Assembly: GCA_018335585.1 (NCBI GenBank)
Contig: JAGXRZ010000020.1
Location: 62,001 to 126,000 of the forward strand
Direction of reading: 5' to 3'
Source: Selenomonadales bacterium
GTDB lineage: Bacteria > Bacillota > UBA994
Length of the DNA: 64,000 bases
This document shows, one piece after another, positions 1 through 64,000 of this stretch. Positions within the stretch are counted from its first letter, which is position 1; each line of letters starts with the position of its first letter. Both the position numbers and the translations under genes were made by a program. Below the pieces are notes generated by a model that was given only the letters and a program-made list of their open reading frames with translations, was not told the origin of the DNA and ran no database searches.

Positions 1-634
1 CCTCTATCCCTCGGAGACCTGCCTTTACCAGTGGTTTGAGCAGTAATTTTGCCAACGGGCCGGGATGCGCCCAAACCGCGACGCCCCCGCTCCCGACGAT
101 CGCTTTTATCGCCTCTTCCGGTAGCAGTTTATAACGCGGCACATAGGCAGGCCGTCCACGCTCAAGGTACTGGTCAAAGGCAGCGGCGAAGTTCCCGACA
201 TAACCTCTGTTAAGCAGAGCTCTCGCTACGTGGGGTCGGCCTAGCGAGTGAGCGTCGCCCTTGTTTTGGTCTGTCACCTCAGAGAGCGTCAAAGGTAAGC
301 CTAACTCACCTAATCGCGCTACCATGCTCGCAATGCGAGTAGCGCGCTCCGCGCGTAGTTTGGCCGTCAGCGCAGTCAACTGCCGGTCACTTTGGCTGAT
401 CCAGTAACCTAGGATATGCACGTCCTTGTCGCACCACTCGGCGCTCAGTTCAATGCCGGGTAGCACGGCAAGACCATATGTGAGGCCTGCGGCAAAGGCT
501 TCTTCCAACCCGACACAGGTATCGTGGTCGGTTAGCGCTATCCCTTGCAGTCCTCGTTCTTTGGCTTGCCGCACTATCTCACGTGGCGACTCTTTGCCGT
601 CTGAAGCAGAACTATGAGTGTGTAGGTCTAACAC
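1..634 (-). CDS. PHP-domain phosphoesterase (TrpH/YciV type), C-terminus off the left edge
   Basis: Partial gene that runs off the left edge; about 211 codons are visible. The N-terminus has the PHP metal-binding signature HTH at residues 5-7, then LTDHD near residue 36, LPGIELSAEW near residue 62 and a later AVWAHP motif. This order is typical of the TrpH/YciV family, whose members hydrolyse nucleoside 3',5'-bisphosphates or trim RNA 5' ends. I chose GTG at 634 because an in-frame stop lies five codons upstream and the HTH motif sits right at the N-terminus. The SD is weak (AGGG, about 10 nt upstream). The gene starts 8 nt after the dipeptidase stop, so it is probably the last visible gene of the rny-ymdB run. 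The exact substrate is not shown by the sequence. Confidence 0.85.
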   Translation of the reverse strand, partial: MLDLHTHSSASDGKESPREIVRQAKERGLQGIALTDHDTCVGLEEAFAAGLTYGLAVLPGIELSAEWCDKDVHILGYWISQSDRQLTALTAKLRAERATRIASMVARLGELGLPLTLSEVTDQNKGDAHSLGRPHVARALLNRGYVGNFAAAFDQYLERGRPAYVPRYKLLPEEAIKAIVGSGGVAVWAHPGPLAKLLLKPLVKAGLRGIE

Positions 635-641
635 GTTGGCG

Positions 642-1619
642 CTACCCTAGCACCGTCCGGATGACGCGCAAATGGTTTAGGCCCAGAACATCTAAGAGCG
701 CCTCCTCACTATAGCCGCGCCTAAGCAGGGCCTCGGTCAGCGCGGGGTATTTGGTGACATCTTCCAGCCCCACTGGTGTGTGTGAAATCCCGTCTAAGTC
801 TCCTCCCAGACCGACATGTTTGCTGTTCCCAAGTAGGTTGACGATGTGGTCGATGTGCGTAACTACATCGTCTAGGTGGGCCTCGCCATGTTCCACCAAA
901 AATTCTGGGGCAAAGTTCATGCCCACAACCCCCCCGTTCGCCGCCAGAGCACGAATCTGTCGGTCGGTGAGGTTACGGACATGGCCGCAAACCGCGCGGG
1001 CATTGCTGTGGGAAGCGATAATGGGGTGTTTGCTTACCTCTAAGACATCATAAAAACCGGGTTCGGAAATGTGCGAGACATCGACAATCATGCCTAACCG
1101 GTTCATCTCCGCTACTACGCTGACGCCAAAGTCGGTCAGCCCACCGCCGCTCCGGCACTCTCCCACCCCTTCGGCTATTTGATTGCGTTCATTCCAAGTG
1201 AGTCCCACCGCCCTAACTCCCAAGCGGTGGTAAATGCGCAGCGCGGCTAGTTCTCCCTCTAGCGCCTCTCCTCCCTCGATAGAGATTAGTACGCCTATCT
1301 GATTGTTTGTCTTGACGAAATCTATATCGCTAGCCTTAAGGATTAACCTAAGCGTGTCTTGGTTAGCCTCAATCTCCTGATACAGGCAGTCTAGGAGCTG
1401 GAGTGTGCGCTTAACGGCGCGGTCGGGTTTGTATTCGGCACCTATGTAAGCGGCAAAGAATTGGACGTCCACTCCTCCCTGCCGCAGGCGGGGGATGTCT
1501 ACGTGTTCGGCAAAGTGGAGTTCACCGAGGCGATATTCCCCGCGTGAGCCTAGCACCTTGAGAATGGTATCGCAGTGGCTGTCAATGACCAACGCACGCG
1601 AATGAAGCTCTGTAGTCAT
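642..1619 (-). CDS. membrane dipeptidase, peptidase family M19
   Basis: A 325-residue zinc dipeptidase of the renal dipeptidase (M19) family, which cleaves dipeptides, including ones with a C-terminal D-residue. Visible metal-site motifs are DSHCD near residue 15 (HxD), a conserved Glu in SIEGGEA, then VSHISEPG and IIASHSNAR for the later His ligands, and GLGGDLDG near the C-terminus. Length is normal for bacterial members. The ORF opens at 1625 (MLM), but AAGGAGG is spaced 7 nt from the ATG at 1619, so I use that start. No signal peptide is visible, so the enzyme should be cytoplasmic. It lies 17 nt downstream of ymdB and probably shares its transcript. Confidence 0.9.
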   Translation of the reverse strand: MTTELHSRALVIDSHCDTILKVLGSRGEYRLGELHFAEHVDIPRLRQGGVDVQFFAAYIGAEYKPDRAVKRTLQLLDCLYQEIEANQDTLRLILKASDIDFVKTNNQIGVLISIEGGEALEGELAALRIYHRLGVRAVGLTWNERNQIAEGVGECRSGGGLTDFGVSVVAEMNRLGMIVDVSHISEPGFYDVLEVSKHPIIASHSNARAVCGHVRNLTDRQIRALAANGGVVGMNFAPEFLVEHGEAHLDDVVTHIDHIVNLLGNSKHVGLGGDLDGISHTPVGLEDVTKYPALTEALLRRGYSEEALLDVLGLNHLRVIRTVLG

Positions 1620-1636
1620 AAGCATTCCTCCTTGTC

Positions 1637-2425
1637 TTAGGGGACTACGGTCAGTATGCGCTCGGGCGTAACCACGGCGCGCCTAGTAGCTAGGTTAAAG
1701 CGGTACACCACGCCGGCAAGCACCTTCGGCCCCTCCGCAAGCTCAAAGCGCGCGGGCAAGCCGGTGGTAAATTTGCGCACGACCGGGGCTACAGCCACAC
1801 CGAGCACCGAATTGTAAGGGCCGCACATCCCGGCGTCCGAAAGGTAGGCTGTCCCCTTGGGCAACAGACGTTCATCCGCCGTCTGCACATGCGTGTGTGT
1901 ACCGACAAGCCCCGCGACTCTGCCGTCAAGGTAGTGCGCAAGGGCTAGTTTTTCGGATGTCGCCTCGGCGTGGAAGTCCACGAACGTTAGGCAATTCGCT
2001 GGTAACCCGGCTAACACTTTGTCCATTGCCTGAAAAGGGCAGTCTACAGGCGGCATAAACGTGCGGCCCAACAAGCTAACAACAGCTAACGGCACAGGGG
2101 GTGATCCCACCTCGGTCAGCATTACGCCGCTGCCCGGTACTCCGTTTGGATAGTTCACCGGACGCAAAACGCGAGGGTAGTCGTCGATGAACTCGAGAAT
2201 CTCCTTCTTATCCCAAGTATGATTGCCGCCGGTAAGCACGTCGACGCCGATGTTTAGGAGCTCATCCGCAACATCGCGCGTCAGGCCGGTACCGTGCGCC
2301 GCATTCTCGCCGTTGGCAATGCAGTAGTTTATGGCGAATCGCGAGCGAAGCTGTGAGATAAGCTGGCGTACAACTTCCCTCCCAGGTTTCCCTACAATAT
2401 CTCCAAGAAATAGCACATTGAACAC
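1637..2425 (-). CDS. ymdB: YmdB-family metallophosphoesterase
   Basis: A 262-residue calcineurin-like phosphoesterase of the YmdB group; the Bacillus homologue hydrolyses 2',3'-cyclic nucleotides and affects RNase Y activity and biofilm or motility decisions. Family motifs are present: LFLGDIVGKPGR at the N-terminus, NGENAAHGTGLT, GGNHTWDKKE, and THTHVQTADE toward the C-terminus. The likely start is GTG at 2425, with GGAGGG 5 nt upstream. The gene directly follows rny, the same order as in many Bacillota, and is separated from it by a short hairpin terminator that may lower its expression. Function is assigned with confidence by family; the exact substrate is inferred. Confidence 0.93.
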   Translation of the reverse strand: MFNVLFLGDIVGKPGREVVRQLISQLRSRFAINYCIANGENAAHGTGLTRDVADELLNIGVDVLTGGNHTWDKKEILEFIDDYPRVLRPVNYPNGVPGSGVMLTEVGSPPVPLAVVSLLGRTFMPPVDCPFQAMDKVLAGLPANCLTFVDFHAEATSEKLALAHYLDGRVAGLVGTHTHVQTADERLLPKGTAYLSDAGMCGPYNSVLGVAVAPVVRKFTTGLPARFELAEGPKVLAGVVYRFNLATRRAVVTPERILTVVP

Positions 2426-2444
2426 ATTCGCCCTCCGATTGCGG

Positions 2445-2469
2445 AAAAGCCGAGCTTGCGCTCGGCTTT
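2445..2469 (-). terminator. intrinsic terminator after rny
   Basis: A perfect 10-bp stem (AAAGCCGAGC / GCTCGGCTTT) with a 4-nt loop lies just below the rny stop codon. On the minus strand it is followed by a short T-run of four. It should partly end rny transcription before ymdB. The T-tract is short, so read-through into ymdB is likely. Confidence 0.75.
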
Positions 2470-2471
2470 CT

Positions 2472-4001
2472 CTACTTCGCTAGTTCCACAGCCCTAGTCT
2501 CTCTGATTACCGTCACCTTAATTTGTCCCGGGTATTCAAGCTCTGCTTCTATGCGCTTAGAGATGTCACGCGCAACCCGCACAGCGCCCAAGTCATCGAT
2601 ACGCTCCGGCTTCACCACGATGCGGATTTCGCGCCCGGCTTGGATGGCGTACACTTTATCCACACCGTCGACGGATGAGCCTATTTCCTCGAGCTTCTGC
2701 AGACGCTTAATGTAGTTCTCAAGGCTCTCGCGGCGTGCACCGGGCCTTGCGGCCGAGATTGCATCCGCTGCCGCCACCAGTACGGCTTCTATAGACTGCG
2801 CTTCCACGTCGCCGTGGTGCGCGGCAATGGCATGTACGACTGCGGGGTGCTCGCGGTACTTTTTAGCCATATCGGCACCGATTGTTACGTGCGGGCCCTC
2901 TACTTCGTGGTCAAGCGCCTTGCCGATATCGTGCAGAAGCCCCGCGCGCTTAGCGACATGCACGTCTACGCCCAGCTCCGCAGCCATCGCGCCGGCAAGG
3001 TGAGCAACCTCTAGCGAATGCTTGAGAACGTTCTGACCATAACTGGTGCGATAGCGCAGGCGCCCTAAGAGCTTCACGAGCTCTCCGTTTAGGCTGTGAA
3101 TACCAACTTCAAAAACGGCGCGCTCGCCTTCCTCGCGAATGCGCTGCTCAACTTCCTTTTGCGCCTTCTCCACTACTTCTTCAATGCGGGCAGGATGAAT
3201 GCGGCCGTCGGCGATAAGCTTCTCGAGGGCAATGCGCGCCACTTCACGCCGCACGGGGTCAAACCCAGAAAGGATTACTGCTTCAGGAGTATCGTCGATA
3301 ATCAGGTCTATGCCGGTAAGCGTCTCTAGCGCACGAATGTTACGCCCTTCGCGCCCGATGATGCGACCTTTCATCTCGTCATTTGGCAACTCCACGACGG
3401 ATACGGTCGTTTCGGCGGAATGGTCTGCCGCGCACCGCTGGATGGCAATCGTGACAATCTCGCGGGCACGTCTGTCCGCTTCCTCACGCGCCTCGGCTTC
3501 AACTTCCCTGATCAAGAGCGACGCTTCATGGCGAACCTCTTGCTCGACGTTTGCCAGCAATATAGCACGTGCCTCTTCTTGGGACAGCGCGGCCACCCGT
3601 TCGAGCTCAGCCTGCTGCCTCCCTACTAGCTCTTCGGCGCGCTCCTTTAGCCTGTTGAGCTCAGCTTCTTTGCGTCCCAGTTGATCGTCGCGACGTTCAA
3701 GCTGCTCAAGTTTCTTGTCAAGCGTCTCGTCCTTTTGCAGAATGCGACGTTCCAGTCGCAGAATCTCCGCCCGGCGCTCCTTAATGTCACGCTCGGCCTC
3801 TTGCCTGAGCCTATGCACTTCATCTTTGGCCTCAAGTATAGCTTCGCGCTTCTTGGCTTCCGCTTGTTTTTTGGCATCCGCGACGATGGTGTTGGCGACA
3901 ACTTCCGCTTCTCCCGTGGCTTTTTCACTCACACGCTTGCGATATAGAAATCCGCCATATGCAGCGGCAGGTAAAGCTACCAATAGTATGGCAATAATCA
4001 C
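2472..4001 (-). CDS. rny: ribonuclease Y (membrane-anchored endoribonuclease)
   Basis: The main mRNA decay endonuclease of many Bacillota. The 509-residue protein has an N-terminal membrane segment (about residues 1-19), a long charged coiled coil (about 25-200), a KH RNA-binding domain with the [11 protein letters not shown] loop, and an HD domain with [12 protein letters not shown] holding the catalytic His-Asp pair. Length matches the family. The first standard start is GTG at 4001, but it is 16 nt from the AGGAGG. An in-frame ATC at 4010 sits 7 nt from that SD and may be the true start (see findings). The gene follows the recX terminator and precedes ymdB. Confidence 0.95.
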
Positions 4002-4038
4002 AAATTCGATACTAAGCCCTCCTCTCCTAAAAATCTAC

Positions 4039-4063
4039 AAAAAAAGACCGAGAACCCTCGGTC
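4039..4063 (-). terminator. intrinsic terminator after recA-recX
   Basis: A 7-bp stem GACCGAG / CTCGGTC with a 4-nt loop, followed on the minus strand by seven T residues. This is a textbook rho-independent terminator between the recX stop (4110) and rny. It makes recA-recX a separate transcription unit, so rny depends on read-through or a promoter I could not place. Confidence 0.9.
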
Positions 4064-4109
4064 AGCTGAACGAAAGGTGCCTAGAGCGTTGCTACTCTCT
4101 GGCATCATT

Positions 4110-4580
4110 CTAGCCTTCAGGCTGTCCATTGTCAATACAAGTGTCGTCGAGTGCCCTTACCGCCGCGCGTATTTCCTGCGTTGAGAAGCCCTTGCGCCAC
4201 AGATGTCTCTCAACAAAGGCCGCGTCCTTCCCCCGCGCAAACAAAGCCTGCGCCAAGCGCTGTGCTACTGCGCTGGCGTCGACTTGCTCTCGGTACGTCT
4301 TAACTGTATCTTCGATTAGTGCTGGCGGCAGACCGCGACTTTGGAGGCGCTGGCGAAACCGCAGAGCGCCGGCGGCAGGTTGTATGCTGGCATTCTCAAG
4401 TAGATTGGCGGCGACGCGGCTGTCGCTCATATACCCCTGCTCCACAAGTTCCTGACATAGCGCTCCGGCCTCGCACGGCAAATAGCCGCGCTGTAACAGC
4501 TTGTTGTAGAGCTCGCGACGCGTATGGTCGCGCCTAGCTAATATCCTAAAGGCAGTTTGGCGAATATCTTTACTCCTCAA
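4110..4580 (-). CDS. recX: regulatory protein RecX
   Basis: RecX binds RecA filaments and modulates recombination and the SOS response. The protein of about 151-156 residues has the three-helix repeat architecture of the family: an N-terminal [17 protein letters not shown] repeat, a middle [12 protein letters not shown] segment and a C-terminal [15 protein letters not shown] repeat. It overlaps the end of recA and so is co-expressed. The only standard start is TTG at 4580, which has no SD. A strong GAGGAG, formed at the recA stop, is instead spaced 7 nt from an in-frame ATT at 4565 (see findings). A strong terminator follows. Confidence 0.93.
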
Positions 4581-5595
4581 ACGTATCGCCGATGTTCTTA
4601 AGCGAGATGTTACCTGCGCCTAACTTCTCGCGAATGCGGGATTCCACCTTGCCGGCTATATCTTGACGCTCGCGCAAGTAATTCTTGGCGTTTTCTCTGC
4701 CTTGTCCTAACCTCTCGTCCTCAAACGAGTACCAGGCTCCGCTTTTAACGATAATGTCCATATCGGTAGCCGTATCGAGAATGCTACCCTCGCGGGAGAT
4801 TCCTTCGCCGTACATAATGTCAAAATCCGCGACTCTAAACGGAGGCGCTACCTTGTTCTTAACGACCTTGACGCGCGTGCGATTACCCACTACATCCTGA
4901 CCGGACTTAATGGATTCTGTGCGCCTCACCTCGAGGCGAATGGTGGCGTAAAACTTAAGGGCCCGGCCTCCGGGAGTCGTTTCTGGATTGCCGAACATGA
5001 CGCCGACTTTTTCCCTTAGCTGGTTGATAAAGATGGCGGTAGTTTTGGATTTGCTGATGGCGCCTGCTAGCTTGCGCAGGGCCTGCGACATAAGGCGAGC
5101 CTGCAGACCAACGTGTGCGTCACCCATTTCTCCTTCAATCTCCGCACGCGGCACGAGGGCAGCTACGGAGTCCACCACTACGACGTCTACTGCGCCACTG
5201 CGCACTAGAGCCTCGGCTATCTCTAAGGCTTGCTCGCCTGTGTCGGGTTGCGAAACCAAGAGGTCCTCCAAGTTGACCCCTACTTTGCGAGCATAGGAAG
5301 GGTCGAGGGCATGCTCGGCGTCGATAAAAGCGGCTATTCCGCCGTTCTTCTGTGCTTCGGCGATGATGTGGAGGGCGACAGTCGTCTTACCGCTAGACTC
5401 AGGCCCATATACTTCAATTATACGGCCGCGCGGCACCCCCCCTACGCCTAAAGCAATGTCTAGCGACATGGCGCCGGTGCGAATAACTTCAAGTGCAGCT
5501 CTGTCACTGTCTCCCCCTAGCCGCATTACCGAACCTTTGCCAAACTGCTTCTCAATCTGATGCAACGCCATTTCTAGAGCCTTCTTTTTCTCCAT
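4570..5595 (-). CDS. recA: recombinase RecA
   Basis: DNA strand-exchange ATPase and SOS co-protease. The 341-residue protein has Walker [10 protein letters not shown] at residues 64-72, Walker B around [18 protein letters not shown], the L1/L2 DNA-binding loops (L2 in [18 protein letters not shown]) and a short acidic C-terminus. ATG at 5595 has GGGAGG 8 nt upstream. The promoter just upstream contains a perfect LexA operator, so the gene should be SOS-induced together with recX. The position after pgsA and cinA/pncC is the usual one in Bacillota. Confidence 0.98.
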
Positions 5596-5625
5596 CCCGC
5601 GCGCCTCCCATCCAGTACTGCTAGC

Positions 5626-5654
5626 ATTATATACTAACGAACAATTGTTCGCAA
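5626..5654 (-). promoter_or_regulatory. recA SigA promoter
   Basis: A -35 TTGCGA (5649-5654) and a -10 TATAAT (5626-5631) are separated by exactly 17 bp. The promoter lies in the 62-bp gap between the pncC stop and the recA start and faces recA. The spacer and the -35 are overlapped by the LexA box, so repressor binding would block RNA polymerase. Confidence 0.85.
5638..5651. promoter_or_regulatory. LexA (DinR) SOS operator of recA
   Basis: The 14-bp sequence CGAACAATTGTTCG is a perfect palindrome and carries both arms (CGAAC and GTTCG) of the Gram-positive LexA box. It lies between and partly over the -35 and -10 of the recA promoter. LexA repression and damage induction of recA-recX follow from the known family; binding itself is inferred. 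Confidence 0.9.
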
Positions 5655-5657
5655 TAG

Positions 5658-6143
5658 CTACTTTTGCCTAAGCAGCGAGTGCAATAGCTCGAATGCGGCT
5701 AACGCGGCTTGCCGTTTGATGGCCGCGCGCTCTCCGCTGAAAAAAAAGCCGTAAACTTGCAGGCGGTCATCTACGCTTACCGCAATAAACACTGTCCCTA
5801 TCGGCTTCTTTGCGCTTCCACCATCCGGTCCTGCAATTCCGGTGATGGCGATAGCCGTGTCCGAGCCAAACAGCGCTTTTACCCCACGCAGCATTTCCTC
5901 CGCACACTGCACGGAAACTGCACCAAAACACTGCAGCGTTTCTGTACGCACGCCAAGCAGCTGTACCTTAGCGGCGTTAGCATAGCAGGTAACTCCGCCT
6001 AAAAAAAAGCGCGAAGCACCGGGCACATCCGTAAGCGAGTGACCGAGGAGTCCACCCGTGCACGACTCGGCTATGGCTAAAGTCATGTTCCTGCCAGACA
6101 GCTCAAGGCTTAGTGCGCGCGCCGCTATTTCAAGTGTCTCCAC
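5658..6143 (-). CDS. pncC: CinA C-terminal domain protein (nicotinamide-nucleotide amidase)
   Basis: A 161-residue stand-alone CinA C-terminal domain, the PncC-type enzyme that deamidates nicotinamide mononucleotide for NAD recycling. Family motifs visible are [31 protein letters not shown] and [11 protein letters not shown]. Many Bacillota have a full CinA of about 410 residues with an N-terminal MoCF-like domain; that domain is absent here and not found upstream, where pgsA ends 3 nt before this gene. GTG at 6143 has GGGAAG about 10 nt upstream. The location between pgsA and recA is the conserved position of cinA. Confidence 0.9.
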
Positions 6144-6145
6144 AG

Positions 6146-6703
6146 CTAGGATACTTCCCGCGGTTGTCTTTCGCCTAGAATATCGCCGGCTGCGCGGAAG
6201 TAGTCAAGTCCGGAAGTAATTGTGAAAACAACGGCTACCAGAAGCGCGATGTCCTCAAAGGGGAAACCCACTAAGGAGAAGGGGTAATTGTTGACCATCA
6301 CGGCTGTTATGGCCACGATTTGTGTTATAGTTTTGACCTTGGCAAACTTGCTCGCGGCCATAACTCTTCCCTCGGCCGCGGCGATGCTGCGGAGTCCGGT
6401 CACGGCAAACTCTCGCCCGATGATGACAATAGCTATCCAAGCCGGCAGGGCTGACATGGCCACCAAAGAAACTAGCGCCGACATGACCAGCAGCTTATCG
6501 GCGAGGGGGTCGAGGAGCTTTCCTAGATTGGTGACACTCTTTTGCTTGCGCGCTACATACCCGTCCAAACCGTCCGTCGCCGCAGCCAAGATAAAAATGC
6601 CTGCGGCAATAAACTCGCCATATCGCGCCTGTTCAAAAACAAAGAAAAGGAACACAGGCAAGAGAAATATGCGAGAAAGCGTAATCTTATTGGCGAGATT
6701 CAC
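6146..6703 (-). CDS. pgsA: CDP-diacylglycerol-glycerol-3-phosphate 3-phosphatidyltransferase
   Basis: Membrane enzyme that makes phosphatidylglycerol phosphate from CDP-diacylglycerol and glycerol 3-phosphate. The CDP-alcohol phosphotransferase signature is complete (TDGLDGYVARKQ followed by GKLLDPLADK). Several hydrophobic segments match the six-helix fold. ATG at 6709 lies 1 nt from its GGGGGTG, whereas GTG at 6703 is 7 nt away and gives the family-like start MNLANKITLSRI, so I chose 6703 (185 residues). The start lies inside the end of rimO, suggesting coupled translation. Its substrate comes from CdsA, encoded at 37212. Confidence 0.95.
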   Translation of the reverse strand: MNLANKITLSRIFLLPVFLFFVFEQARYGEFIAAGIFILAAATDGLDGYVARKQKSVTNLGKLLDPLADKLLVMSALVSLVAMSALPAWIAIVIIGREFAVTGLRSIAAAEGRVMAASKFAKVKTITQIVAITAVMVNNYPFSLVGFPFEDIALLVAVVFTITSGLDYFRAAGDILGERQPREVS

Positions 6704-8015
6704 CGGCATACACCCCCAGCAAATCGTATTCCCGTACTTTCTCGATATGCGCGCGAATCAACTGCCCTTTGCTTGCCTTAACGCCGCGGACGTACACTGC
6801 TCCGTCGACTGAGGGCGCGTCTTTAGAGGCCCGCCCCTTAACCCCGTTACCTTTAGGCCACGCCTCTTCCACTAACACATCTACGGTGCGCCCGAGAAAG
6901 CGCTGATTTCTCTCGCGACTGATACTTTGTTGCAGAGTCATAAGCTCGTCGTAGCGGAGGTCTTTAGTTTCTTCACTGACTTGATCAGCCATAGACTCTG
7001 CGGGGGTTCCCTCCTCGCGCGAGTACTTAAACACACCCACGTGGTCAAACCAACCCTCTGCTACAAAGTCATAGAGTTCCGCAAACTCGGCTTCCGTTTC
7101 CCCCGGGAAACCCACAATAAAAGTAGTGCGGATGGTGACGTCAGGTATCTGAGTGCGGATCTGTGCAAGGAGCTCTCGTATCTCTGCCGGGGTGCCGCGG
7201 CGGTTCATGGCTGCGAGTATGCGCGCATTAATATGCTGCAGCGGCATATCTATATACTTGCAGACGCGGGACAGTTTGGCAATAGCATCTATCAGTTCGG
7301 GCGTAAAGCCGTCGGGATAGCAGTAAAGAATGCGCAGCCAAACGATGCCCTTAATCTGCGACAGCTCATTAAGAAGCTCGGGCAAGCGAGAACGTCCGTA
7401 GAGGTCGCAACCGTAGCGCGTCGTATCCTGGGCAATAAGGTTAATCTCTTTTGCACCGTTTGCGGCTAACGCGTTGACCTCGCGCACAACGCTCTCCATG
7501 CTCCGACTGCGGTACTTGCCCCGCACGTGCGGAATGACGCAGTACGAACAGAGGTTATCACACCCCTCGGCAACCTTCACGTAGACGCTGTACGCGTCTG
7601 TCGGTGTGCGTGCAATTTCGTCCTCGTAGGCATAGACTGCCTCGCCAACGGCGGTTATGCGTTCCCCTTGTATTGCCCGGTCGATTATTTCTGCAATGTC
7701 AGGGAAGCTCCCGGTGCCAACCACGGCGTCGATTTCCGGCATTTCCTGCATCAACTCGGTCGCATATCTCTGCGACAGGCAGCCGGTTACGACCAAAGCC
7801 TTACAGCGCCCCTTTTTAAGTCGTGCGGCGCAGAGAATCGCCTCGACGGACTCTTCTTTAGCCGCAGTGATAAAGCAACAGGTGTTGACAATTACTGCAT
7901 CAGCTTGCGTGACTTCGGTGACTAATGTATTGCCCCGCTGGCAGAGCAAGCTCTGCATTAGCTCAGCGTCTACCTGGTTTTTGGCGCACCCTAGACTTAT
8001 CGTCGCGATTTGCAT
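6687..8015 (-). CDS. rimO: ribosomal protein S12 methylthiotransferase RimO
   Basis: Radical-SAM enzyme that methylthiolates an Asp of ribosomal protein S12. The N-terminal UPF0004 domain carries the three Cys of the auxiliary cluster (SLGCAKN, NTCCF, TGCLSQR), the radical-SAM core has EGCDNLCSYCVIP, and a TRAM domain closes the C-terminus. The longest ORF starts at 8072, but ATG at 8015 has a good GAGGAGG and starts directly with the UPF0004 strand, giving the usual 442 residues. Its start lies within the last 53 bp of ygiQ and its end overlaps pgsA, so the three genes are tightly coupled. Confidence 0.95.
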   Translation of the reverse strand: MQIATISLGCAKNQVDAELMQSLLCQRGNTLVTEVTQADAVIVNTCCFITAAKEESVEAILCAARLKKGRCKALVVTGCLSQRYATELMQEMPEIDAVVGTGSFPDIAEIIDRAIQGERITAVGEAVYAYEDEIARTPTDAYSVYVKVAEGCDNLCSYCVIPHVRGKYRSRSMESVVREVNALAANGAKEINLIAQDTTRYGCDLYGRSRLPELLNELSQIKGIVWLRILYCYPDGFTPELIDAIAKLSRVCKYIDMPLQHINARILAAMNRRGTPAEIRELLAQIRTQIPDVTIRTTFIVGFPGETEAEFAELYDFVAEGWFDHVGVFKYSREEGTPAESMADQVSEETKDLRYDELMTLQQSISRERNQRFLGRTVDVLVEEAWPKGNGVKGRASKDAPSVDGAVYVRGVKASKGQLIRAHIEKVREYDLLGVYAGESRQ

Positions 8016-9858
8016 GATGTCCTCCTCTGTTGTCGTTTTGCTGCAATGGGCGCACAGGGCCGGGCGGGACAAGGCATTTTGGCCCGTATCCTATCAAGTC
8101 ATCCCGCCCGGCATCCCGCAAGGCTTTCCGCACCGTAGCGTGATTCTTAGGCAGGAAATACTGCAGCAGCGAGCGTTGGGCGTTTTTCTCGGCCGCACTC
8201 CGCGGCACATGTACGCTCTCCTGTGTAAGCGGGTGAATGCCCGTGTAGTACATAGCGGTAGAGAGTGACCCGGGAGTCGGTATAAAGTCCTGCACCTGCT
8301 CGGGTCGCAGGCGTTCATCCCGCAAATACTCCGCCATCTCTATAGCATCGTCAAGGGTGCTACCGGGGTGACTGGACATAAAGTATGGCACGACAAACTG
8401 CCGTTTGCCTAAACGCACGTTCACTTGTTCGTAGCGCCGTAAAAACTCCTTATACACGGCCTGCGGCGGTTTCCCCATGAGACGGAGCACTCTGGCCGAT
8501 ACGTGCTCCGGAGCAAGCTTGAGCTGACCGCTGACGTGGTGCTCACATAGTTCGCTCAGGAAAACGTCGTCAGCATCAAGGAGGACATAGTCAAAGCGCA
8601 CGCCCGAGCGCACAAAAACCTTCTTCACGCCCGGAAGGTTTCGCACGGCGCGCAGTACAGCTAGGTACTCGTCGTGCCCGGCACACAGGTTACGACAAGG
8701 CTTTGGAGACAGACACTCCTTCCCGCGACAAGAGCCCTCTTCTGCCTGCTTGGCGCAAGCCGGCGTGTGAAAATTAGCCGTCGGGCCGCCGATGTCATGG
8801 ATATAGCCCTTGAAGTTCGGCAAAGTGGTGAGCAAGCGCGCCTCCGCTACGATTGAGTCTAGGCTGCGCCGCTGAATGACCCGCCCTTGATGGGCGGTCA
8901 GAGCACAGAAAGAACAGCCGCCGTAGCAGCCGCGATGGCTCGTGATGCTAAACTCGACTTCATCGATGGCCTTGACGCCCGCTGCACTATAACTTGGGTG
9001 CGGTCGACGTGTAAACGGCAGGCCATAGACCCAGTCCATTTGCTCTATGGTAAGCGGCACGGGAGGCGGGTTGACGCAGACATAGGCGTTCCCGTGTAGC
9101 TGGGCGAGTGTGCTCCCGCCAAACGGGTTTTCTTCGTTACGCGCTAGGCGAAAGGCTTCGGCAAACTTGATTTTGTCCTCAACAATCGCCGCAAAACTTG
9201 GCAACAGGACAGCTTCTCTTGGCAAGGCAGACGACAAGTAACAAGCGCCGCGAATGTCGGAGTAATCCGTTAGGCCTTCCTTCAGCCGCTCGGCGACGCT
9301 TAAGAGCGAGAACTCGCTCATGCCGTACAAGAGAAGGTCTGCTTTGCTGTCAAGTAGCACCGAGCGGCGCAGTGCGTCTGCCCAGTAGTCGTAGTGAGCA
9401 AGGCGCCGCAAAGATGCTTCGATGCCGCCAAGAATAATCGGTAGGCCCGGCAACGCTTCTCGCGCACGATTGGCGTAGACGACGGAGGCTCGGTCAGGTC
9501 GTAGCCCGCCTACACTGCCGGGCGAAAAGTCGTCGACGCGGCGCGGTTTATGGGCCGCCGTGTAGTTAGCGACCATGGAGTCTAAGTTCCCGGCAGTAAC
9601 CAGTACCGCGAGCTGTGGCCGACCAAGCACCTTAAAAGCATTTAGTTCACGCCAGTTTGGCTGCGCCACAATGCCAATGCGGTAACCGGCACCCTCTAGC
9701 ACCCTAGCTACCAAAGCCGCGCCAAAGCTTGGGTGATCTACATAGGCGTCGCCGGTAATCAGGACAAAATCTAGTTCATCCCATCCGCGCTCTGCCATCT
9801 CCTGTTTGGACATCGGCAGCGGTCGGGACGCTTTGCCTCTACGGGTTAGGTTTGACAA
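7963..9858 (-). CDS. ygiQ: YgiQ-family radical SAM protein
   Basis: Large radical-SAM protein of the YgiQ family (631 residues); the biochemical role of the family is not established. It has the N-terminal ERGWDELDFVLITGDAYVD motif, the cluster motif HRGCYGGCSFCALTAHQG near residue 320, and a further Cys-rich stretch (AEEGSCRGKECLSPKPCRN). The ORF starts with ATG at 9864, but that codon is 1 nt from the AAGGGAG, while TTG at 9858 is 7 nt away and is preferred. A third possible start, ATG at 9813, lacks an SD. The basic tail of about 30 residues overlaps the rimO start by 53 bp. Confidence 0.92.
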   Translation of the reverse strand: MSNLTRRGKASRPLPMSKQEMAERGWDELDFVLITGDAYVDHPSFGAALVARVLEGAGYRIGIVAQPNWRELNAFKVLGRPQLAVLVTAGNLDSMVANYTAAHKPRRVDDFSPGSVGGLRPDRASVVYANRAREALPGLPIILGGIEASLRRLAHYDYWADALRRSVLLDSKADLLLYGMSEFSLLSVAERLKEGLTDYSDIRGACYLSSALPREAVLLPSFAAIVEDKIKFAEAFRLARNEENPFGGSTLAQLHGNAYVCVNPPPVPLTIEQMDWVYGLPFTRRPHPSYSAAGVKAIDEVEFSITSHRGCYGGCSFCALTAHQGRVIQRRSLDSIVAEARLLTTLPNFKGYIHDIGGPTANFHTPACAKQAEEGSCRGKECLSPKPCRNLCAGHDEYLAVLRAVRNLPGVKKVFVRSGVRFDYVLLDADDVFLSELCEHHVSGQLKLAPEHVSARVLRLMGKPPQAVYKEFLRRYEQVNVRLGKRQFVVPYFMSSHPGSTLDDAIEMAEYLRDERLRPEQVQDFIPTPGSLSTAMYYTGIHPLTQESVHVPRSAAEKNAQRSLLQYFLPKNHATVRKALRDAGRDDLIGYGPKCLVPPGPVRPLQQNDNRGGHHANRDDKSRVRQKPGRR

Positions 9859-10597
9859 AGGCATACTCCCTTACAGCTTGGGTTTGTGCGGGTAGCATAG
9901 AACCATTAACCACAATGTCCACAACCCTAGCTCTTCCTAGGCGCAACTCGATTCTTTCAGCGGCGCGAAACGTCCTTGCCTCACCGGTCATAAGCGTCAT
10001 GGAACTTCGTTCTCCATCTACGTTAACCGAGAGCCAGCAACTCTCGGTGCGCACTCGCACTACTAATTCCAGAGGCCATTCTCTTACCTCGATTACGTCG
10101 CGGATTCCGACGCTCTCGCGCAGTGTCCATGCGGGAGCAGGCGGCGTCGGTGGAGGCGGCGGTGTGGGTGTTTCCGGTGGAGCGGTGGGCGGCAAAGTCA
10201 CCTCCGGCGGGGGCAAAGGCGGGGGCGAGGGCGGCGAAGTCCAGTAGACGTAGTATAAGCCTGCGCCAAAGAGCGCCGTCAGCATAATGGCCACACCCGC
10301 CCACCGTCGCCACGGAACGGGTGGGACTGGTCTATAGGTAACGGAGGGGGTAGCTGTAGACGCGGTCAGCGAGGCAGTAGCAGACAGCGGCAACTGAGAG
10401 AAATCCACGCCGAGCTCCTCGCTCAAAGTGCGAAGAAAGCCACGCAGGTACACGGCTCCGACGGCTAGTCTCTCGACTTCACCTGCCTCGATAGCGGCAA
10501 TAATGTGCGGCCTAATCTTGGTCTTCATGTAAAGGTCTTCGATGGACATGCCCTTAGCTTCCCGCGCCGCCTTAAGCACAGCACCTATTTCCTGCAC
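9839..10597 (-). CDS. RodZ-like helix-turn-helix membrane protein
   Basis: A 252-residue protein with the RodZ layout. It has an N-terminal HTH_25 domain (about residues 5-66, GAVLKAAREAKGMSIEDLY), one transmembrane helix near 100-122, a proline-rich spacer of about 35 residues, and a C-terminal DUF4115-like beta domain ending near the stop. RodZ links cell-wall elongation to MreB; the Bacillus counterpart YmfM sits next to pgsA, as here. GTG at 10597 has GGGAGGTGA 7 nt upstream. It lies 12 nt below ftsK and overlaps ygiQ slightly. Confidence 0.87.
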   Translation of the reverse strand: MQEIGAVLKAAREAKGMSIEDLYMKTKIRPHIIAAIEAGEVERLAVGAVYLRGFLRTLSEELGVDFSQLPLSATASLTASTATPSVTYRPVPPVPWRRWAGVAIMLTALFGAGLYYVYWTSPPSPPPLPPPEVTLPPTAPPETPTPPPPPTPPAPAWTLRESVGIRDVIEVREWPLELVVRVRTESCWLSVNVDGERSSMTLMTGEARTFRAAERIELRLGRARVVDIVVNGSMLPAQTQAVREYAFVKPNP

Positions 10598-10609
10598 TGT
10601 CTCACCTCC

Positions 10610-12775
10610 CTACGAAATGCCTGAACGCTTGGCTTGCTCTAAAATCCCCTTCACGAGGGAATGGTTTTTGTTGATGGTCCTTGGCTTACTGCCGTCTGCC
10701 GCACCGACAATGCCGGCCTCCTGCATCTGGTCAACGATGCGCGCGGCACGCGTGTATCCTAGGCGCATCCGGCGCTGCAACATCGAAACCGAGGCTTGTC
10801 CGGTCTCGACTACGACGCGCACGGCATCATCGAAGCGTTCGTCAAGTCCCCCCTCGCCCTCCCGCGCCGTATGGTCGACTTCTTCGAGGCGGTCAAGTGC
10901 TTCTACGTAGACTGCTTCACCTTGGCTGGAGACAAAATCTACTACTCGTTCTATTTCACGGTTTGAGATAAATGCGCCTTGCACGCGCCTCGCCTTGCTC
11001 TGGCCGACAGGTAAAAACAGCATATCTCCCCGGCCGAGGAGCTTCTCCGCCCCCATCGAATCTAAGATGACGCGCGAATCCACCGCAGAAGACACGGTGA
11101 ACGAAAGCCGCGAGGGAATATTCGCTTTGATCAGCCCGGTAATGACATCTGTTGAAGGGCGCTGCGTGCCGATTACTAGGTGCATGCCGGCGGCACGCGC
11201 CATTTGGGCTAGGCGGCAGATGGCTTCTTCTACTTCATTGCGCGCTACCATCATCAGGTCGGCAAGCTCATCGATGACGATAAGGATGAGCGGCATCCGC
11301 TCGGTCCCCTTTTCCTTAGCGCGCTCGTTATACCTGTCAATATCTCGCACGCCGGCGCGCGCAAAAGCCGCATAGCGCTTCTCCATTTCGCCTGTCGCCC
11401 ACTTAAGTGCGGCAGCAGCCTTTTTGGGGTGATTTAGCACGGGTGCAATTAGATGTGGCACCCCGTTGTAGGCCGAGAGCTCTACTACCTTAGGGTCAAT
11501 CAGCATCAACTTCACTTCGTCGGGGCGCGCTTTAAACAGCACACTGCACACTAATGTGTTGATGCACACGCTCTTGCCTGTACCTGTGGCGCCGGCGATT
11601 AAGAGGTGCGGCATTTGCGCAAGATCCGCCACGACAGCGTTGCCCTCGATGTCTTTGCCTAGCGCCACAGTAAGGGGAGCCGTGGAGTTTATGTACTCTG
11701 TACTCTCTAAGACATCGCGCAATAAGACCGAACTGCGGGCTTTATTGGGCACTTCGATGCCTATGGCTGCTTTCCCGGGGATAGGCGCCTCAATTCGCAC
11801 GCCTTCACTTGCTAGGCTCATCGCTAGGTCATTACTTAGCCCCGTCACTTTGCTCACTTTAGTACCGGGAGCCATCTGGATTTCGTAGCGCGTGCACGTC
11901 GGGCCGCGAGTCACGTCAACCACTTTGGCCCTAATCCCGAAGTTAGCCAAAGTCTCCTCCAAAATGCGAATGTTTTCTTTCTCTTCGCGGCTACCGCGCG
12001 CGTTGCTGGCCTTTAAGCCCCGATTAAGCAAGCTTAGATCCGGCAAAGTATAGTCGCACTGCGGCAGCTTCAACTGCTCCACGCGCTTGGCCAGAGGCTT
12101 GTGAACGGGCGCGTCGGGTAGTGGCGGCTCTGGGAGAGGTTCCTCTTGTAGCGGCTCCGGTAGCGGCTCAACTAACGTTGGTGGCATCTCGCTGGAAACC
12201 GCCGGCTCCGGTCTCAGGTGGGGCTTTGTTTGCAGGCTTTGACTTATTACGCGGTAGGTTTTGGCGCTCAGTGCGACACAGAAGCCGGCTACGGCCCGCA
12301 GTGATCCGCCGGTAAGCAAAAGCAAGCCAATCACAGCTAAGCTCCACACCAGAATCCAGGCGCCGAGGGCACCAAACAGGCTAAGCGACAACCGGCCGAG
12401 CAGCAAGCCCAAAGCACCGACTCCGCCGCTATTAGCGAGTGTCAGCAAGGGGCGTTGAATCGGCGGAATAAGCAGGTACAAGAACACCAAACCGGCAGAG
12501 ACGAGCAACGCCAGGGACAGAACTACCTTAAGCGAAGCACGGCGCGTAAAGGTGATATAAGCGGCATAGTAAAGCATCGCCATCAGAAAGACCCATGCCC
12601 CCCTGCCGCCAAAGCCAAGCCCAAAAAGGTAGTTGCTGACCCGGCCCGCTTGTCCGGTAAGCTCGGGCCAGATCAGGCTGATTAGGGCGAAGATAGCGGC
12701 AACCAAGAGCAAGAGGCCACTCACCTCTTTGGGGAGGCCTCGGGCAGAGCGCGCTGCAGGGTGGCGGCGTGGCAT
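10610..12775 (-). CDS. ftsK: DNA translocase FtsK/SpoIIIE
   Basis: Septal DNA pump of 721 residues. The N-terminal third holds four or five hydrophobic helices, followed by a Pro/Glu-rich linker (about 195-230), the alpha/beta motor with Walker A AGATGTGKSVCIN and Walker B LILIVIDELADLMM, and a gamma winged-helix domain at the C-terminus that reads orienting sequences (TGQASVSMLQRRMRLGYTRA). The ORF opens with TTG at 12781, but AGGAGG is 6 nt from ATG at 12775. In a spore-former this may be the SpoIIIE that moves the chromosome into the forespore; the tepA-ylzJ context fits spoIIIE. Sequence alone does not separate FtsK from SpoIIIE. Confidence 0.95.
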   Translation of the reverse strand: MPRRHPAARSARGLPKEVSGLLLLVAAIFALISLIWPELTGQAGRVSNYLFGLGFGGRGAWVFLMAMLYYAAYITFTRRASLKVVLSLALLVSAGLVFLYLLIPPIQRPLLTLANSGGVGALGLLLGRLSLSLFGALGAWILVWSLAVIGLLLLTGGSLRAVAGFCVALSAKTYRVISQSLQTKPHLRPEPAVSSEMPPTLVEPLPEPLQEEPLPEPPLPDAPVHKPLAKRVEQLKLPQCDYTLPDLSLLNRGLKASNARGSREEKENIRILEETLANFGIRAKVVDVTRGPTCTRYEIQMAPGTKVSKVTGLSNDLAMSLASEGVRIEAPIPGKAAIGIEVPNKARSSVLLRDVLESTEYINSTAPLTVALGKDIEGNAVVADLAQMPHLLIAGATGTGKSVCINTLVCSVLFKARPDEVKLMLIDPKVVELSAYNGVPHLIAPVLNHPKKAAAALKWATGEMEKRYAAFARAGVRDIDRYNERAKEKGTERMPLILIVIDELADLMMVARNEVEEAICRLAQMARAAGMHLVIGTQRPSTDVITGLIKANIPSRLSFTVSSAVDSRVILDSMGAEKLLGRGDMLFLPVGQSKARRVQGAFISNREIERVVDFVSSQGEAVYVEALDRLEEVDHTAREGEGGLDERFDDAVRVVVETGQASVSMLQRRMRLGYTRAARIVDQMQEAGIVGAADGSKPRTINKNHSLVKGILEQAKRSGIS

Positions 12776-12785
12776 GGGCAACCTC

Positions 12786-13601
12786 CTATCTCACCAGTAG
12801 CATAGTCAAAATACCGACAGCCCACACGTAGTAGGCAAAATAGCTGAGCTTGCCGCGCTTTAACATTTGTACAAGGCCTAGAATAGCCAGCACGCCGGTA
12901 AAAGCAGCTACTAGGACGCCCACAGCTATCCACGACAAAGGCACTGTAAAACCCACGTCGAGCACAGCAGGTATCTCAAGCAGCGATGCCCCTAAAATTG
13001 CCGGGATTGACAAAAGAAAAGAGAAGCGCGTGGCAGTCTCGCGGTCGTAACCGAGGAAGAGCCCGGTACTAATGGTGAGGCCCGAGCGCGATATGCCTGG
13101 CGTAATAGCCAAGCCCTGGGCTAGGCCGACCGCTAGGGCATCTCGAATACGCATATCCCAGAGTGTCTTCGTCCCCTGCAGGCGGCTAACCACAAGCAAG
13201 ATAATGCCGGTAACAATTAAAGCAAAACCAACAAAGCGCGGCGCAGAGAAGAGAGCAATAAACACCTCTTTTAGCCCTACGCCAATTAAGCCCGTGGGCA
13301 CGCTAGCGAAGAGGAGCAGCAGCACCAGACGCCTATACAGCCTAATTTCGTCATCCTGCATGCCGCTTGGCACAAAACCCACGAAACTAAGGCAGGCTAC
13401 CAGTAGCTGCTTAATGTCCCGTGCGAAAACGATGCATACCGAGAGCAATGTCCCAAGGTGCAACGCGACCTCAAGTGCTACGCCCGGAGCCTGTACACCC
13501 AAAAGATGCTGTCCCAACACCAAGTGCCCGGAGCTAGAGACGGGGAGAAATTCGGTAAGCCCTTGGATTACAGCGAGAGTGACAATGTCGCCGAGCGTCA
13601 A
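12786..13601 (-). CDS. uppP: undecaprenyl-diphosphatase UppP/BacA
   Basis: Integral membrane phosphatase that recycles undecaprenyl diphosphate, the lipid carrier for cell-wall synthesis, and gives bacitracin tolerance. Both signature loops are present: EFLPVSSSGHLVLGQH near residue 17 and ITPGISRSGLTI near residue 165. The hydrophobicity fits 7-8 helices, and 271 residues is the usual length. The start is TTG at 13601, with AGGGG 8 nt upstream. It sits between ylzJ and ftsK, a place where Bacillus has no uppP, and has its own palindromic upstream region. UppS, encoded at 38005, makes its substrate. Confidence 0.95.
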   Translation of the reverse strand: MTLGDIVTLAVIQGLTEFLPVSSSGHLVLGQHLLGVQAPGVALEVALHLGTLLSVCIVFARDIKQLLVACLSFVGFVPSGMQDDEIRLYRRLVLLLLFASVPTGLIGVGLKEVFIALFSAPRFVGFALIVTGIILLVVSRLQGTKTLWDMRIRDALAVGLAQGLAITPGISRSGLTISTGLFLGYDRETATRFSFLLSIPAILGASLLEIPAVLDVGFTVPLSWIAVGVLVAAFTGVLAILGLVQMLKRGKLSYFAYYVWAVGILTMLLVR

Positions 13602-13629
13602 CGCGTTCGCCCCTTTCGTACTAAAAGCA

Positions 13630-13663
13630 TTATACCACAGGGCTTAACAGCGCTGTGGTATAA
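13630..13663 (-). terminator. long palindrome between ylzJ and uppP (terminator with embedded -10)
   Basis: Perfect 11-bp inverted repeat TTATACCACAG / CTGTGGTATAA with a 12-nt loop, just after ylzJ. On the minus strand it is followed by TGCTTTTAG, a weak T-tract, so it could end the dpaA-ylzJ operon. Its distal arm also forms an extended -10 (TGGTATAAT, 13629-13634) facing uppP, with no recognisable -35. It could serve as terminator, promoter, operator, or a mix. Confidence 0.6.
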
Positions 13664-13687
13664 GGGACAAAAAGAGAAAGTGAATTC

Positions 13688-13885
13688 TCAAATCACCCTC
13701 CCCGGCGAGAACTCGGGCGAGAGAAAATCGCGGGGGTTGGTGCTAAGCAACTGCACTATCTGGTACTTTCCGTCCGGCAGCGGCAGAACGCGCAAGCGTC
13801 TGCCGCGATATGCTATCTCGTGCAAGGGGGGCACTTTGTCAAGTTCTGCGAGTATGATCTCCTCGGGGATGATGGTGTATAGCAT
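13688..13885 (-). CDS. ylzJ: YlzJ-like protein
   Basis: A 65-residue protein of the YlzJ family, whose role is unknown. It begins [14 protein letters not shown] and continues with a family-typical acidic then basic pattern. Its ATG overlaps the tepA stop (TGATG), the same tepA-ylzJ coupling seen in Bacillus and many Clostridia upstream of spoIIIE. No membrane segment or catalytic motif is visible. A large palindrome lies 24 bp downstream and probably ends the operon. Confidence 0.83.
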   Translation of the reverse strand: MLYTIIPEEIILAELDKVPPLHEIAYRGRRLRVLPLPDGKYQIVQLLSTNPRDFLSPEFSPGRVI

Positions 13886-14571
13886 CAGTGTTCACCTCGC
13901 GCGAGCGAGCGCAGTTTGGCGAGGGCCTCCCCCAGTCCGCCTACGCTGTCGATTAAGCCTGCGTTTACTGCTTCCTTGCCGACAACCACGGTGCCGATAT
14001 CGCGCGCTAACTCCCCGGTGCGAAACATCAGCTCGCGGAAGCGCTCGGTGGTGATGCGACTGTTGCTGACTACAAAACGCACTACACGCTCCTGCATCTT
14101 GTCGAGATAGTCAAAGGTCTGTGGCACACCGATGACGAGTCCCGTAAGCCGTATGGGGTGAATAGTCATCGTAGCCGTTTCGGCGATGAAGGAGTATTTC
14201 GCTGCTACCGCAATAGGCACACCAATGGAGTGCCCTCCGCCCAAAACTAAGGAGACTGCGGGCTTGGACATGCTCGCGACCATCTCGGCAATAGCGAGCC
14301 CAGCCTCCACATCGCCGCCCACGGTGTTAAGGATTAAGAGCAGGCCTTGAATCTTTGGGTCTTGTTCTATAGCCACCAACTGGGGGATGATGTGCTCGTA
14401 TTTGGTGGTTTTGTTTTGCGGCGGCAGAATCATATGTCCTTCAATCTGCCCCACAATGGTCATGGCATGAATGTTGCTTTCATTGGATGGCAGTTGTGTC
14501 TGCCCTAATCCTTGGATTACCTCTAGGTTCGTACCGCTGTCCTTGTTCTCCTGCTGCTCTGAAAACACCAC
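13885..14571 (-). CDS. tepA: ClpP-family serine protease TepA
   Basis: A 228-residue member of the TepA branch of the ClpP/SppA fold, described in Bacillus as translocation-enhancing protein and linked to sporulation. Visible features are the [19 protein letters not shown] strand-helix, the nucleophile region [15 protein letters not shown] with the Ser in GHS, and [11 protein letters not shown] with the candidate catalytic His. The N-terminus (about 30 residues) is polar and has no signal peptide. The start is one of two consecutive GTG codons after AGGAGG at the 14571 end. It is followed directly by ylzJ. Confidence 0.9.
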
Positions 14572-14630
14572 TTCTCCTCCTCTTGCACCACACCCCTAGT
14601 GTGCCTGAGGCTTCCGGAGAAAATGCAGTG

Positions 14631-15509
14631 TTACGCCTTGCCGACTGCCTGCAGGGCTTGCTCGACAATCTCGGCCTCCGCTTTGCTGATGGAGTAGAGA
14701 GGCGGCCTAAGAGCCCCTCCCGCTAAGCCGAGGCGGTTTAGCGCCCACTTTAGCGGTATGGGACTTGTCGTGCAGAACAAGGCCTTAAACAGCGGGAAAA
14801 CCTTTGCGTGCACTGCCTGCGCTTGTTTGTAGTTGCCCGCGAAATGGGCGCGGAGCATCTCTGCAATCTCCTGCCCAATGATGTGGGAAGCCACGCTTAC
14901 CACGCCCTCTGCCCCTACAGCTAGCATAGGCAGTGTCAGTGAGTCGTCCCCCGAGTAAAGGACAAAATCTCTACGTACCGCACGGATAATCTCGCTGACT
15001 TGGTCTAGGTTGCCGCTCGCTTCCTTGATGCCTAGGAAAGACGAAGCCTGCGACAGCCTCACTACAGTAGACGGTAGCATGTTGCAGCCGGTACGGCCGG
15101 GAACGTTGTAGATGAGAATGGGAACGTCGACAGCGCGCGCCACCTCTGTGAAGTGATGATACAGGCTGTCTTGCGGCGGCTTGTTGTAGTATGGAGTCAC
15201 TACCATTATGCCGTCGGCACCTGCGTCTACCGCAGCACGCGCTCCTTGCAGTGTATCGCTAGTTGAGTTTGTGCCCACGCCCGCGAGCACCTTAGCTCGC
15301 CCGCGGCATACATCTTGGGTTAGCTCAATCAGCAGGACGCGTTCGGCGGCAGAAAGAGTAGGCGACTCGCCCGTCGTGCCAGATACGACAATGGTTTCCG
15401 TGCCTGTAGCAATAAGGTGTTCGGCTAGGCGTCTGACGCACCTTTGGTCAAGATTCCCTTCCTCGTCAAAAGGGGTCGCCATGGCGGTGAGCAGGCGTCC
15501 GAAATGCAT
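14631..15509 (-). CDS. dapA: 4-hydroxy-tetrahydrodipicolinate synthase
   Basis: Condenses pyruvate with aspartate semialdehyde, the first committed step to diaminopimelate, lysine and, in spores, dipicolinic acid. The TIM-barrel enzyme (292 residues) has the GTTGESPTLS phosphate/keto-acid loop, the Tyr in ILIYNVPGRTG and the Schiff-base Lys in GIKEASGNLDQ. The ORF opens at 15518 (MDLM), but the AAAGG is 9 nt from ATG at 15509, and MHFGRLLTAM matches the family start. It lies 17 nt below dapG, so aspartate kinase and DapA are co-expressed with dipicolinate synthase. Confidence 0.97.
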   Translation of the reverse strand: MHFGRLLTAMATPFDEEGNLDQRCVRRLAEHLIATGTETIVVSGTTGESPTLSAAERVLLIELTQDVCRGRAKVLAGVGTNSTSDTLQGARAAVDAGADGIMVVTPYYNKPPQDSLYHHFTEVARAVDVPILIYNVPGRTGCNMLPSTVVRLSQASSFLGIKEASGNLDQVSEIIRAVRRDFVLYSGDDSLTLPMLAVGAEGVVSVASHIIGQEIAEMLRAHFAGNYKQAQAVHAKVFPLFKALFCTTSPIPLKWALNRLGLAGGALRPPLYSISKAEAEIVEQALQAVGKA

Positions 15510-15526
15510 TAGATCCATCCTTTCTT

Positions 15527-16732
15527 CTACTCTGTGTTTAACCCGAAGTGCCGATGCAAGGCTTTAGTAGCCGATTCAACATCTCCTTGGTCAATCAAGA
15601 CCGAGATTGTCAAGTGCGAGTCGCTCGACTGCAGAATACGTACCTGTGCTTCGCGCAATGCGGCAACGACACGCGACATCACCCCGGGCACCCCGCGCAT
15701 ACCAGTGCCGATGACGCTCACCTTTGCGCAGCCACAGCGGAAATCCGGCGCGAGCGGCAAGGTCTCTAGCGCAGCACGCGCTTTCTCAACATCTTCTTCC
15801 GGAATGATAAAACGCTTAACTTCCGGACTAACGTTAATGAGGTCTACACTGACGCCTGCTCCTGCCAGGCGGCTAAAGATGTCAAGCTCAAGTGCTCCGT
15901 CGTCGCTAGGCGTGGCGATGGACACGCGTGCTACTTTAAGAATGTGGGCTACGGCCGTGACCGGTCGGCCGCGTTTGTTTTCATAGAGGACGGCGTTGGC
16001 AATCGTTGTCCCCGGCGCGTCTCCACATGTGCTCTTCACGACCAAAGGAATATTGCGCTGCATGGCCAGCTCGACTGCCCGCGGATGAATGACTTTTGAG
16101 CCTTGGGAGGCCATCTGAAACACCTCTCCGTAATCTAAGAAGCTGAGCACTTTGGCTTCAGGCACAAGACGAGGGTCAGCTGTCATAATACCTTCTACAT
16201 CGGTGTAGATCTCTACGTTAACAGCGCCTAAGGCCACGCCTAGCGCTGCCGCTGTAGTGTCGCTCCCGCCCCGCCCTAGGGTTGTGATGTTTCCTTCACT
16301 GCTTGCTCCCTGAAAACCTGCTACCACAGGTACGATCCCTTGTTTCAGGAGGCTTAGCACGAAGGTCGGGTCTACTGCGGTTATTCTAGCGTCCCCAAAT
16401 GAATTATCTGTCATGATACCTGCCTGCCAGCCGCTAAGTGGCAGGGGGTTAAGCCCGGCCTTGCGTAAGGCGCTAGCCATCACGGCAACCGAGATAAGCT
16501 CTCCGCAGGCCATCACTAAATCCCGGTCACGCGCGCTAGATACTCCCGCTTGATTTACCAGGGTCAGCAAAGTATCGGTAGCATACGGTTCGCCTAGGCG
16601 CCCCATCGCCGAAACCACGACTACGACTTCATGCCCTTTCGCCTTAACCCCGCGCACCTTGCTGACCACGTGCTCGCGCATAGCGGCTGTAGCTACGGAT
16701 GTCCCTCCAAATTTTTGAACAACAATTGCCAT
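15527..16732 (-). CDS. dapG: aspartate kinase
   Basis: Phosphorylates aspartate, the entry step to lysine, diaminopimelate, threonine and methionine. The 401-residue protein starts with the kinase motif KFGGTSVAT, carries TDVEGIMTADPR in the amino-acid-kinase domain, and ends with two ACT domains (from about residue 265) that bind feedback effectors. ATG at 16732 has GGGAGG 6 nt upstream. In Bacillus the dapG-type isoenzyme sits after spoVFB and asd; here asd is missing and the gene follows dpaB directly. Which amino acid inhibits it cannot be read from the sequence. Confidence 0.95.
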   Translation of the reverse strand: MAIVVQKFGGTSVATAAMREHVVSKVRGVKAKGHEVVVVVSAMGRLGEPYATDTLLTLVNQAGVSSARDRDLVMACGELISVAVMASALRKAGLNPLPLSGWQAGIMTDNSFGDARITAVDPTFVLSLLKQGIVPVVAGFQGASSEGNITTLGRGGSDTTAAALGVALGAVNVEIYTDVEGIMTADPRLVPEAKVLSFLDYGEVFQMASQGSKVIHPRAVELAMQRNIPLVVKSTCGDAPGTTIANAVLYENKRGRPVTAVAHILKVARVSIATPSDDGALELDIFSRLAGAGVSVDLINVSPEVKRFIIPEEDVEKARAALETLPLAPDFRCGCAKVSVIGTGMRGVPGVMSRVVAALREAQVRILQSSDSHLTISVLIDQGDVESATKALHRHFGLNTE

Positions 16733-16753
16733 TGTGTGCCTCCCGTCCTCCCG

Positions 16754-17338
16754 CTAAGTCCTCGATACCAGTACAGGCTGAAGCTGAACGCCAGCGAGCG
16801 CCATTTCCGCCGCCTTGGGGATGAGCTCCATCGCTGCGACCAGTGAGTTTGGTTTGACTTCCGGATTGTCTTGGCCATAGGGAACGAGAAAGATGTGCTT
16901 GGTGCTCTGCAAGCGAGCTAAGTTCACGGCGTTTTGTCCAAGCCCATCGTTAGTGGATATAGCTATAAGTACCGGGCGCAGGTTGCGCAGGTGCGCTTTT
17001 ACGGCCATAGTCACGCTCGAATCTGTAATACCGCCCGCTATCTTAGCTAGAGTATTGCCAGTACATGGTGCCACGATAACTAAGTCGAGCAGTTTCCCGG
17101 GGCCGATGGGTTCTGCCGCCGTAATTGTATCGATAATCTCTGGCGCCCCGCTTGCCGCAAGAACTTGGCTTCGCCACATTTGTGCACGGCCAAAGCGGGT
17201 ATCTGTGCGCGCGGCCGTCTCACTCATAATGGGCACAATCTCCGCACCGCCCTCACGTAGGCGCAGTATCTCAGGCACCACGGCTGCGAATGTGCAGTAG
17301 GAACCGGTTAACGCGAAACCAATTCTCTTGCCCTTCAT
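16754..17338 (-). CDS. dpaB: dipicolinate synthase subunit B
   Basis: Flavoprotein-fold subunit (194 residues) of the sporulation enzyme that oxidises dihydrodipicolinate to dipicolinic acid, the main spore-core solute. The N-terminus RIGFALTGSYCTFA is the phosphopantothenoylcysteine-decarboxylase-like nucleotide fold, and VIVAPCTGNTLAKIAGGITD is conserved in the family. ATG at 17338 lies 1 nt after the dpaA stop with a GGAGAGG, so the two subunits are translated together. It is followed by aspartate kinase and DapA, which supply the precursor. Expected to act in the mother cell. Confidence 0.95.
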   Translation of the reverse strand: MKGKRIGFALTGSYCTFAAVVPEILRLREGGAEIVPIMSETAARTDTRFGRAQMWRSQVLAASGAPEIIDTITAAEPIGPGKLLDLVIVAPCTGNTLAKIAGGITDSSVTMAVKAHLRNLRPVLIAISTNDGLGQNAVNLARLQSTKHIFLVPYGQDNPEVKPNSLVAAMELIPKAAEMALAGVQLQPVLVSRT

Positions 17339-17339
17339 T

Positions 17340-18224
17340 TTACCTCTCCTCCGGTAGATTTTCTATGATTATGCGCGGCAATACCCGCCCCAAAATGTGC
17401 CCGGCGGTCTCGGGAGTGAACTTCCCCGGCAGACTCGGAGCCAGTATGGCGGTGCGACCTAGCTTCTTGGCGGCCTGATAGTCGACGCCTCCGGCGCCGG
17501 AAGCTATATCGATAAGGACACTGTCTCGGCGCATACAGACTAGCACGTCTTCCGTAAACACCAGAGCGGGCACTGTGTTAAAGAGGAAGTCATAACTGCC
17601 AAGTCCGCGCGACATATCGCCGATATGTTGCGGGCTGTGTCCTGCTGCGAAAGCTTGGGCCAGCGCCCCCGTCTGTCTGGCTGCCACCGTAACGTGCGCT
17701 CCCATGCCTTTAAGGAGCGCGGCAAGGGTGATGCCGCAGCGGCCGTAGCCTACTACCAGTGCTCGGCTACCGTGAACTGTTTTGACCGCCCTATCTTGCG
17801 CTAGGCGCACGGCACCTTCCGCCGTGGGCACAGAGTTTAGGTAGGCTAGCTCGTCGTCTGCGCCGATTTCGCAGATTCGCCAACCATTGACGGCACCTAA
17901 CTCACGCAACTGTGGCCTTGCCACTCCCGTCAGCACTAATAGACCGCGTGAGGACAGCGTGTGGTCTAGGACGAGCGGCGCGTCGTCGTAATACGATTGC
18001 ACGCGGCCTTTGGCATCCATACCTGCCATCGGCAGGAGCAAAGCGTGACACGCCCTAATGCCTGCGAGCAAGTCCACCGGAACAACGTCCAGATAACAGG
18101 GAAGGCGCGTGAGTCCCACTGCTAGGATTTTTGCGCCTGCCTGCAGCAAACTCGGCAAATAGTACTCAGTTCTTCTATCACCGCCGACAATTGTAATTGC
18201 TAGACCCGCCAGCACAGCGCTCAT
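17340..18224 (-). CDS. dpaA: dipicolinate synthase subunit A
   Basis: NAD(P)-binding catalytic subunit (294 residues) of dipicolinate synthase. It has an N-terminal domain beginning with ITIVGGDRRTEYYLP, a central Rossmann segment (ALVVGYGRCGITLAALLKGMGA) and a serine-adenosylhomocysteinase-like C-terminal fold. ATG at 18224 has GGGAGGAGAA. This is the first gene of the sporulation/lysine block and has a SigK-like promoter just upstream. The enzyme is diagnostic of endospore formation. Confidence 0.95.
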   Translation of the reverse strand: MSAVLAGLAITIVGGDRRTEYYLPSLLQAGAKILAVGLTRLPCYLDVVPVDLLAGIRACHALLLPMAGMDAKGRVQSYYDDAPLVLDHTLSSRGLLVLTGVARPQLRELGAVNGWRICEIGADDELAYLNSVPTAEGAVRLAQDRAVKTVHGSRALVVGYGRCGITLAALLKGMGAHVTVAARQTGALAQAFAAGHSPQHIGDMSRGLGSYDFLFNTVPALVFTEDVLVCMRRDSVLIDIASGAGGVDYQAAKKLGRTAILAPSLPGKFTPETAGHILGRVLPRIIIENLPEER

Positions 18225-18253
18225 AGGTTCTCCTCCCTTTTGGCGTCTACCAC

Positions 18254-18282
18254 CACTATATGACAGCCAGTGGGAGATGGTG
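18254..18282 (-). promoter_or_regulatory. candidate mother-cell (SigK-like) promoter of dpaA
   Basis: A -10-like CATATAGTG (18254-18262) and a -35-like CACC (18279-18282) are separated by 16 bp and face dpaA. This fits the SigK pattern AC-N16-CATANNNTA except for the last base. In Bacillus the spoVF operon is SigK-dependent. No SigA-type promoter is visible in the same gap. The motif is short and degenerate, so this remains an inference. Confidence 0.5.
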
Positions 18283-18289
18283 AAATTGA

Positions 18290-18320
18290 AGAGGCCTGTA
18301 AGTTTGGCTTACAAGCCTCT
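18290..18320 (-). terminator. hairpin at the 3' end of ymxH
   Basis: Imperfect inverted repeat AGAGGCCTGTAAG / CTTACAAGCCTCT: a 13-bp stem with one mismatch and a 5-nt loop. It overlaps the last codons and stop of ymxH and is followed on the minus strand by TTCAATTTC. It probably separates the pnp-ymxH run from dpaA, although the T-tract is weak. Confidence 0.6.
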
Positions 18321-18554
18321 ACGACCCACGTCGATGATGATCATATCCTGGCCGACCTTCTTTACGGAGTGCCACGAGAGCGTTATTTCCTGTCCGCCCT
18401 TAACCATTCCCAAGAAACTACGTCTGACTATTACCACGGACAGAATCTTTCCCGTGCGAGCGTTGACGATGAGGTCGCTGTCCCCGAGCAACCCAAGCCG
18501 CGACCCATCGTGTGTGTTAATGATTTCTTTACCGGCGAGCTCACTAAACCTCAC
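18309..18554 (-). CDS. ymxH: YlmC/YmxH family sporulation protein (PRC-barrel-like)
   Basis: An 81-residue PRC-barrel-type protein. The motif FSELAGKEIINTHDGSRLG followed by DLIVNARTGKI is characteristic of the YlmC/YmxH family, many of which are expressed in sporulation; the function is unknown. The ORF opens at 18563, but GAGGTG is 6 nt from GTG at 18554, which yields the family start MRFSELAGKE. It lies between the M16 peptidase gene and dpaA, as in Bacillus (mlpA-ymxH-spoVFA). Confidence 0.9.
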   Translation of the reverse strand: MRFSELAGKEIINTHDGSRLGLLGDSDLIVNARTGKILSVVIVRRSFLGMVKGGQEITLSWHSVKKVGQDMIIIDVGRRGL

Positions 18555-18611
18555 AGGCATCACCTCATCACCATCTTATGAGCAGGATGAGGCGGCCAAT
18601 ACACAATCTCG

Positions 18612-19868
18612 TCAGCTACGCAGAACCTCTGCAAGATTGGGTAGTTCTGCCGTAGGACCTAAGGCGCACAGCGTGAGCTGGTCAAGCGCAAACACACGCT
18701 TAGCTAGTGACTGCACATCTTCTAACGTCACTGCCCCAATGCGCTCGAGAATTTCGCCGGTATCCTGAACTCGCCCGATCAGGAGAAGGCCTCGCCCCAT
18801 GCGGCTCATGCGGTTAGCCGTGCTCTCTAGCCCCATTACTAATGCCCCTTTGACCTGCTGCCGCGCGCGGCTGATTTCTGCCTCGCTCACCGGAGTGTTC
18901 TTCATGGCCGTAAGCTCGCGCCCAATGGTCTTCAGGAGAGTGGTAGTGTTGCGGGCAGAAAGTCCGGCATAGACGGCAAAGTAGCCGGCCGATACAAAGG
19001 ATGCGCTGTATGAGTAAATGCTGTAGGCCAGACCAAGCTCTTCTCGGATTCCCTGAAAGATGCGCGAGGACATGCCGGCACCGAAAATGTTGTTCATAAT
19101 GTTCATAGTGTAGATGTCCTTGTCGCTCCACGCTACACCCGGAAACCCCAGACAAAGGTGAAGCTGCTCAATTGGGCGCTCAATAATACTGACGCGCTCA
19201 GAATAAGGCAGATTATCTATAGTGTCGCTGACACACACGCCTTGACTCTCGAGGTGAAAGTGTAACTTCACTAAGCGCGCGAGTTCGTCGTGGCTTACGT
19301 GCCCACAGGCTGCGACGACGATATTCTCTGGGCAGTAGTGTTTGGCGTAGAACTGGCGGCAGGTCTCTACGGTAATGTCTGAGATGCTCTCACGCGACCC
19401 AAGTATGGGCCGCCCCAAGGGGTGATACGGCCAAATGGTGCCCGCTAGTTTGTCATGAATCAGTTCATCCGGCGCGTCCTCGTACAGAGAAATCTCCTCT
19501 AGGACGATTTGCTTTTCGCGTTCGAGGTCCTCCTCGGAAAAGAGTGGCCTGCTAAGCATGTCCGATAGAACTTCTACGGCTAACGGCAAATGCTCATCCA
19601 TTACCTTGGCAAAGAAGCAGGTGTATTCTTTCGCTGTGTAAGCGTTGAGTTCGCCACCGACATCGTCAAATGCTTCGACAATGTCGCGCGCGCTGCGCGA
19701 CTCTGTCCCTTTGAAAAACATGTGCTCTAAAAAGTGTGACATACCCATCTCCTCGGGTGACTCGGCAAAGGTACCGCATCTCACCCAGAAACCGATGGTC
19801 ACCGTCTGTACATGGGGTATGTGTTCGCTGGCTATTCTTAAGCCTGAGTCCAGTTTAGTTACTTGCAT
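18612..19868 (-). CDS. mlpA: M16-family zinc peptidase (MlpA/YmxG)
   Basis: A 418-residue single-chain M16 (insulinase/processing-peptidase-like) protein. The inverted zinc motif HFLEH with its downstream Glu is present near residues 45-49 (MSHFLEHMFFKGT) and the usual second half-domain follows (RMSRMGRGLL). No signal peptide is seen. The gene is in the conserved ylxY-mlpA-ymxH-spoVF neighbourhood, with a SpoIID-domain gene inserted between. ATG at 19868 has GGAGG 7 nt upstream. The natural substrate is not known. Confidence 0.93.
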   Translation of the reverse strand: MQVTKLDSGLRIASEHIPHVQTVTIGFWVRCGTFAESPEEMGMSHFLEHMFFKGTESRSARDIVEAFDDVGGELNAYTAKEYTCFFAKVMDEHLPLAVEVLSDMLSRPLFSEEDLEREKQIVLEEISLYEDAPDELIHDKLAGTIWPYHPLGRPILGSRESISDITVETCRQFYAKHYCPENIVVAACGHVSHDELARLVKLHFHLESQGVCVSDTIDNLPYSERVSIIERPIEQLHLCLGFPGVAWSDKDIYTMNIMNNIFGAGMSSRIFQGIREELGLAYSIYSYSASFVSAGYFAVYAGLSARNTTTLLKTIGRELTAMKNTPVSEAEISRARQQVKGALVMGLESTANRMSRMGRGLLLIGRVQDTGEILERIGAVTLEDVQSLAKRVFALDQLTLCALGPTAELPNLAEVLRS

Positions 19869-19894
19869 GCTTTGACCTCCGTTACTGAATTTGC

Positions 19895-21322
19895 CTATTC
19901 ACGCAAATTCAAGGGAACCCTGCTCAGCGTGACACCGCGATAAAAGCGGCGAATGATGCCCTGGTAATCCACCCCGGCTTGCGCTAGACCGAACGCCCCC
20001 CACTGCGACATACCTACGCCATGCCCGAAACCTGAGCCGGCAATCTCTACAGACGCGGGCCTAGCCGGTAGAAGGTTGAAATATGCTCCGGCCAACCTAC
20101 CTGTTTCCAGACGAAAGGAGGAAAGCCTTGGCGTCCCGCGGAAGGGAAGTCGGAAAGAATCTAGCACCAGTATATCAAACTTGGTACTCCGCATCTGTGC
20201 CCTGTCTAAGGCGCCCCTAAGGTCAGAAGCAGGAATGTCTACGGAGCCAAGCAGTGAAGTGACGCGTACTGAGCGAACATGCCCGGCATCGACGTGTTCC
20301 GCAATCGCTACGCCAAAGACATGAGCTACGTTGATTTGACGTGCTCGCAATCGCCGCTCAAAGTCCCCTATAGCCACACGGTGTGTCCACGTTAAGGGCG
20401 GCTCCTCAGGTATGGGAACGCCGCGCAGATATGGAGCTACCCCGCCCCAGACATGTTCGCTGTTGCGCGTATGCCCCCCGGCATGGGCGTGATACACAGC
20501 GTCGATCACAGCTCCGGCGTAAGTAATCACCATCCCGCTTGTTGCGGTTACAGCTTGCGTGCTGCGCGGGTGTTCGCTGCCCTTAGCATGATAGGCTTGG
20601 CAGTGCACCGTACTGCAAAGGTCGAACCCGTCATGACGATGGCGGTTCTGCTGCCTTACCGCATATGACCGAGCTGCTAAGGCTTGGGCTTTGAGTGCGT
20701 CAAGCGGCCACGCCGCAGGCATTTCGTTTGGGACTACGCCTAGCAAGTACTCCTCAAGCGGCAGGATGTTAATCGAGGTGAGCAGCCCCCGCCGATTAGG
20801 GTTAAAGACGATGACCCCTCTAAAGGACGCGCCGTCCACTCTAACCGGCTGCCTGTCTCCGCCAAAGCGCAGGGAGTGGTCGCTCAAGCGAAGCACCCTG
20901 CCCCCCGGCAACGTAAGCTCGAGCCGCGAAGGAGAGTCGGCGGCTTTCACCGGCACATAGACCGTCTCAGTTTCCCAGAGGATTTCCACATCATTCTCTA
21001 AGAGCGCTAGCGCATGTCTATTTCCGATGCTCACTATCTGCGTGGGATAATGATGAAGAGAAGCGCGCTGCAGGTAGATAGCCGTTGACTTTGCCGGCAC
21101 GGTAGCGATGCTTACGCGCGGTGCGACTAGCCTTAAACTAATCGTCTCCTGCGCAGGCCAAGCAAGCGCATGCACACCTTGTCCGTCGCGCCAGGCAATG
21201 CGCTCGGCGCCGACACGCGCAGAGAGATGTCGTTCGTTCCACCCTATGCTAACCTGTGCATTCGCTTCTTCTGGCAGCATCAGGCATACAAGTAACCCTA
21301 GGAACAAAAAGAGAAACTTCAC
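19895..21322 (-). CDS. SpoIID/LytB domain-containing secreted protein
   Basis: A 475-residue protein with a clear signal peptide (MKFLFLFLGLLVCLMLP, cleavage near ANA), a beta-rich N-terminal part, a SpoIID domain with the catalytic-Glu region VPNEMPAAWPLDALKAQALAARSYA, and the family C-terminal GFGHGVGMSQWGAFG. SpoIID proteins are lytic enzymes that act on peptide-free glycan strands. The ORF opens at 21337, but GTG at 21322 is preferred: it has GGGAGG 7 nt upstream and overlaps the ylxY stop as GTGA. It may be SpoIID itself or a vegetative paralogue; no SpoIIQ-type gene is adjacent. Confidence 0.9.
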   Translation of the reverse strand: MKFLFLFLGLLVCLMLPEEANAQVSIGWNERHLSARVGAERIAWRDGQGVHALAWPAQETISLRLVAPRVSIATVPAKSTAIYLQRASLHHYPTQIVSIGNRHALALLENDVEILWETETVYVPVKAADSPSRLELTLPGGRVLRLSDHSLRFGGDRQPVRVDGASFRGVIVFNPNRRGLLTSINILPLEEYLLGVVPNEMPAAWPLDALKAQALAARSYAVRQQNRHRHDGFDLCSTVHCQAYHAKGSEHPRSTQAVTATSGMVITYAGAVIDAVYHAHAGGHTRNSEHVWGGVAPYLRGVPIPEEPPLTWTHRVAIGDFERRLRARQINVAHVFGVAIAEHVDAGHVRSVRVTSLLGSVDIPASDLRGALDRAQMRSTKFDILVLDSFRLPFRGTPRLSSFRLETGRLAGAYFNLLPARPASVEIAGSGFGHGVGMSQWGAFGLAQAGVDYQGIIRRFYRGVTLSRVPLNLRE

Positions 21323-22299
21323 GGTCTGGCCTCCCATACGTCCTCTGACGGTACTGCAGACAGCAAAGTACTTACAGGTACTAAGGCGTACCCTTGACCA
21401 AGGATTGCCGGAATCAATTTCGCCAATGCACCTGGCGTCTGTTCAGTCGGGTGCATAAGCACAATGGCTCCGTTGTGGACTCTGCCAAGCACGCGCTTGA
21501 CTATTCTCTCTACACCCGGGCGCATCCAGTCCGCAGTGTCTACACTCGAGAGCACGGTGATGTACCCGAGCTCGGCTGCTATTCGCACTATACGCTCGTT
21601 AAAGTCGTTATAAGGGGGGCTAAAGAATGGCACCGGAACATTCCCAACTGCTCTCTGAATGGCCGCCGTAGTACGGAGAATCTCCTGCCTTATCTCCTCA
21701 TCCGAAAGCTTAGGCAGGTGTGGGTCCGAATATGCATGGTTGCCAAACTCGTGCCCGTGGCGCTCTATCTCTCGCACAAGTTCCGGGAACTTATCTGCCC
21801 AGCGGCCGACGATAAAGAAAGTCTTGGTTAGATTATACTGCGAAAACAGGTCGAGGACTTCCAGCAGTTCTTCGTTCCCCCACGCGACGTTCACGACAAA
21901 AGCAATCTGTCGCTTGGCTTCGTTGCCGTGAAAGATGGGCCTGTCGAGCGCCGGGGGCTCGGGCAACAACAAGCGCCAGGCGAAACTAACTGCTTGGTTA
22001 GGGTGCGCCGCTAAGCACAGTGCGAGGGTCGCAGCAACATCGACTTCTCTGCCTGCCAACCCAGGGACAACCCCTCCGGTACGCGGGTCTACCTTAGGCG
22101 AGAGAGGGGCGCGGTACACTTCGGTCGCTAAGACAAGCACTAGTTCGCTTAGGCGATCCTCCGTGTAGCCCCCAATATCCCGCCCGTCGAGCGTTACGCC
22201 GCGCGCCACGCGGAGCGTGTGTTGTTTGATAGGGCGCACCTCAAAGTAGACGGTGCCAATGAAGACACTAAGCAGCATCAGCAAAGCAACTCGTTTCAT
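21319..22299 (-). CDS. ylxY: YlxY-type polysaccharide deacetylase-like protein
   Basis: A 326-residue protein with an N-terminal membrane anchor (about 4-20), a linker region and a NodB-like fold (about 135-320). The NodB motif 1, normally TFDDG, reads NVAWGNEEL, and the metal HxxxH motif reads NHAYSDPHL with the second His replaced, so deacetylase chemistry is doubtful. The Bacillus YlxY group shows similar changes. ATG at 22299 has AAGGAGG 9 nt upstream. The conserved place right after pnp supports the YlxY assignment. Confidence 0.9.
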   Translation of the reverse strand: MKRVALLMLLSVFIGTVYFEVRPIKQHTLRVARGVTLDGRDIGGYTEDRLSELVLVLATEVYRAPLSPKVDPRTGGVVPGLAGREVDVAATLALCLAAHPNQAVSFAWRLLLPEPPALDRPIFHGNEAKRQIAFVVNVAWGNEELLEVLDLFSQYNLTKTFFIVGRWADKFPELVREIERHGHEFGNHAYSDPHLPKLSDEEIRQEILRTTAAIQRAVGNVPVPFFSPPYNDFNERIVRIAAELGYITVLSSVDTADWMRPGVERIVKRVLGRVHNGAIVLMHPTEQTPGALAKLIPAILGQGYALVPVSTLLSAVPSEDVWEARP

Positions 22300-22344
22300 A
22301 GACCCGAGCCTCCTTGCTACGAGTCTATGCGGGTTCTTCGTCCC

Positions 22345-24450
22345 CTATTTGTCGGGCTGTCTGACCTCTTTAGTTTGTGTGGGCAACAAGTCCTTGCGCG
22401 AGGCCCCGATGCGACCCATGCGGTCAACTTCCGTGATCTTAACCTGTACCCTGTCGCCGACGTTGACAACGTCCTCAGTGCGCGCTACGCGCTCATGTGC
22501 CAGTTGAGAAATGTGTACCAGTGCTTCCTTGCCGGGCATCAGTTCGACAAACGCCCCATACTTCTCTACTCTCGTTACCTTGCCTGTGTAAATCTCCCCT
22601 ACGGCCATTTCACGCACGAGGTCGGAGATTATCTCCTTCGCCCGCATCCCTTGTTCGGCGTCTACTGCCGCAATGAAGACCCTGCCGTCGTCCTCAATGT
22701 CAATCTTGACGTTGGTTTCTTGGATGATCTTGTTAATCATCTTGCCGCCGGGTCCGATGACATCCTTAATTTTGTCGACCGGAATAGTGAGCGTGAACAT
22801 GCGCGGCGCGTAGGGGGAAAGCTCGGCGCGGGGGCTAGACAAGACAGAGAGCATTTTCTCCAGGATGAAGAGTCTTCCTTCCCTAGCCTGAGCTAACGCC
22901 TCGCCAAGAATCTTCTCGTCCAAGCCGCTAATCTTGATGTCCATCTGCAACGCGGTTATACCTGTAGCCGTCCCCGCAACTTTAAAGTCCATGTCGCCGA
23001 GGTGGTCTTCCATGCCCTGAATATCTGTCAGTACAACGTAGGCGCTTCCTTCTTTAACTAAGCCCATGGCCACCCCTGATACGGGGGCCTTAATCGGCAC
23101 GCCTGCGTCCATCAGCGCGAGTGAGCTGCCGCAAACGCTAGCCATAGACGAAGAGCCATTCGACTCCAGTACCTCAGAGACCACACGCACCGTATAGGGG
23201 AACTCCTCTTCGGTCGGGATGACGGGTAACAAGGCCCGCTCCGCTAGCGCGCCATGTCCGATGTCGCGACGTGATGGACCCCGCTGTGGGCGCGTTTCTC
23301 CGACACTGAAAGATGGGAAATTGTAGTGGTGAAGGTAGCGCTTAGACTCGTCAATGCCTAGGTCGTCGATAATCTGCACGTCGCCCATGGCGCCTAATGT
23401 TACCGTGGAAAGAACTTGCGTCTGGCCTCGTGTAAAGAGCGCCGAGCCGTGCGTGCGCTTAAGTACCGGAGCCTCGCAGCTGACAGGCCGTATTTCCTTC
23501 AGACTGCGTCCATCCGGCCGGAAGTGCTCCTGTGTTATGGCCGTGCGGACGAGGTCCTTAAGTAGATTGTCTAGGATTTCTTTAATTACCTTCCCTTGTT
23601 CGGGATAGAGGGTCGAGAACTTAGCCAAAGAGTCCTGCATCACCTGACCTATGTTGGCTTCGCGCGCTAGTTTGTCGGCGTTTTGGATAGCGGCGCGCAG
23701 CTTGTCTGAAGTATAGGCGCGGACTTCTGCCGTAAGCTCTGTTGGCAGGGAAGAAAGCGCCACTTCTACCTTAGGACGTCCGACCTCTTGCCGCATGGAG
23801 TCTATGACCGCGACAATGCGCTTAATCTCCTTATGCCCGGTCATAATGGCTTGCAGCATTTGTGCTTCGCTTAGTTCGCCTGCCTCGGCCTCTACCATCA
23901 TAATGGCGTCCCGCGTGCCGGCCACTACTAGATGCAACCTGCTTTTTTCGGCTTCGGCGAGAGTTGGGTTGATGACAAACTGATCATCAATGAGTCCTAC
24001 AACTACCCCGGCTATGGGGTCGTGGAAGGGAATATTGGAAATGGATAGCGCAGCCGACGCTCCAACTAAAGCCGCGATTTCCGGCAAGTTGTTCTGGTCG
24101 ACGCTTAGCACTGTCGCCACCACTTGCACGTCGTTCCGAAATCCGTCGGGGAACAAGGGGCGCAGTGGCCGGTCAATTAGGCGGGCGGCAAGTATGGCTT
24201 TCTCACCCGGGCGTCCTTCGCGCTTTAAGAAGCCGCCGGGTATCTTACCTACCGAATAAAGCCGTTCTTCGTAGTCGACTAGCAGAGGGAAAAAGTCGAT
24301 GCCTTCGCGCGGCGCGCGAGACATAGTGGCAGTCACTAAGACGCTGGTGTCGCCATAACTCACGAGCACCGCGCCGTTAGCTTGTTTGGCAAGGCGACCT
24401 GTCTCAAGCGTCATTTCGCGTCCGGCGACAGGGAGCGAGTATTTCTTCAT
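22345..24450 (-). CDS. pnp: polyribonucleotide nucleotidyltransferase (PNPase)
   Basis: Phosphorolytic 3'-5' exoribonuclease of 701 residues. Two RNase PH domains are present, with [20 protein letters not shown] in the catalytic second copy, followed by KH ([16 protein letters not shown]) and S1 ([20 protein letters not shown]) RNA-binding domains. The ORF opens with TTG at 24456, but AAGGAGG is 6 nt from ATG at 24450. It follows the rpsO terminator by about 35 nt with no promoter space between, so expression probably relies on read-through, as in the common rpsO-pnp arrangement. Confidence 0.97.
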
Positions 24451-24485
24451 ATGCAACCTCCTTCTCGTAGTATGGCCAATAAGTA

Positions 24486-24515
24486 CAGTAAAAAGAAAAG
24501 CGGGTTCCCCGCTTT
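24486..24515 (-). terminator. intrinsic terminator after rpsO
   Basis: An 8-bp stem AAAGCGGG / CCCGCTTT with a 3-nt loop, followed on the minus strand by TTCTTTTTACT. It lies 6 nt after the rpsO stop and just before pnp. It probably attenuates rather than fully blocks pnp transcription. Confidence 0.85.
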
Positions 24516-24520
24516 CCTAT

Positions 24521-24784
24521 TTAGCGTATTCCAAGTTGCTCTTTGATGCTGCGGAATCTCTCGATATCTCTGTCCTGCACGTAGTTAAGGAGCTTCCTGC
24601 GTTGGCCGACCATCTTAAACAACCCACGGCGCGAGTGATGGTCCTTCTTGTGCACCCTGAGATGCTCAGTCAGCTCGTTGATGCGTCCCGTGAGAATAGC
24701 AATCTGCACCTCGGCGGAACCGGTGTCCTGCTCATGTGTGCGGAACTTGTCGATGATTGAGCGTTTCTTTTCCTGACTAATCAT
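24521..24784 (-). CDS. rpsO: 30S ribosomal protein S15
   Basis: Primary 16S rRNA-binding protein of the small-subunit platform. It has 87 residues and the family motifs [30 protein letters not shown] and [15 protein letters not shown] at 24784 has a full AGGAGGTGA. A promoter at the ribF stop and a leader of about 100 nt with two stacked hairpins precede it, suggesting autoregulation by S15 as known in several bacteria. Confidence 0.98.
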
Positions 24785-24786
24785 TG

Positions 24787-24883
24787 CTTCACCTCCTAAT
24801 CGTAGTGGAACCTGCTCTGCAAGTTCACATTATCCATGTGCCAAGTGAGCCGTCGGAGTAGTCGGCAAACCTAGCCACAGGTA
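24787..24883 (-). promoter_or_regulatory. structured rpsO 5' leader (candidate S15 autoregulatory RNA)
   Basis: The leader of about 97 nt can form two adjacent hairpins just ahead of the SD. One is at 24808-24826 (GAAC-U-UGC pairs with GCA-G-GUUC through one U-G wobble, 3-nt loop). The other is at 24826-24840 (CACAT / ATGTG, 5-nt loop). A further GCCG/CGGC pairing lies upstream. S15 controls its own mRNA through different leader structures in different bacteria; the match here is by position and structure only. Confidence 0.4.
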
Positions 24884-24889
24884 CGGCTC

Positions 24890-24918
24890 ATTCTAGCACT
24901 TTGCGCAAGAATAGGCAA
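24890..24918 (-). promoter_or_regulatory. rpsO SigA promoter with extended -10
   Basis: A -35 TTGCCT (24913-24918), 17 bp, then TGC-TAGAAT (the -10 at 24890-24895) with an extended -10 TG. The -10 overlaps the ribF stop codon. The same TTGC-N17-extended -10 layout is seen before rpsB and rimP. An 8-bp inverted repeat (TGAGCCGT at 24846-24853 and ACGGCTCA at 24883-24890) starts at the -10 and could fold in transcripts reading through from ribF. Confidence 0.65.
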
Positions 24919-25822
24919 GCGTGCGCGCGCGGGCAATATCCTGCTCGACTTGCTCACGCAGCTCATCCGGGCCCGCAAACGTTCGTTCGGGTCGCAGATA
25001 GTGCACGAGTTCAACTTCTAGTTCCTGCCCATAGAGGTCGGTGCGTTGACTTACCTCAAGGAAGTGCGCCTCCAAACCGAGGTTAGCGGGCGGGAATGTA
25101 GGACGAATACCTAGGTTGGCAACACCAAAACCTAGTTCGGCCGACCAAACCAGGTAAACTCCAAACGGAGGCAAGACCTGCTGCCGGGAAAGGGAGACGT
25201 TTGCGGTTGGGAAGCCAAGCTTCCTGCCACGGCCGTCACCCGCTGCGACCTCCCCTTGCAGAGAGAAGCGCCTGCCCAAGCAGTCTGCCGCTAAGTCTAA
25301 TTCCCCCTGTTCGATTAGGCGACGCACCCGGGTGCTACTCACTACCTCTCCCGCCACAACGACGGGGGCAATCTCATGTACCGAAAACTGATGCTTCGCG
25401 CCAAGACGCTTAAGCAGCGCAATGTCGCCCACGGCTCGATGCCCGAAGGTGTAGTTAAATCCGGCGACGAAGTTCGGCGCGGTAAAAGTTAGTAGCAGTA
25501 CTTCCAGAAGAAAACGTTCCGGAGAAAGGGAGGCAAAGTCCGGCGTAAAGGGGTGTTCGATTAAAATGTCTATCCCGCAGCCTTCGATAAGCTTACTGCG
25601 CTGGCTTTGTGTCGTAATTGCCCCGCTGCCATTACGCCCTGTCACCATACCGGGATGAGGGTAAAACGTAAACACGGCCGACAAACCCATAGCCTGCTTT
25701 GCGACAGCAGAGGCATGGCGCAATATGGCTTGGTGCCCGACATGTACGCCGTCAAAGCTGCCTAGGGCCACCGCCGAGATATGCATGTCACTAAGCCCCT
25801 CTAGGCTTGCAGTTTTTAACAC
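24893..25822 (-). CDS. ribF: bifunctional riboflavin kinase/FAD synthetase
   Basis: Makes FMN and FAD from riboflavin. The 309-residue protein has the N-terminal FAD synthetase nucleotidyltransferase domain (ALGSFDGVHVGHQAIL and the later SSTRVRRLIEQG) and the C-terminal flavokinase beta-barrel (RGRKLGFPTANVSL). GTG at 25822 has AGGAG 8 nt upstream and overlaps the truB stop; ATG at 25786, also with an SD, is an alternative that removes 12 residues. It ends the rimP-nusA-infB operon, in the conserved truB-ribF-rpsO order. Confidence 0.96.
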   Translation of the reverse strand: MLKTASLEGLSDMHISAVALGSFDGVHVGHQAILRHASAVAKQAMGLSAVFTFYPHPGMVTGRNGSGAITTQSQRSKLIEGCGIDILIEHPFTPDFASLSPERFLLEVLLLTFTAPNFVAGFNYTFGHRAVGDIALLKRLGAKHQFSVHEIAPVVVAGEVVSSTRVRRLIEQGELDLAADCLGRRFSLQGEVAAGDGRGRKLGFPTANVSLSRQQVLPPFGVYLVWSAELGFGVANLGIRPTFPPANLGLEAHFLEVSQRTDLYGQELEVELVHYLRPERTFAGPDELREQVEQDIARARTLAYSCAKC

Positions 25823-26703
25823 TTAGGGTTCTCCTCTCTAGCCAAAACACGCGTCGGTATAATAAGGCCTAGTCGGCTGACTGCGAGCCCGAGACAGCGC
25901 GAGCCTGCAAACACGGCAAACTCCCCTGCCGGCAAGTCTGCCATGGCAATGCGTTGCCCACACAAAAATCTTGCCCCGGCAGCCTCATCAACTACTACTC
26001 TGGGAAAGGACTGCAAGAAGTTCTCAATCGCAGTAATATGCTGGGCCGGAGCGCACTTAAAGTCGCCTAGGGTGACGCTGTCCCTAAGTTCAAAGGGGCC
26101 GCTCTTGGTGCGCGTAAGTCTTCCCATACACGCGGCAACGCCTAGATTCGCGCCGATGTCTCGGCAGAGGGAGCGTATATATGTGCCCTTAGAGCAAGAT
26201 ACTCTGAGTTTCGCTATGCGCCTAGTTCCGTCCTCATACCACGCTAGCATATCTATGCGACGGATTTCGACCCGGCGGCGTTCGCGCGCAATCTCCAAAC
26301 CTTGCCGAGCCAAATCGACCAGTTTGCGCCCCTCTACTTTTATCGCCGAGAACATGGGTGGCTCCTGCCAAATCTCCCCGACAAAACGCGGCAGCAGCGC
26401 TGTCAGATGGAACTCGGTTAGGTGACTAGCATCATCCGTCGCTACGACAGCACCAAAAATGTCCCACGTAGCGGTGGCCACGCCTAGTATGAGCTCTGCT
26501 TCATACTCTTTGACATCCCCTTCGACAAAGGAGATAAGCCGCGTAGCTTTCCCTACAGCTAGCGGCAGTACGCCCTCGGCATCAGGGTCAAGCGTGCCCA
26601 TGTGACCGATTCTCCGTAGTCCAAGTATGCGCCGCACCTGAGCTACAGCGTCGTGTGAGGTCATGCCTGCCTCTTTATATAAATTAATGAAGCCATCAAC
26701 CAC
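25816..26703 (-). CDS. truB: tRNA pseudouridine(55) synthase
   Basis: Makes the universal pseudouridine 55 in the tRNA T-loop. The 295-residue protein has family motifs at the N-terminus (INLYKEAGMTSHDAV), the catalytic Asp in MGTLDPDAEGVLPLAVGKATRL, and the Arg/Leu-rich SCSKGTYIRSLCRDIG; a PUA-like tail follows. GTG at 26703 overlaps the nrnA stop by 8 bp and has only a weak SD, implying coupled translation. It overlaps ribF by 7 bp. Confidence 0.96.
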   Translation of the reverse strand: MVDGFINLYKEAGMTSHDAVAQVRRILGLRRIGHMGTLDPDAEGVLPLAVGKATRLISFVEGDVKEYEAELILGVATATWDIFGAVVATDDASHLTEFHLTALLPRFVGEIWQEPPMFSAIKVEGRKLVDLARQGLEIARERRRVEIRRIDMLAWYEDGTRRIAKLRVSCSKGTYIRSLCRDIGANLGVAACMGRLTRTKSGPFELRDSVTLGDFKCAPAQHITAIENFLQSFPRVVVDEAAGARFLCGQRIAMADLPAGEFAVFAGSRCLGLAVSRLGLIIPTRVLAREENPKC

Positions 26704-27703
26704 AGGAGAGCACCTGTTTCACCGCTGCGAGTACGGCAGCGCGGACATCCGATATGGGCAAGTGCAGGGTGCATCCAGCCGCATTGGGGTGGCCCCCTCC
26801 GCCAAAGCTGACCGCGACGACCGAGACATCGCAGTTGCCACGCGAGCGCAGGCTGACCTTAGTTATGCCAGCCTGTACGGCGCGCAGGAGCACGGCGATT
26901 TGTGTCCCCGGCACGGCCCGCGCATAATCAATCATCCCTTCCATCTCTGTATCGTCTACGCCGCAGCGCGAGAAAACAGCAAAGGGAATTTCCATCACCG
27001 TTACCCTACCATCGCACTCCTGCGTCAGAGTGGAGAGAGCCTCGCGCAAAAGGCAGAGCTCGGAGAGCGTTTTGCGTTCTAGGCAGTACTCGACAATTAA
27101 GCGCAGGTCGGCACCGGCATCGAGTAGCTTAGCCGCGTCGCGCAGTACCGTAGGGGACGTATTGCCGTGGCGAAAGAAGCCCGAATCAGTGGCTAACGCG
27201 GTATAGAGGCAAGTAGCTGCCTCCGGCATGACAACCCAGCCCGCCCGCTCAGCCAAGGTAAGGACTTGTTGCCCGACAGCTGCGAAGCGCGGGTCTACCC
27301 ACGCTGTGCCCAGCGTTCCTTGATTTGACTGGTGATGGTCGATGTTAATGAGCACAACGCCGCCGCGGGCCTCCTCATGGTCTTCCCTGCGTAGGAAGGA
27401 CTCGTTAAAGCCGGTACGGCGCACATCCGTACAGTCCATGACCACGACTACGTCCCAATGAGTCGGGAAGTCTTTGGTTTCGGTAATCACTGCACCTACA
27501 CCGGGCAGAAAGCCGTAGCGCGCCGGGACTTTCTCCACCGAGACGACGTGGGCGTTCACACCTTGCCCCCTGAGCAGGTGCCCTAAACCTAGGCAAGACC
27601 CTAATGAATCACCGTCAGCCGAGACGTGTCCCACCAAAAGGACTCCCCGCGACGCCGACAACTGAGCAATAATCGTGTCGAGCAGAGCACTATTTACCGC
27701 CAC
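26696..27703 (-). CDS. nrnA: DHH/DHHA1 phosphoesterase (NrnA-type oligoribonuclease / pAp phosphatase)
   Basis: A 335-residue protein with the DHH-family metal motifs GHVSADGDSLGS near the N-terminus, VVMDCTDVRRTG, INIDHHQSN, and the DHHA1 signature GGGGHPNAAGC at the C-terminus. NrnA degrades very short RNAs and dephosphorylates 3'-phosphoadenosine 5'-phosphate. The ORF opens at 27742, but GTG at 27703 has AAGGA 8 nt upstream and gives a normal N-terminus; it overlaps the end of rbfA by 14 bp. The rbfA-nrnA-truB order is common in Clostridia. Confidence 0.92.
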   Translation of the reverse strand: MAVNSALLDTIIAQLSASRGVLLVGHVSADGDSLGSCLGLGHLLRGQGVNAHVVSVEKVPARYGFLPGVGAVITETKDFPTHWDVVVVMDCTDVRRTGFNESFLRREDHEEARGGVVLINIDHHQSNQGTLGTAWVDPRFAAVGQQVLTLAERAGWVVMPEAATCLYTALATDSGFFRHGNTSPTVLRDAAKLLDAGADLRLIVEYCLERKTLSELCLLREALSTLTQECDGRVTVMEIPFAVFSRCGVDDTEMEGMIDYARAVPGTQIAVLLRAVQAGITKVSLRSRGNCDVSVVAVSFGGGGHPNAAGCTLHLPISDVRAAVLAAVKQVLSCG

Positions 27704-28037
27704 GTTCAATGTCCTTAAGCAGCTTGTTGATGTGGGCTCCATGCGCTAGCGAATCATCTAGGCGGAAGATTATCTCGGGGGTGAAGCGAAGCTCCACGCG
27801 CCTCCCTACTTCGGAGCGGATGTAACCACTCGCACTCTCGAGCGCTTTCTCTGTTTCGGACTTTTCTTCTTCGGTCCCTAACACCGAAACGAAGACCTTG
27901 AGATGCCTTAAGTCGCCGGATAATTCTACGCTGGTGATCGACGCAAAGCCGATTCTTGGGTCTTTCATCTCGCGTAAAATGTCGCTGATTGCTTCTTTGA
28001 GCAGCGTTTTGATGCGCTCCCGCCGATACTGAGACAC
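27690..28037 (-). CDS. rbfA: ribosome-binding factor A
   Basis: Cold-shock and 30S maturation factor with a KH-like fold, acting on the 5' end of 16S rRNA. The 115-residue product begins with family-typical SQYRRERIKTLLKEAISDIL and contains MKDPRIGFASITSVELSGDL and the FRLDDSLAHGAHINKLL tail. An in-frame extension back to 28127 makes a longer ORF, but GTG at 28037 has a clear GGGAGGAA 6-8 nt upstream and fits the family length. The upstream extension looks like remains of a ylxP gene. Confidence 0.95.
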   Translation of the reverse strand: MSQYRRERIKTLLKEAISDILREMKDPRIGFASITSVELSGDLRHLKVFVSVLGTEEEKSETEKALESASGYIRSEVGRRVELRFTPEIIFRLDDSLAHGAHINKLLKDIERGGK

Positions 28038-28059
28038 AGAAATTCCTCCCTTTGACTGA

Positions 28060-28127
28060 CTACAGCAGCTCCCGCTCTGCGCTGACGACCAGGCCGGTAG
28101 CACCAACGCCCCTACGCGGTAGTTCAT
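28060..28127 (-). pseudogene. possible remnant of ylxP (DUF503) between infB and rbfA
   Basis: The infB stop overlaps an ATG (ATGA), the usual infB-ylxP coupling. The following codons read [11 protein letters not shown], resembling the VGxLxLxLP start of DUF503 proteins. The frame then runs into rbfA without an SLKxKR motif, and another frame shows a short VVSAERELL end with a stop at 28060-28062. An internal deletion of ylxP would explain this. The match is short, so it could be chance. Confidence 0.3.
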
Positions 28128-30406
28128 TTAACCTCAACTTGCTCCTTGGCAAAGGCTTCGATAATGTCGCCTTCTTTCACATCGCCATAGCCTTCTATGC
28201 CGATGCCGCATTCAAACCCCGCCAGCACCTCGCGGGCGTCATCCTTGAACCGCTTAAGTGAGCTGATTTTCCCCTCATGCACGATAACCCCTCCGCGCAC
28301 CAGACGAACACTGCTTTGGCGCGTAATCTTGCCTTCGGTGACCATGCAGCCGGCGATTGTCCCCACATCTGAGACCTTAAACGTTGCGCGGACTTGTGCC
28401 TGTCCGACGACGACTTCGCGAAAAACGGGAGCTAGCATGCCCTTAAGCGCGGCTGTGAGGTCATCGATAATCTCGTAGATGATGCGGTAAAAGCGCATGT
28501 CTACCTGTTCCTGCTCCGCAACACGGCGGGCGTTAGCGTCCGGGCGCACGTTAAACCCAATGACTATAGCATCTGATGCTTTCGCCAGAATGACGTCGCT
28601 CTCATTTACCGGTCCAACTCCAGTGTGGATTACCTTGATTTCGACTTCCTTGTTGCTAAGCTTCTCAATTGCAGGTCTCAGCGCCTCCACGGAGCCCTGC
28701 ACGTCGCCCTTGATGATGAGTTTGAGGTCTTTGTTTTGGCCGGACTGCACGCGCTTGAAGAAGTCGTCGAGGTTGGCGCGCTGCACCGGACGCTGCTCAG
28801 CTAGTTTCTTAGCCTCTGCATTCGCAATCGCCAAACTCCGGGCGGTGCGCTCATCTTTAACCACCTTAAACTCGTCACCTGCATGTGGGGGCATTGACAA
28901 CCCTTGTATCTCCAGTGGGGTGGATGGACCGGCCTTCTTAAGCCTCTTCCCTTTGTCGCTGACCATGGCGCGAACTCGGCCAAAGCAAGTGCCGGCAACT
29001 ACCGAATCGCCGATGCTCAACGTGCCCCGCTGCACAAGTACGGTAGCCACAGGCCCTTTACCTTTATCTACGTGCGCCTCGATGACCACGCCGCGCGCGG
29101 AGCGATTAGGGTTAGCGCGCAACTCAAGCACTTCTGCCACGGTTAAGACCGCAGCCAAGAGATTGTCAATCCCTAGGCGTTGCAGTGCAGAGACCTCTAC
29201 GAAAATGTTCTCTCCGCCCCACTCCTCAGGTACAATACCGTATTCGGTTAACTGCTGCTTAATCTTTTCTACATTAGCGCCCGGTTTGTCTACCTTGTTG
29301 ACGGCGACTAATATTGGCACCTGCGCCGCTTTAGCGTGATTAAGTGCTTCGACGGTCTGAGGCATTACCCCGTCGTCTGCCGCAACTACGAGTATGGCGA
29401 CGTCTGTAACCTTAGCCCCGCGGGCGCGCATTTGTGTAAACGCCTCATGTCCCGGCGTGTCCAAGAAGACTACCTTGGCGTCACCGACATCGACCTGATA
29501 AGCCCCAATATGCTGCGTGATGCCCCCGGCCTCGGAAGCGGTGACATTCGTACGGCGAATGGCGTCTAACAGCGAGGTCTTGCCGTGGTCAACATGTCCC
29601 ATGACTGTGACTACAGGGAAACGCGGCAGCAAGCTTTCAGGGGCGTCGATTTCCTCTAGTTCCTCCGCGCTTTGTGCCGGGGCGATAACCTCTAGCTTAA
29701 GGCCAAGTAAATCTGCGACAATCTCCAATGTGTCTAGGTCTAGCTGCTGATTAATGTTGGCCATCATTCCGACTTCTAAGAGGCGCTTGAGAATCTCACC
29801 GACCGGTCTGCCGGAGAGCTTGGAGAATTCCCCTACCGTCATCGGCCCTTCAATCTTTAGCGAAAGAGCCCCCTGCTGTTGCGCAGCTTGGGGTACAGGC
29901 CGGTTGCGCCGGTTGGCTGCACCAAGCTTCTTGTCCACAATGGAAGATTCGGGCTCCTGAAAGCGTTTGTCTCTGCCACGCTCGACTACGACCTTGCCGG
30001 GGCTTCTGTTGTCGGTGGCAGGCTTCGCCGGTGCGCCAGCCGAAGTTTTTGCCGGTGCCGCGGGAGGCTTTGGCGCGACAGGCGGACGCGGGGCATGGCG
30101 CGGAGCGTGTGCGGCTGTGCGCACGCTTTCTGCTGCCGCGGGACGCGCTGCCACCTCGCTTGGGGGAGTGGGTTCCGGTGGTGTCTCGGCGGCTGCCACA
30201 GGCGGCAGTGGCGCCGTCTTTTTCGCGCCCTGCGGTCGCTTCTTACGTTGCTTCGTAATTACCTCACGGATAATGCCGGCCACCTGAGTATCAATCATAC
30301 TCATGGGATTAGAAATGTTAAGGTTAAGATCCCGCAGCGCTTCCACTAGCTTTTCCGCAGGTATCTGAAGCTCTTCTGCTAACTCAAAAACTCTGATTTT
30401 AGACAC
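28124..30406 (-). CDS. infB: translation initiation factor IF-2
   Basis: GTPase that brings initiator tRNA to the ribosome. The 760-residue protein has an N-terminal IF2_N helix domain ([18 protein letters not shown]), an Ala/Pro-rich linker (about 55-150), a second IF2_N-type domain, then the G domain with [32 protein letters not shown] and NKVDKPGAN, and C-terminal beta-barrel domains. GTG at 30406 has GGAGG 8 nt upstream and overlaps ylxQ by 8 bp. It sits in the conserved nusA-ylxR-ylxQ-infB-rbfA order. Confidence 0.98.
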
Positions 30407-30722
30407 TTATCCCACCTCCAGTTTCTTGGCTCATGCTCCACAGCCTTTGCGCAAAGCCCGCATCTGTGACTATTAGCGCCGCGCGGGGGCTCTTGCCAAT
30501 TGCGTTTCCTAGCGCTATCTTTGACGGTACGGCGACAATTTTAATGCCTCTACTGCGCGCCCGAGCGGTATACGCGAGCTTTACTTCGTCTGCAGCGTCT
30601 TCCGCCAGAACGATAAGCTTTGCCTGCCCCTTCTCCATAGCCTGCTCGCAGGCCACAGCGCCACTGCGAACAGCGTGAGCCCGTTTCGCTAAGCCTAGCA
30701 TGTGCATAAACCGCTCAGACAC
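30399..30722 (-). CDS. ylxQ: L7Ae-family RNA-binding protein YlxQ
   Basis: A 107-residue ribosomal L7Ae/L30e/S12e/Gadd45-fold protein, related to kink-turn-binding proteins; its RNA target in bacteria is uncertain. The pattern MLGLAKRAHAVRSGAVAC and LIVLAEDAADEVKLAY is typical. GTG at 30722 overlaps the rnpM end by 8 bp and has AGGGAGA about 9 nt upstream. The position between ylxR and infB is conserved in Bacillota. Confidence 0.92.
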   Translation of the reverse strand: MSERFMHMLGLAKRAHAVRSGAVACEQAMEKGQAKLIVLAEDAADEVKLAYTARARSRGIKIVAVPSKIALGNAIGKSPRAALIVTDAGFAQRLWSMSQETGGGISV

Positions 30723-30981
30723 TTAGCAGTCTCTCCCTGATCTTGGCAACTACTTCAGCCGGGATATCTGTCTCTAAACCCGTCTTTAGACGACCGGCTT
30801 TAAGCGCCGCCTCCAAGCAGCTTGGGCTTGGACAGACGTATACTCCCCGACCGGACTTCTTCCCGGTGGTGTCTAGGTCAACCGCGCCCGAGGGGTCTCG
30901 CACAATGCGCACTAGCTCGCGCTTGGCCTTGACAGTGCGGCAACCCACACAAGTGCGCTCCGGCACATGTTTGTGTTTCAC
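30715..30981 (-). CDS. rnpM: YlxR/RnpM family RNA-binding protein
   Basis: An 88-residue DUF448 (YlxR) protein; the Bacillus homologue modulates RNase P. Motifs seen are RTCVGCRTVKAKRELVRIV, the DTTGKKSGRGVYVC loop and a C-terminal basic helix (CLEAALKAGRL). The Cys pairs CVGC and CPSPSC are kept. The ORF opens at 30990, but GGGAG is 8 nt from GTG at 30981, right after the nusA stop. Confidence 0.93.
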   Translation of the reverse strand: MKHKHVPERTCVGCRTVKAKRELVRIVRDPSGAVDLDTTGKKSGRGVYVCPSPSCLEAALKAGRLKTGLETDIPAEVVAKIRERLLSV

Positions 30982-30986
30982 AACGC

Positions 30987-32036
30987 TCACTCCCGAAAGC
31001 GCATGTTTGCAGCTTGGCTCTCGCTTTTGATGTCTATCTTCCAGCCCGTCAGTTTGGCGGCGAGACGGGCATTCTGACCTTCCTTGCCGATAGCCAAGGA
31101 AAGTTGGTAGTCAGGGACAATGACGCTGGCGACTTTCGTCGTTTCATCTATGTCTACACGGCTTACTTTAGCGGGACTTAAGGCCTGCGTGACGTACTCA
31201 CGCGGGTCAGTCCTAAACTCTACAACATCTATCTTCTCATTTCCCAGTTCACCGACAATTGCCTGAATCCGCATGCCCCTAGGACCCACACACGCCCCCA
31301 CCGGGTCGATGTTCTCGTCGCGGGCAAAAACAGCAATCTTGCTGCGGCTACCCGCCTCGCGCGCCACCGAACGCAACTCGACGGAGCCGTCATGAATCTC
31401 TGGGACTTCAAGTTCCAGCAGGCGCTTAAGCAAGCCGGGGTGACTCCGCGACACTGTCACTTGCGGTCCCTTTGTAGTCTTGCGCACCTCTACGACATAG
31501 GTCTTTAAGCGCTGTCCCGGGCGGTATACTTCGCCAGGCACTTGCTCAGACTGGGGCAAGAGGGCCTCTACTTTACCTAAATCGATGATGACATTGCGGT
31601 CTACCCGCTGGACGACACCAGTGACGATATCGCATTCGCGGTTGGTAAACTCCTGATAAATCATGCCTCGCTCGGCTTCGCGAATGCGTTGTACGACAAT
31701 CTGTTTAGCGGTCTGTGCGGCTACGCGGCCAAAATTGCGCGGCGTAACTTTCGTTTCGCAGACATCACCTAGCAGATACGAGGGGTTGATGCTCTTGGCC
31801 TCATCAATGTGCATCTCGGAGTTTGGGTCCTTTACTTCGCTGACGATACGGCGCAACGAGTAAACCGAGACTTCGCCTGTATCCCTATCGATGGTGACAC
31901 GTACATTGCCGCTGCCGCCGAAGTTCTTCTTATATGCAGACAGCAAAGCGGTTTCAAGTGCGTCGAATAGAATGCTTTTGTCTAACTGCTTTTCGCGTGC
32001 TAGTTGCGCGATGGCCTCAATGAATTCAGCGTTCAC
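30987..32036 (-). CDS. nusA: transcription termination/antitermination factor NusA
   Basis: RNA-polymerase-associated elongation and termination factor. The 349-residue protein has the N-terminal RNAP-binding domain, an S1 domain (about 135-200; CDIVTGVVQRVDRNVIIDLG) and two KH domains (DPVGACVGPRGMRIQAI and LAIGKEGQNARLAAKLTGW). It lacks the acidic C-terminal repeats of proteobacterial NusA, as is normal for Bacillota. The start is GTG at 32036 with a weak, distant SD. It lies 15 nt after rimP and probably controls its own operon through the leader hairpin upstream of rimP. Confidence 0.97.
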   Translation of the reverse strand: MNAEFIEAIAQLAREKQLDKSILFDALETALLSAYKKNFGGSGNVRVTIDRDTGEVSVYSLRRIVSEVKDPNSEMHIDEAKSINPSYLLGDVCETKVTPRNFGRVAAQTAKQIVVQRIREAERGMIYQEFTNRECDIVTGVVQRVDRNVIIDLGKVEALLPQSEQVPGEVYRPGQRLKTYVVEVRKTTKGPQVTVSRSHPGLLKRLLELEVPEIHDGSVELRSVAREAGSRSKIAVFARDENIDPVGACVGPRGMRIQAIVGELGNEKIDVVEFRTDPREYVTQALSPAKVSRVDIDETTKVASVIVPDYQLSLAIGKEGQNARLAAKLTGWKIDIKSESQAANMRFRE

Positions 32037-32051
32037 TTTTATTTCTCGTCC

Positions 32052-32513
32052 TCACTTTACACTAAACTCAAGTTTGCACTTCTTTATGTTCTCGATAGGA
32101 ATCGATAGCATGTCGCCGCTATCACAGGCTAGGAGTACCTCTGGCCCCGCGGTTCCGCTGAGTACGCCTGTGTGCTCATGGCGTTCGCGCATAGCCTCAC
32201 GTAGAACTACTTTGGCCCGTCGACCCTTGAAGATATCGTACTCCTGCTTGCGTTTAAGCACGCGGTCAAGTCCCGGAGAGGCAACCTCAAGCGTGTAGCC
32301 TGTCAACTCGCTGACCGAGTCAAGTACAGGCTCTAAGGCCTCTGCCACACGCTCGCAGTCACTAAAGCCTACCCGCCCCTCGTCGGTGCGAGCGACATAC
32401 ACGGCAAGCGTCCTCCTCCTGGCGGGAACCCATTCTACGTCTACAAGTGCCAGACCTAAGCCCTCTACCACCGGCCCGCACAGGTCATACAGACGTTCTG
32501 CAAGCAGCTCCAT
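32052..32513 (-). CDS. rimP: ribosome maturation factor RimP
   Basis: 30S assembly factor of 153 residues. It shows the family core ALVDVEWVPARRRTLAVYV, DCERVAEALEPVLD and YTLEVASPGLDRVLKRKQEY, ending in the SH3-like C-terminal domain. The ORF can be read back to 32582 across the leader, but AAGGAG is 8 nt from ATG at 32513 and gives the family N-terminus MELLAERLYDL. It is the first gene of the operon and has a strong promoter and a leader hairpin. Confidence 0.96.
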   Translation of the reverse strand: MELLAERLYDLCGPVVEGLGLALVDVEWVPARRRTLAVYVARTDEGRVGFSDCERVAEALEPVLDSVSELTGYTLEVASPGLDRVLKRKQEYDIFKGRRAKVVLREAMRERHEHTGVLSGTAGPEVLLACDSGDMLSIPIENIKKCKLEFSVK

Positions 32514-32541
32514 ACCTGACACTCCTTTAACAGCTTCACTT

Positions 32542-32573
32542 CGATAAAGTAAAGAGTGGGAAGGACCCACTCT
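32542..32573 (-). promoter_or_regulatory. rimP leader hairpin (candidate NusA-responsive attenuator)
   Basis: Perfect 8-bp stem AGAGTGGG / CCCACTCT with a 5-nt loop, followed on the minus strand by TTTACTTTATC, an interrupted T-tract. It lies between the promoter and the rimP start, only a few nt after the predicted start point. In Bacillus the rimP-nusA operon is autoregulated by NusA-stimulated termination at a weak leader terminator. This hairpin fits that role, but a 5' stabilising stem is also possible. Confidence 0.6.
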
Positions 32574-32584
32574 CTGCCGCAAAG

Positions 32585-32613
32585 ATTATATCAAATGCCT
32601 ATCGGCTGTGCAA
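32585..32613 (-). promoter_or_regulatory. rimP-nusA-infB operon SigA promoter
   Basis: A -35 TTGCAC (32608-32613), 17 bp, then an extended -10 TGA-TATAAT (the hexamer at 32585-32590). It lies in the gap between the MgtC-like gene and rimP and faces rimP. The perfect -10 and the TG extension make it one of the clearest promoters in the window. Confidence 0.85.
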
Positions 32614-32626
32614 GAAAAGTTCTGCT

Positions 32627-33298
32627 TTACTTGTCTAGCTCGCACACAGTGTGAACACCCGGCAGCGCCGCTAAGTCGGCCATGGCCTCGGCCACGGCCA
32701 TGCCTTTAGGCAGCTTTAGCTCCAAGCGAACCTGCACATTACCGTCCGCCACATCTGCCCGGTCGATAGTAATGTTACGCACGCTGATATTCTTCCCGCC
32801 TAGTGCGGCGCCGATGCGCCCTAGCTGTCCGGGCTGATCTAGCGTGACTACGCCCATCTTCACATAACTAGCAGGGTTAATCCAGCCACGCTCGAGGTGA
32901 AAGAAGACGCCAAGCGTCAGATAAACCAAGACGGTAGCTGCCACCGCGCTCAGGTAAAACCCCGCACCACATGCCAAGCCGATGCCGGCTACAACCCAGA
33001 GCGACGCGGCCGTAGTCAGTCCGCGGATACTAGCTCCCTCACGCATAATTGTCCCGGCGCCTAGAAAGCCGATGCCAGAAACCACTTGTGCGGCGAGACG
33101 CCCAGGGTCATAGGGCTGACCGAACTCCTGAAACCCGTACATGGAAAGCAGCATAATCAGGGCTGCGCCAAGGGCCACCAGTACATGCGTGCGAAATCCG
33201 GCGGGTCGATTCAGGCCCTCGCGCTGTAACCCAATCGCGCCCCCTAAGATGCACGCCAACGTAAGCCGAAAGACCAAGCTTAATGCGGGTATCGACAC
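32627..33298 (-). CDS. MgtC/SapB family membrane protein
   Basis: A 223-residue protein with about five transmembrane helices over residues 1-140. It has the family motifs GGAIGLQREGLNRPAGFRTH near the N-terminus and GIGFLGAGTIMREG in the middle, plus a C-terminal ACT-like cytoplasmic domain (about 145-223). MgtC proteins affect magnesium homeostasis and membrane ATPase activity; the exact role here is unknown. GTG at 33298 has AAGGGGG 8 nt upstream and overlaps the glycosyltransferase stop, so the two are coupled. Together they occupy the place where proS and polC are usually found. Confidence 0.9.
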   Translation of the reverse strand: MSIPALSLVFRLTLACILGGAIGLQREGLNRPAGFRTHVLVALGAALIMLLSMYGFQEFGQPYDPGRLAAQVVSGIGFLGAGTIMREGASIRGLTTAASLWVVAGIGLACGAGFYLSAVAATVLVYLTLGVFFHLERGWINPASYVKMGVVTLDQPGQLGRIGAALGGKNISVRNITIDRADVADGNVQVRLELKLPKGMAVAEAMADLAALPGVHTVCELDK

Positions 33299-33939
33299 CT
33301 AGAACGCCCCCTTATGAATATGAGTGCGCGTAGAATGTGCCAGTACATCCTGAGGCGTGAGGCTAAGCCACGCCACAGACCTAATTTCTCTTCTTTCATG
33401 ACCTGGGTGACGTCATTTAGTGGCACGGTGCGGGTTGCAGTGTCGGATTCACGTAGGTAACGGGTTAGGGCAATCTCTACTCCCCACCCCGTATCGGCGA
33501 AGTTTGGCGCGCCACTTAACACGGCACGGGTCATGGCACGCTGCCCCGAAAGAAAAGGTGCAACCCTTTGGGCTAGATCTGTCATCAGGCGACCGCTGCC
33601 AAAAACTCCTAAGGTCGAGGCGACTTCACCTTGGAGAATCGGTTTGAGCAGGCTTTCCACGTGAGCAGGCATCAACCCGACCAAGTCGGCGTCTAAGAAC
33701 AGCACAACATCGGCGTCAGTGTGTGCAAACCCCACGAGCATGGCTCCGCCTTTGCCTCGGTTAGGTGAAAGCTCTATGGTACGCGCCCCGGCACTAGAAG
33801 CCTCACCGGCAGTGTTGTCGGTTGAGCCGTCACTTACCACGACTACTTCGTCGACTAGCGCGCACTGCTTAGCGGCTTGTACTACGCTGCCTACTGTACG
33901 CTCCTCGTTATATGCCGGTATTATCACCGCAACTTTAAT
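33280..33939 (-). CDS. family 2 glycosyltransferase (probable AUU start)
   Basis: A GT-A fold glycosyltransferase of about 219 residues. It has the nucleotide-binding start KVAVIIPAYNEERTVG, VVVSDGSTDNT, and the DVVLFLDADLVG metal motif. It resembles glucosyl-3-phosphoglycerate synthase- or dolichyl-phosphate-type enzymes, but the acceptor cannot be told. The only upstream standard start (TTG at 34035) is deep inside ispG without an SD, and GTG at 33927 would cut the first strand. A perfect AAGGAGG is spaced 8 nt from ATT at 33939, which I take as the start. The end overlaps the MgtC-like gene. Confidence 0.82.
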   Translation of the reverse strand: MKVAVIIPAYNEERTVGSVVQAAKQCALVDEVVVVSDGSTDNTAGEASSAGARTIELSPNRGKGGAMLVGFAHTDADVVLFLDADLVGLMPAHVESLLKPILQGEVASTLGVFGSGRLMTDLAQRVAPFLSGQRAMTRAVLSGAPNFADTGWGVEIALTRYLRESDTATRTVPLNDVTQVMKEEKLGLWRGLASRLRMYWHILRALIFIRGRSRCRYPH

Positions 33940-33953
33940 AGGTGCCGCCTCCT

Positions 33954-35021
33954 TTATCGGACTAGTGAGGCTGCCAGGCTTCGTACTTCGGCTGTGAGGC
34001 GCTCCGTCGCCTCGGCTAGAGGAATTAGCTCGCAAGCTTTGCCGTCGCGAAACAGCACTGCACCGCCGGGCGCAAGGGCAATGCCTACGTGCGCCTCGCG
34101 CGCTTCGCCGGGTCCGTTCACAGAACAGCCCATCACAGCAACTTTCAATGGCAGGTGACTAAACTCCTCTAGGTTTTTCTCCACGGCCTCGGCAATTTGA
34201 ATCAGCTCGCTTGACGTGCGAGCACAGGTTGGGCAAGACACAACGCGGAGTTGCTTGTCCGCAAGGTCTAGGCTCGCGAGAATCTCTTTGGCGACGCGCA
34301 CTTCCTCCACAGGGTCAGCTGTAAGGGAGACGCGGATCGTATCGCCGATGCCCTGCGACAAAAGCACACCTATGCCTACGGCCGAGCGCACTGCTCCGCA
34401 GAGCAAAGTACCGGCCTCGGTAACACCTACATGCAGCGGAAAATCCGACTGCTCACTAAACAAGACGTTAGCCCGAACAGTAGTATAGACGTCCGAAGAC
34501 TTAAGCGAAAAAATCAGGTTTTCAAAGCCCATGTCCCGTATTTCGCGCTCATGCAGGAGCGCCGCCTCTACCATCGCCTCTGCTGTCGGTCTGCCAAAGC
34601 GCGATAGCACGGCCGCAGGTAACGAACCCGAGTTAACACCGATGCGCAGAGCTGTGCCATAGCGGGAGGCGGCTGAGATGACAGCTCTCACTTCAGTGAC
34701 CCCCCCAATATTGCCGGGGTTAATCCGTACTTCTGCTGCCCCGCGCTCGATTGCTCCTACTGCCAAGCGATAATCAAAGTGAATGTCGGCGATAAGCGGC
34801 ACGTCTGTCTTCGCTACAAGTAACGCAAACGCGGACAGCGCCGCGCTGTCCGGCACTGCCACGCGCACAAGGCGACATCCGGCTGCTGCCAAACGTGAAA
34901 TCTGTGCCGCTGTGGCTCCGACATCGACTGTCGGGGTGTTCGTCATGCTCTGGATGACAATCGGGTAGTCTCCGCCAATCCGGACGTTTCCGACGTTTGC
35001 GACGCGGGTTGCTCTTCTCAT
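33954..35021 (-). CDS. ispG: 4-hydroxy-3-methylbut-2-en-1-yl diphosphate synthase
   Basis: Iron-sulfur enzyme of the MEP isoprenoid pathway that converts MEcPP to HMBPP. The 355-residue protein has a TIM-barrel N-terminal part beginning GGDYPIVIQSMTNT and the C-terminal 4Fe-4S ligands in SCPTCARTS and MGCSVNGPGEA. ATG at 35021 lies 4 nt after the rseP stop with a weak SD. With Dxr two genes upstream and UppS nearby, the cluster links isoprenoid supply to undecaprenyl synthesis. Confidence 0.97.
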   Translation of the reverse strand: MRRATRVANVGNVRIGGDYPIVIQSMTNTPTVDVGATAAQISRLAAAGCRLVRVAVPDSAALSAFALLVAKTDVPLIADIHFDYRLAVGAIERGAAEVRINPGNIGGVTEVRAVISAASRYGTALRIGVNSGSLPAAVLSRFGRPTAEAMVEAALLHEREIRDMGFENLIFSLKSSDVYTTVRANVLFSEQSDFPLHVGVTEAGTLLCGAVRSAVGIGVLLSQGIGDTIRVSLTADPVEEVRVAKEILASLDLADKQLRVVSCPTCARTSSELIQIAEAVEKNLEEFSHLPLKVAVMGCSVNGPGEAREAHVGIALAPGGAVLFRDGKACELIPLAEATERLTAEVRSLAASLVR

Positions 35022-35025
35022 GCTC

Positions 35026-36051
35026 TTAGAAGATGTCTAATCGGCGCAAGTCGCCAAAAGTCACAAGTACAATTAAGACCATGAGCAACACAAAGCCTAT
35101 CAAGTGAATCATGTTTTCTTTCTCGGGGTCGACAGGCTTGCCGCGCAAACGTTCCAGCGCCAAAAATACCAGCTTACTGCCGTCTAACGCGGGAATCGGC
35201 AGTAAATTAAACAGGCCTAGTTGGATGCTAATTATCGCTGCGAAGGACAGCAAATTAGCTATGCCGGTGCGGGCTACTTCACCTACCATGACGACCATGC
35301 CGATAGGACCGGCTCCCTCTGCCGGCAACCTGCCCGTGAGCATGCGTCCAATCACGGAGAGGATTTCCGCTGTTAAGCCGGCCATCTCCCGTACGCCTAG
35401 GAAAACTGCGGTAAGAGGGTCGAAGCGCTCGTTCTTTGGCGAGACACCGACTAGGAGGCGATTAGTCGCCTCGTCTCTTTGGGGAGTGACAAGTACAGAC
35501 ATCTCCTGCTCTCCCCTGCGCAATACAAACACTAAGGGCTGCCCTGCGCTCTCGGTGATAGCGCGCTGCAGGTCAGGCCAAGTAGCGATAGCCGCATCAC
35601 CAATCCGCAGTATCCTATCCCCCGGCTGCAGCCCCGCCTGTGCCGCAGGCCACCCTTCATTTACAGATCCTAAAACAGGCTGATTTGAGGGGACACCCAC
35701 GAACATAAAGATCGAGGCGAAAATAAGGGCAGCCAAGAGAAAGTTCATGAAGGAACCGCCGGCGACAAAAATCATGCGCTGCAACACCGTCTTCTTGTCG
35801 TAACGGCGTGTTTCAGGTATGGCTGCGCCTACCGCACTCGCTTCCTCGCCTGCTACGCGCAGAAAACCCCCTACGGGCAATACGCGAAGTGAGTACTTGG
35901 TTTCCCCGCGTTGCACAGATATGAGGGCCGGCCCCATGCCAAGCGCAAACTCCTGTACGTACATGTTCGCCGCCTTAGCCGCCAAGAAGTGGCCAAGCTC
36001 ATGGAAGAACACTAGCACCCCGATAATTACGACAGCAAGGAGAATCACCAA
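35026..36051 (-). CDS. rseP: site-2 intramembrane metalloprotease RseP/RasP
   Basis: Intramembrane zinc protease that cleaves anti-sigma factors and leftover signal peptides. The 341-residue protein has FFHELGHFLAAK in the first helix (His17, Glu18, His21), a PDZ domain around residues 130-195 (AAQAGLQPGDRILRIG), and the C-terminal LLPIPALDGSKL motif giving the third metal ligand. Four transmembrane helices are visible. It starts at TTG 36051, or the GTG immediately after, adjacent to the dxr stop. The dxr-rseP pair is conserved in Bacillota. Confidence 0.95.
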   Translation of the reverse strand: MVILLAVVIIGVLVFFHELGHFLAAKAANMYVQEFALGMGPALISVQRGETKYSLRVLPVGGFLRVAGEEASAVGAAIPETRRYDKKTVLQRMIFVAGGSFMNFLLAALIFASIFMFVGVPSNQPVLGSVNEGWPAAQAGLQPGDRILRIGDAAIATWPDLQRAITESAGQPLVFVLRRGEQEMSVLVTPQRDEATNRLLVGVSPKNERFDPLTAVFLGVREMAGLTAEILSVIGRMLTGRLPAEGAGPIGMVVMVGEVARTGIANLLSFAAIISIQLGLFNLLPIPALDGSKLVFLALERLRGKPVDPEKENMIHLIGFVLLMVLIVLVTFGDLRRLDIF

Positions 36052-37215
36052 CTAGCACACCGCTTTCTGTCTAATAATCGCTTGAGCTCGACTGCGCGCC
36101 CATGTGTCGATGGCCAAGACATCTAGAATACTCGCCGGGGGCAAGGGCAGGTCGGCGGACAAAACTTCTTCCACGATTGCCTCTATGGCCAGAAAAGGCA
36201 GCCGTCCCTCCAGGAAGGCCAAAACTGCCAGCTCATTGCTAGCGTTAAGAGCAATGGGGTACGATCCTCCCACCTTACCTGCCTCTATCGCTAATCCCAG
36301 ACAACGAAAAGCTTCTAGATCGGGAGGAAGGAAGGACCATGTGGTGCCATGCCAGTTGTTCACTACGTACTCCCCAGGCCACCTTTCCGGATACGACAGG
36401 GCAAGTTGAATGGGAATGCGCATATCAGGGCGACTGCACTGAGCTAACTGAGAACCATCAACGTACTCCACTAGCGAGTGCACTATACTTTCCGGGTGCA
36501 CCAAGGTCTCAATGCGCTCATACGGCATACCAAACAAGTGATGCGCCTCAATAATCTCTAAGCCCTTGTTCATCAGCGTAGCCGAGTCTACGGTAATCTT
36601 TCGCCCCATGCGCCAAGTGGGGTGTTGCAGCGCGTCATCTGCAGTAATCGCAGCAAGTTCGGAGCGCGACTTGCCAAGAAACGGTCCCCCAGAGGCTGTG
36701 AGAATAAGCCTCTTCACATCGGCCACCTGCCACCCCAGGAGCGCTTGCCAAATGGCCGAGTGCTCGCTGTCTACAGGGATGAGCTCCCCTCCGCTTCTCG
36801 TCACCGCCTCCATCAGCAAACGTCCGGACGCCACCAGAGCTTCCTTGTTGGCCAGTGCGAGACGGACGCCCTTCTCTGCTGCCGCAAACACTGCAGGGAG
36901 TCCTGCCATGCCACTTGTCGCGGCTACCACCACGTCCGCCGGGGCTGCGCGCACGAGGTCTACGGCGGCCGACTCGCCGGCAAAAACCGTCAGCCTAGAA
37001 TACGCCAAACGAAGGGCTGTCGCTTTCTCTGTGTCGCGTATGGCCACAAAAGCCGGACGAAACTCCTCTACTTGTGCCATCAATAGCTCTATATTGCTGC
37101 CAGCCCCGAGGCCGACCACCTGCAGTCTATGTGGATTACGCCGTATAACGTCAAGACAGCCTGTGCCTATCGACCCCGTAGCGCCAAGGACTACTACTTG
37201 CTTGGCCTTTGTCAT
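36052..37215 (-). CDS. dxr: 1-deoxy-D-xylulose 5-phosphate reductoisomerase
   Basis: Second enzyme of the MEP pathway, NADPH-dependent. The 387-residue protein has the Rossmann start VVVLGATGSIGTGCLDVI, NKEALVASGRLLME, PVDSEHSAIWQAL and the flexible-loop region TASGGPFLGKS, all typical. The ORF opens at 37239, but ATG at 37215 overlaps the cdsA stop as ATGA and gives the family N-terminus; the SD is weak, consistent with coupling. The length is standard. Confidence 0.96.
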   Translation of the reverse strand: MTKAKQVVVLGATGSIGTGCLDVIRRNPHRLQVVGLGAGSNIELLMAQVEEFRPAFVAIRDTEKATALRLAYSRLTVFAGESAAVDLVRAAPADVVVAATSGMAGLPAVFAAAEKGVRLALANKEALVASGRLLMEAVTRSGGELIPVDSEHSAIWQALLGWQVADVKRLILTASGGPFLGKSRSELAAITADDALQHPTWRMGRKITVDSATLMNKGLEIIEAHHLFGMPYERIETLVHPESIVHSLVEYVDGSQLAQCSRPDMRIPIQLALSYPERWPGEYVVNNWHGTTWSFLPPDLEAFRCLGLAIEAGKVGGSYPIALNASNELAVLAFLEGRLPFLAIEAIVEEVLSADLPLPPASILDVLAIDTWARSRAQAIIRQKAVC

Positions 37216-37988
37216 GGCATTATCGCCATCCACACCCAATACACGGCGGTAGCAGCGAACATCAAGGAGTCAAACCTGTCAAGCACGCCGCCATGACCGG
37301 GGAGCAAAGTGCCAGAGTCTTTCACGCCCACATAGCGCTTTAGCGCCGACTCCGCTAAGTCACCTAGTTGGCCCACAAAACCGACCAGTATACCCATCAT
37401 TATGGCGCCTAACAGAGTGAGACGCAAGTGGCTGTGCATTAACACAAAAACTAAGACGCTGCCGAGTAGACCCCCCACCGCCCCTTCAACGCTCTTCTTG
37501 GGCGAGACATCTCGCCAAGGACGCACTCGGCCGAAGCGCACCCCGATTAGATAGGCAAAGGAGTCATAGGCCCAGACGCCGACGACAGCCGCAATGGCCC
37601 ACAGGGCGCCGGCCTCCGCGCGCAGGAAGAGCAAGTTCCCAAAGAGAATGGTAGGGTAAAGTGCGGCAAGCAAACTTGCGCCTACCTCGGCGAGACTAAA
37701 GCCGGGGAACGTAAGCAACTGACGCGCCAAGAGCACGGAGCACAGCGCGACAACCAGCTGTAACGCTAATTGAACTGCACCTATATGCGCCGCCCACAAA
37801 TACAGTATGGGAAACCAATAGACTAAAGAACTAGTGGTAATGTTCTTCGCCCGCAGGAGATTCTGCATCTCCATCACCGCTAGTACAGCAAGTACCATCG
37901 TGAGGAGCGTCATGGGCAGAGCACCTTCATAGATTGCCACAAGGATTATAGGAAGACCGACTAGTCCGGTAAGAATCCGCGTAAGCAC
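37212..37988 (-). CDS. cdsA: phosphatidate cytidylyltransferase
   Basis: Makes CDP-diacylglycerol from phosphatidate and CTP, the precursor used by PgsA. The 258-residue protein has about eight membrane helices and the CDP-tase signature VKDSGTLLPGHGGVLDRFDS near the C-terminus. A longer ORF reaches 38075 inside uppS, but GGGGGG is 5 nt from GTG at 37988 and the protein then begins LTRILTGLVGLPI, the usual family start. The uppS-cdsA-dxr order is conserved. Confidence 0.95.
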   Translation of the reverse strand: MLTRILTGLVGLPIILVAIYEGALPMTLLTMVLAVLAVMEMQNLLRAKNITTSSLVYWFPILYLWAAHIGAVQLALQLVVALCSVLLARQLLTFPGFSLAEVGASLLAALYPTILFGNLLFLRAEAGALWAIAAVVGVWAYDSFAYLIGVRFGRVRPWRDVSPKKSVEGAVGGLLGSVLVFVLMHSHLRLTLLGAIMMGILVGFVGQLGDLAESALKRYVGVKDSGTLLPGHGGVLDRFDSLMFAATAVYWVWMAIMP

Positions 37989-38004
37989 AAGCGCCCCCCT
38001 ATCG

Positions 38005-38682
38005 CTATAGTCCTCCCCGCCTGATGCTGCGACCTTGATACTCCAAAATGACTTCCCGAAGATCGCTGCCATCAAAGTCTGGCCATAGCTTTTCCACGAA
38101 AAACAACTCGGTGTATGCTAACTGCCAAAGGAGGAAGTTGCTGATGCGCTTCTCCCCGCCGGGGCGGATAAGCAGGTCTGGGTCGGGCAGACCATCTGTA
38201 TACAGGCAAGCCGAGAAGTCTGCCTCTGTGCCGGTACGTGCGTGTCGCTCTGCGAACAAACGCGCCGCTCGCATAATCTCCGCCCGGGCACCGTAGTTAA
38301 GGGCGAGGTTTACGGTAAGCCCCGACGCTGTGCGCGTCGCAGCTACCGCCTCCTCCACAGCTTGGCGCGTCCCGAGCGGCAAGGCTTTAATGTCTCCTAG
38401 TATTTTTATGCGCACGTTTGCTTCCTGTAGCGCAGGGCGCTCCTTGCGCCAGAACTCACCCGGCAAACTCATAATGAACTCCACTTCACCGGGCGGACGC
38501 TTCCAATTCTCAGTTGAGAAAGCATATAACGTAAGAAACTTGATGCCGAGCCGCGCTGCTTCTTGTATAACCTTGCGAGCGCTCTCTAAGCCTGCGCGGT
38601 GACCGGCTGAGCGCGGTAGGCCGCGGCGCTCAGCCCAACGGCCGTTGCCGTCCATAATAATGGCGACATGTGTCGGGCTCAT
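38005..38682 (-). CDS. uppS: undecaprenyl diphosphate synthase
   Basis: cis-Prenyltransferase that builds the C55 carrier lipid from farnesyl diphosphate and isopentenyl diphosphate. The 225-residue protein has HVAIIMDGNGRWAERRG at the N-terminus with the catalytic Asp, the TLYAFSTENWKRP motif and the C-terminal RPGGEKRISNFLLWQLAYTE. An ATG at 38688 directly abuts AGGAGG, so the second ATG at 38682, with 6 nt spacing, is the likely start. It follows frr. Confidence 0.97.
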   Translation of the reverse strand: MSPTHVAIIMDGNGRWAERRGLPRSAGHRAGLESARKVIQEAARLGIKFLTLYAFSTENWKRPPGEVEFIMSLPGEFWRKERPALQEANVRIKILGDIKALPLGTRQAVEEAVAATRTASGLTVNLALNYGARAEIMRAARLFAERHARTGTEADFSACLYTDGLPDPDLLIRPGGEKRISNFLLWQLAYTELFFVEKLWPDFDGSDLREVILEYQGRSIRRGGL

Positions 38683-38704
38683 CGTCATCCTCCTGTAGCA
38701 TAAT

Positions 38705-38722
38705 CCCCCCGTCTCTGGGGGG
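38705..38722 (-). repeat. GC-rich hairpin between frr and uppS
   Basis: A 6-bp C/G stem (CCCCCC / GGGGGG) with a 6-nt loop just after the frr stop. No T-tract follows on the minus strand, so I do not call it a terminator. It could be an mRNA-stability or pausing element. Confidence 0.4.
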
Positions 38723-38728
38723 AGTGCC

Positions 38729-40022
<1,294 letters not shown>

Positions 40023-40024
40023 TC

Positions 40025-40051
40025 AAAAAGGGGAACACTCCCGTGTTCCCC
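40025..40051 (-). terminator. intrinsic terminator after rpsB-tsf
   Basis: Perfect 9-bp stem GGGGAACAC / GTGTTCCCC with a 4-nt loop, followed on the minus strand by TTTTTG. It lies 8 nt below the tsf stop and 18 nt before the pyrH start. With no promoter space before pyrH, part of the transcription must read through. Confidence 0.9.
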
Positions 40052-40058
40052 CTCTTTG

Positions 40059-40685
40059 TTACTCCTCGGTAGTGCGCTTGGGTAACCCTTCACCCATTTG
40101 ATAGCGGACAAACCGGCGGACTGTGATGTTTTCGCCTGTGGTGGCAACTCTAGATTGAATGTGCTCTTTCACGGTGACGTCGCCCTCACGAATAAAGGGC
40201 TGTTCCATCAGGCACACATCGGCGAAGAACTTCTCTAGGCGTCCCTCTACCATCTTGTCGATAATCTTTTCCGGCTTGCCTTCATTAATGGCCTGCGCCC
40301 GTAATATGTCTTTTTCGTGCTGAATGATGTGTGCCGGAACCTCTTCGCGCACGATATACTGCGGATTAGCTGCCGCAATTTGCATCGCGATGTCGCGGCA
40401 CAGGGCGCGAAACTCGTTGGTTTTCGCGACAAAGTCCGTCTCGCAGTTCATTTCCACCAAGACGCCTATGCGACCGTTGCCATGGATGTAAGACTCAACT
40501 ACACCCTCGCTAGTGATACGCCCGGCCTTCTTATTGGCGGCTGCAAGCCCTTTCTCACGCAAAAACTCAACTGCTTTCTCCATATCGCCGTTAGTTTCAT
40601 TTAGTGCCTTCTTGCAGTCCATCATGCCGGCGCCTGTCCGCTCACGCAAGTCTTTTACGAGACTAGCTTCAATCTTGGCCATCAT
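40059..40685 (-). CDS. tsf: elongation factor Ts
   Basis: Nucleotide exchange factor for EF-Tu. The 208-residue protein has the UBA-like N-terminal domain ([20 protein letters not shown]), the [10 protein letters not shown] exchange motif and a single core subdomain. This is the short form (about 200 residues) found in many Clostridia rather than the roughly 290-residue form. The start is the first or second of two ATG codons (40685 or 40682) after GGGAGG. It is followed by a strong terminator. Confidence 0.97.
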
Positions 40686-40721
40686 GCATACCTCCCTCGT
40701 TTCGCATCTTTACTCCTACGA

Positions 40722-41420
40722 CTACTCTGCTAACTGCTCACCTTGTCTAGCTTCGAGGACAGCATCGGCCATCGTCGCAGTTAACAACTTGACTGCGCGG
40801 ATGGCATCGTCATTCCCCGGAATGATGTAATCAACTTCGTCCGGATCACAGTTAGTGTCAACAATAGCCACGATGGGGATGCGAAGTCTGCGCGCCTCGG
40901 CAATGGCGTTCCGCTCCTTACGGGGGTCGATGACGAAAAGCGCTCCGGGAAGCTGACGCATGTCGCGTATACCGCCAAGAAACTTTTCTAGCCTCTCCAT
41001 TTCCTTGCGCAAAGTGATAACTTCCTTTTTGGGAAGAACATCGAAAGTTCCGTCTGCCTCCATGCGTTCGAGGTCATGCAGGCGCTTGATGCGCTTTTCG
41101 ATTGTCTGGAAATTTGTCAAGGTGCCGCCGAGCCAACGCTGGTTGACATAGAACATGCCGCAGCGGCGAGCTTCCTCGACGACTGCCTCCTGCGCTTGCT
41201 TTTTGGTACCGACAAACATGATGGTTTCTCCATTTGCCACGACGCTCTTCACGAACGCGTAAGCCTCATCTAATTTGCGCACGGTCTTTTGCAGGTCGAT
41301 GATGTAGATACCGTTGCGCTCCATAAAGATGAATGGAGCCATCTTGGGGTTCCAGCGGCGCGTTTGGTGACCAAAATGCACGCCCGCTTCGAGTAGTTGC
41401 TTCATGCTGATTACTGCCAT
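40722..41420 (-). CDS. rpsB: 30S ribosomal protein S2
   Basis: Small-subunit protein of 232 residues with [20 protein letters not shown] at the N-terminus, [13 protein letters not shown] and [13 protein letters not shown]. The ORF extends upstream through the leader to 41564, but AAGGAGGTGA is 6 nt from ATG at 41420 and the family start matches. It is the first gene of the rpsB-tsf unit, with its own promoter and a leader of about 100 nt. Confidence 0.98.
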
Positions 41421-41525
41421 GAGACTCACCTCCTTAGGTTTTTCCTCCGCGCCTTCTACTGTGCCTAAACCGCGCCTTAGCACGGCACCACTAGCACATC
41501 CGGCCGCGTGTGTAATAAAACACCG
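41421..41525 (-). promoter_or_regulatory. rpsB 5' leader
   Basis: The roughly 105-nt untranslated leader between the predicted start point and the rpsB ATG. It can fold small stems: GTGT/ACAC around a 6-nt loop, and GTGCC paired with GGCAC enclosing an 18-nt loop. S2 represses its own operon through the rpsB leader in some bacteria. I see no exact match to a known structure, so the regulatory role is only suggested by length and position. Confidence 0.35.
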
Positions 41526-41531
41526 ACGCTC

Positions 41532-41560
41532 AGTATAGCATACCCCTACGCTTTGGGCAA
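41532..41560 (-). promoter_or_regulatory. rpsB-tsf SigA promoter with extended -10
   Basis: A -35 TTGCCC (41555-41560), 17 bp, then an extended -10 TGC-TATACT (the hexamer at 41532-41537). It faces rpsB and lies between codY and rpsB. The layout matches the rpsO and rimP promoters. Confidence 0.8.
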
Positions 41561-41581
41561 GCAAATTCGGAGAGGTGCGGG

Positions 41582-41603
41582 GGCTCCTGGCTCCTGGGCT
41601 GGG
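41582..41603 (-). repeat. heptanucleotide repeat (GGCTCCT on the + strand) after codY
   Basis: Two exact tandem GGCTCCT units (41582-41595) followed by a degenerate GGGCTGG lie directly below the codY stop. The same 7-bp unit recurs at 47863-47890. No gene or terminator explains it. Confidence 0.55.
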
Positions 41604-42374
41604 TTAGTCATTCTTGGCTAGTTCTTCGAGCAGCTTGTTGTTAAGCACCTTAATATACGTGCCCTTCATGCCTAGCGAGCGCGATTCAATGACCCCCGCG
41701 CTCTCTAACTTGCGTAAGGCATTTACAATTACCGAACGGGTAATGCCGGCTTGGTCCGCGATTTTACTTGCCACCAATAAGCCTTCATTCTCGGCACCTA
41801 ACTCACGCATAATGTGCTCTACGGCTTCGAGTTCTGAATAGGACAGCGCGTCTACAGCCATCTCGACGATAGCCCGCTGGCGCGACTCCTGGCTTGCGGC
41901 TTCTTGACGCGCCCTTAGAATCTCCATGGCCAAAATAGTAGCGCCAAACTCGGCTAATGCCACGTCATCGTCATTTAAGGGGTCATCAAAGCGGGCAATC
42001 AGCATCGTGCCGAGCCTTTCACCCCTGCCAACGACAGGGATTATAGTGGTCAGCTTACGGGTGTGTTCACACTCGGAGTCGTCAAACACGCAGTTCTCCG
42101 TTTCCCTGCAGTTTATATTGCTTTCGGCAATCGCTAGGATTTTGTCATTGTAATCGGCAGGGAAACGTCCGGACCTTACATGCCGCTTAAGCAAATCACA
42201 CTCGTAGTCATCGATCAGAGCTACGCCAAGGAGCTTGCCGCGCGTGTTGAGAATGTACGTGTTGGCCCGAAAAACTTGCCCGAACAACTGCGCTAAGTCA
42301 CTAAACCTTACCGCGTCTCCGGCGCCCTGTTGAAGAACTTTGTTCAGCCTGCGCGTCTTTTCCAATAAACCCAT
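41604..42374 (-). CDS. codY: GTP- and branched-chain-amino-acid-sensing repressor CodY
   Basis: Global nutritional regulator of Bacillota. The 256-residue protein has an N-terminal GAF-like sensor (about 1-155) and a C-terminal winged helix-turn-helix with ASKIADQAGITRSVIVNALRK, the conserved DNA-recognition segment. ATG at 42374 has AGGAGG 7 nt upstream. It normally follows hslV-hslU; here it directly follows xerC. I saw no good CodY box (AATTTTCWGAAAATT) in its own upstream gap. Confidence 0.97.
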   Translation of the reverse strand: MGLLEKTRRLNKVLQQGAGDAVRFSDLAQLFGQVFRANTYILNTRGKLLGVALIDDYECDLLKRHVRSGRFPADYNDKILAIAESNINCRETENCVFDDSECEHTRKLTTIIPVVGRGERLGTMLIARFDDPLNDDDVALAEFGATILAMEILRARQEAASQESRQRAIVEMAVDALSYSELEAVEHIMRELGAENEGLLVASKIADQAGITRSVIVNALRKLESAGVIESRSLGMKGTYIKVLNNKLLEELAKND

Positions 42375-42435
42375 GCTCTCTCCTCCTAAAATACCACTTG
42401 ATTTCGTAACTTGTCCCGCTCAGGACACGCGAGCC

Positions 42436-43320
42436 TCAAGCACGCGGATGGGCCTTGTTGTACACTGCTTTGATTCTCTCCTTCGATACATGAGTGTAGA
42501 CTTGTGTAGTAGATATAGAGGTGTGCCCTAGCAACTCCTGCACAGCGCGTAGATCTGCGCCGTTATCCAGTAGGTGAGTGGCAAAACTATGGCGTAACGC
42601 GTGCGGTGTAACCCCTGTAAACTCCCCTCGCTGCACGTACTTGTCCACGATGCGTCCAAGACTCCGCCTGCTTAAAGGAGTCCCCCGATAGTTGACAAAC
42701 ACATGTCTTACACTGCGGTCCCCCACGAGCTTAGCGCGCAGATTGTTAAGATAGGTGCGCAAATGTTCTGCGGCTACCTTCCCAAAGGGGACGATGCGCT
42801 CTTTGGCACCCTTACCCATCACCCTGAGCGTGTAAGCACCCCAATCAATATCGGAGAGCTTAAGCGCCGCAATCTCGCTGGCACGACACCCCGTGGCGTA
42901 GAGTAGTTCGAGAAGCGCCCGATCCCGCAGCGCAAGGTTTTCTCCTTGAGCTAAGTCAAGCAGTTTGTCGACGTCGTCCTCGTACAGCACCGTCGGCAAC
43001 GCGCGCCTCTGCCTAGGCAAATCTATCGCTGCCGCGACGTTGGTGATGCCTACTTCAGTCTGTACGAGAAAACTAAAGAACGAACGCAAGCAGGAGATTT
43101 TTCGTGCCAAAGAGCTCTTGGCATAGCCGCGCTTGGCTAGGTGCGCAATGAACCTGCGCACGTCGCCGGGAGCTAAAGCCGAGATGGATCTATCCCCGAT
43201 GTACTCTCTAAACTGGCGGAGATCTAAGGAGTAGCTGGCCAGCGTCTTGTCGCTGCAACCCCTCTCGACACGGAGGCTCAGCAAATATCGGTCAATATGG
43301 TCGTCCACCCGCATCACCAC
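42436..43320 (-). CDS. xerC: tyrosine recombinase XerC
   Basis: Site-specific recombinase for chromosome dimer resolution (294 residues). It has the SAM-like N-terminal domain (ERGCSDKTLASYSLDL) and the catalytic domain with Arg in YATGCRASEIAAL, HALRHSFATHLLDNG, and the Tyr nucleophile in TSISTTQVYTHVS. Context (topA-trmFO-xerC-codY) supports XerC/CodV rather than XerD or a phage integrase. The start is uncertain among GTG 43320, ATG 43314 and GTG 43308, all with weak SDs. Confidence 0.93.
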   Translation of the reverse strand: MVMRVDDHIDRYLLSLRVERGCSDKTLASYSLDLRQFREYIGDRSISALAPGDVRRFIAHLAKRGYAKSSLARKISCLRSFFSFLVQTEVGITNVAAAIDLPRQRRALPTVLYEDDVDKLLDLAQGENLALRDRALLELLYATGCRASEIAALKLSDIDWGAYTLRVMGKGAKERIVPFGKVAAEHLRTYLNNLRAKLVGDRSVRHVFVNYRGTPLSRRSLGRIVDKYVQRGEFTGVTPHALRHSFATHLLDNGADLRAVQELLGHTSISTTQVYTHVSKERIKAVYNKAHPRA

Positions 43321-43341
43321 CCAAATCTTATCATGCCTGCA

Positions 43342-44667
43342 CTAACCACACAAGCAATCAGGGCTAAGTTTGCGGAAAAACTCTGTTAATTCTCGCAAGG
43401 CGCGCTCGGAGTAAGCGAGATTACGCAATTTCCGGTCGCGCGGCGGTGCGGCTAGGGGAGGGAACAGACCGAAGGTGACGTTCATGGGCTGCAGCGGCGA
43501 GGGCGATGGCTCTGTTATGTAGTTGATGAGCGCACCGTGCGCTGTCGCCGTCGGCAACACCAGCGGTTCCATCCCCTGCACTAGGCGGTACCCATTAATG
43601 CCAGCCACAAGGCCGCATGCTGCCGACTCCACGTAACCCTCTACACCAGTTATCTGCCCGGCAAAGAGCACGCGCTTGTCTTGACGCCACTGTAAAGTAG
43701 GCAAGAGAACTGCACGAGAATCAATGAACGTGTTGCGGTGCATTACGCCGTAGCGCACGTACTCTGCTTTCTTTAAGGCCGGTATGAGACTGAAGACGCG
43801 TTGTTGTTCTCTCCAAGTAAGACGTGTCTGAAACCCGACGAGGTTGTACAGCGTGGCAGCGCGATTATCCTGTCGCAGCTGCACGACGGCAAAGGGACGT
43901 CTGCCGGTTTTGGGGTCGACTAGCCCAACGGGCTTAAGCGGCCCAAACAACAAGGTGTCTCTGCCCCTGTCGGCCATCGACTCAATCGGCATGCAACCTT
44001 CAAAGCATGCTGCAGCGTCAACATCTTTTAGCTGCTGACGCTCGGCGGAAATCAACGCGCCATAGAACTCGTCGTACTCCTCTTCGCTGAGAGGGCAATT
44101 TATGTACGCGGCTTCACCTTTGCCATAGCGTGAGGCCAAAAAAGCGTGATCCCAATTGATGGAGTCTGCCAAGACAATCGGCGCGGCCGCGTCGAAGAAG
44201 GCGAGGTAGGGCGATTCGAGCTCTTGGCGTAAGCATTCCGCCAGAGCTGCGGAAGTGAGCGGCCCGGAAGCTACAATCACCACGCCGCATTGCGGCAACT
44301 CCGTTATCTCTTGCCGACAAACCGTGACTAGCGGATGACTCTCTAGTGCCCGCGTCACGTATTCGGCAAACTCGGTACGGTCAACCGCCATGGCGCCACC
44401 GGCAGGCACAAGCGTGGCCTCGGCCGCCTGCATGACCAGGGAACCTAATTGTCGCATCTCTTCTTTGAGCAAACCGACAGCGTTGCTTAGGCCGGCCGCC
44501 CGCAGCGAATTGCTACACACCAACTCGGCAAGCAATGCCGTATGATGTGCCCCCGTAGTAAGCTTAGGACGCATCTCATAGAGCGTAACGGCTGTTCCCT
44601 GACGTGCTAGCTGCCAAGCGGCCTCCGAGCCTGCCAAACCTCCACCAATCACAGAAACGTGGTTCAC
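43342..44667 (-). CDS. trmFO: methylenetetrahydrofolate-tRNA-(uracil-5-)-methyltransferase TrmFO
   Basis: Folate- and FAD-dependent enzyme that methylates U54 of tRNA to ribothymidine in Bacillota. The 441-residue protein begins with the dinucleotide-binding motif VIGGGLAGSEAAWQLARQG and contains LVCSNSLRA, INCPLSEEEYDEFY, FEGCMPIESMADRG and LLFGPLKPVGL, all family hallmarks. GTG at 44667 overlaps the topA stop as GTGA, giving tight coupling. Confidence 0.97.
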   Translation of the reverse strand: MNHVSVIGGGLAGSEAAWQLARQGTAVTLYEMRPKLTTGAHHTALLAELVCSNSLRAAGLSNAVGLLKEEMRQLGSLVMQAAEATLVPAGGAMAVDRTEFAEYVTRALESHPLVTVCRQEITELPQCGVVIVASGPLTSAALAECLRQELESPYLAFFDAAAPIVLADSINWDHAFLASRYGKGEAAYINCPLSEEEYDEFYGALISAERQQLKDVDAAACFEGCMPIESMADRGRDTLLFGPLKPVGLVDPKTGRRPFAVVQLRQDNRAATLYNLVGFQTRLTWREQQRVFSLIPALKKAEYVRYGVMHRNTFIDSRAVLLPTLQWRQDKRVLFAGQITGVEGYVESAACGLVAGINGYRLVQGMEPLVLPTATAHGALINYITEPSPSPLQPMNVTFGLFPPLAAPPRDRKLRNLAYSERALRELTEFFRKLSPDCLCG

Positions 44668-46667
44668 TTGCTCTCTCCCCCAGCCGGCGTTTCACTGGGC
44701 CTTTGCCATACCACATAGCCACAGCTCGGGTAGTTGGAACAGCCATAGAACACGCGCCCGCGCTTGCTACGGCGCTCAACTAAGCTGCCGTCGCACTGTG
44801 GGCAAGCGACCCCGATAGACTTCAGCAAAGGTTTGGTGTTGCGGCAAGCCGGAAAGCCGGGGCAAGCGAGAAACTTCCCGAAACGGCCGGACTTTACCAC
44901 CATGTTGCGGCCGCATAGCGAGCATACTTCATCCGTCTCTTCGTCGGCAATTTCGACCTTGTCTACCCCGGCTAAAGCCCTATCGAGCTGTTCGGCGAAG
45001 ACCGCCCAGAACTCCCGCAGCACCTCTACGGCGGTAGACTGCCCGTTCTCTATAGCGTCGAGCTTGCTTTCTAGCGCTGCGGTAAACTTGACTTCCACTA
45101 GCTCCGGAAAGTGCTCAGTCAGTATTCCCACCACGACTTGTCCTAGTTCCGTAGCGACGAACCGCTTTTGCTCTTTTTCGACATACCCCCGGGCCTGAAT
45201 CGTGTCAATGATTGGCGCATAGGTGCTCGGCCTGCCAATCCCCTCTTCTTCTAGAGTCTTGATTAATGAGGCTTCCGTATACCTAGGCGGAGGCTGCGTG
45301 AAGTGCTGCTTAGGCGATAATTTTACGAGAGACAGCACCTGATTGACCTCGAGGGCTGGGAGCTCGCCCGCATCCTTTGTCTCCTCATCCTCGTTTTCTT
45401 CTTCGTAGAGTGCAAGAAAACCCGGGAACACCAACCGCGAGCCAACCGCCCGAAATGCATGCTCACCGGCTTCTATATCTACCTGCACAGTGTCAAAGCG
45501 CGCGTTTGACATCTGGGAGGCGAGAAACCGCGCGTGGATAAGTTTGTACAACTTGTATTGCTCGCTTGAAAGGGTGGCCTTTAGGTCATCTGGCTTGCGC
45601 TCCACGTAAGTCGGACGAATAGCTTCGTGGGCATCTTGCGCATGCGTGCCTGTGCCTGCATTCTTCTTAGACGCATACTGCCGTGCGGTGTGATACGACG
45701 GCCCAAACTGCGTCTTGATGTAGCTTTCGGCCTCGGTCATGGCCTCTTGCGCTAAGCGCGTGCTGTCAGTACGCATGTAGGTGATGAGTCCGACGGCTCC
45801 CTCTTTTCCCAGCTCAACCCCTTCATAGAGCATCTGAGCGATGCGCATCGTGCGCTTGGCCGTGAATCCTAGCCTTCTTGCCGCTTCTTGCTGTAAGGTA
45901 CTAGTGTTAAACGGCGGGGAAGGCTTCCGTTCTTTCTCGGTGCGCTTTACTGCCTTAACCACAAACTGCTGCTTTTGCAGTGCGGTGGAGATTTCCACCA
46001 CCTGTGCCTCGCTGACGAGCTCGCACCCCATCAGCTTAGCCACGAATGGCTTGGCCTGACTTGGCTTAAGGGAGACCTGTAGCGTCCAATACTCCTTGGG
46101 TAGAAAGGCTTGAATCTCTCTCTCCCGGTCGACAATTAAGCGCACGGCTACAGACTGCACCCGACCTGCACTAAGGCCCTTTCTCACTTTCGCCCACAGC
46201 AAAGGCGACAACTTATAGCCCACAATCCGGTCAAGAATGCGCCTAGCCTGCTGCGAATCCACTAGGCTTGCGTCGATGCGCCGCGGGTGTTTGAAGGCGT
46301 TTCGTACCGCCGCTTCGGTAATCTCATTGAAGGTAACGCGCGATGCGCTCTCTAGGTTAAGGCCCAAAGTATGCGCCAAATGCCAAGAAATCGCCTCTCC
46401 CTCTCGGTCAGGGTCGGTGGCGAGAAACACTTTGTCAGCTTTTTTGGCGGCTTCACGCAGTTCTTTGACCGTCTCACCCTTGCCCCTAATGGTTATGTAC
46501 TTAGGAGAAAAGTCCCTCTCAACGTCCACACCTAGCTGACTCTTAGGCAAGTCACGCAGATGACCGTACGACGCTTTAACGGCATACTTTGAACCTAGGT
46601 ACTTGGTAATAGTCTTAGCTTTGGCAGGAGACTCCACAATCACAAGGTATTTCGGCAGATAAATCAC
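44664..46667 (-). CDS. topA: DNA topoisomerase I
   Basis: Type IA topoisomerase (about 665 residues) that relaxes negative supercoils. It has a TOPRIM domain at the N-terminus (KYLVIVESPAKAKTI and TDPDREGEAISWHLA), the active-site Tyr in GLITYMRTDSTRL, and two C-terminal four-Cys zinc fingers (CSLCGRN...CPGFPAC and CPQCDGS...CSNYPSC). The first standard start is GTG at 46667, which is itself part of the SD GAGGTGAT; an in-frame CTG at 46658 lies 8 nt from GAGG and gives a family-like (M)PKYLVIVES start (see findings). Confidence 0.96.
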   Translation of the reverse strand: MIYLPKYLVIVESPAKAKTITKYLGSKYAVKASYGHLRDLPKSQLGVDVERDFSPKYITIRGKGETVKELREAAKKADKVFLATDPDREGEAISWHLAHTLGLNLESASRVTFNEITEAAVRNAFKHPRRIDASLVDSQQARRILDRIVGYKLSPLLWAKVRKGLSAGRVQSVAVRLIVDREREIQAFLPKEYWTLQVSLKPSQAKPFVAKLMGCELVSEAQVVEISTALQKQQFVVKAVKRTEKERKPSPPFNTSTLQQEAARRLGFTAKRTMRIAQMLYEGVELGKEGAVGLITYMRTDSTRLAQEAMTEAESYIKTQFGPSYHTARQYASKKNAGTGTHAQDAHEAIRPTYVERKPDDLKATLSSEQYKLYKLIHARFLASQMSNARFDTVQVDIEAGEHAFRAVGSRLVFPGFLALYEEENEDEETKDAGELPALEVNQVLSLVKLSPKQHFTQPPPRYTEASLIKTLEEEGIGRPSTYAPIIDTIQARGYVEKEQKRFVATELGQVVVGILTEHFPELVEVKFTAALESKLDAIENGQSTAVEVLREFWAVFAEQLDRALAGVDKVEIADEETDEVCSLCGRNMVVKSGRFGKFLACPGFPACRNTKPLLKSIGVACPQCDGSLVERRSKRGRVFYGCSNYPSCGYVVWQRPSETPAGGESK

Positions 46668-46712
46668 CTCTACTGAATCACTTACACTTCTTTTGCCTCG
46701 TAGGCAAATATC

Positions 46713-47759
46713 TTATCCCGAGAGACGTAAGTAGGCCCCGCCGGGCAGGCGTTCTACTGCTCCTGTCACCTCTAGCGCCGTCAGCGCCGCGGCAGCGACG
46801 GCTACAGGAAATCCCGTCAGGAGGCATACCTCGTCCACACTCAAGGGTTCGGTGCCTAAGGCCATCAGCACCAACGATTCCTCCGGCCTAAGCAGAACGG
46901 GCGGAGCCTCCTTTGGCTTGGCGGGGACGCCTAACGTTTCGTAGATACACTGTGGGTCGAGCAGGGGCGTCGCTCCCTGCGCGAGAAGATAATTAGTGCC
47001 CCTACTTTGCGGACTGAAAATGCTACCCGGTACTGCCAAGACCTCTTTTCCTTCTTCAAGTGCATGTTCGGCGGTGATCAGCGCCCCGCTGCCCATGTCG
47101 CCTTCTATCACGAGACACACGCGCGACAAACCGCTGATTATGCGGTTGCGTGCGGGGAAGTGCCATGCCAGAGGAGGCGTTCCTTCTGGGTACTCACTTA
47201 CTAGCGCTCCGCCCTGTTCCACTATCTTTTCTGCCAGTAGTGAGTTCTCGCGTGGGTAGATATCGTCTAAACCGCGGCCCATAACGGCAATGGTGTGCCC
47301 GCCACAGCGCAGGGCGGCCCCGTGCGCAAGGGTGTCAATCCCACGTGCCAAACCACTGACCACCGCGTGTTCTGCCGCGACAACAGTGGGCACGACCATC
47401 TCTACTACTTGTCGCCCGTAAGGAGTCGCCTTGCGCGTACCGACTACCGCTACCCCTCGTTGTCTGCCTAGGCTGCCGCGTATGTATAAGACCAGCGGCG
47501 GCGAATATAGGTGGCAGAGCGCCTCAGGGTAGTCCCGTTCTTCGATGACCACCGCCCGAGCCTTCTCCTGGTGCAAGGGGTCCCTATCCTGTTCCCTAAA
47601 GGCCTTCGCTAAGGCAAGCGCACCAGACCGAGACAAACCTGCATCCGTCCAGGCATCAGCCGAGTAGAGCGGAAAGCGAGCAAAGTCGAGATGAGAAACT
47701 TGGGCGTATCGCACGCCACGCACCCCCGCTATTATAGCTAGGGCCTGTCGTCTCTCCAT
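46713..47759 (-). CDS. dprA: DNA processing protein DprA/Smf
   Basis: Loads RecA on incoming single-stranded DNA during transformation; widely present even in species not known to be competent. The 348-residue protein has the Rossmann core with VAVVGTRKATPYGRQV, SGLARGIDTLAHGAAL and GTNYLLAQGATPLLDP, plus a C-terminal winged-helix DprA_WH domain. The ORF opens at 47846, but GGAGGGAG is spaced 9 nt from ATG at 47759 and the family N-terminus fits. The dprA-topA pairing is conserved. Confidence 0.94.
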   Translation of the reverse strand: MERRQALAIIAGVRGVRYAQVSHLDFARFPLYSADAWTDAGLSRSGALALAKAFREQDRDPLHQEKARAVVIEERDYPEALCHLYSPPLVLYIRGSLGRQRGVAVVGTRKATPYGRQVVEMVVPTVVAAEHAVVSGLARGIDTLAHGAALRCGGHTIAVMGRGLDDIYPRENSLLAEKIVEQGGALVSEYPEGTPPLAWHFPARNRIISGLSRVCLVIEGDMGSGALITAEHALEEGKEVLAVPGSIFSPQSRGTNYLLAQGATPLLDPQCIYETLGVPAKPKEAPPVLLRPEESLVLMALGTEPLSVDEVCLLTGFPVAVAAAALTALEVTGAVERLPGGAYLRLSG

Positions 47760-47790
47760 AACGTTAATCTCCCTCCGGTTATCTTTCGTA

Positions 47791-47819
47791 ATTATAACAG
47801 GAAAAACCGCGTGTGAACA
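47791..47819 (-). promoter_or_regulatory. possible dprA promoter
   Basis: A perfect -10 TATAAT (47791-47796) faces dprA with about 30 nt to the SD. At 17 bp spacing the -35 is a poor TGTTCA (47814-47819) that lies inside the terminator stem of the previous operon. The -10 is convincing, the -35 is not. Confidence 0.45.
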
Positions 47820-47826
47820 CGCGGTT
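47801..47826 (-). terminator. intrinsic terminator closing the fla/che-NlpC unit
   Basis: Perfect 9-bp stem AACCGCGTG / CACGCGGTT with a 4-nt loop, followed on the minus strand by TTTTTCC. It lies 140 bp below the NlpC/P60 stop and just ahead of the dprA -10. Confidence 0.88.
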
Positions 47827-47862
47827 AGTGTAAAAGCGTATAGCATAGGGCCTATAAGGTGG

Positions 47863-47928
47863 GGCTCCTAGCTCCTGGCTCTCGGCTCCTAGCAGAGCAG
47901 CGCTCGGTGCCCAGTGCCCAGTGCCCAG
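47863..47928 (-). repeat. two families of tandem heptanucleotide repeats in the gap after the NlpC/P60 gene
   Basis: On the + strand, four 7-bp units of the (G/A)GCTCCT type run from 47863 to 47890, one of them GGCTCTC. Three exact TGCCCAG units run from 47908 to 47928. They lie in the longest gene-free gap of the window (47760-47967), between the NlpC/P60 stop and its terminator, so they should be transcribed. No ORF crosses them. The first unit type also occurs after codY. Confidence 0.7.
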
Positions 47929-47967
47929 TAGAGCAACTGACGGGCACTCGTGGCTGCTCCTCTCACT

Positions 47968-48783
47968 CTATGGTATTAGGCGGCGCACGCTATGTAGCCT
48001 GCTGCCCCAATAGGTGCTTCTTAGGTTAGCGTAACTTACGCCCTCGCGCGTGGTCGCATGGATAAACTCTCCATCGCCAACATAAATGCCGACGTGCGAA
48101 ATACCCGGACGCCACGTGTCCACAAAAACCAAGAGGTCGCCCTTACGTCGCTCGGCAATCGGTACCCTCACCCCGGCCGAGGCCTGGTTAATCGAGGTAC
48201 GAGGTAGGGCTATGCCGTGTTTTGCGAAAACATAGCGGGTAAAGCCGGAGCAGTCGAAGCTATCGGGGCCGTCAGCGCCGAACACATACGGCGTGCCGAG
48301 ATATTCCGCAGCTGTCGCCAGCACGAGTATGGCCCTATCAAACGCTGACTCCGGTATGCGGCGCGCGCCACGGAAGAGAGACGAGACTGACGCTTCGGCG
48401 AGGCTCGCTTGGCGCACCACGCCCGCACTCGGACTAGCCCAAACAACGGCATTGTTGCCGACAAAGATGCCCGTCCAGCGAGTGCTACCGGAGGCAAAGA
48501 GCACGATGTCTCCCGCTCTAAGTTGTGAACGCGTCACCGCCGTGCCGACGGTAGCTTGCTGAGCCGTCGTACGCGGGAGACTCACCCCAAACTGACCAAA
48601 GACGTACACCAACAGCCCCGAAGCATCAAATCCAGTGCGATCCTCGCCGCTAAACTGAAACGGCAATCCCCTTAGTTCAAGGGCCTGTTCGGCGACGTAC
48701 CGTCCGGCTAGACCCTCGGCAAACACGGGCAACGGCATAAGTAGCAGGGTGAACACAAGAGCGGCGGCGAATAGTTTTCTCAT
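47968..48783 (-). CDS. secreted tandem NlpC/P60-domain protein (N-terminal copy degenerate)
   Basis: A 271-residue exported protein with a clear signal peptide (MRKLFAAALVFTLLLMPLP, cleavage after AFA-like FAE) and two NlpC/P60-type modules. The second (about 155-271) has the full catalytic set: Cys178 in FDCSGF, His230 in ISHVGIY and His242, fitting a gamma-D-glutamyl-diamino acid peptidase that cuts wall peptides. The first (about 25-145) aligns with it but has Ala54 for Cys (FDASGL) and Trp103 for His (RWTGIF). ATG at 48783 is 12 nt from AGGAGG; a longer ORF to 48840 has no SD. It ends the fla/che unit. Confidence 0.9.
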   Translation of the reverse strand: MRKLFAAALVFTLLLMPLPVFAEGLAGRYVAEQALELRGLPFQFSGEDRTGFDASGLLVYVFGQFGVSLPRTTAQQATVGTAVTRSQLRAGDIVLFASGSTRWTGIFVGNNAVVWASPSAGVVRQASLAEASVSSLFRGARRIPESAFDRAILVLATAAEYLGTPYVFGADGPDSFDCSGFTRYVFAKHGIALPRTSINQASAGVRVPIAERRKGDLLVFVDTWRPGISHVGIYVGDGEFIHATTREGVSYANLRSTYWGSRLHSVRRLIP

Positions 48784-48867
48784 TCTGCGTTTTGGCCTCC
48801 TTCTATGTTGTACAGAAGGAGTTCTGCGCCTTGCACGCATAACCTGTTAACTAGTTTCCTGTAAATT

Positions 48868-49911
48868 TTACCTGTTAATCTCGCGCAGTCTCTCAGCCGG
48901 GCTGAGAATACTGGTGATACGTACGCCAAAGTTTTCGTTAACTACAACGATTTCACCGCGGGCAATCAATGTGCCGTTTACTAGCACGTCCACTTGGTCT
49001 TCCACCATGCGGTCAAGCTCAACCACTGAACCGGTGCCAAGAGCCAAGACGTCCTTGATTGCTTTCCTGCTCTTGCCAAGCACCACAGACACCTGCAAGG
49101 GCACATCCAAAATGAGCTCGATGTTAGGGCCCGGGCCGGTGTGCAGAGGCGCCTGTAAAGGCGAAAACTGCGCCCGTTGAACGGAGACTTCCGGCGCGGG
49201 CGGTGCGGGAGGCATAGCCTCGGTCGGGAGATTGGCGCTTTCCTTGCCGGGAGCCGGCGCTATTCCGCCCAACAGATGTTCTGCCATCTGTTTAGCGGAA
49301 GCGACGGGCATCACCTGCAGCAGTTCACTGTCGATCAGGTCGCCCACAACCATCCGAAAAGCCACTACCGCCAAAGTCTCGCGTTCAAGTTGCGCCAGCA
49401 CGCCCTCCTTGGGGGGCACGTCAAACATAACCACTTCGGGAGGAGAGATGTTCACTCTACGGCCAAACAGGGAGTGCAAAGACGTTGCGGCCGTACCGAT
49501 CATTTGGTTCATGACTTCGGCCACGGCGCTAATCTTCAACTCGTCAAGTTCCACAGAGTCAACATGCCCGGTACCACCAAGCATAAGATCAGCAATTACC
49601 GCCGCGTCAGATGTGCGCACTACCAGGAGGTTAAACCCCGACATGCCAGCTGTGAAATTAACGAGCAAAGCAAGGTAAGGCACCGAGAACTGCGCAAGTA
49701 GCTCTTGTAGCCCTAGCACCCTTACGCGCGGAGTGGTTATGCTTACTCGCCTATTTAGCAACTGCGAAAGCGTAGTAGCAGCTGTTCCCATGGAAATATT
49801 GCCTACTTCCCCCAGTGCATCGCGCTCCGCGGGCGACAGGTCGGTGTTTGGATTGGCTCCAAACTTTAGTATCGCGTCAATCTCGTCCTGCGACAAATAT
49901 TTGCTAGTCAA
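48868..49911 (-). CDS. fliY: flagellar motor switch protein/CheY-P phosphatase FliY
   Basis: Switch-complex protein of Gram-positive type. After the CheY-binding N-terminus (YLSQDEIDAILKFG) come two CheC-type phosphatase modules, each with the E-x2-N signature (GEVGNISMGTAA and AEVMNQMIGTAA), a proline-rich linker, and a C-terminal FliN/SpoA domain (LDVPLQVSVVLGKS). The length is about 347 residues. The ORF opens at 49944, but TTG at 49911 lies 6 nt after an AGAGG at the fliM end, overlaps the fliM stop and gives the normal N-terminus. It removes phosphate from CheY and forms the rotor C-ring. Confidence 0.94.
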   Translation of the reverse strand: MTSKYLSQDEIDAILKFGANPNTDLSPAERDALGEVGNISMGTAATTLSQLLNRRVSITTPRVRVLGLQELLAQFSVPYLALLVNFTAGMSGFNLLVVRTSDAAVIADLMLGGTGHVDSVELDELKISAVAEVMNQMIGTAATSLHSLFGRRVNISPPEVVMFDVPPKEGVLAQLERETLAVVAFRMVVGDLIDSELLQVMPVASAKQMAEHLLGGIAPAPGKESANLPTEAMPPAPPAPEVSVQRAQFSPLQAPLHTGPGPNIELILDVPLQVSVVLGKSRKAIKDVLALGTGSVVELDRMVEDQVDVLVNGTLIARGEIVVVNENFGVRITSILSPAERLREINR

Positions 49912-50884
49912 CTTCTTCCTCTCCCCCCAACCGCGCTGCGACAACCTGTACTGCCAGCTGGGTATCTACTATGCCCGGCTGCACAGCAAACGCTCGACGG
50001 TCCTCTACTAAAAGATCTATCAACTCACCCGGCTTCTTGTCTACGGCGACAACATCCCCGACTGAGAGGTGCAGGAACTCCCGCACGCTAATCTCCCCTG
50101 CTCCCAGCAAAGCGGCCAGAGACAGCATCGCTTGACCTAAGGTCCTGCGCCTGTCCTGCCAGCGCTCGCGATAGTCTAGCCTAACTGTTTCAGAAGCCTC
50201 TACTTTCGGTCTGTTAATAATGCTGTCAATCGTCATAAAGGGGAGACACACTGATAAAATGCCTTGTACTTTGTTGATCGTAAGGGAAAGCGTGACTACA
50301 GCAACCATTTCCTGCGGGGGGATAGATTGAATCAGGCGAGGATTTGTTTCCAGTGACTGGAGAGCACAGGCGAGGGGGAAGGTGTCTTTCCAAGCAACTT
50401 CGTAGCGTTCTAGCATATATGCGACCAACCGTCGATACATATTAACCTCAATTTCTGTCACAGGCCGTCCGCGCTTGGCGACATCCCCACTTCCCCCACA
50501 AATTAAGTCAATAATGGGAATAGATAAATCATAACCCATGTTAATGATGCCTAAACCGTAGCTGCTCAAGGCAAATACTGCAGCTACAGTGTGCGCTGGC
50601 AAAGACACTACCAAATCTTCAAATGCGACTTGATCCACTGTGGCTAGTTTCGCCACGACGGGAACGCGCAGATACGCAGTCAGGAAATTCGCTAATTGCC
50701 GTGCAAAATGGTCATGAACCAGCGACAAGAGGCTTAGGTTGCCCTTAGAGAAGCGATTCGGGCGCCGAAAATCATACTTGCGTACCCGCACCTGCTCCTT
50801 CGTTAAGTCTTCTGTGCTCACTTCACCTTGCTCTAGGCTCTGCAGTAGGCTATCTATCTCCGCCTGACTAAGTACGTTGCGCAT
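49904..50884 (-). CDS. fliM: flagellar motor switch protein FliM
   Basis: C-ring protein that binds CheY-P and sets rotor direction. The 326-residue protein has the CheY-binding N-terminal peptide NVLSQAEIDSLLQSL, a middle CheC-like domain (about 50-230, with the GSGDVAKRGRPVTEIE segment) and a C-terminal SpoA domain (DVVAVDKKPGELIDLLVE). ATG at 50884 has only a weak SD. It lies between cheY and fliY, as in Bacillus. Confidence 0.96.
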   Translation of the reverse strand: MRNVLSQAEIDSLLQSLEQGEVSTEDLTKEQVRVRKYDFRRPNRFSKGNLSLLSLVHDHFARQLANFLTAYLRVPVVAKLATVDQVAFEDLVVSLPAHTVAAVFALSSYGLGIINMGYDLSIPIIDLICGGSGDVAKRGRPVTEIEVNMYRRLVAYMLERYEVAWKDTFPLACALQSLETNPRLIQSIPPQEMVAVVTLSLTINKVQGILSVCLPFMTIDSIINRPKVEASETVRLDYRERWQDRRRTLGQAMLSLAALLGAGEISVREFLHLSVGDVVAVDKKPGELIDLLVEDRRAFAVQPGIVDTQLAVQVVAARLGGEEEVD

Positions 50885-50895
50885 GTTTGGTCAAC

Positions 50896-51258
50896 CTAAG
50901 ATAATGCTTTCGTTACAGCTTGAACAACGCGACCTGGGTCAAACGGCTTGACGATAAAGTCTCGCGCTCCAGCCTGAATCGCATCCATCACCATATGTTG
51001 CTGCCCCATTGCGCTACACATCACAATGCGCGCGGATGGGTCGATGCGCCGAATCTCCTTTACAGCCTGTATGCCATCCATTTCCGGCATGGTAATGTCC
51101 ATTGTCACCAAGTCAGGGCGCAACTCCTTAAACTTCGTGATGGCAACGAGACCGTTTTCGGCATGGCCTACGACCTCAAACCCTGCTTTCGTCAGTTGGT
51201 CGGAGAGCATCATGCGCATAAATGCAGCATCGTCTACCACCAGAATTCGCTTCGACAT
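50896..51258 (-). CDS. cheY: chemotaxis response regulator CheY
   Basis: Single receiver domain of 120 residues. It has the acidic pair in LVVDDAAFMR, the phospho-acceptor Asp in LVTMDITMPEMDGI, the conserved Ser in IVMCSAMGQQ and the Lys in FIVKPFDPGR. When phosphorylated it binds FliM/FliY; CheC and FliY should dephosphorylate it. The ATG directly follows the cheC stop with GGGGG 10 nt upstream. No cheA kinase gene is in the window. Confidence 0.96.
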   Translation of the reverse strand: MSKRILVVDDAAFMRMMLSDQLTKAGFEVVGHAENGLVAITKFKELRPDLVTMDITMPEMDGIQAVKEIRRIDPSARIVMCSAMGQQHMVMDAIQAGARDFIVKPFDPGRVVQAVTKALS

Positions 51259-51873
51259 CTAACTCATTCCCCCTGCAGATAAGATCTTATTCATTATTAA
51301 CGCAAATGCTTCCTGTGATGGTAGAAATGCCAAGTCGCTGGAAACGCATCGTTCGTCCACACGGAGCTCTGTCTTAAAGATTAATAGCCCGTCCACATTA
51401 CGACAGCCAGCGACCACGACGTTACATACAAAGGCGTCAAAGTAGTCGTGAATGAATCGCGGTGGTAACGCACTCGATGTCTCGCCAAGGAAGTCGGTGA
51501 TAGCGGTAAGAAACGAACCCGTTACAATATTGCCAATTTCCATCAGGGCCGATTGCGCGAGCGCATCATCAAGGCTCTGCCCTGCCAACATGTCCCCAAA
51601 GGCTTCTAACAGATGCTTTGCGCTCTCTTCACCTACTGTAAGCAAAGTTAAGCCATCAATCGCGCCGCTTAGCCCAACCTCCACGCCTACGCCTACTTCG
51701 CCCTCGCGACTGAGTTCCGCACAGCCTGCTTCAATGCTAAGAAACTTTGTTTCTGGGACCTTCATGTCCACTTTTCGCCCCATCAGCAGGGAAAGTGCGG
51801 TGGCGGCATGGCCCGCCCCCATGTTGCCAATTTCGTTGATTACGTCAAGTTGCAGGGTTGAAATGCCTTGCAC
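51259..51873 (-). CDS. cheC: chemotaxis protein CheC (CheY-P phosphatase)
   Basis: A 204-residue CheC with both active-site helices intact: NEIGNMGAGHAATALS near residue 12 and MEIGNIVTGSFLTAI near residue 112. CheC dephosphorylates CheY-P and, bound to CheD, links CheY-P level to receptor adaptation. GTG at 51873 lies just after the cheR stop with a weak AGGCG. It is followed at once by cheY, and cheD is two genes upstream. Confidence 0.95.
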   Translation of the reverse strand: MQGISTLQLDVINEIGNMGAGHAATALSLLMGRKVDMKVPETKFLSIEAGCAELSREGEVGVGVEVGLSGAIDGLTLLTVGEESAKHLLEAFGDMLAGQSLDDALAQSALMEIGNIVTGSFLTAITDFLGETSSALPPRFIHDYFDAFVCNVVVAGCRNVDGLLIFKTELRVDERCVSSDLAFLPSQEAFALIMNKILSAGGMS

Positions 51874-51874
51874 T

Positions 51875-52654
51875 TTAATCGCCTACTTTCTCGTAAAAGC
51901 AGCTGTGTATTCGCCTAAGTCTAAAGGCGCGGTGTGAGGGATAACTTTCTGTAGCCCCGGTGAACAGGACACCCCCGGGCAACAAGCAGTTGGAAAAGCG
52001 CTCTAACATCGCTAGCTTGGCTTCTTCGGTGAAATATATCGCTACGTTGCGGCACACGACCAAGTCGAACCGTTGTGGTATTACATCGCGCAATAAATCG
52101 TGGCGGGCAAACTCTATCATTGACTTTAGCTGGGGTTTAACTCGGTAACTGCCATTCTCCAAGTCAAAGTAGCTATTCCGGCGGCTATCGCCCACATTCC
52201 GCACATCAGCCGGGCTGTATAGACCTTGCGCCGCCTGATGCAATGCTCCCGCATCCAGGTCAGTAGCCCAGATGGCACGCTCGTGGGTGACTTGCGCCTC
52301 TCGAAGGGCTATGGCCAGAGAATAAGGTTCGGCGCCTATGGAGCAGCCTGCACTCCATACCCTCAGGCTCTTCTGTTTCGCCGTTAGGCGACTAAACACC
52401 TCTTGTTCCAGATAAATAAAGAGCTCGGGATTCCGGAAAAACTCTGACACATTGATGTCCAGAAAATCCACGAGGTGGCTTCGCTTTTCCTGGGAGGTTA
52501 TGTACTGCGTTAATCCTCCTGCGTCAGCAATAGAGTAACGCTGCATGTAACTGAGTAGCCGACGCTTAATCTGCGTTTCCTTATACAATGACAGGTCCAA
52601 GCCATGTTCATGCTTCAATTGCTGTGTAAAGCGAGCAAATTCTTGTTCGTTCAT
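51875..52654 (-). CDS. cheR: chemotaxis protein methyltransferase CheR
   Basis: SAM-dependent enzyme that methylates receptor glutamates. The 259-residue protein has the N-terminal helical CheR_N domain (YKETQIKRRLLSYMQRY), the SAM motif VWSAGCSIGAEPYSLA and VVCRNVAIYFTEEAK. ATG at 52654 overlaps the cheD stop as ATGA. In Bacillus cheR is not inside the fla/che operon, so its place here between cheD and cheC differs. Confidence 0.95.
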   Translation of the reverse strand: MNEQEFARFTQQLKHEHGLDLSLYKETQIKRRLLSYMQRYSIADAGGLTQYITSQEKRSHLVDFLDINVSEFFRNPELFIYLEQEVFSRLTAKQKSLRVWSAGCSIGAEPYSLAIALREAQVTHERAIWATDLDAGALHQAAQGLYSPADVRNVGDSRRNSYFDLENGSYRVKPQLKSMIEFARHDLLRDVIPQRFDLVVCRNVAIYFTEEAKLAMLERFSNCLLPGGVLFTGATESYPSHRAFRLRRIHSCFYEKVGD

Positions 52655-53124
52655 AAGGCTTTTTCACCGTGGCCCGCCGTGCGGACTGTGACTTTTCCCA
52701 AGCTGACGTCGAGCAAAACGGTACGCCCAACGCTCCCGCCTACGTCCTCAGCCACCACGGGCACAGCGAAGGCAGTGAGAATGACACGAGCTTGGATTAT
52801 ATTGCGGTCACCGATGTCAAACCCTGCGCGAGTCACGCCGTTAGCAAACATGCGTGCTCCGCCGACTAGGCGGGCTCGGAGCATCCTAGCTCCGCGCGCC
52901 CGCATTTCCGAAATGAGGGCAGGGATAGCCAAATCCGCGAATTTGTAAGGGTTACTGAAGCTAGTAAAGTCTCGACTATTAGGCAACATAACGTGGGCCA
53001 GCCCACCCAGTCGTACATCAGCGTCATACAATATCACACCCACACACGAGCCTAAGCCGCGCGTGACGAGAATTCCGGGGGCCACCGCCACCCTAAACTC
53101 ACCTATCCCTACGGGATACTCCAT
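52651..53124 (-). CDS. cheD: chemoreceptor glutamine deamidase CheD
   Basis: Deamidates receptor glutamines and stimulates CheC. The 157-residue protein has the catalytic Cys in GLGSCVGVILYD, the His in GGLAHVMLPNS, and the GGARMFANG loop that contacts CheC. ATG at 53124 has GGGAGG 7 nt upstream. It overlaps cheR, and its partner CheC is encoded one gene further on. Confidence 0.95.
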   Translation of the reverse strand: MEYPVGIGEFRVAVAPGILVTRGLGSCVGVILYDADVRLGGLAHVMLPNSRDFTSFSNPYKFADLAIPALISEMRARGARMLRARLVGGARMFANGVTRAGFDIGDRNIIQARVILTAFAVPVVAEDVGGSVGRTVLLDVSLGKVTVRTAGHGEKAL

Positions 53125-53139
53125 CCGTTATCCTCCCAG

Positions 53140-53883
53140 CTATCTCCTCAAGTCGGTGCTTCTCTCCCACATTTCATCGAGTGTGCGCACGGCGGCGGCA
53201 TTTGTCTGGTAGACCCGCTGTGCCCTGACGAGTGATGTCATCTCGTCCAACAGGGAAACATTACTTGCCTCAAGAAATCCCTGCTTGACTAGAGACTCGT
53301 CTGCTGTCGCCTCGCCGGAGTTGACTCCTTGCGCAAATACAAGCTGCCCCAGGTGGTTTAGTCCGGCAGGATTCACGAACGACACAATGCGGAGTTCCCC
53401 GCCTACGTTGACCGCTCCGTCCACCGCATAGGTTATTCTACCTTGAGAGTCTATGTCAATCACCTGCGCTGCTTGGGGAATCGTCACTCCCGGCACCACA
53501 TTGCCAGAGGAGTGTACCAAACGCCCAGCCGAGTCAAGCGAGAAACTCCCTCCGCGCACAAAAACGGACTGCTCCATGGGGTCAGCAAGCTCGAGGAACC
53601 CGGCGCCGACAAGAGCGATATCGAGGGCTCGCCCCGTCGGCACAAGGTCGCCTTGCGTAAACACGGTTTCGGGTCTGTACTCGACACCGTGTACAAACCT
53701 GCCTTGAGGGCTCGAAACGGGGACATTGCGTTCGTCAAGCGCCTGCACCAATAACTCGCTGAACGTGCCGCTTTGACGCTTGTGGCCTGCCGTCTTGGCG
53801 TTAGCAATGTTGCTACTGATTGCGGTCAGTCGATTCATTTGTGCCACAAGTCCGCTGACGCTGCGCTTTATACTCTGTAGCAT
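53140..53883 (-). CDS. flhP: flagellar hook-basal body protein (FlgG/FlhP type)
   Basis: A 247-residue rod/hook-family protein. The N-terminal flg_bb_rod motif is MNRLTAISSNIANAKTAGHKRQ and the C-terminal FlgG-type helix is VSLLDEMTSLVRAQRVYQTNAAAVRTLDE. It lies 11 nt after a second paralogue of the same family, as flhO-flhP do in Bacillus. ATG at 53883 has GGGAGGTGA. Which rod or hook segment it forms cannot be decided from the sequence alone. Confidence 0.9.
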   Translation of the reverse strand: MLQSIKRSVSGLVAQMNRLTAISSNIANAKTAGHKRQSGTFSELLVQALDERNVPVSSPQGRFVHGVEYRPETVFTQGDLVPTGRALDIALVGAGFLELADPMEQSVFVRGGSFSLDSAGRLVHSSGNVVPGVTIPQAAQVIDIDSQGRITYAVDGAVNVGGELRIVSFVNPAGLNHLGQLVFAQGVNSGEATADESLVKQGFLEASNVSLLDEMTSLVRAQRVYQTNAAAVRTLDEMWERSTDLRR

Positions 53884-53894
53884 GTTTCACCTCC

Positions 53895-54635
53895 CTACCG
53901 TACGCTGCCGATTTCCTTCGCTCTCTCCATGAGTTGGTCGTAGGTGGCCACAATCCTTTGCGCACTCTGAAAAATGCGGTTGGTGAGGAGCATGTCCACA
54001 ATTTCCTCGCCTATATCGACGTTAGATTGCTCCAGCATAAACTGATGCACTCTACCTTCTCCGGCGACGCTAATCAGGCCATCGCCCTGGAACTGACCGT
54101 TAACATCGCGCACTAGACCGCTAAGGTCCGGAAAGTCAACCAGAAGAAGCTGTCCTGCGGGCGCACCGCCTAGCAAGACCTCACCGCTTGGCAGAATCTG
54201 CAGCTGCCTACCGCCCGCAGCTAAGGGTGTTCTGTCAGAGAGCAGTAATCTTCCGCCACGTGCATCAACCACATTGCCGTTCGCATCAAGCCGAAAGTCG
54301 CCGGCACGCGTGTAGCGAACGCCTTCGGTAGTCTGTACGGCGAAGAAGCCCTGTCCGCTGAGGGCGAGGTGGTAAGGCGAATGCGACTCGACAAGTTGGC
54401 CTTGCCTGTGGTCGGTTACCGATGCACTGAGAGCCGTGCGTGTCACCGGTGCGCCAAGGGACCGCTTCTGTCCTGCCAGTTGTGCAACCCACATGGTCTC
54501 CGAAAAGACTTCTTCTGCCACATCGTCGCGTTTGAACCCGGGCGTCTCAGCGTTTGAGACATTGCCGCTGATCATTTCCTGTCGCGTCTTAGCAATTACC
54601 ATGGCCGATGTAGCCTGATACAGACCGCGAAGCAA
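53895..54635 (-). CDS. flhO: flagellar hook-basal body protein (FlgF/FlhO type)
   Basis: A 246-residue rod-family protein, paralogue of the next gene. It has the N-terminal motif TRQEMISGNVSNAETPGFKRDD, a central SGQGFFAVQTTEGVRYTRAGDF segment typical of FlgF/FlgG, and the C-terminal helix QSNVDIGEEIVDMLLTNRIFQSAQ. The start is TTG at 54635 with AAGGAG 9 nt upstream. It lies 6 nt below the DUF6115 gene. Confidence 0.9.
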   Translation of the reverse strand: MLRGLYQATSAMVIAKTRQEMISGNVSNAETPGFKRDDVAEEVFSETMWVAQLAGQKRSLGAPVTRTALSASVTDHRQGQLVESHSPYHLALSGQGFFAVQTTEGVRYTRAGDFRLDANGNVVDARGGRLLLSDRTPLAAGGRQLQILPSGEVLLGGAPAGQLLLVDFPDLSGLVRDVNGQFQGDGLISVAGEGRVHQFMLEQSNVDIGEEIVDMLLTNRIFQSAQRIVATYDQLMERAKEIGSVR

Positions 54636-54641
54636 ATCGAC

Positions 54642-54977
54642 TCACTCCTTCCCGTGCAGGCGTGTTAATAGCTCTACTTGTCCGAGGGGCACACCTGTTT
54701 CTTGCGATATTTTGGCACAGTCCCAACCCTCGCGGTAGAGTGCTAGAACCCGCTCTTGTTTCCCGCTGGGGGCGTTTACTTTGCGCGTGCGACTAGTACG
54801 GGTTGGGGCGCCTAGAGAACTAACGCCCACAGAAGTTAGAGCCGCTAACTGCTCCTCAAGCACTTGCACTCGCTGCAGAAGTGCCTCATCCGGAACAGCT
54901 GCTCTTGTGCCCTGCAAGTAAAGATAGCAGACAACTCCGCCCGTTACAACACCCACTATAAAAAACACCAGATTCAC
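54642..54977 (-). CDS. DUF6115/SwrB-like small membrane protein
   Basis: A 111-residue protein with one N-terminal membrane helix (about 3-22), a short coiled coil (about 30-50), a basic linker, and a C-terminal helix-turn-helix-like segment (RVLALYREGWDCAKISQETG). It lies directly after sigD, the position of swrB in Bacillus, and has the same overall layout; SwrB promotes flagellar basal-body activation. Sequence identity to SwrB is not obvious, so the functional link is by position and architecture. GTG at 54977 has GAGGAG 7 nt upstream. Confidence 0.8.
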   Translation of the reverse strand: MNLVFFIVGVVTGGVVCYLYLQGTRAAVPDEALLQRVQVLEEQLAALTSVGVSSLGAPTRTSRTRKVNAPSGKQERVLALYREGWDCAKISQETGVPLGQVELLTRLHGKE

Positions 54978-54981
54978 GACT

Positions 54982-55689
54982 TCACTCCTCGCGATGTGTG
55001 CGACATAGGTTGCGTCGCAGCGACTCGATGGCTCGACTATGCAGTTGGGACACGCGTCCCTCCGTTACGCCAAAAACACAGGCAATCTCCTTTAGGGTCA
55101 GCTCTTCCACGTAGTAGAGCGCCAGCATTTCGCGATCCCGCGGCGCAAGCTTCCCGAGCGAAGCTGTAAGCGCTTGCATCAGCTCACCTTCTAGTACTAC
55201 GCGCACGGGATCGGGGCTGTCGGCTGAGCCTACTACCTGCGTTACCTGCAATTCCTCCCCATCTGCAGAAAACAGCACGCGATCGAGTGAAACCACGGAA
55301 CGTAAGGCCATGTGCGCCACTAGCGCGTGAACTTCCGGAACAGAGAGTTCTAGTTCTTCTGCCATGCGTTCTGCTGTGATGTCTCCTCCCGCGGCGAGGA
55401 GCTTCTCCTCGACCTCGCGATACTGGCTTATCCGCTCGTTGACTACGCGCGGGCTAAAACTAAGCGAACGAATGGAGTCAAGCATTGCGCCGCGAATGCG
55501 CCGATAGGCAAAACTCGCAAAACTTGTCTCGCGTGTGGAGTCGTACTTCTCCGCTGCCTCCAAAAGGCCAATTACGCCGTGGGCAACGAGGTCTTCCCTA
55601 TCGATGACTTCCGGCGAGGGAATGTAGATGCGACCTGCAATTCTGCGGACCAAAGGCAAGTACGAGAGAACTAAATCGTCCCTTTCCAT
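54982..55689 (-). CDS. sigD: flagellar/motility sigma factor SigD (FliA family)
   Basis: Sigma-28 family factor of 235 residues for late flagellar and chemotaxis genes. Region 2 (YLPLVRRIAGRIY, DLVAHGVIGLLEAAEKYD, FASFAYRRIRGAMLDSIR), region 3 and region 4 (LTLKEIACVFGVTEGRVSQLHSRAIESLRR) are all present. ATG at 55689 has GAGG 6 nt upstream. It lies one base after the PilZ gene. No FlgM anti-sigma gene is in the window. Confidence 0.96.
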   Translation of the reverse strand: MERDDLVLSYLPLVRRIAGRIYIPSPEVIDREDLVAHGVIGLLEAAEKYDSTRETSFASFAYRRIRGAMLDSIRSLSFSPRVVNERISQYREVEEKLLAAGGDITAERMAEELELSVPEVHALVAHMALRSVVSLDRVLFSADGEELQVTQVVGSADSPDPVRVVLEGELMQALTASLGKLAPRDREMLALYYVEELTLKEIACVFGVTEGRVSQLHSRAIESLRRNLCRTHREE

Positions 55690-55690
55690 G

Positions 55691-56335
55691 CTATACCTCT
55701 AGCTTCCGACGTCCGGACAGCATGCGCTCAAAGACATAACCCACAATGAGGTCTTGTGTAGCTTCAGGCAGAGCTTCGAAGCGAATGCCGCTGTGATATG
55801 TAGTCGGGCCAATCCCGTCGGCTCGCTCGACGCGAGCCACGCGGCCCCGCACCAAAAGCGGACCATCTTCTTTGCGTAGCGTGAACTGCAACTGAACTTC
55901 CTGCCCCACACTCAGAGCGAATCTATGGGAAATCCTTGCCCCTCCCCCGCTTAAGTCAAGTAGGTAGCCTTTGTGCCACTCGCTTTCGCCCGTAGTCCGA
56001 AACAACTGCGGTATCAAGACCGGCAATCGCACAAAAGCGCGCCTCTGAATCCTAACGAATCCTGTGGGATGCGAGAGATAGTACAAGGGGACGCTTTTCA
56101 TCTCACGGCGGATGACATTAGCGGTAAAGCCATACTGTGCTTGCGTCTCTTTGTCGGTGAACATGCACTTCACCTGCTCATCTGGGCGCAAAACATGCAC
56201 GTCCGCTCCGGCAAAAATCGAAGAGACAGCGAAGCTCTCCGCGTTTACTTCCTCGATACGCGTAACCCAAGTAAGGGCACTGTCTTCTCGCCAAATCTCA
56301 AGCTTAAGTCCGACTCGGAGTCTTGGTACGGCCAT
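55691..56335 (-). CDS. PilZ-domain c-di-GMP receptor (YcgR/MotI-like)
   Basis: A 214-residue protein with an N-terminal YcgR-type domain (about 1-95) and a C-terminal PilZ domain. The c-di-GMP motif is complete: RRAFVR (RxxxR) and LDLSGGGARIS (DxSxxG). Proteins of this type slow or stop the flagellar motor when c-di-GMP is high; the setting between flhG and sigD supports a motility role. The ORF opens at 56434, but GGAGG lies just before ATG at 56335, 1 nt after the flhG stop. Confidence 0.92.
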   Translation of the reverse strand: MAVPRLRVGLKLEIWREDSALTWVTRIEEVNAESFAVSSIFAGADVHVLRPDEQVKCMFTDKETQAQYGFTANVIRREMKSVPLYYLSHPTGFVRIQRRAFVRLPVLIPQLFRTTGESEWHKGYLLDLSGGGARISHRFALSVGQEVQLQFTLRKEDGPLLVRGRVARVERADGIGPTTYHSGIRFEALPEATQDLIVGYVFERMLSGRRKLEV

Positions 56336-56336
56336 A

Positions 56337-57197
56337 TCATCTGCCTCCAAACAGGCGCTTAAGTCCGAGCAATAAACCCCGCTCCGCCACCGGTTGAACT
56401 GCCTCTCCGGCCAGAGTGCGCGCAATGGCATCAACCTGCCTGCTCGGCATGCTATCCGGATGGCTCAAAATAAACGGGTGCTGTCTCCGCACAGCTTGGC
56501 TAACTATGACGTCATCTGACACTACTCCGATGAACCGCAGCTTGTGACGGAGAAAACGCTCGGCGAGCGTCATAAAGCGCTCACCAGTCGCTCGGCCATC
56601 CTCGATACTAAGCGAACGGTTGACCACAAGAGCAATGCTGTGCGCCGCGCGAGTTGAGACCAACAGCTTGACCAACGCATACGCATCGGCAATGGACGTA
56701 GGCTCGGGCGTAACCACTACGATGACCTCATCGGCGAGATTAGCGAAAGCAAGCACGTTGCGCGAGATACCCGCGCCTGTGTCAAAAATGAGAAAGTCCG
56801 TGTTATGCTCAAGCGTAGCCAGCTCAGCTATCAGACGCTCACGTTCGTCCGGGCTCATGTTAGCCATCTCTTGCACGCCTGAAGCAGAGGGCACAATTCG
56901 CAAGCCGTATGGGCCGAAACCAATGATGTCCTCTAAGCGTTTTTCCCCTTTGATGACATGCTCCAAGTCATGCTCAAAGTACTGCCCGAGTACGACGTCT
57001 ACGTTGGCGAGCCCTAAATCTGCATCTACGATGGTAGTCGTCTTGCCGTTGCGGGATAGCGCAATGCCTAAGTTGACGACGAGGTTAGTCTTGCCTACTC
57101 CGCCTTTGCCGCTAACAATAGTAATGACCTTCGCCCGTGGGCGTGGCTGTGCTTTGCCGACGAGTTGGCGCAAGATATGAGCTTGGTCCCACTTCAT
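56337..57197 (-). CDS. flhG: MinD-like ATPase FlhG (YlxH)
   Basis: A 286-residue P-loop ATPase of the MinD/ParA class that controls flagellar number and C-ring assembly. It has the deviant Walker A SGKGGVGKTNLVVNL, TTIVDADLGLANVDVVLG and the FDTGAGISRNVLAF Walker B region. The C-terminal amphipathic helix (LLLGLKRLFGG) fits membrane attachment. Its ATG overlaps the flhF stop as ATGA, so the FlhF GTPase and its activator FlhG are made together. Confidence 0.95.
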   Translation of the reverse strand: MKWDQAHILRQLVGKAQPRPRAKVITIVSGKGGVGKTNLVVNLGIALSRNGKTTTIVDADLGLANVDVVLGQYFEHDLEHVIKGEKRLEDIIGFGPYGLRIVPSASGVQEMANMSPDERERLIAELATLEHNTDFLIFDTGAGISRNVLAFANLADEVIVVVTPEPTSIADAYALVKLLVSTRAAHSIALVVNRSLSIEDGRATGERFMTLAERFLRHKLRFIGVVSDDVIVSQAVRRQHPFILSHPDSMPSRQVDAIARTLAGEAVQPVAERGLLLGLKRLFGGR

Positions 57198-58234
57198 ATA
57201 GTCACCCCCAAGACTAAGCGAGCGAGCTCCTGTGGATGAGCTTCGCGTATGTCCTCAGGTACGTTCTGACCATTAGTTAAGTAGGCTACCGGAATCGAAG
57301 TGCGGTAGCACAAATCGACGATTCCACCGAGGCTTTCAGTCTCATCACACTTCGTAAAGATTGCGGCGCTGAGGCCTAACTCACAATAAGTCTTGTAAAT
57401 AGCCAGCAAGTCACGGCTCTTGGTTGTGGAACTAAGCACTAAGTATTTTTCTAGATCAGGTACGCCGTCAAAGTAGGCACGCATCTCAGACACATGCAAG
57501 GGCTTGCGCGCAGAGCGCCCGGTAGTGTCGATAAATATAGCATCCTTGGTCTTAAACTCGGTTAGAGCGTCGCCTAGCTCCGAGGGGGCTCCAACCACAG
57601 CCACCGGCAGTCCAATAATGTCTCCATAGACTCTCAGTTGCTCGACCGCCCCGATGCGAAATGTGTCTATAGTGATTAACGCGACCTTCTTTTGCTCCTG
57701 CAGTGCCTGCTGCGCGGCCAACTTAGCGATGGTCGTAGTCTTGCCGACTCCCGTAGGCCCAACAAAAGCTTGGATGCGTTTGCGCTTGCCTTTGGGGCGT
57801 TCATAGGGCGAAAAACACTTGGCCAGTCGTTCTAGTACACGCTTTTCTTCTTCGGCCGGTTTGTCACCTGCTCCGAGCTGCTCGCACAGCAGTGCGATGA
57901 CCTCGGGACTAAGGTCAGCAAGGCGAAAGCGTTCGGCCCATCTCGCGGGCGTGACTCCCTTAGCCGAAGTCCTAGCAGAAGCGGCTCCCATGCCGCTTAG
58001 CATAGCTTTAATCTCCATTAGCTCGCTGCGAAGCGCATCGTCCGGTTCCAAACGAGACTCTGCCACCCGCTCGACAGCAGCGGTTACTTCAACTTTAGCC
58101 GGTCGAAACCATCCCAAGATGCCTGGTTCCCTCACAGTGCGCGAACTGACAATTACGGCTTCGGGGCCTAGTTCCTTGCGCAGCATGTGGAGGGCTATCT
58201 GCATGTCTTTGGCAACAACCTTCTTGATTCTCAC
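57194..58234 (-). CDS. flhF: SRP-type GTPase FlhF
   Basis: Signal-recognition-particle-like GTPase that positions flagella. The 346-residue protein has a basic N-terminal segment, an N domain and the NG GTPase core with GPTGVGKTTTIAKLAAQQA, ALITIDTFRIGAVEQL, IFIDTTGRS and TKCDETESLGG. GTG at 58234 overlaps the flhA stop (GTGA). It lies between flhA and flhG in the conserved order. Confidence 0.96.
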   Translation of the reverse strand: MRIKKVVAKDMQIALHMLRKELGPEAVIVSSRTVREPGILGWFRPAKVEVTAAVERVAESRLEPDDALRSELMEIKAMLSGMGAASARTSAKGVTPARWAERFRLADLSPEVIALLCEQLGAGDKPAEEEKRVLERLAKCFSPYERPKGKRKRIQAFVGPTGVGKTTTIAKLAAQQALQEQKKVALITIDTFRIGAVEQLRVYGDIIGLPVAVVGAPSELGDALTEFKTKDAIFIDTTGRSARKPLHVSEMRAYFDGVPDLEKYLVLSSTTKSRDLLAIYKTYCELGLSAAIFTKCDETESLGGIVDLCYRTSIPVAYLTNGQNVPEDIREAHPQELARLVLGVTI

Positions 58235-60264
58235 TCTAAGCCCACCGCCCCCATCGACTCAACTTCTACATCTCCGCTCACTTCGCTAGGGGAAAGAATG
58301 GTCAGCGAAGGAAAGTGGCGTTGCGTCAGCCTACGCATGGGCAATCGTAACCTGCTCGGCACCAGCAAGACCGGCAAACGGCCATCCGCAAGACCGGCTC
58401 GCTCTAGGTTCTTCCCTAATCGCTCGAAGAACAGCTGTAGTTTGCTCGGTTCAAGTATGATGTGCCCCCCGCCGGATGCTGTTATTGATTCTAGCAGTTG
58501 CTGCTCCAAGCGCGGATGTAGCGTAAGCACGTGAATAACGCCTTTATCCGCCGCTGCGTGGCTAATCGTACGCGCCAAAGCATGCCTGACGCTTTCTAGC
58601 AGGAAATCTGGGTCGCGGGATGTACGCACATTATCCGCGATGGCCTCAAGTATCCCTACCATATCGCGAATGCTTACTCCCTCTTGCAGTAGTCCCTGCA
58701 GCACCTTCTGCACATCCCCTAGCGCCACTTGCTCATGCCCTATCTCTTCAATCACAGCGGGGTTAAGTTCTTTGACTTTGTCTAGTAGTTCTCTGACTTC
58801 CTGCCTGCCTAGCAGTTCATGCGCGTGACGCTTTATGATCTCGCTTAAGTGGGTCACGAGTACGGTCGTACAGTCTACCACGGTGAGCCCCAGAATCTCG
58901 GCTCTCTCGCGCTCATGTACGCTTATCCAGCGGGCGGGGAGACCAAACGTAGGCTCCTTGGTATCTATGCCGGGGACGTCAATTCTTCCTCCGGCATAGT
59001 CCATGGCTAGGAGCGATTGCGGCTGCAACTCGCCCACGGCAACCTGATTACCGCGAATCTTAATGGCGTACTGATTAGGCTTCAACTGCAAATTATCCCT
59101 TATACGGATAGGCCTTATAAACACGCCGTGCTCGGTAATACAGCGGCGCCTAATGGCCGCGAGCCGTTCTAATAAATCGCCTCCGTAACTCCCATCGGTG
59201 AGGCGGACGAGACCAAAGCCTATTTCGATGTCTAACTGCTCATGCGAGAGGAGCGTCAGCACGTTTTCCGGCTCGGCAGGGCGCGCTGCCGCGGCGGGCG
59301 CAGGGCGCAGAGCTTTTTCGCGCTCCTCTGCGTGCAGTACATACGCCAAGTACCCTGTTGCTCCCGCCACCGCCAAGAAGGGAACGGCAGGCAACGCGGG
59401 AACGAGGCCTAGGCCGGCAATTAGCACAGAGGTCATGCCAATAACTTTGGAGCGGGAGAAGAGCTGAGTTGAGAGTTCGGTGCCAAAACCGTAGTCGGTG
59501 TTTGCCCGTGTCACCAGAATACCTGTAGCCGTAGATATCAACAGAGCGGGCAGTTGGCTGACCAGCCCGTCACCCACAGTAAGCGAAACGTATGTCGTGA
59601 CGGCACGCTGCCATGGCCAACCGAGCTGGGCCATGCCTACGACAAGTCCGCCGAGAATGTTGATCAGAGTAATGACGATGCCGGCGATGGCGTCACCCTT
59701 AACGAACTTACTCGCACCGTCCATGGCTCCATAAAAGTCCGCTTCGCGCTGCAGGCTTCTGCGCCGCTCTCGCGCTTGCTCTTCGTTAATTAATCCTGAG
59801 TTAAGGTCGGCGTCAACCGCCATCTGTTTGCCTGGCATCGCGTCAAGCGTAAACCGCGCCGCGACCTCGGCCACGCGACCGGCGCCATTGGTTATCACCA
59901 CGAACTGAATAACGGTAATAATGATAAAGATGACTATACCGACAACATAATTTCCCCCCACCACAAAGTCACCAAATGCGGCGATTACCGCACCTGCTGC
60001 TCCGGCGGAGAGAATTAGGCGAGTAGAGGCCACGTTTAGTGACAGTCGCAGCAGTGTCGTAACCAAGAGCAAAGTCGGAAACACGCTAAGCTGCAGCACA
60101 TTGGTGGTAAAGAGCGTGGTGAGAAAGATTAGGATGCTGATACTAATGTTGATGATCAGGAGAAAGTCGAGAACGCCTGCCTGCATGGGGATGATAATGA
60201 TAAATATCGTCCCAATCACCAAGGAGGCTATAATTACGTCGGTGTAGCGCAGGAGTGCACGCAC
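58231..60264 (-). CDS. flhA: flagellar export gate protein FlhA
   Basis: Main channel and chaperone-docking protein of the flagellar type III export gate (677 residues). The N-terminal half has about eight membrane helices and the FHIPEP-type cytoplasmic loop (TLDAMPGKQMAVDADLNSG); the C-terminal half is the soluble docking domain (from about residue 330). GTG at 60264 has AAGGAGG 9 nt upstream, directly after flhB. Confidence 0.97.
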   Translation of the reverse strand: MRALLRYTDVIIASLVIGTIFIIIIPMQAGVLDFLLIINISISILIFLTTLFTTNVLQLSVFPTLLLVTTLLRLSLNVASTRLILSAGAAGAVIAAFGDFVVGGNYVVGIVIFIIITVIQFVVITNGAGRVAEVAARFTLDAMPGKQMAVDADLNSGLINEEQARERRRSLQREADFYGAMDGASKFVKGDAIAGIVITLINILGGLVVGMAQLGWPWQRAVTTYVSLTVGDGLVSQLPALLISTATGILVTRANTDYGFGTELSTQLFSRSKVIGMTSVLIAGLGLVPALPAVPFLAVAGATGYLAYVLHAEEREKALRPAPAAAARPAEPENVLTLLSHEQLDIEIGFGLVRLTDGSYGGDLLERLAAIRRRCITEHGVFIRPIRIRDNLQLKPNQYAIKIRGNQVAVGELQPQSLLAMDYAGGRIDVPGIDTKEPTFGLPARWISVHERERAEILGLTVVDCTTVLVTHLSEIIKRHAHELLGRQEVRELLDKVKELNPAVIEEIGHEQVALGDVQKVLQGLLQEGVSIRDMVGILEAIADNVRTSRDPDFLLESVRHALARTISHAAADKGVIHVLTLHPRLEQQLLESITASGGGHIILEPSKLQLFFERLGKNLERAGLADGRLPVLLVPSRLRLPMRRLTQRHFPSLTILSPSEVSGDVEVESMGAVGLE

Positions 60265-61341
60265 TCAGATCAGCCTCCTTTGTCGCGAAAATATTTCTGC
60301 TAGAATCTCGGCCACAGCCCTGTATAGGGCGACAGGAATCTCTTGCCCCACCTCAGATTGCTGGTAGAGCGAACGCGCTAGAGTGGAGTTTTCCACTAAG
60401 GGGATGCCGCACTCTGCTGCCCGTGCCTTAATGCGCTGTGCTAAGTAGTCGCACCCCTTGGCCACGACTTGCGGAGCTCCGCTACTACCCTCACGCTCAT
60501 AGCGTAGCGCAACGGCATAGTGAGTAGGGTTTGTGACAACCACCGTCGCGGTAGGAATCGCGGCAAACATTCGGCCGGTAGCCAAGAGACGCTGCCGTTC
60601 GCGCTGCCGTGCTTTTACCTGTGGGTCACCTTCCATCTGCTTGTGCTCTTCCTTCACTTCTTGCCGCGTCATCATCATGTTCTGGCGAAACTCGTGTCGC
60701 TGATAGAGGAAGTCGATGACGCCAATCACTAGATACGTAACCCCTACGCGCAGGGCCACCCCATACAGCACGCGGCCCACAAGCGCAAAGGAACCCGCAC
60801 CTTCGCTATAGCCTGCCAGTAAGAGATTCTGCATCTCGCCCCGCAGTCCGAGATAGGCCGCGAATCCCACAGCCAGTAGTTTCCCAAGGGCTTTAGCTAA
60901 ATCAAAGAGCGCGCGAGTCGACATCATTCGCCCTAGGCCCTCTAGGGGGTCGAGGCGGCTAAACTCAGGCTTGAGTGGATCTCCACTCCACAAGAACCCC
61001 ACTTGCATGATGTTAGCGATTGCACCCAAGACAAGTGCCGCAGCCAAGAGCGGCCAGACCATCGCGGCGAAAATGCTTACGCCATGTACAAGCAGATGAG
61101 AAAAGGAGTAGTTTAACTCGGTTACGGCGGACAAGTCGCTTAATGATACAACAATATAGTTAAGGGAGACGTTTATCAGTCGTTCTGCCGTGAAAGCTAA
61201 TACCGCGACCATACCGAGGAAGCCCACCGCTGCCGTTAAGTCCATGCTCTTCGCGGCCTGCCCCTTTTTGCGGGCCTCACTCAGTCGCTTTGGCGTCGCC
61301 TGCTCGGTGCGCTCCTGCTGACTCTGTTGTTCAGGCGTCAT
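60265..61341 (-). CDS. flhB: flagellar export switch protein FlhB
   Basis: Substrate-specificity switch of the export gate (358 residues). The N-terminus QERTEQATPKRLSEARKKGQ is typical, four helices follow (about 35-210), and the autocleavage motif NPTH is at residues 271-274 in VVTNPTHYAVALRY. ATG at 61341 overlaps the fliR stop as ATGA. It is complete, not the short FlhX paralogue. Confidence 0.97.
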   Translation of the reverse strand: MTPEQQSQQERTEQATPKRLSEARKKGQAAKSMDLTAAVGFLGMVAVLAFTAERLINVSLNYIVVSLSDLSAVTELNYSFSHLLVHGVSIFAAMVWPLLAAALVLGAIANIMQVGFLWSGDPLKPEFSRLDPLEGLGRMMSTRALFDLAKALGKLLAVGFAAYLGLRGEMQNLLLAGYSEGAGSFALVGRVLYGVALRVGVTYLVIGVIDFLYQRHEFRQNMMMTRQEVKEEHKQMEGDPQVKARQRERQRLLATGRMFAAIPTATVVVTNPTHYAVALRYEREGSSGAPQVVAKGCDYLAQRIKARAAECGIPLVENSTLARSLYQQSEVGQEIPVALYRAVAEILAEIFSRQRRLI

Positions 61342-62105
61342 GGGGACATCGCTCCGAGAGACTGCGCGAGTATGACTTCAAGTCGTGTCATGAAGGCATC
61401 ACCTACGCCAAGAATCAACGGGGAGGCAGCCGCAAGAACCAAGAGCGCGACACCAGCTTTAACAGGCAGAGCAAGCATTAGGACGTTAAGTTGCGGCACA
61501 GCTCGCCCTAGCATCCCTAGAGTAATGTCGGTGATAGCTACCGCCGCCAACACTGGCGCTGCCAAACGGAGGGCTAAACTCATAGAACCTGCCAGTACCG
61601 TCAAGACTACCTGGGCCCAGCTGCCTCCGAGCACTGCCGAGCCTGCCGGTACGAGCGTAAAGCTGCGCAACAGCGCAAGTAAAGCCAAATGATGCCCGTT
61701 AAGCTCCAGAAACAACAAGAGACTGAGCATAAGAAACAGATTCGATAGGAGAGAGACTTGTCCGAAGGTGGTGGGGTCAAAGATAGCGGCCGTCCCAAAG
61801 CCAGCCTGCTGATCCATAAGTGCCCCGCCCATCTGAAAACTCATAAACAGCCAGTTTGCGAGCATGCCTGCCGCAAGACCTGTCGCTACCTCCAGCACGA
61901 CTGCACTGAGGAATGCGCCGATTTCTCTCTCGACAGAAACACCTCCGGCCGCGACAACTATTAGGCTTAGGAGCATGGCCAAGCCAATCTTGCTTAAGGG
62001 CGGGATTTGCCGCCTGTTAAACAGCGGTGCTGTAGTGAGGAACGAGAGCACACGGGCCAGAACTAATAGCAGTTGCAGCCAAGGTGTGAGCGCCGGGAGA
62101 ATCAT
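61338..62105 (-). CDS. fliR: flagellar export gate protein FliR
   Basis: A 255-residue core component of the FliPQR export channel. It has about six hydrophobic helices and the family segment MGGALMDQQAGFGTAAIFDP. The ATG overlaps the fliQ stop (ATGA) and the gene end overlaps flhB in the same way, so fliQ-fliR-flhB are translationally coupled. Confidence 0.95.
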   Translation of the reverse strand: MILPALTPWLQLLLVLARVLSFLTTAPLFNRRQIPPLSKIGLAMLLSLIVVAAGGVSVEREIGAFLSAVVLEVATGLAAGMLANWLFMSFQMGGALMDQQAGFGTAAIFDPTTFGQVSLLSNLFLMLSLLLFLELNGHHLALLALLRSFTLVPAGSAVLGGSWAQVVLTVLAGSMSLALRLAAPVLAAVAITDITLGMLGRAVPQLNVLMLALPVKAGVALLVLAAASPLILGVGDAFMTRLEVILAQSLGAMSP

Positions 62106-62371
62106 CGCAGTAGCCCGCCTAGATTACCGAACAAGTCCGTCGTATAGGCGACCATAGTGTTCATCATCCAGCCACCTAACAGGAGCAGTGTCAGCAGAAT
62201 CGCCACGAGTTTGGGCACAAAGGTCAGAGTCTGCTCCTGTATCTGAGTTGCGGCCTGAAAGATGCTCACTAAGAGTCCCACAACGAGACTGGCAATAAGC
62301 AAGGGCCCTGCCAAAAGGAGTGTCAGCGCGATGGCTTCGCGTGCGAGGTGGAGAACTGTCCCTTCCGTCAT
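62102..62371 (-). CDS. fliQ: flagellar export gate protein FliQ
   Basis: An 89-residue protein with two membrane helices (about 15-38 and 52-75). It carries the family motifs REAIALTLLLAGPLLIASLVVG and FQAATQIQEQTLTFVPKL. It is part of the FliPQR helical channel. ATG at 62371 has AGGAGG 5 nt upstream, and its end overlaps fliR. Confidence 0.95.
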   Translation of the reverse strand: MTEGTVLHLAREAIALTLLLAGPLLIASLVVGLLVSIFQAATQIQEQTLTFVPKLVAILLTLLLLGGWMMNTMVAYTTDLFGNLGGLLR

Positions 62372-62380
62372 CTAACCCTC

Positions 62381-63058
62381 CTAAAAGCTTTCGAGAATTG
62401 ACTTGGCCACTAAATGCCAACCGTCGGCCAACACAAACAACAGCAGCTTAAAGGGCAGCGATACGGTCACCGGCGGGAGCATAAACATGCCCATAGAGAG
62501 AAGCGTGCTGGCTACGACCATGTCAATGACCATAAACGGAATGAACAGCGTTACCCCCATGGCAAAGGCGGTGCGCAACTCACTAAGCATAAACGCCGGC
62601 ACTAATACCGTCAACGACAGGTCTTCTGGCGTGGCGGGAGCCGGGGCGTCAGTGGCGGTTAGGAACAACGCAATGTCCGCCTCGCGCGTATGCGGCAGCA
62701 TAAACTCTCGTAGCGGTACCGTCGCCCGCTCAAAGGCTGCCTCCTGCGATAAATCGCCCGCGAGATACGGCGCGATAGCCTCATTCTGCAGGCGAGTTAA
62801 GGTCGGTGTCATCGTAAAAAGGGTGAGGAACAGCGCGAGCCCGATAAGAACTTGATTCGGGGGGACATTTTGTGCCGCAACCGCCGTGCGCACGAAAGAC
62901 AACACAATCACGATGCGGGTAAACGAGGTCACCATCATCAAGATGGCGGGGACAAGACTAAGCACGGTAAGCAAGATGAGGAGCCTGACGCTCCCCACTA
63001 CCTCGCTAGGCGAAGTGGCAGCTCCTATTTGTAGGCCTATCTCCGGTATAGGAAACAT
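62381..63058 (-). CDS. fliP: flagellar export gate protein FliP
   Basis: A 225-residue main subunit of the export channel. It shows MMVTSFTRIVIVLSFVR, the family signature VPAFMLSELRTAFAMG, and IPFMVIDMVVASTLLSMGM. No long cleaved signal peptide is apparent, unlike enterobacterial FliP. The ORF opens with GTG at 63061, but GGGAGG is 9 nt from ATG at 63058, just past the fliO stop. Confidence 0.96.
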   Translation of the reverse strand: MFPIPEIGLQIGAATSPSEVVGSVRLLILLTVLSLVPAILMMVTSFTRIVIVLSFVRTAVAAQNVPPNQVLIGLALFLTLFTMTPTLTRLQNEAIAPYLAGDLSQEAAFERATVPLREFMLPHTREADIALFLTATDAPAPATPEDLSLTVLVPAFMLSELRTAFAMGVTLFIPFMVIDMVVASTLLSMGMFMLPPVTVSLPFKLLLFVLADGWHLVAKSILESF

Positions 63059-63060
63059 CA

Positions 63061-63405
63061 CTACTTGCCTCCCTGTCGCAAGAAAGTAATCATGTGGTCC
63101 AAATGGGTGGCAAAGTCTAGATTGGCGGGTTGCTCGGTGGGCGCTAGCGGCGGGAGCTTGCTTAGAGGCCTAATCTGTACCGCGTGGTCGGTAGCACAGA
63201 CCAGAAACGACTCTTCACCTACGTCAATAACCGCTGCTTGCGTGCGCGCAGATAACCACACACGCTCGCGAACACGCAGTAGGCAGGACGGAGCAGACCG
63301 CAGGGCAGGTGTACGCCGCAGCAAATACCAACGCAAGCCAAAGAGCAGGCCAAAAACAGCAACTAGCGATAGCAGTAAGCGCATCAAATACGCAAAAAGG
63401 TCCAC
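63061..63405 (-). CDS. fliO: flagellar biosynthetic protein FliO
   Basis: A 114-residue protein with one N-terminal membrane helix (about 5-28) and a cytoplasmic domain with the family pattern VRERVWLSARTQAAVIDVGEE. FliO helps assemble the FliP ring. It is short and poorly conserved in general; the position between fliL and fliP settles the call. GTG at 63405 has AAGGAG 8 nt upstream. Confidence 0.87.
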   Translation of the reverse strand: MDLFAYLMRLLLSLVAVFGLLFGLRWYLLRRTPALRSAPSCLLRVRERVWLSARTQAAVIDVGEESFLVCATDHAVQIRPLSKLPPLAPTEQPANLDFATHLDHMITFLRQGGK

Positions 63406-63417
63406 GCGGCCCGCTCC

Positions 63418-63834
63418 TTATTGAATTACAAAGTCCACAAAGAAGAGATTAGTAATGTCCCCCCGCTCGAGTACCGCATTTAGTGCGGAGAGGAGCTCCT
63501 GACGCAATGTCTCTACTTTTTCTGTCGTAGTCAGGTCCTCAACGGTTTTTGCTCGCAACACTTTGATAACGGCATGCCGGACTTCAGGCTCACGCGCCAC
63601 CAGTTCCTCAGTTAGAGCGCGAGAAGACAAATGCTGCAGCGATATGTTCACCCGCAGGTAGCGCCGCATCCCTGGGTCTAGCAGGTTTACCGTAAAGTCC
63701 CCTCCCGGAGAAACGACGAGTTCAGGGGGTGGGGAAATAAAGCCACGCACCATTGTCACCAAAGGCGCGCGAAAGACCACTCCGAGCACGATAATCGCTA
63801 TGACCAGTACCGCCAAGATAATCTTCTTCACCAT
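63418..63834 (-). CDS. fliL: flagellar basal body-associated protein FliL
   Basis: A 138-residue protein with one N-terminal helix (about 4-24) and an extracellular stomatin-like FliL domain ending in ITNLFFVDFVIQ. FliL rings surround the stator and support torque. A TTG at 63843 opens the ORF, but ATG at 63834, with GGGGGA 10 nt upstream, is the better start. It lies 5 nt below the motB-type gene. Confidence 0.92.
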   Translation of the reverse strand: MVKKIILAVLVIAIIVLGVVFRAPLVTMVRGFISPPPELVVSPGGDFTVNLLDPGMRRYLRVNISLQHLSSRALTEELVAREPEVRHAVIKVLRAKTVEDLTTTEKVETLRQELLSALNAVLERGDITNLFFVDFVIQ

Positions 63835-63839
63835 GCTGC

Positions 63840-64000
63840 TCAAATCCCCCGAATCACAAATACGACGCGCCGATTCTTGCTGCGCCCTGTTTCTGTGGCG
63901 TTGGTACCCACCGGTCGAAACTCGCCATAGCCCACTGCCTTGAAGCGCTCAGGCTTAAGGCCGTGAATCTCGACGAAGTACCTTACTACCCGCGCCGAAC
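63840..64000 (-). CDS. motB: OmpA-like domain of a MotB-type stator protein (C-terminal fragment, runs off the right edge)
   Basis: Only the last 53 residues are visible. They contain the OmpA/MotB peptidoglycan-binding end: RVVRYFVEIHGLKPERF, AVGYGEFRPVGTN and the SKNRRVVFVIRG close. The gene is directly followed by fliL, so a flagellar stator MotB is the best reading, although other OmpA-family proteins share this end. Confidence 0.8.
   Translation of the reverse strand, partial: SARVVRYFVEIHGLKPERFKAVGYGEFRPVGTNATETGRSKNRRVVFVIRGI

Follow-up and report, generated by a model that had tools for sequence, protein, structure and literature searches.

A probable AUU start codon in a glycosyltransferase gene downstream of ispG, and candidate near-cognate starts of RNase Y

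A glycosyltransferase gene downstream of ispG

We analysed a stretch of 64,000 nucleotides (the window) from the genome of a Selenomonadales bacterium (GCA_018335585.1, contig JAGXRZ010000020.1, positions 62,001 to 126,000), a draft in 69 contigs that is called G000 below. Three genes on the minus strand make up the locus: ispG (gcpE; 33954..35021; Pfam PF04551, E 6.2e-132); a GT2-family glycosyltransferase gene downstream of it (33280..33939 from the AUU start to the stop), which was assigned from the open reading frame list, Pfam PF00535, its relatives and the selection acting on it; and an MgtC-family gene (32627..33298; open reading frame list and Pfam search) with a GTG start at 33298, which overlaps the 3' end of the glycosyltransferase gene. 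The ispG stop codon TAA (33954..33956) lies 14 nt before an ATT in the glycosyltransferase frame (33937..33939). The last base of this stop codon (33954) is also the first base of a perfect Shine-Dalgarno (SD) motif, AAGGAGG (33948..33954), and a spacer of 8 nt, CGGCACCT, separates the motif from the ATT. These coordinates confirm those of an earlier note, made from the sequence alone, which had proposed an AUU start at 33939.

The protein read from the ATT begins IKVAVIIPAYNEE and has 219 residues, with a stop codon that ends at 33280. Upstream, the glycosyltransferase frame has no stop as far back as 34158, and from there to residue 20 it contains only two canonical start codons: TTG 34035, which sits within ispG, and GTG 33927, which is residue 5 and lies 20 nt from the SD. 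Because AAGGAGG occurs 13 times in the window (both strands counted), the SD motif alone is weak evidence for a start, and it is conservation that carries the case. RNA structure at the start was nothing special (z-score -0.24).

The protein matched the GT2 family profile PF00535 with 80.4 bits (cut-off 23.3; E 1.9e-22), and its PDB relatives are glucosyl-3-phosphoglycerate synthases (E about 3e-17). The equivalog model for glucosyl-3-phosphoglycerate synthase (NCBIfam NF010496) gave 93.7 bits, below its cut-off of 262. Alignments with PF00535 and with PDB glycosyltransferases both begin at about residue 3 of the ATT-start protein, which thus has a complete first strand; the earlier note had likewise placed the first strand of a GT-A fold at this N-terminus.

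The start codon in relatives

We sought the glycosyltransferase in 101 genomes, 96 of which had some match at an E of 0.001 or better. The genus consists of G000, G001, G002 and G003, and the other family genomes are G004 to G007. Orthologues were found in three genus genomes, G000, G003 (79% protein identity) and G001 (73%), and in each of them the aligned codon, 14 nt beyond the end of ispG, is ATT. The G002 assembly lacks ispG as well as the glycosyltransferase gene and thus carries no vote on the ATT, which leaves three species with gene and ATT together. In G003 and G001 the sequence at the place of the SD is G-rich and SD-like rather than a perfect AAGGAGG. The three proteins share Ile in four columns, and the codon is identical in only two of these, so that identity of the ATT codon is, by itself, modest evidence.

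All four of the other family genomes carry ATG at exactly the codon that is ATT in the genus, which shows that the start position is right. More broadly, 24 of 27 loci outside the genus (L006-L032) have ATG, GTG or TTG at this codon; of the other three, L030 and L031 have a canonical start no more than two codons off, and L018 combines GTC at this position with an ATG 26 codons upstream. The earlier note had proposed looking in relatives for a conserved SD and ATT or for an ATG elsewhere, and its claim of an AUU start came through this comparison well: ATT is kept in G003 and G001, where we found no canonical alternative, and the ATG of G004 to G007 falls on the same codon. These alignments indicate that translation of the glycosyltransferase begins, with high probability, at the AUU of 33939.

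The alternative that survives best is a start at a canonical codon elsewhere, either TTG 34035 (which would add a 32-residue extension) or GTG 33927, since both are in frame in G000. Neither codon is conserved, however. Residue 5 is GTC or GTT in G003 and G001, and these two genomes have no in-frame ATG, GTG or TTG in the stretch that begins at the upstream stop, 17 and 50 codons back, and reaches residue 15; a canonical codon first appears downstream at residue 20 in G003 and residue 16 in G001, past the IIPAYNEE motif. Furthermore, a start at GTG 33927, besides its distance from the SD, would drop the first strand, and in other relatives the gene starts where the ATT lies. The view of the earlier note that no ATG, GTG or TTG lies at a workable distance was thus upheld, and we consider a canonical start elsewhere improbable. 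Still less probable is a frameshift at the end of ispG that would append the glycosyltransferase to IspG in place of a separate initiation. In each of the three genus genomes the glycosyltransferase frame passes the ispG stop without interruption, and it is one base apart from that of ispG, but no slippery heptamer was seen by eye at the ispG end, an SD is present, and G004 to G007 carry ATG at that point.

Selection on the gene bears on the two weakest alternatives. Among the three genus copies, dN was 0.13-0.20 versus a dS of 1.3-1.9, giving a dN/dS of about 0.08-0.12 between species with a common ATT, where the dS values are rough because synonymous sites are near saturation; the catalytic motifs are intact and the frames open. 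The glycosyltransferase gene is under strong purifying selection despite its ATT, which makes both a sequencing error and a dead gene very unlikely, the slimmest of the chances weighed here. An error in sequencing or assembly that hides an ordinary start codon would suit a draft genome, but the same ATT occurs in two more genomes that also lack a canonical start, and a decaying gene, for which loss of the start codon is a common first step, would not be expected to show such constraint.

A proposed route of AUU initiation

We propose that the AUU would be put in the P site either by a ribosome that has just translated ispG or by one that the overlapping SD brings in, and that the ordinary CAU initiator tRNA would start there despite the third-position mismatch, presumably with formyl-methionine. 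The product of a start at 33939 would then begin fMet-KVAVIIPAYNEE. Translation of the glycosyltransferase is likely coupled to ispG termination, and the strong SD and nearby ispG stop may compensate for the weak AUU codon. An ancestral ATG would have changed to ATT in the ancestor of the genus and then been kept, and a switch kept through speciation speaks for the weak codon being tolerated or useful. As a near-cognate codon, AUU would lower output of the glycosyltransferase relative to ispG and below that from ATG, and because IF3 rejects near-cognate codons, this output is probably sensitive to the IF3 level. Comparison shows where the start lies, that the ATT is conserved with no alternative beside it, and that the protein is functional; initiation at the AUU itself, the coupling, the lowered yield and the IF3 dependence are inferred, the last by analogy with other bacteria.

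Two changes in the initiation machinery were considered as causes and rejected. Loss of IF3 is contradicted by its presence in all eight family genomes, in each of which, G000 included, infC, the gene that encodes it, has an ATT start. A changed initiator tRNA was set aside since, where found, this tRNA is of the ordinary CAU type: the exact pattern GGGCTCATAACCC occurs in six of the eight genomes (no exact match in G001 and G002), and the anticodon of the tRNAs examined in G000 is CAU, the initiator having a GGG/CCC stem. With IF3 present and the initiator tRNA ordinary where found, altered decoding is neither needed nor indicated.

The glycosyltransferase very probably adds to an already known class of bacterial genes with AUU starts. 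In E. coli, infC and pcnB start with AUU (PMC5472188, PMC13009471); like these housekeeping genes, the glycosyltransferase has its AUU behind an SD, but E. coli infC is autoregulated through IF3, whereas any such control of the present gene would be a prediction. Ribo-Ret mapping in S. aureus identified non-canonical starts at cvfC1 (AUU) and at ccpN, infC and citZ (AUA) (PMC13009471). These resemble the glycosyltransferase in that they have a conserved non-canonical start and a strong SD (an extended one in S. aureus) and belong to Bacillota; they are other genes with experimentally mapped starts, unlike the glycosyltransferase, which stands second to ispG and whose SD overlaps the ispG stop. 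Reporter constructs in the same study yielded, from AUU or AUA and in poor medium, roughly one tenth of what AUG gave (PMC13009471), and, judging by these constructs, the yield of the glycosyltransferase could be low. The GTC start of Streptomyces sigR, which is conserved in its genus and keeps the protein scarce, is repressed by IF3 (PMC5472188). The near-cognate start of the glycosyltransferase is likewise conserved in the genus, but it is ATT rather than GTC, and the IF3 repression that is experimental for sigR is argued here from analogy. Finally, overproduction of IF3 lowers re-initiation, and does so less when an SD is present (PMC2268962).

Candidate near-cognate starts at RNase Y and other genes

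Several other genes of G000 and its relatives, notably RNase Y, seem from sequence comparison to start at rare codons. The earlier note had called an AUU start unusual; the codon is indeed rare, but such starts appear less rare than the note implied, given infC, topA, an M42-family peptidase and RNase Y in the same genome and the S. aureus genes.

RNase Y is the main mRNA-decay endonuclease of Bacillota. In G000, the proposed start of its gene (rny) is an ATC (window 4008..4010, minus strand; G000:C20:66010) 7 nt after AGGAGG, and within the family this codon is ATC in seven of eight genomes and ATA in one. A search of the 101 genomes detected RNase Y in 97, and we read the start region in 90 loci (L155-L162, L183-L264), of which 79 have an SD 6 nt or longer and the other 11 were left out. 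The in-frame codon 7-9 nt after the SD is ATT in 34, ATC in 11 and ATA in 12 of these loci (57/79), and otherwise a canonical ATG, GTG or TTG in 12/79 or CTG in 2/79; the neighbouring codons are ATT, ATC or ATA in 6/79 and 11/79. In 20 of the 90 loci, no canonical codon occurs from the upstream stop to nine codons beyond. Because the N-terminal region of RNase Y is rich in Ile (ATH at 0.27 per codon), only the peak of 57/79 and the 20 loci without a canonical start carry weight. An in-frame GTG within the SD itself, present in 29/79 loci, is a formal alternative start and may be the codon that annotation picks.

In B. subtilis, rny is described with an AUG start and an SD among the strongest of the genome (PMC10303841). 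A literature search, whose scope left out most subscription papers, returned no report of a near-cognate start for RNase Y. We regard it as evenly balanced whether near-cognate initiation is a standing feature of the lineage and, in much of the phylum, RNase Y is read from an AUU, AUA or AUC that follows an extended SD. If so, infC, pcnB and RNase Y would form an RNA- and translation-related set whose output is gated by start-codon fidelity, which would connect mRNA decay with IF3 or with the cell's initiation state. If confirmed, the pattern would mean that in many Bacillota the start codon controls an enzyme central to mRNA decay, and that the RNase Y N-terminus is misannotated in many genomes. 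This pattern is a more interesting lead than the glycosyltransferase and deserves a study of its own.

Other candidates came from a scan that covered 400 kb of G000 and picked out strong SDs lacking a canonical start; the best cases were compared with relatives. The M42-family peptidase gene (L128:7331-8380, plus strand; loci L163-L170) has CTG in all four genus genomes and ATG, ATG, TTG and TTG in the four others of the family; AAGGAGG is visible in three genus genomes, and the G003 contig begins just upstream. For topA (loci L173-L180), the proposed start is a CTG (window 46656..46658, minus strand; G000:C20:108658) that follows GAGGTGAT, and the codon is CTG in all four genus genomes and TTG, ATG, ATG and ATG in the rest of the family. 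In G000, both topA and a gene that we take to be FliJ-like, from its position and N-terminus, have a GTG three codons upstream, inside the SD, which makes CTG less certain for these two than for the M42 peptidase. The start of the FliJ-like gene (L134:10656-11090, minus strand; loci L305-L307) was read in five of seven loci (L310 and L311 were left out), and it is CTG in G000 and G003 and TTG, at the same codon, in G001.

After strong SDs inside open reading frames, a genome-wide raw count showed no excess of ATT: 11 of 1249 ATT codons, or 8.8 per 1000, a rate below that of many ordinary codons in a count swamped by internal SD-like motifs. We also compared orthologues between 400 kb of G000 and about 393 kb of G004 and kept 213 pairs. 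Starts were canonical in both genomes in 126 pairs, the SD was weak in 66, and three had no candidate. Near-cognate codons appeared in both genomes in eight pairs, mostly spurious, one of them RNase Y; in G000 only in five (topA, the glycosyltransferase, rsmD, a PRC-barrel-like gene and one weak case); and in G004 only in five, several with a canonical codon one step away. A count this crude shows no near-cognate excess of G000 over G004 (5 vs 5).

Where G004 has ATG, G000 has switched to GTG in 19 cases, to TTG in 6 and to near-cognates in 3, versus published switches from AUG of 363 to GTG, 113 to TTG and 3 to near-cognates (PMC5622118). The difference (Fisher p 0.003) weighs little, because the published counts use annotated starts, which disfavour near-cognates, and the same scan picked our three. 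Gene callers assume ATG, GTG or TTG and therefore misplace or miss near-cognate starts.

Two further genes were noted in passing. An rsmD-like gene (L136:13866, minus strand) has ATT in G000 only, GTG in G003 and G001, and ATG in the four other family genomes. The PRC-barrel-like gene (G000:C20:200953, minus strand) has CTG as its candidate start and GTG in G004.
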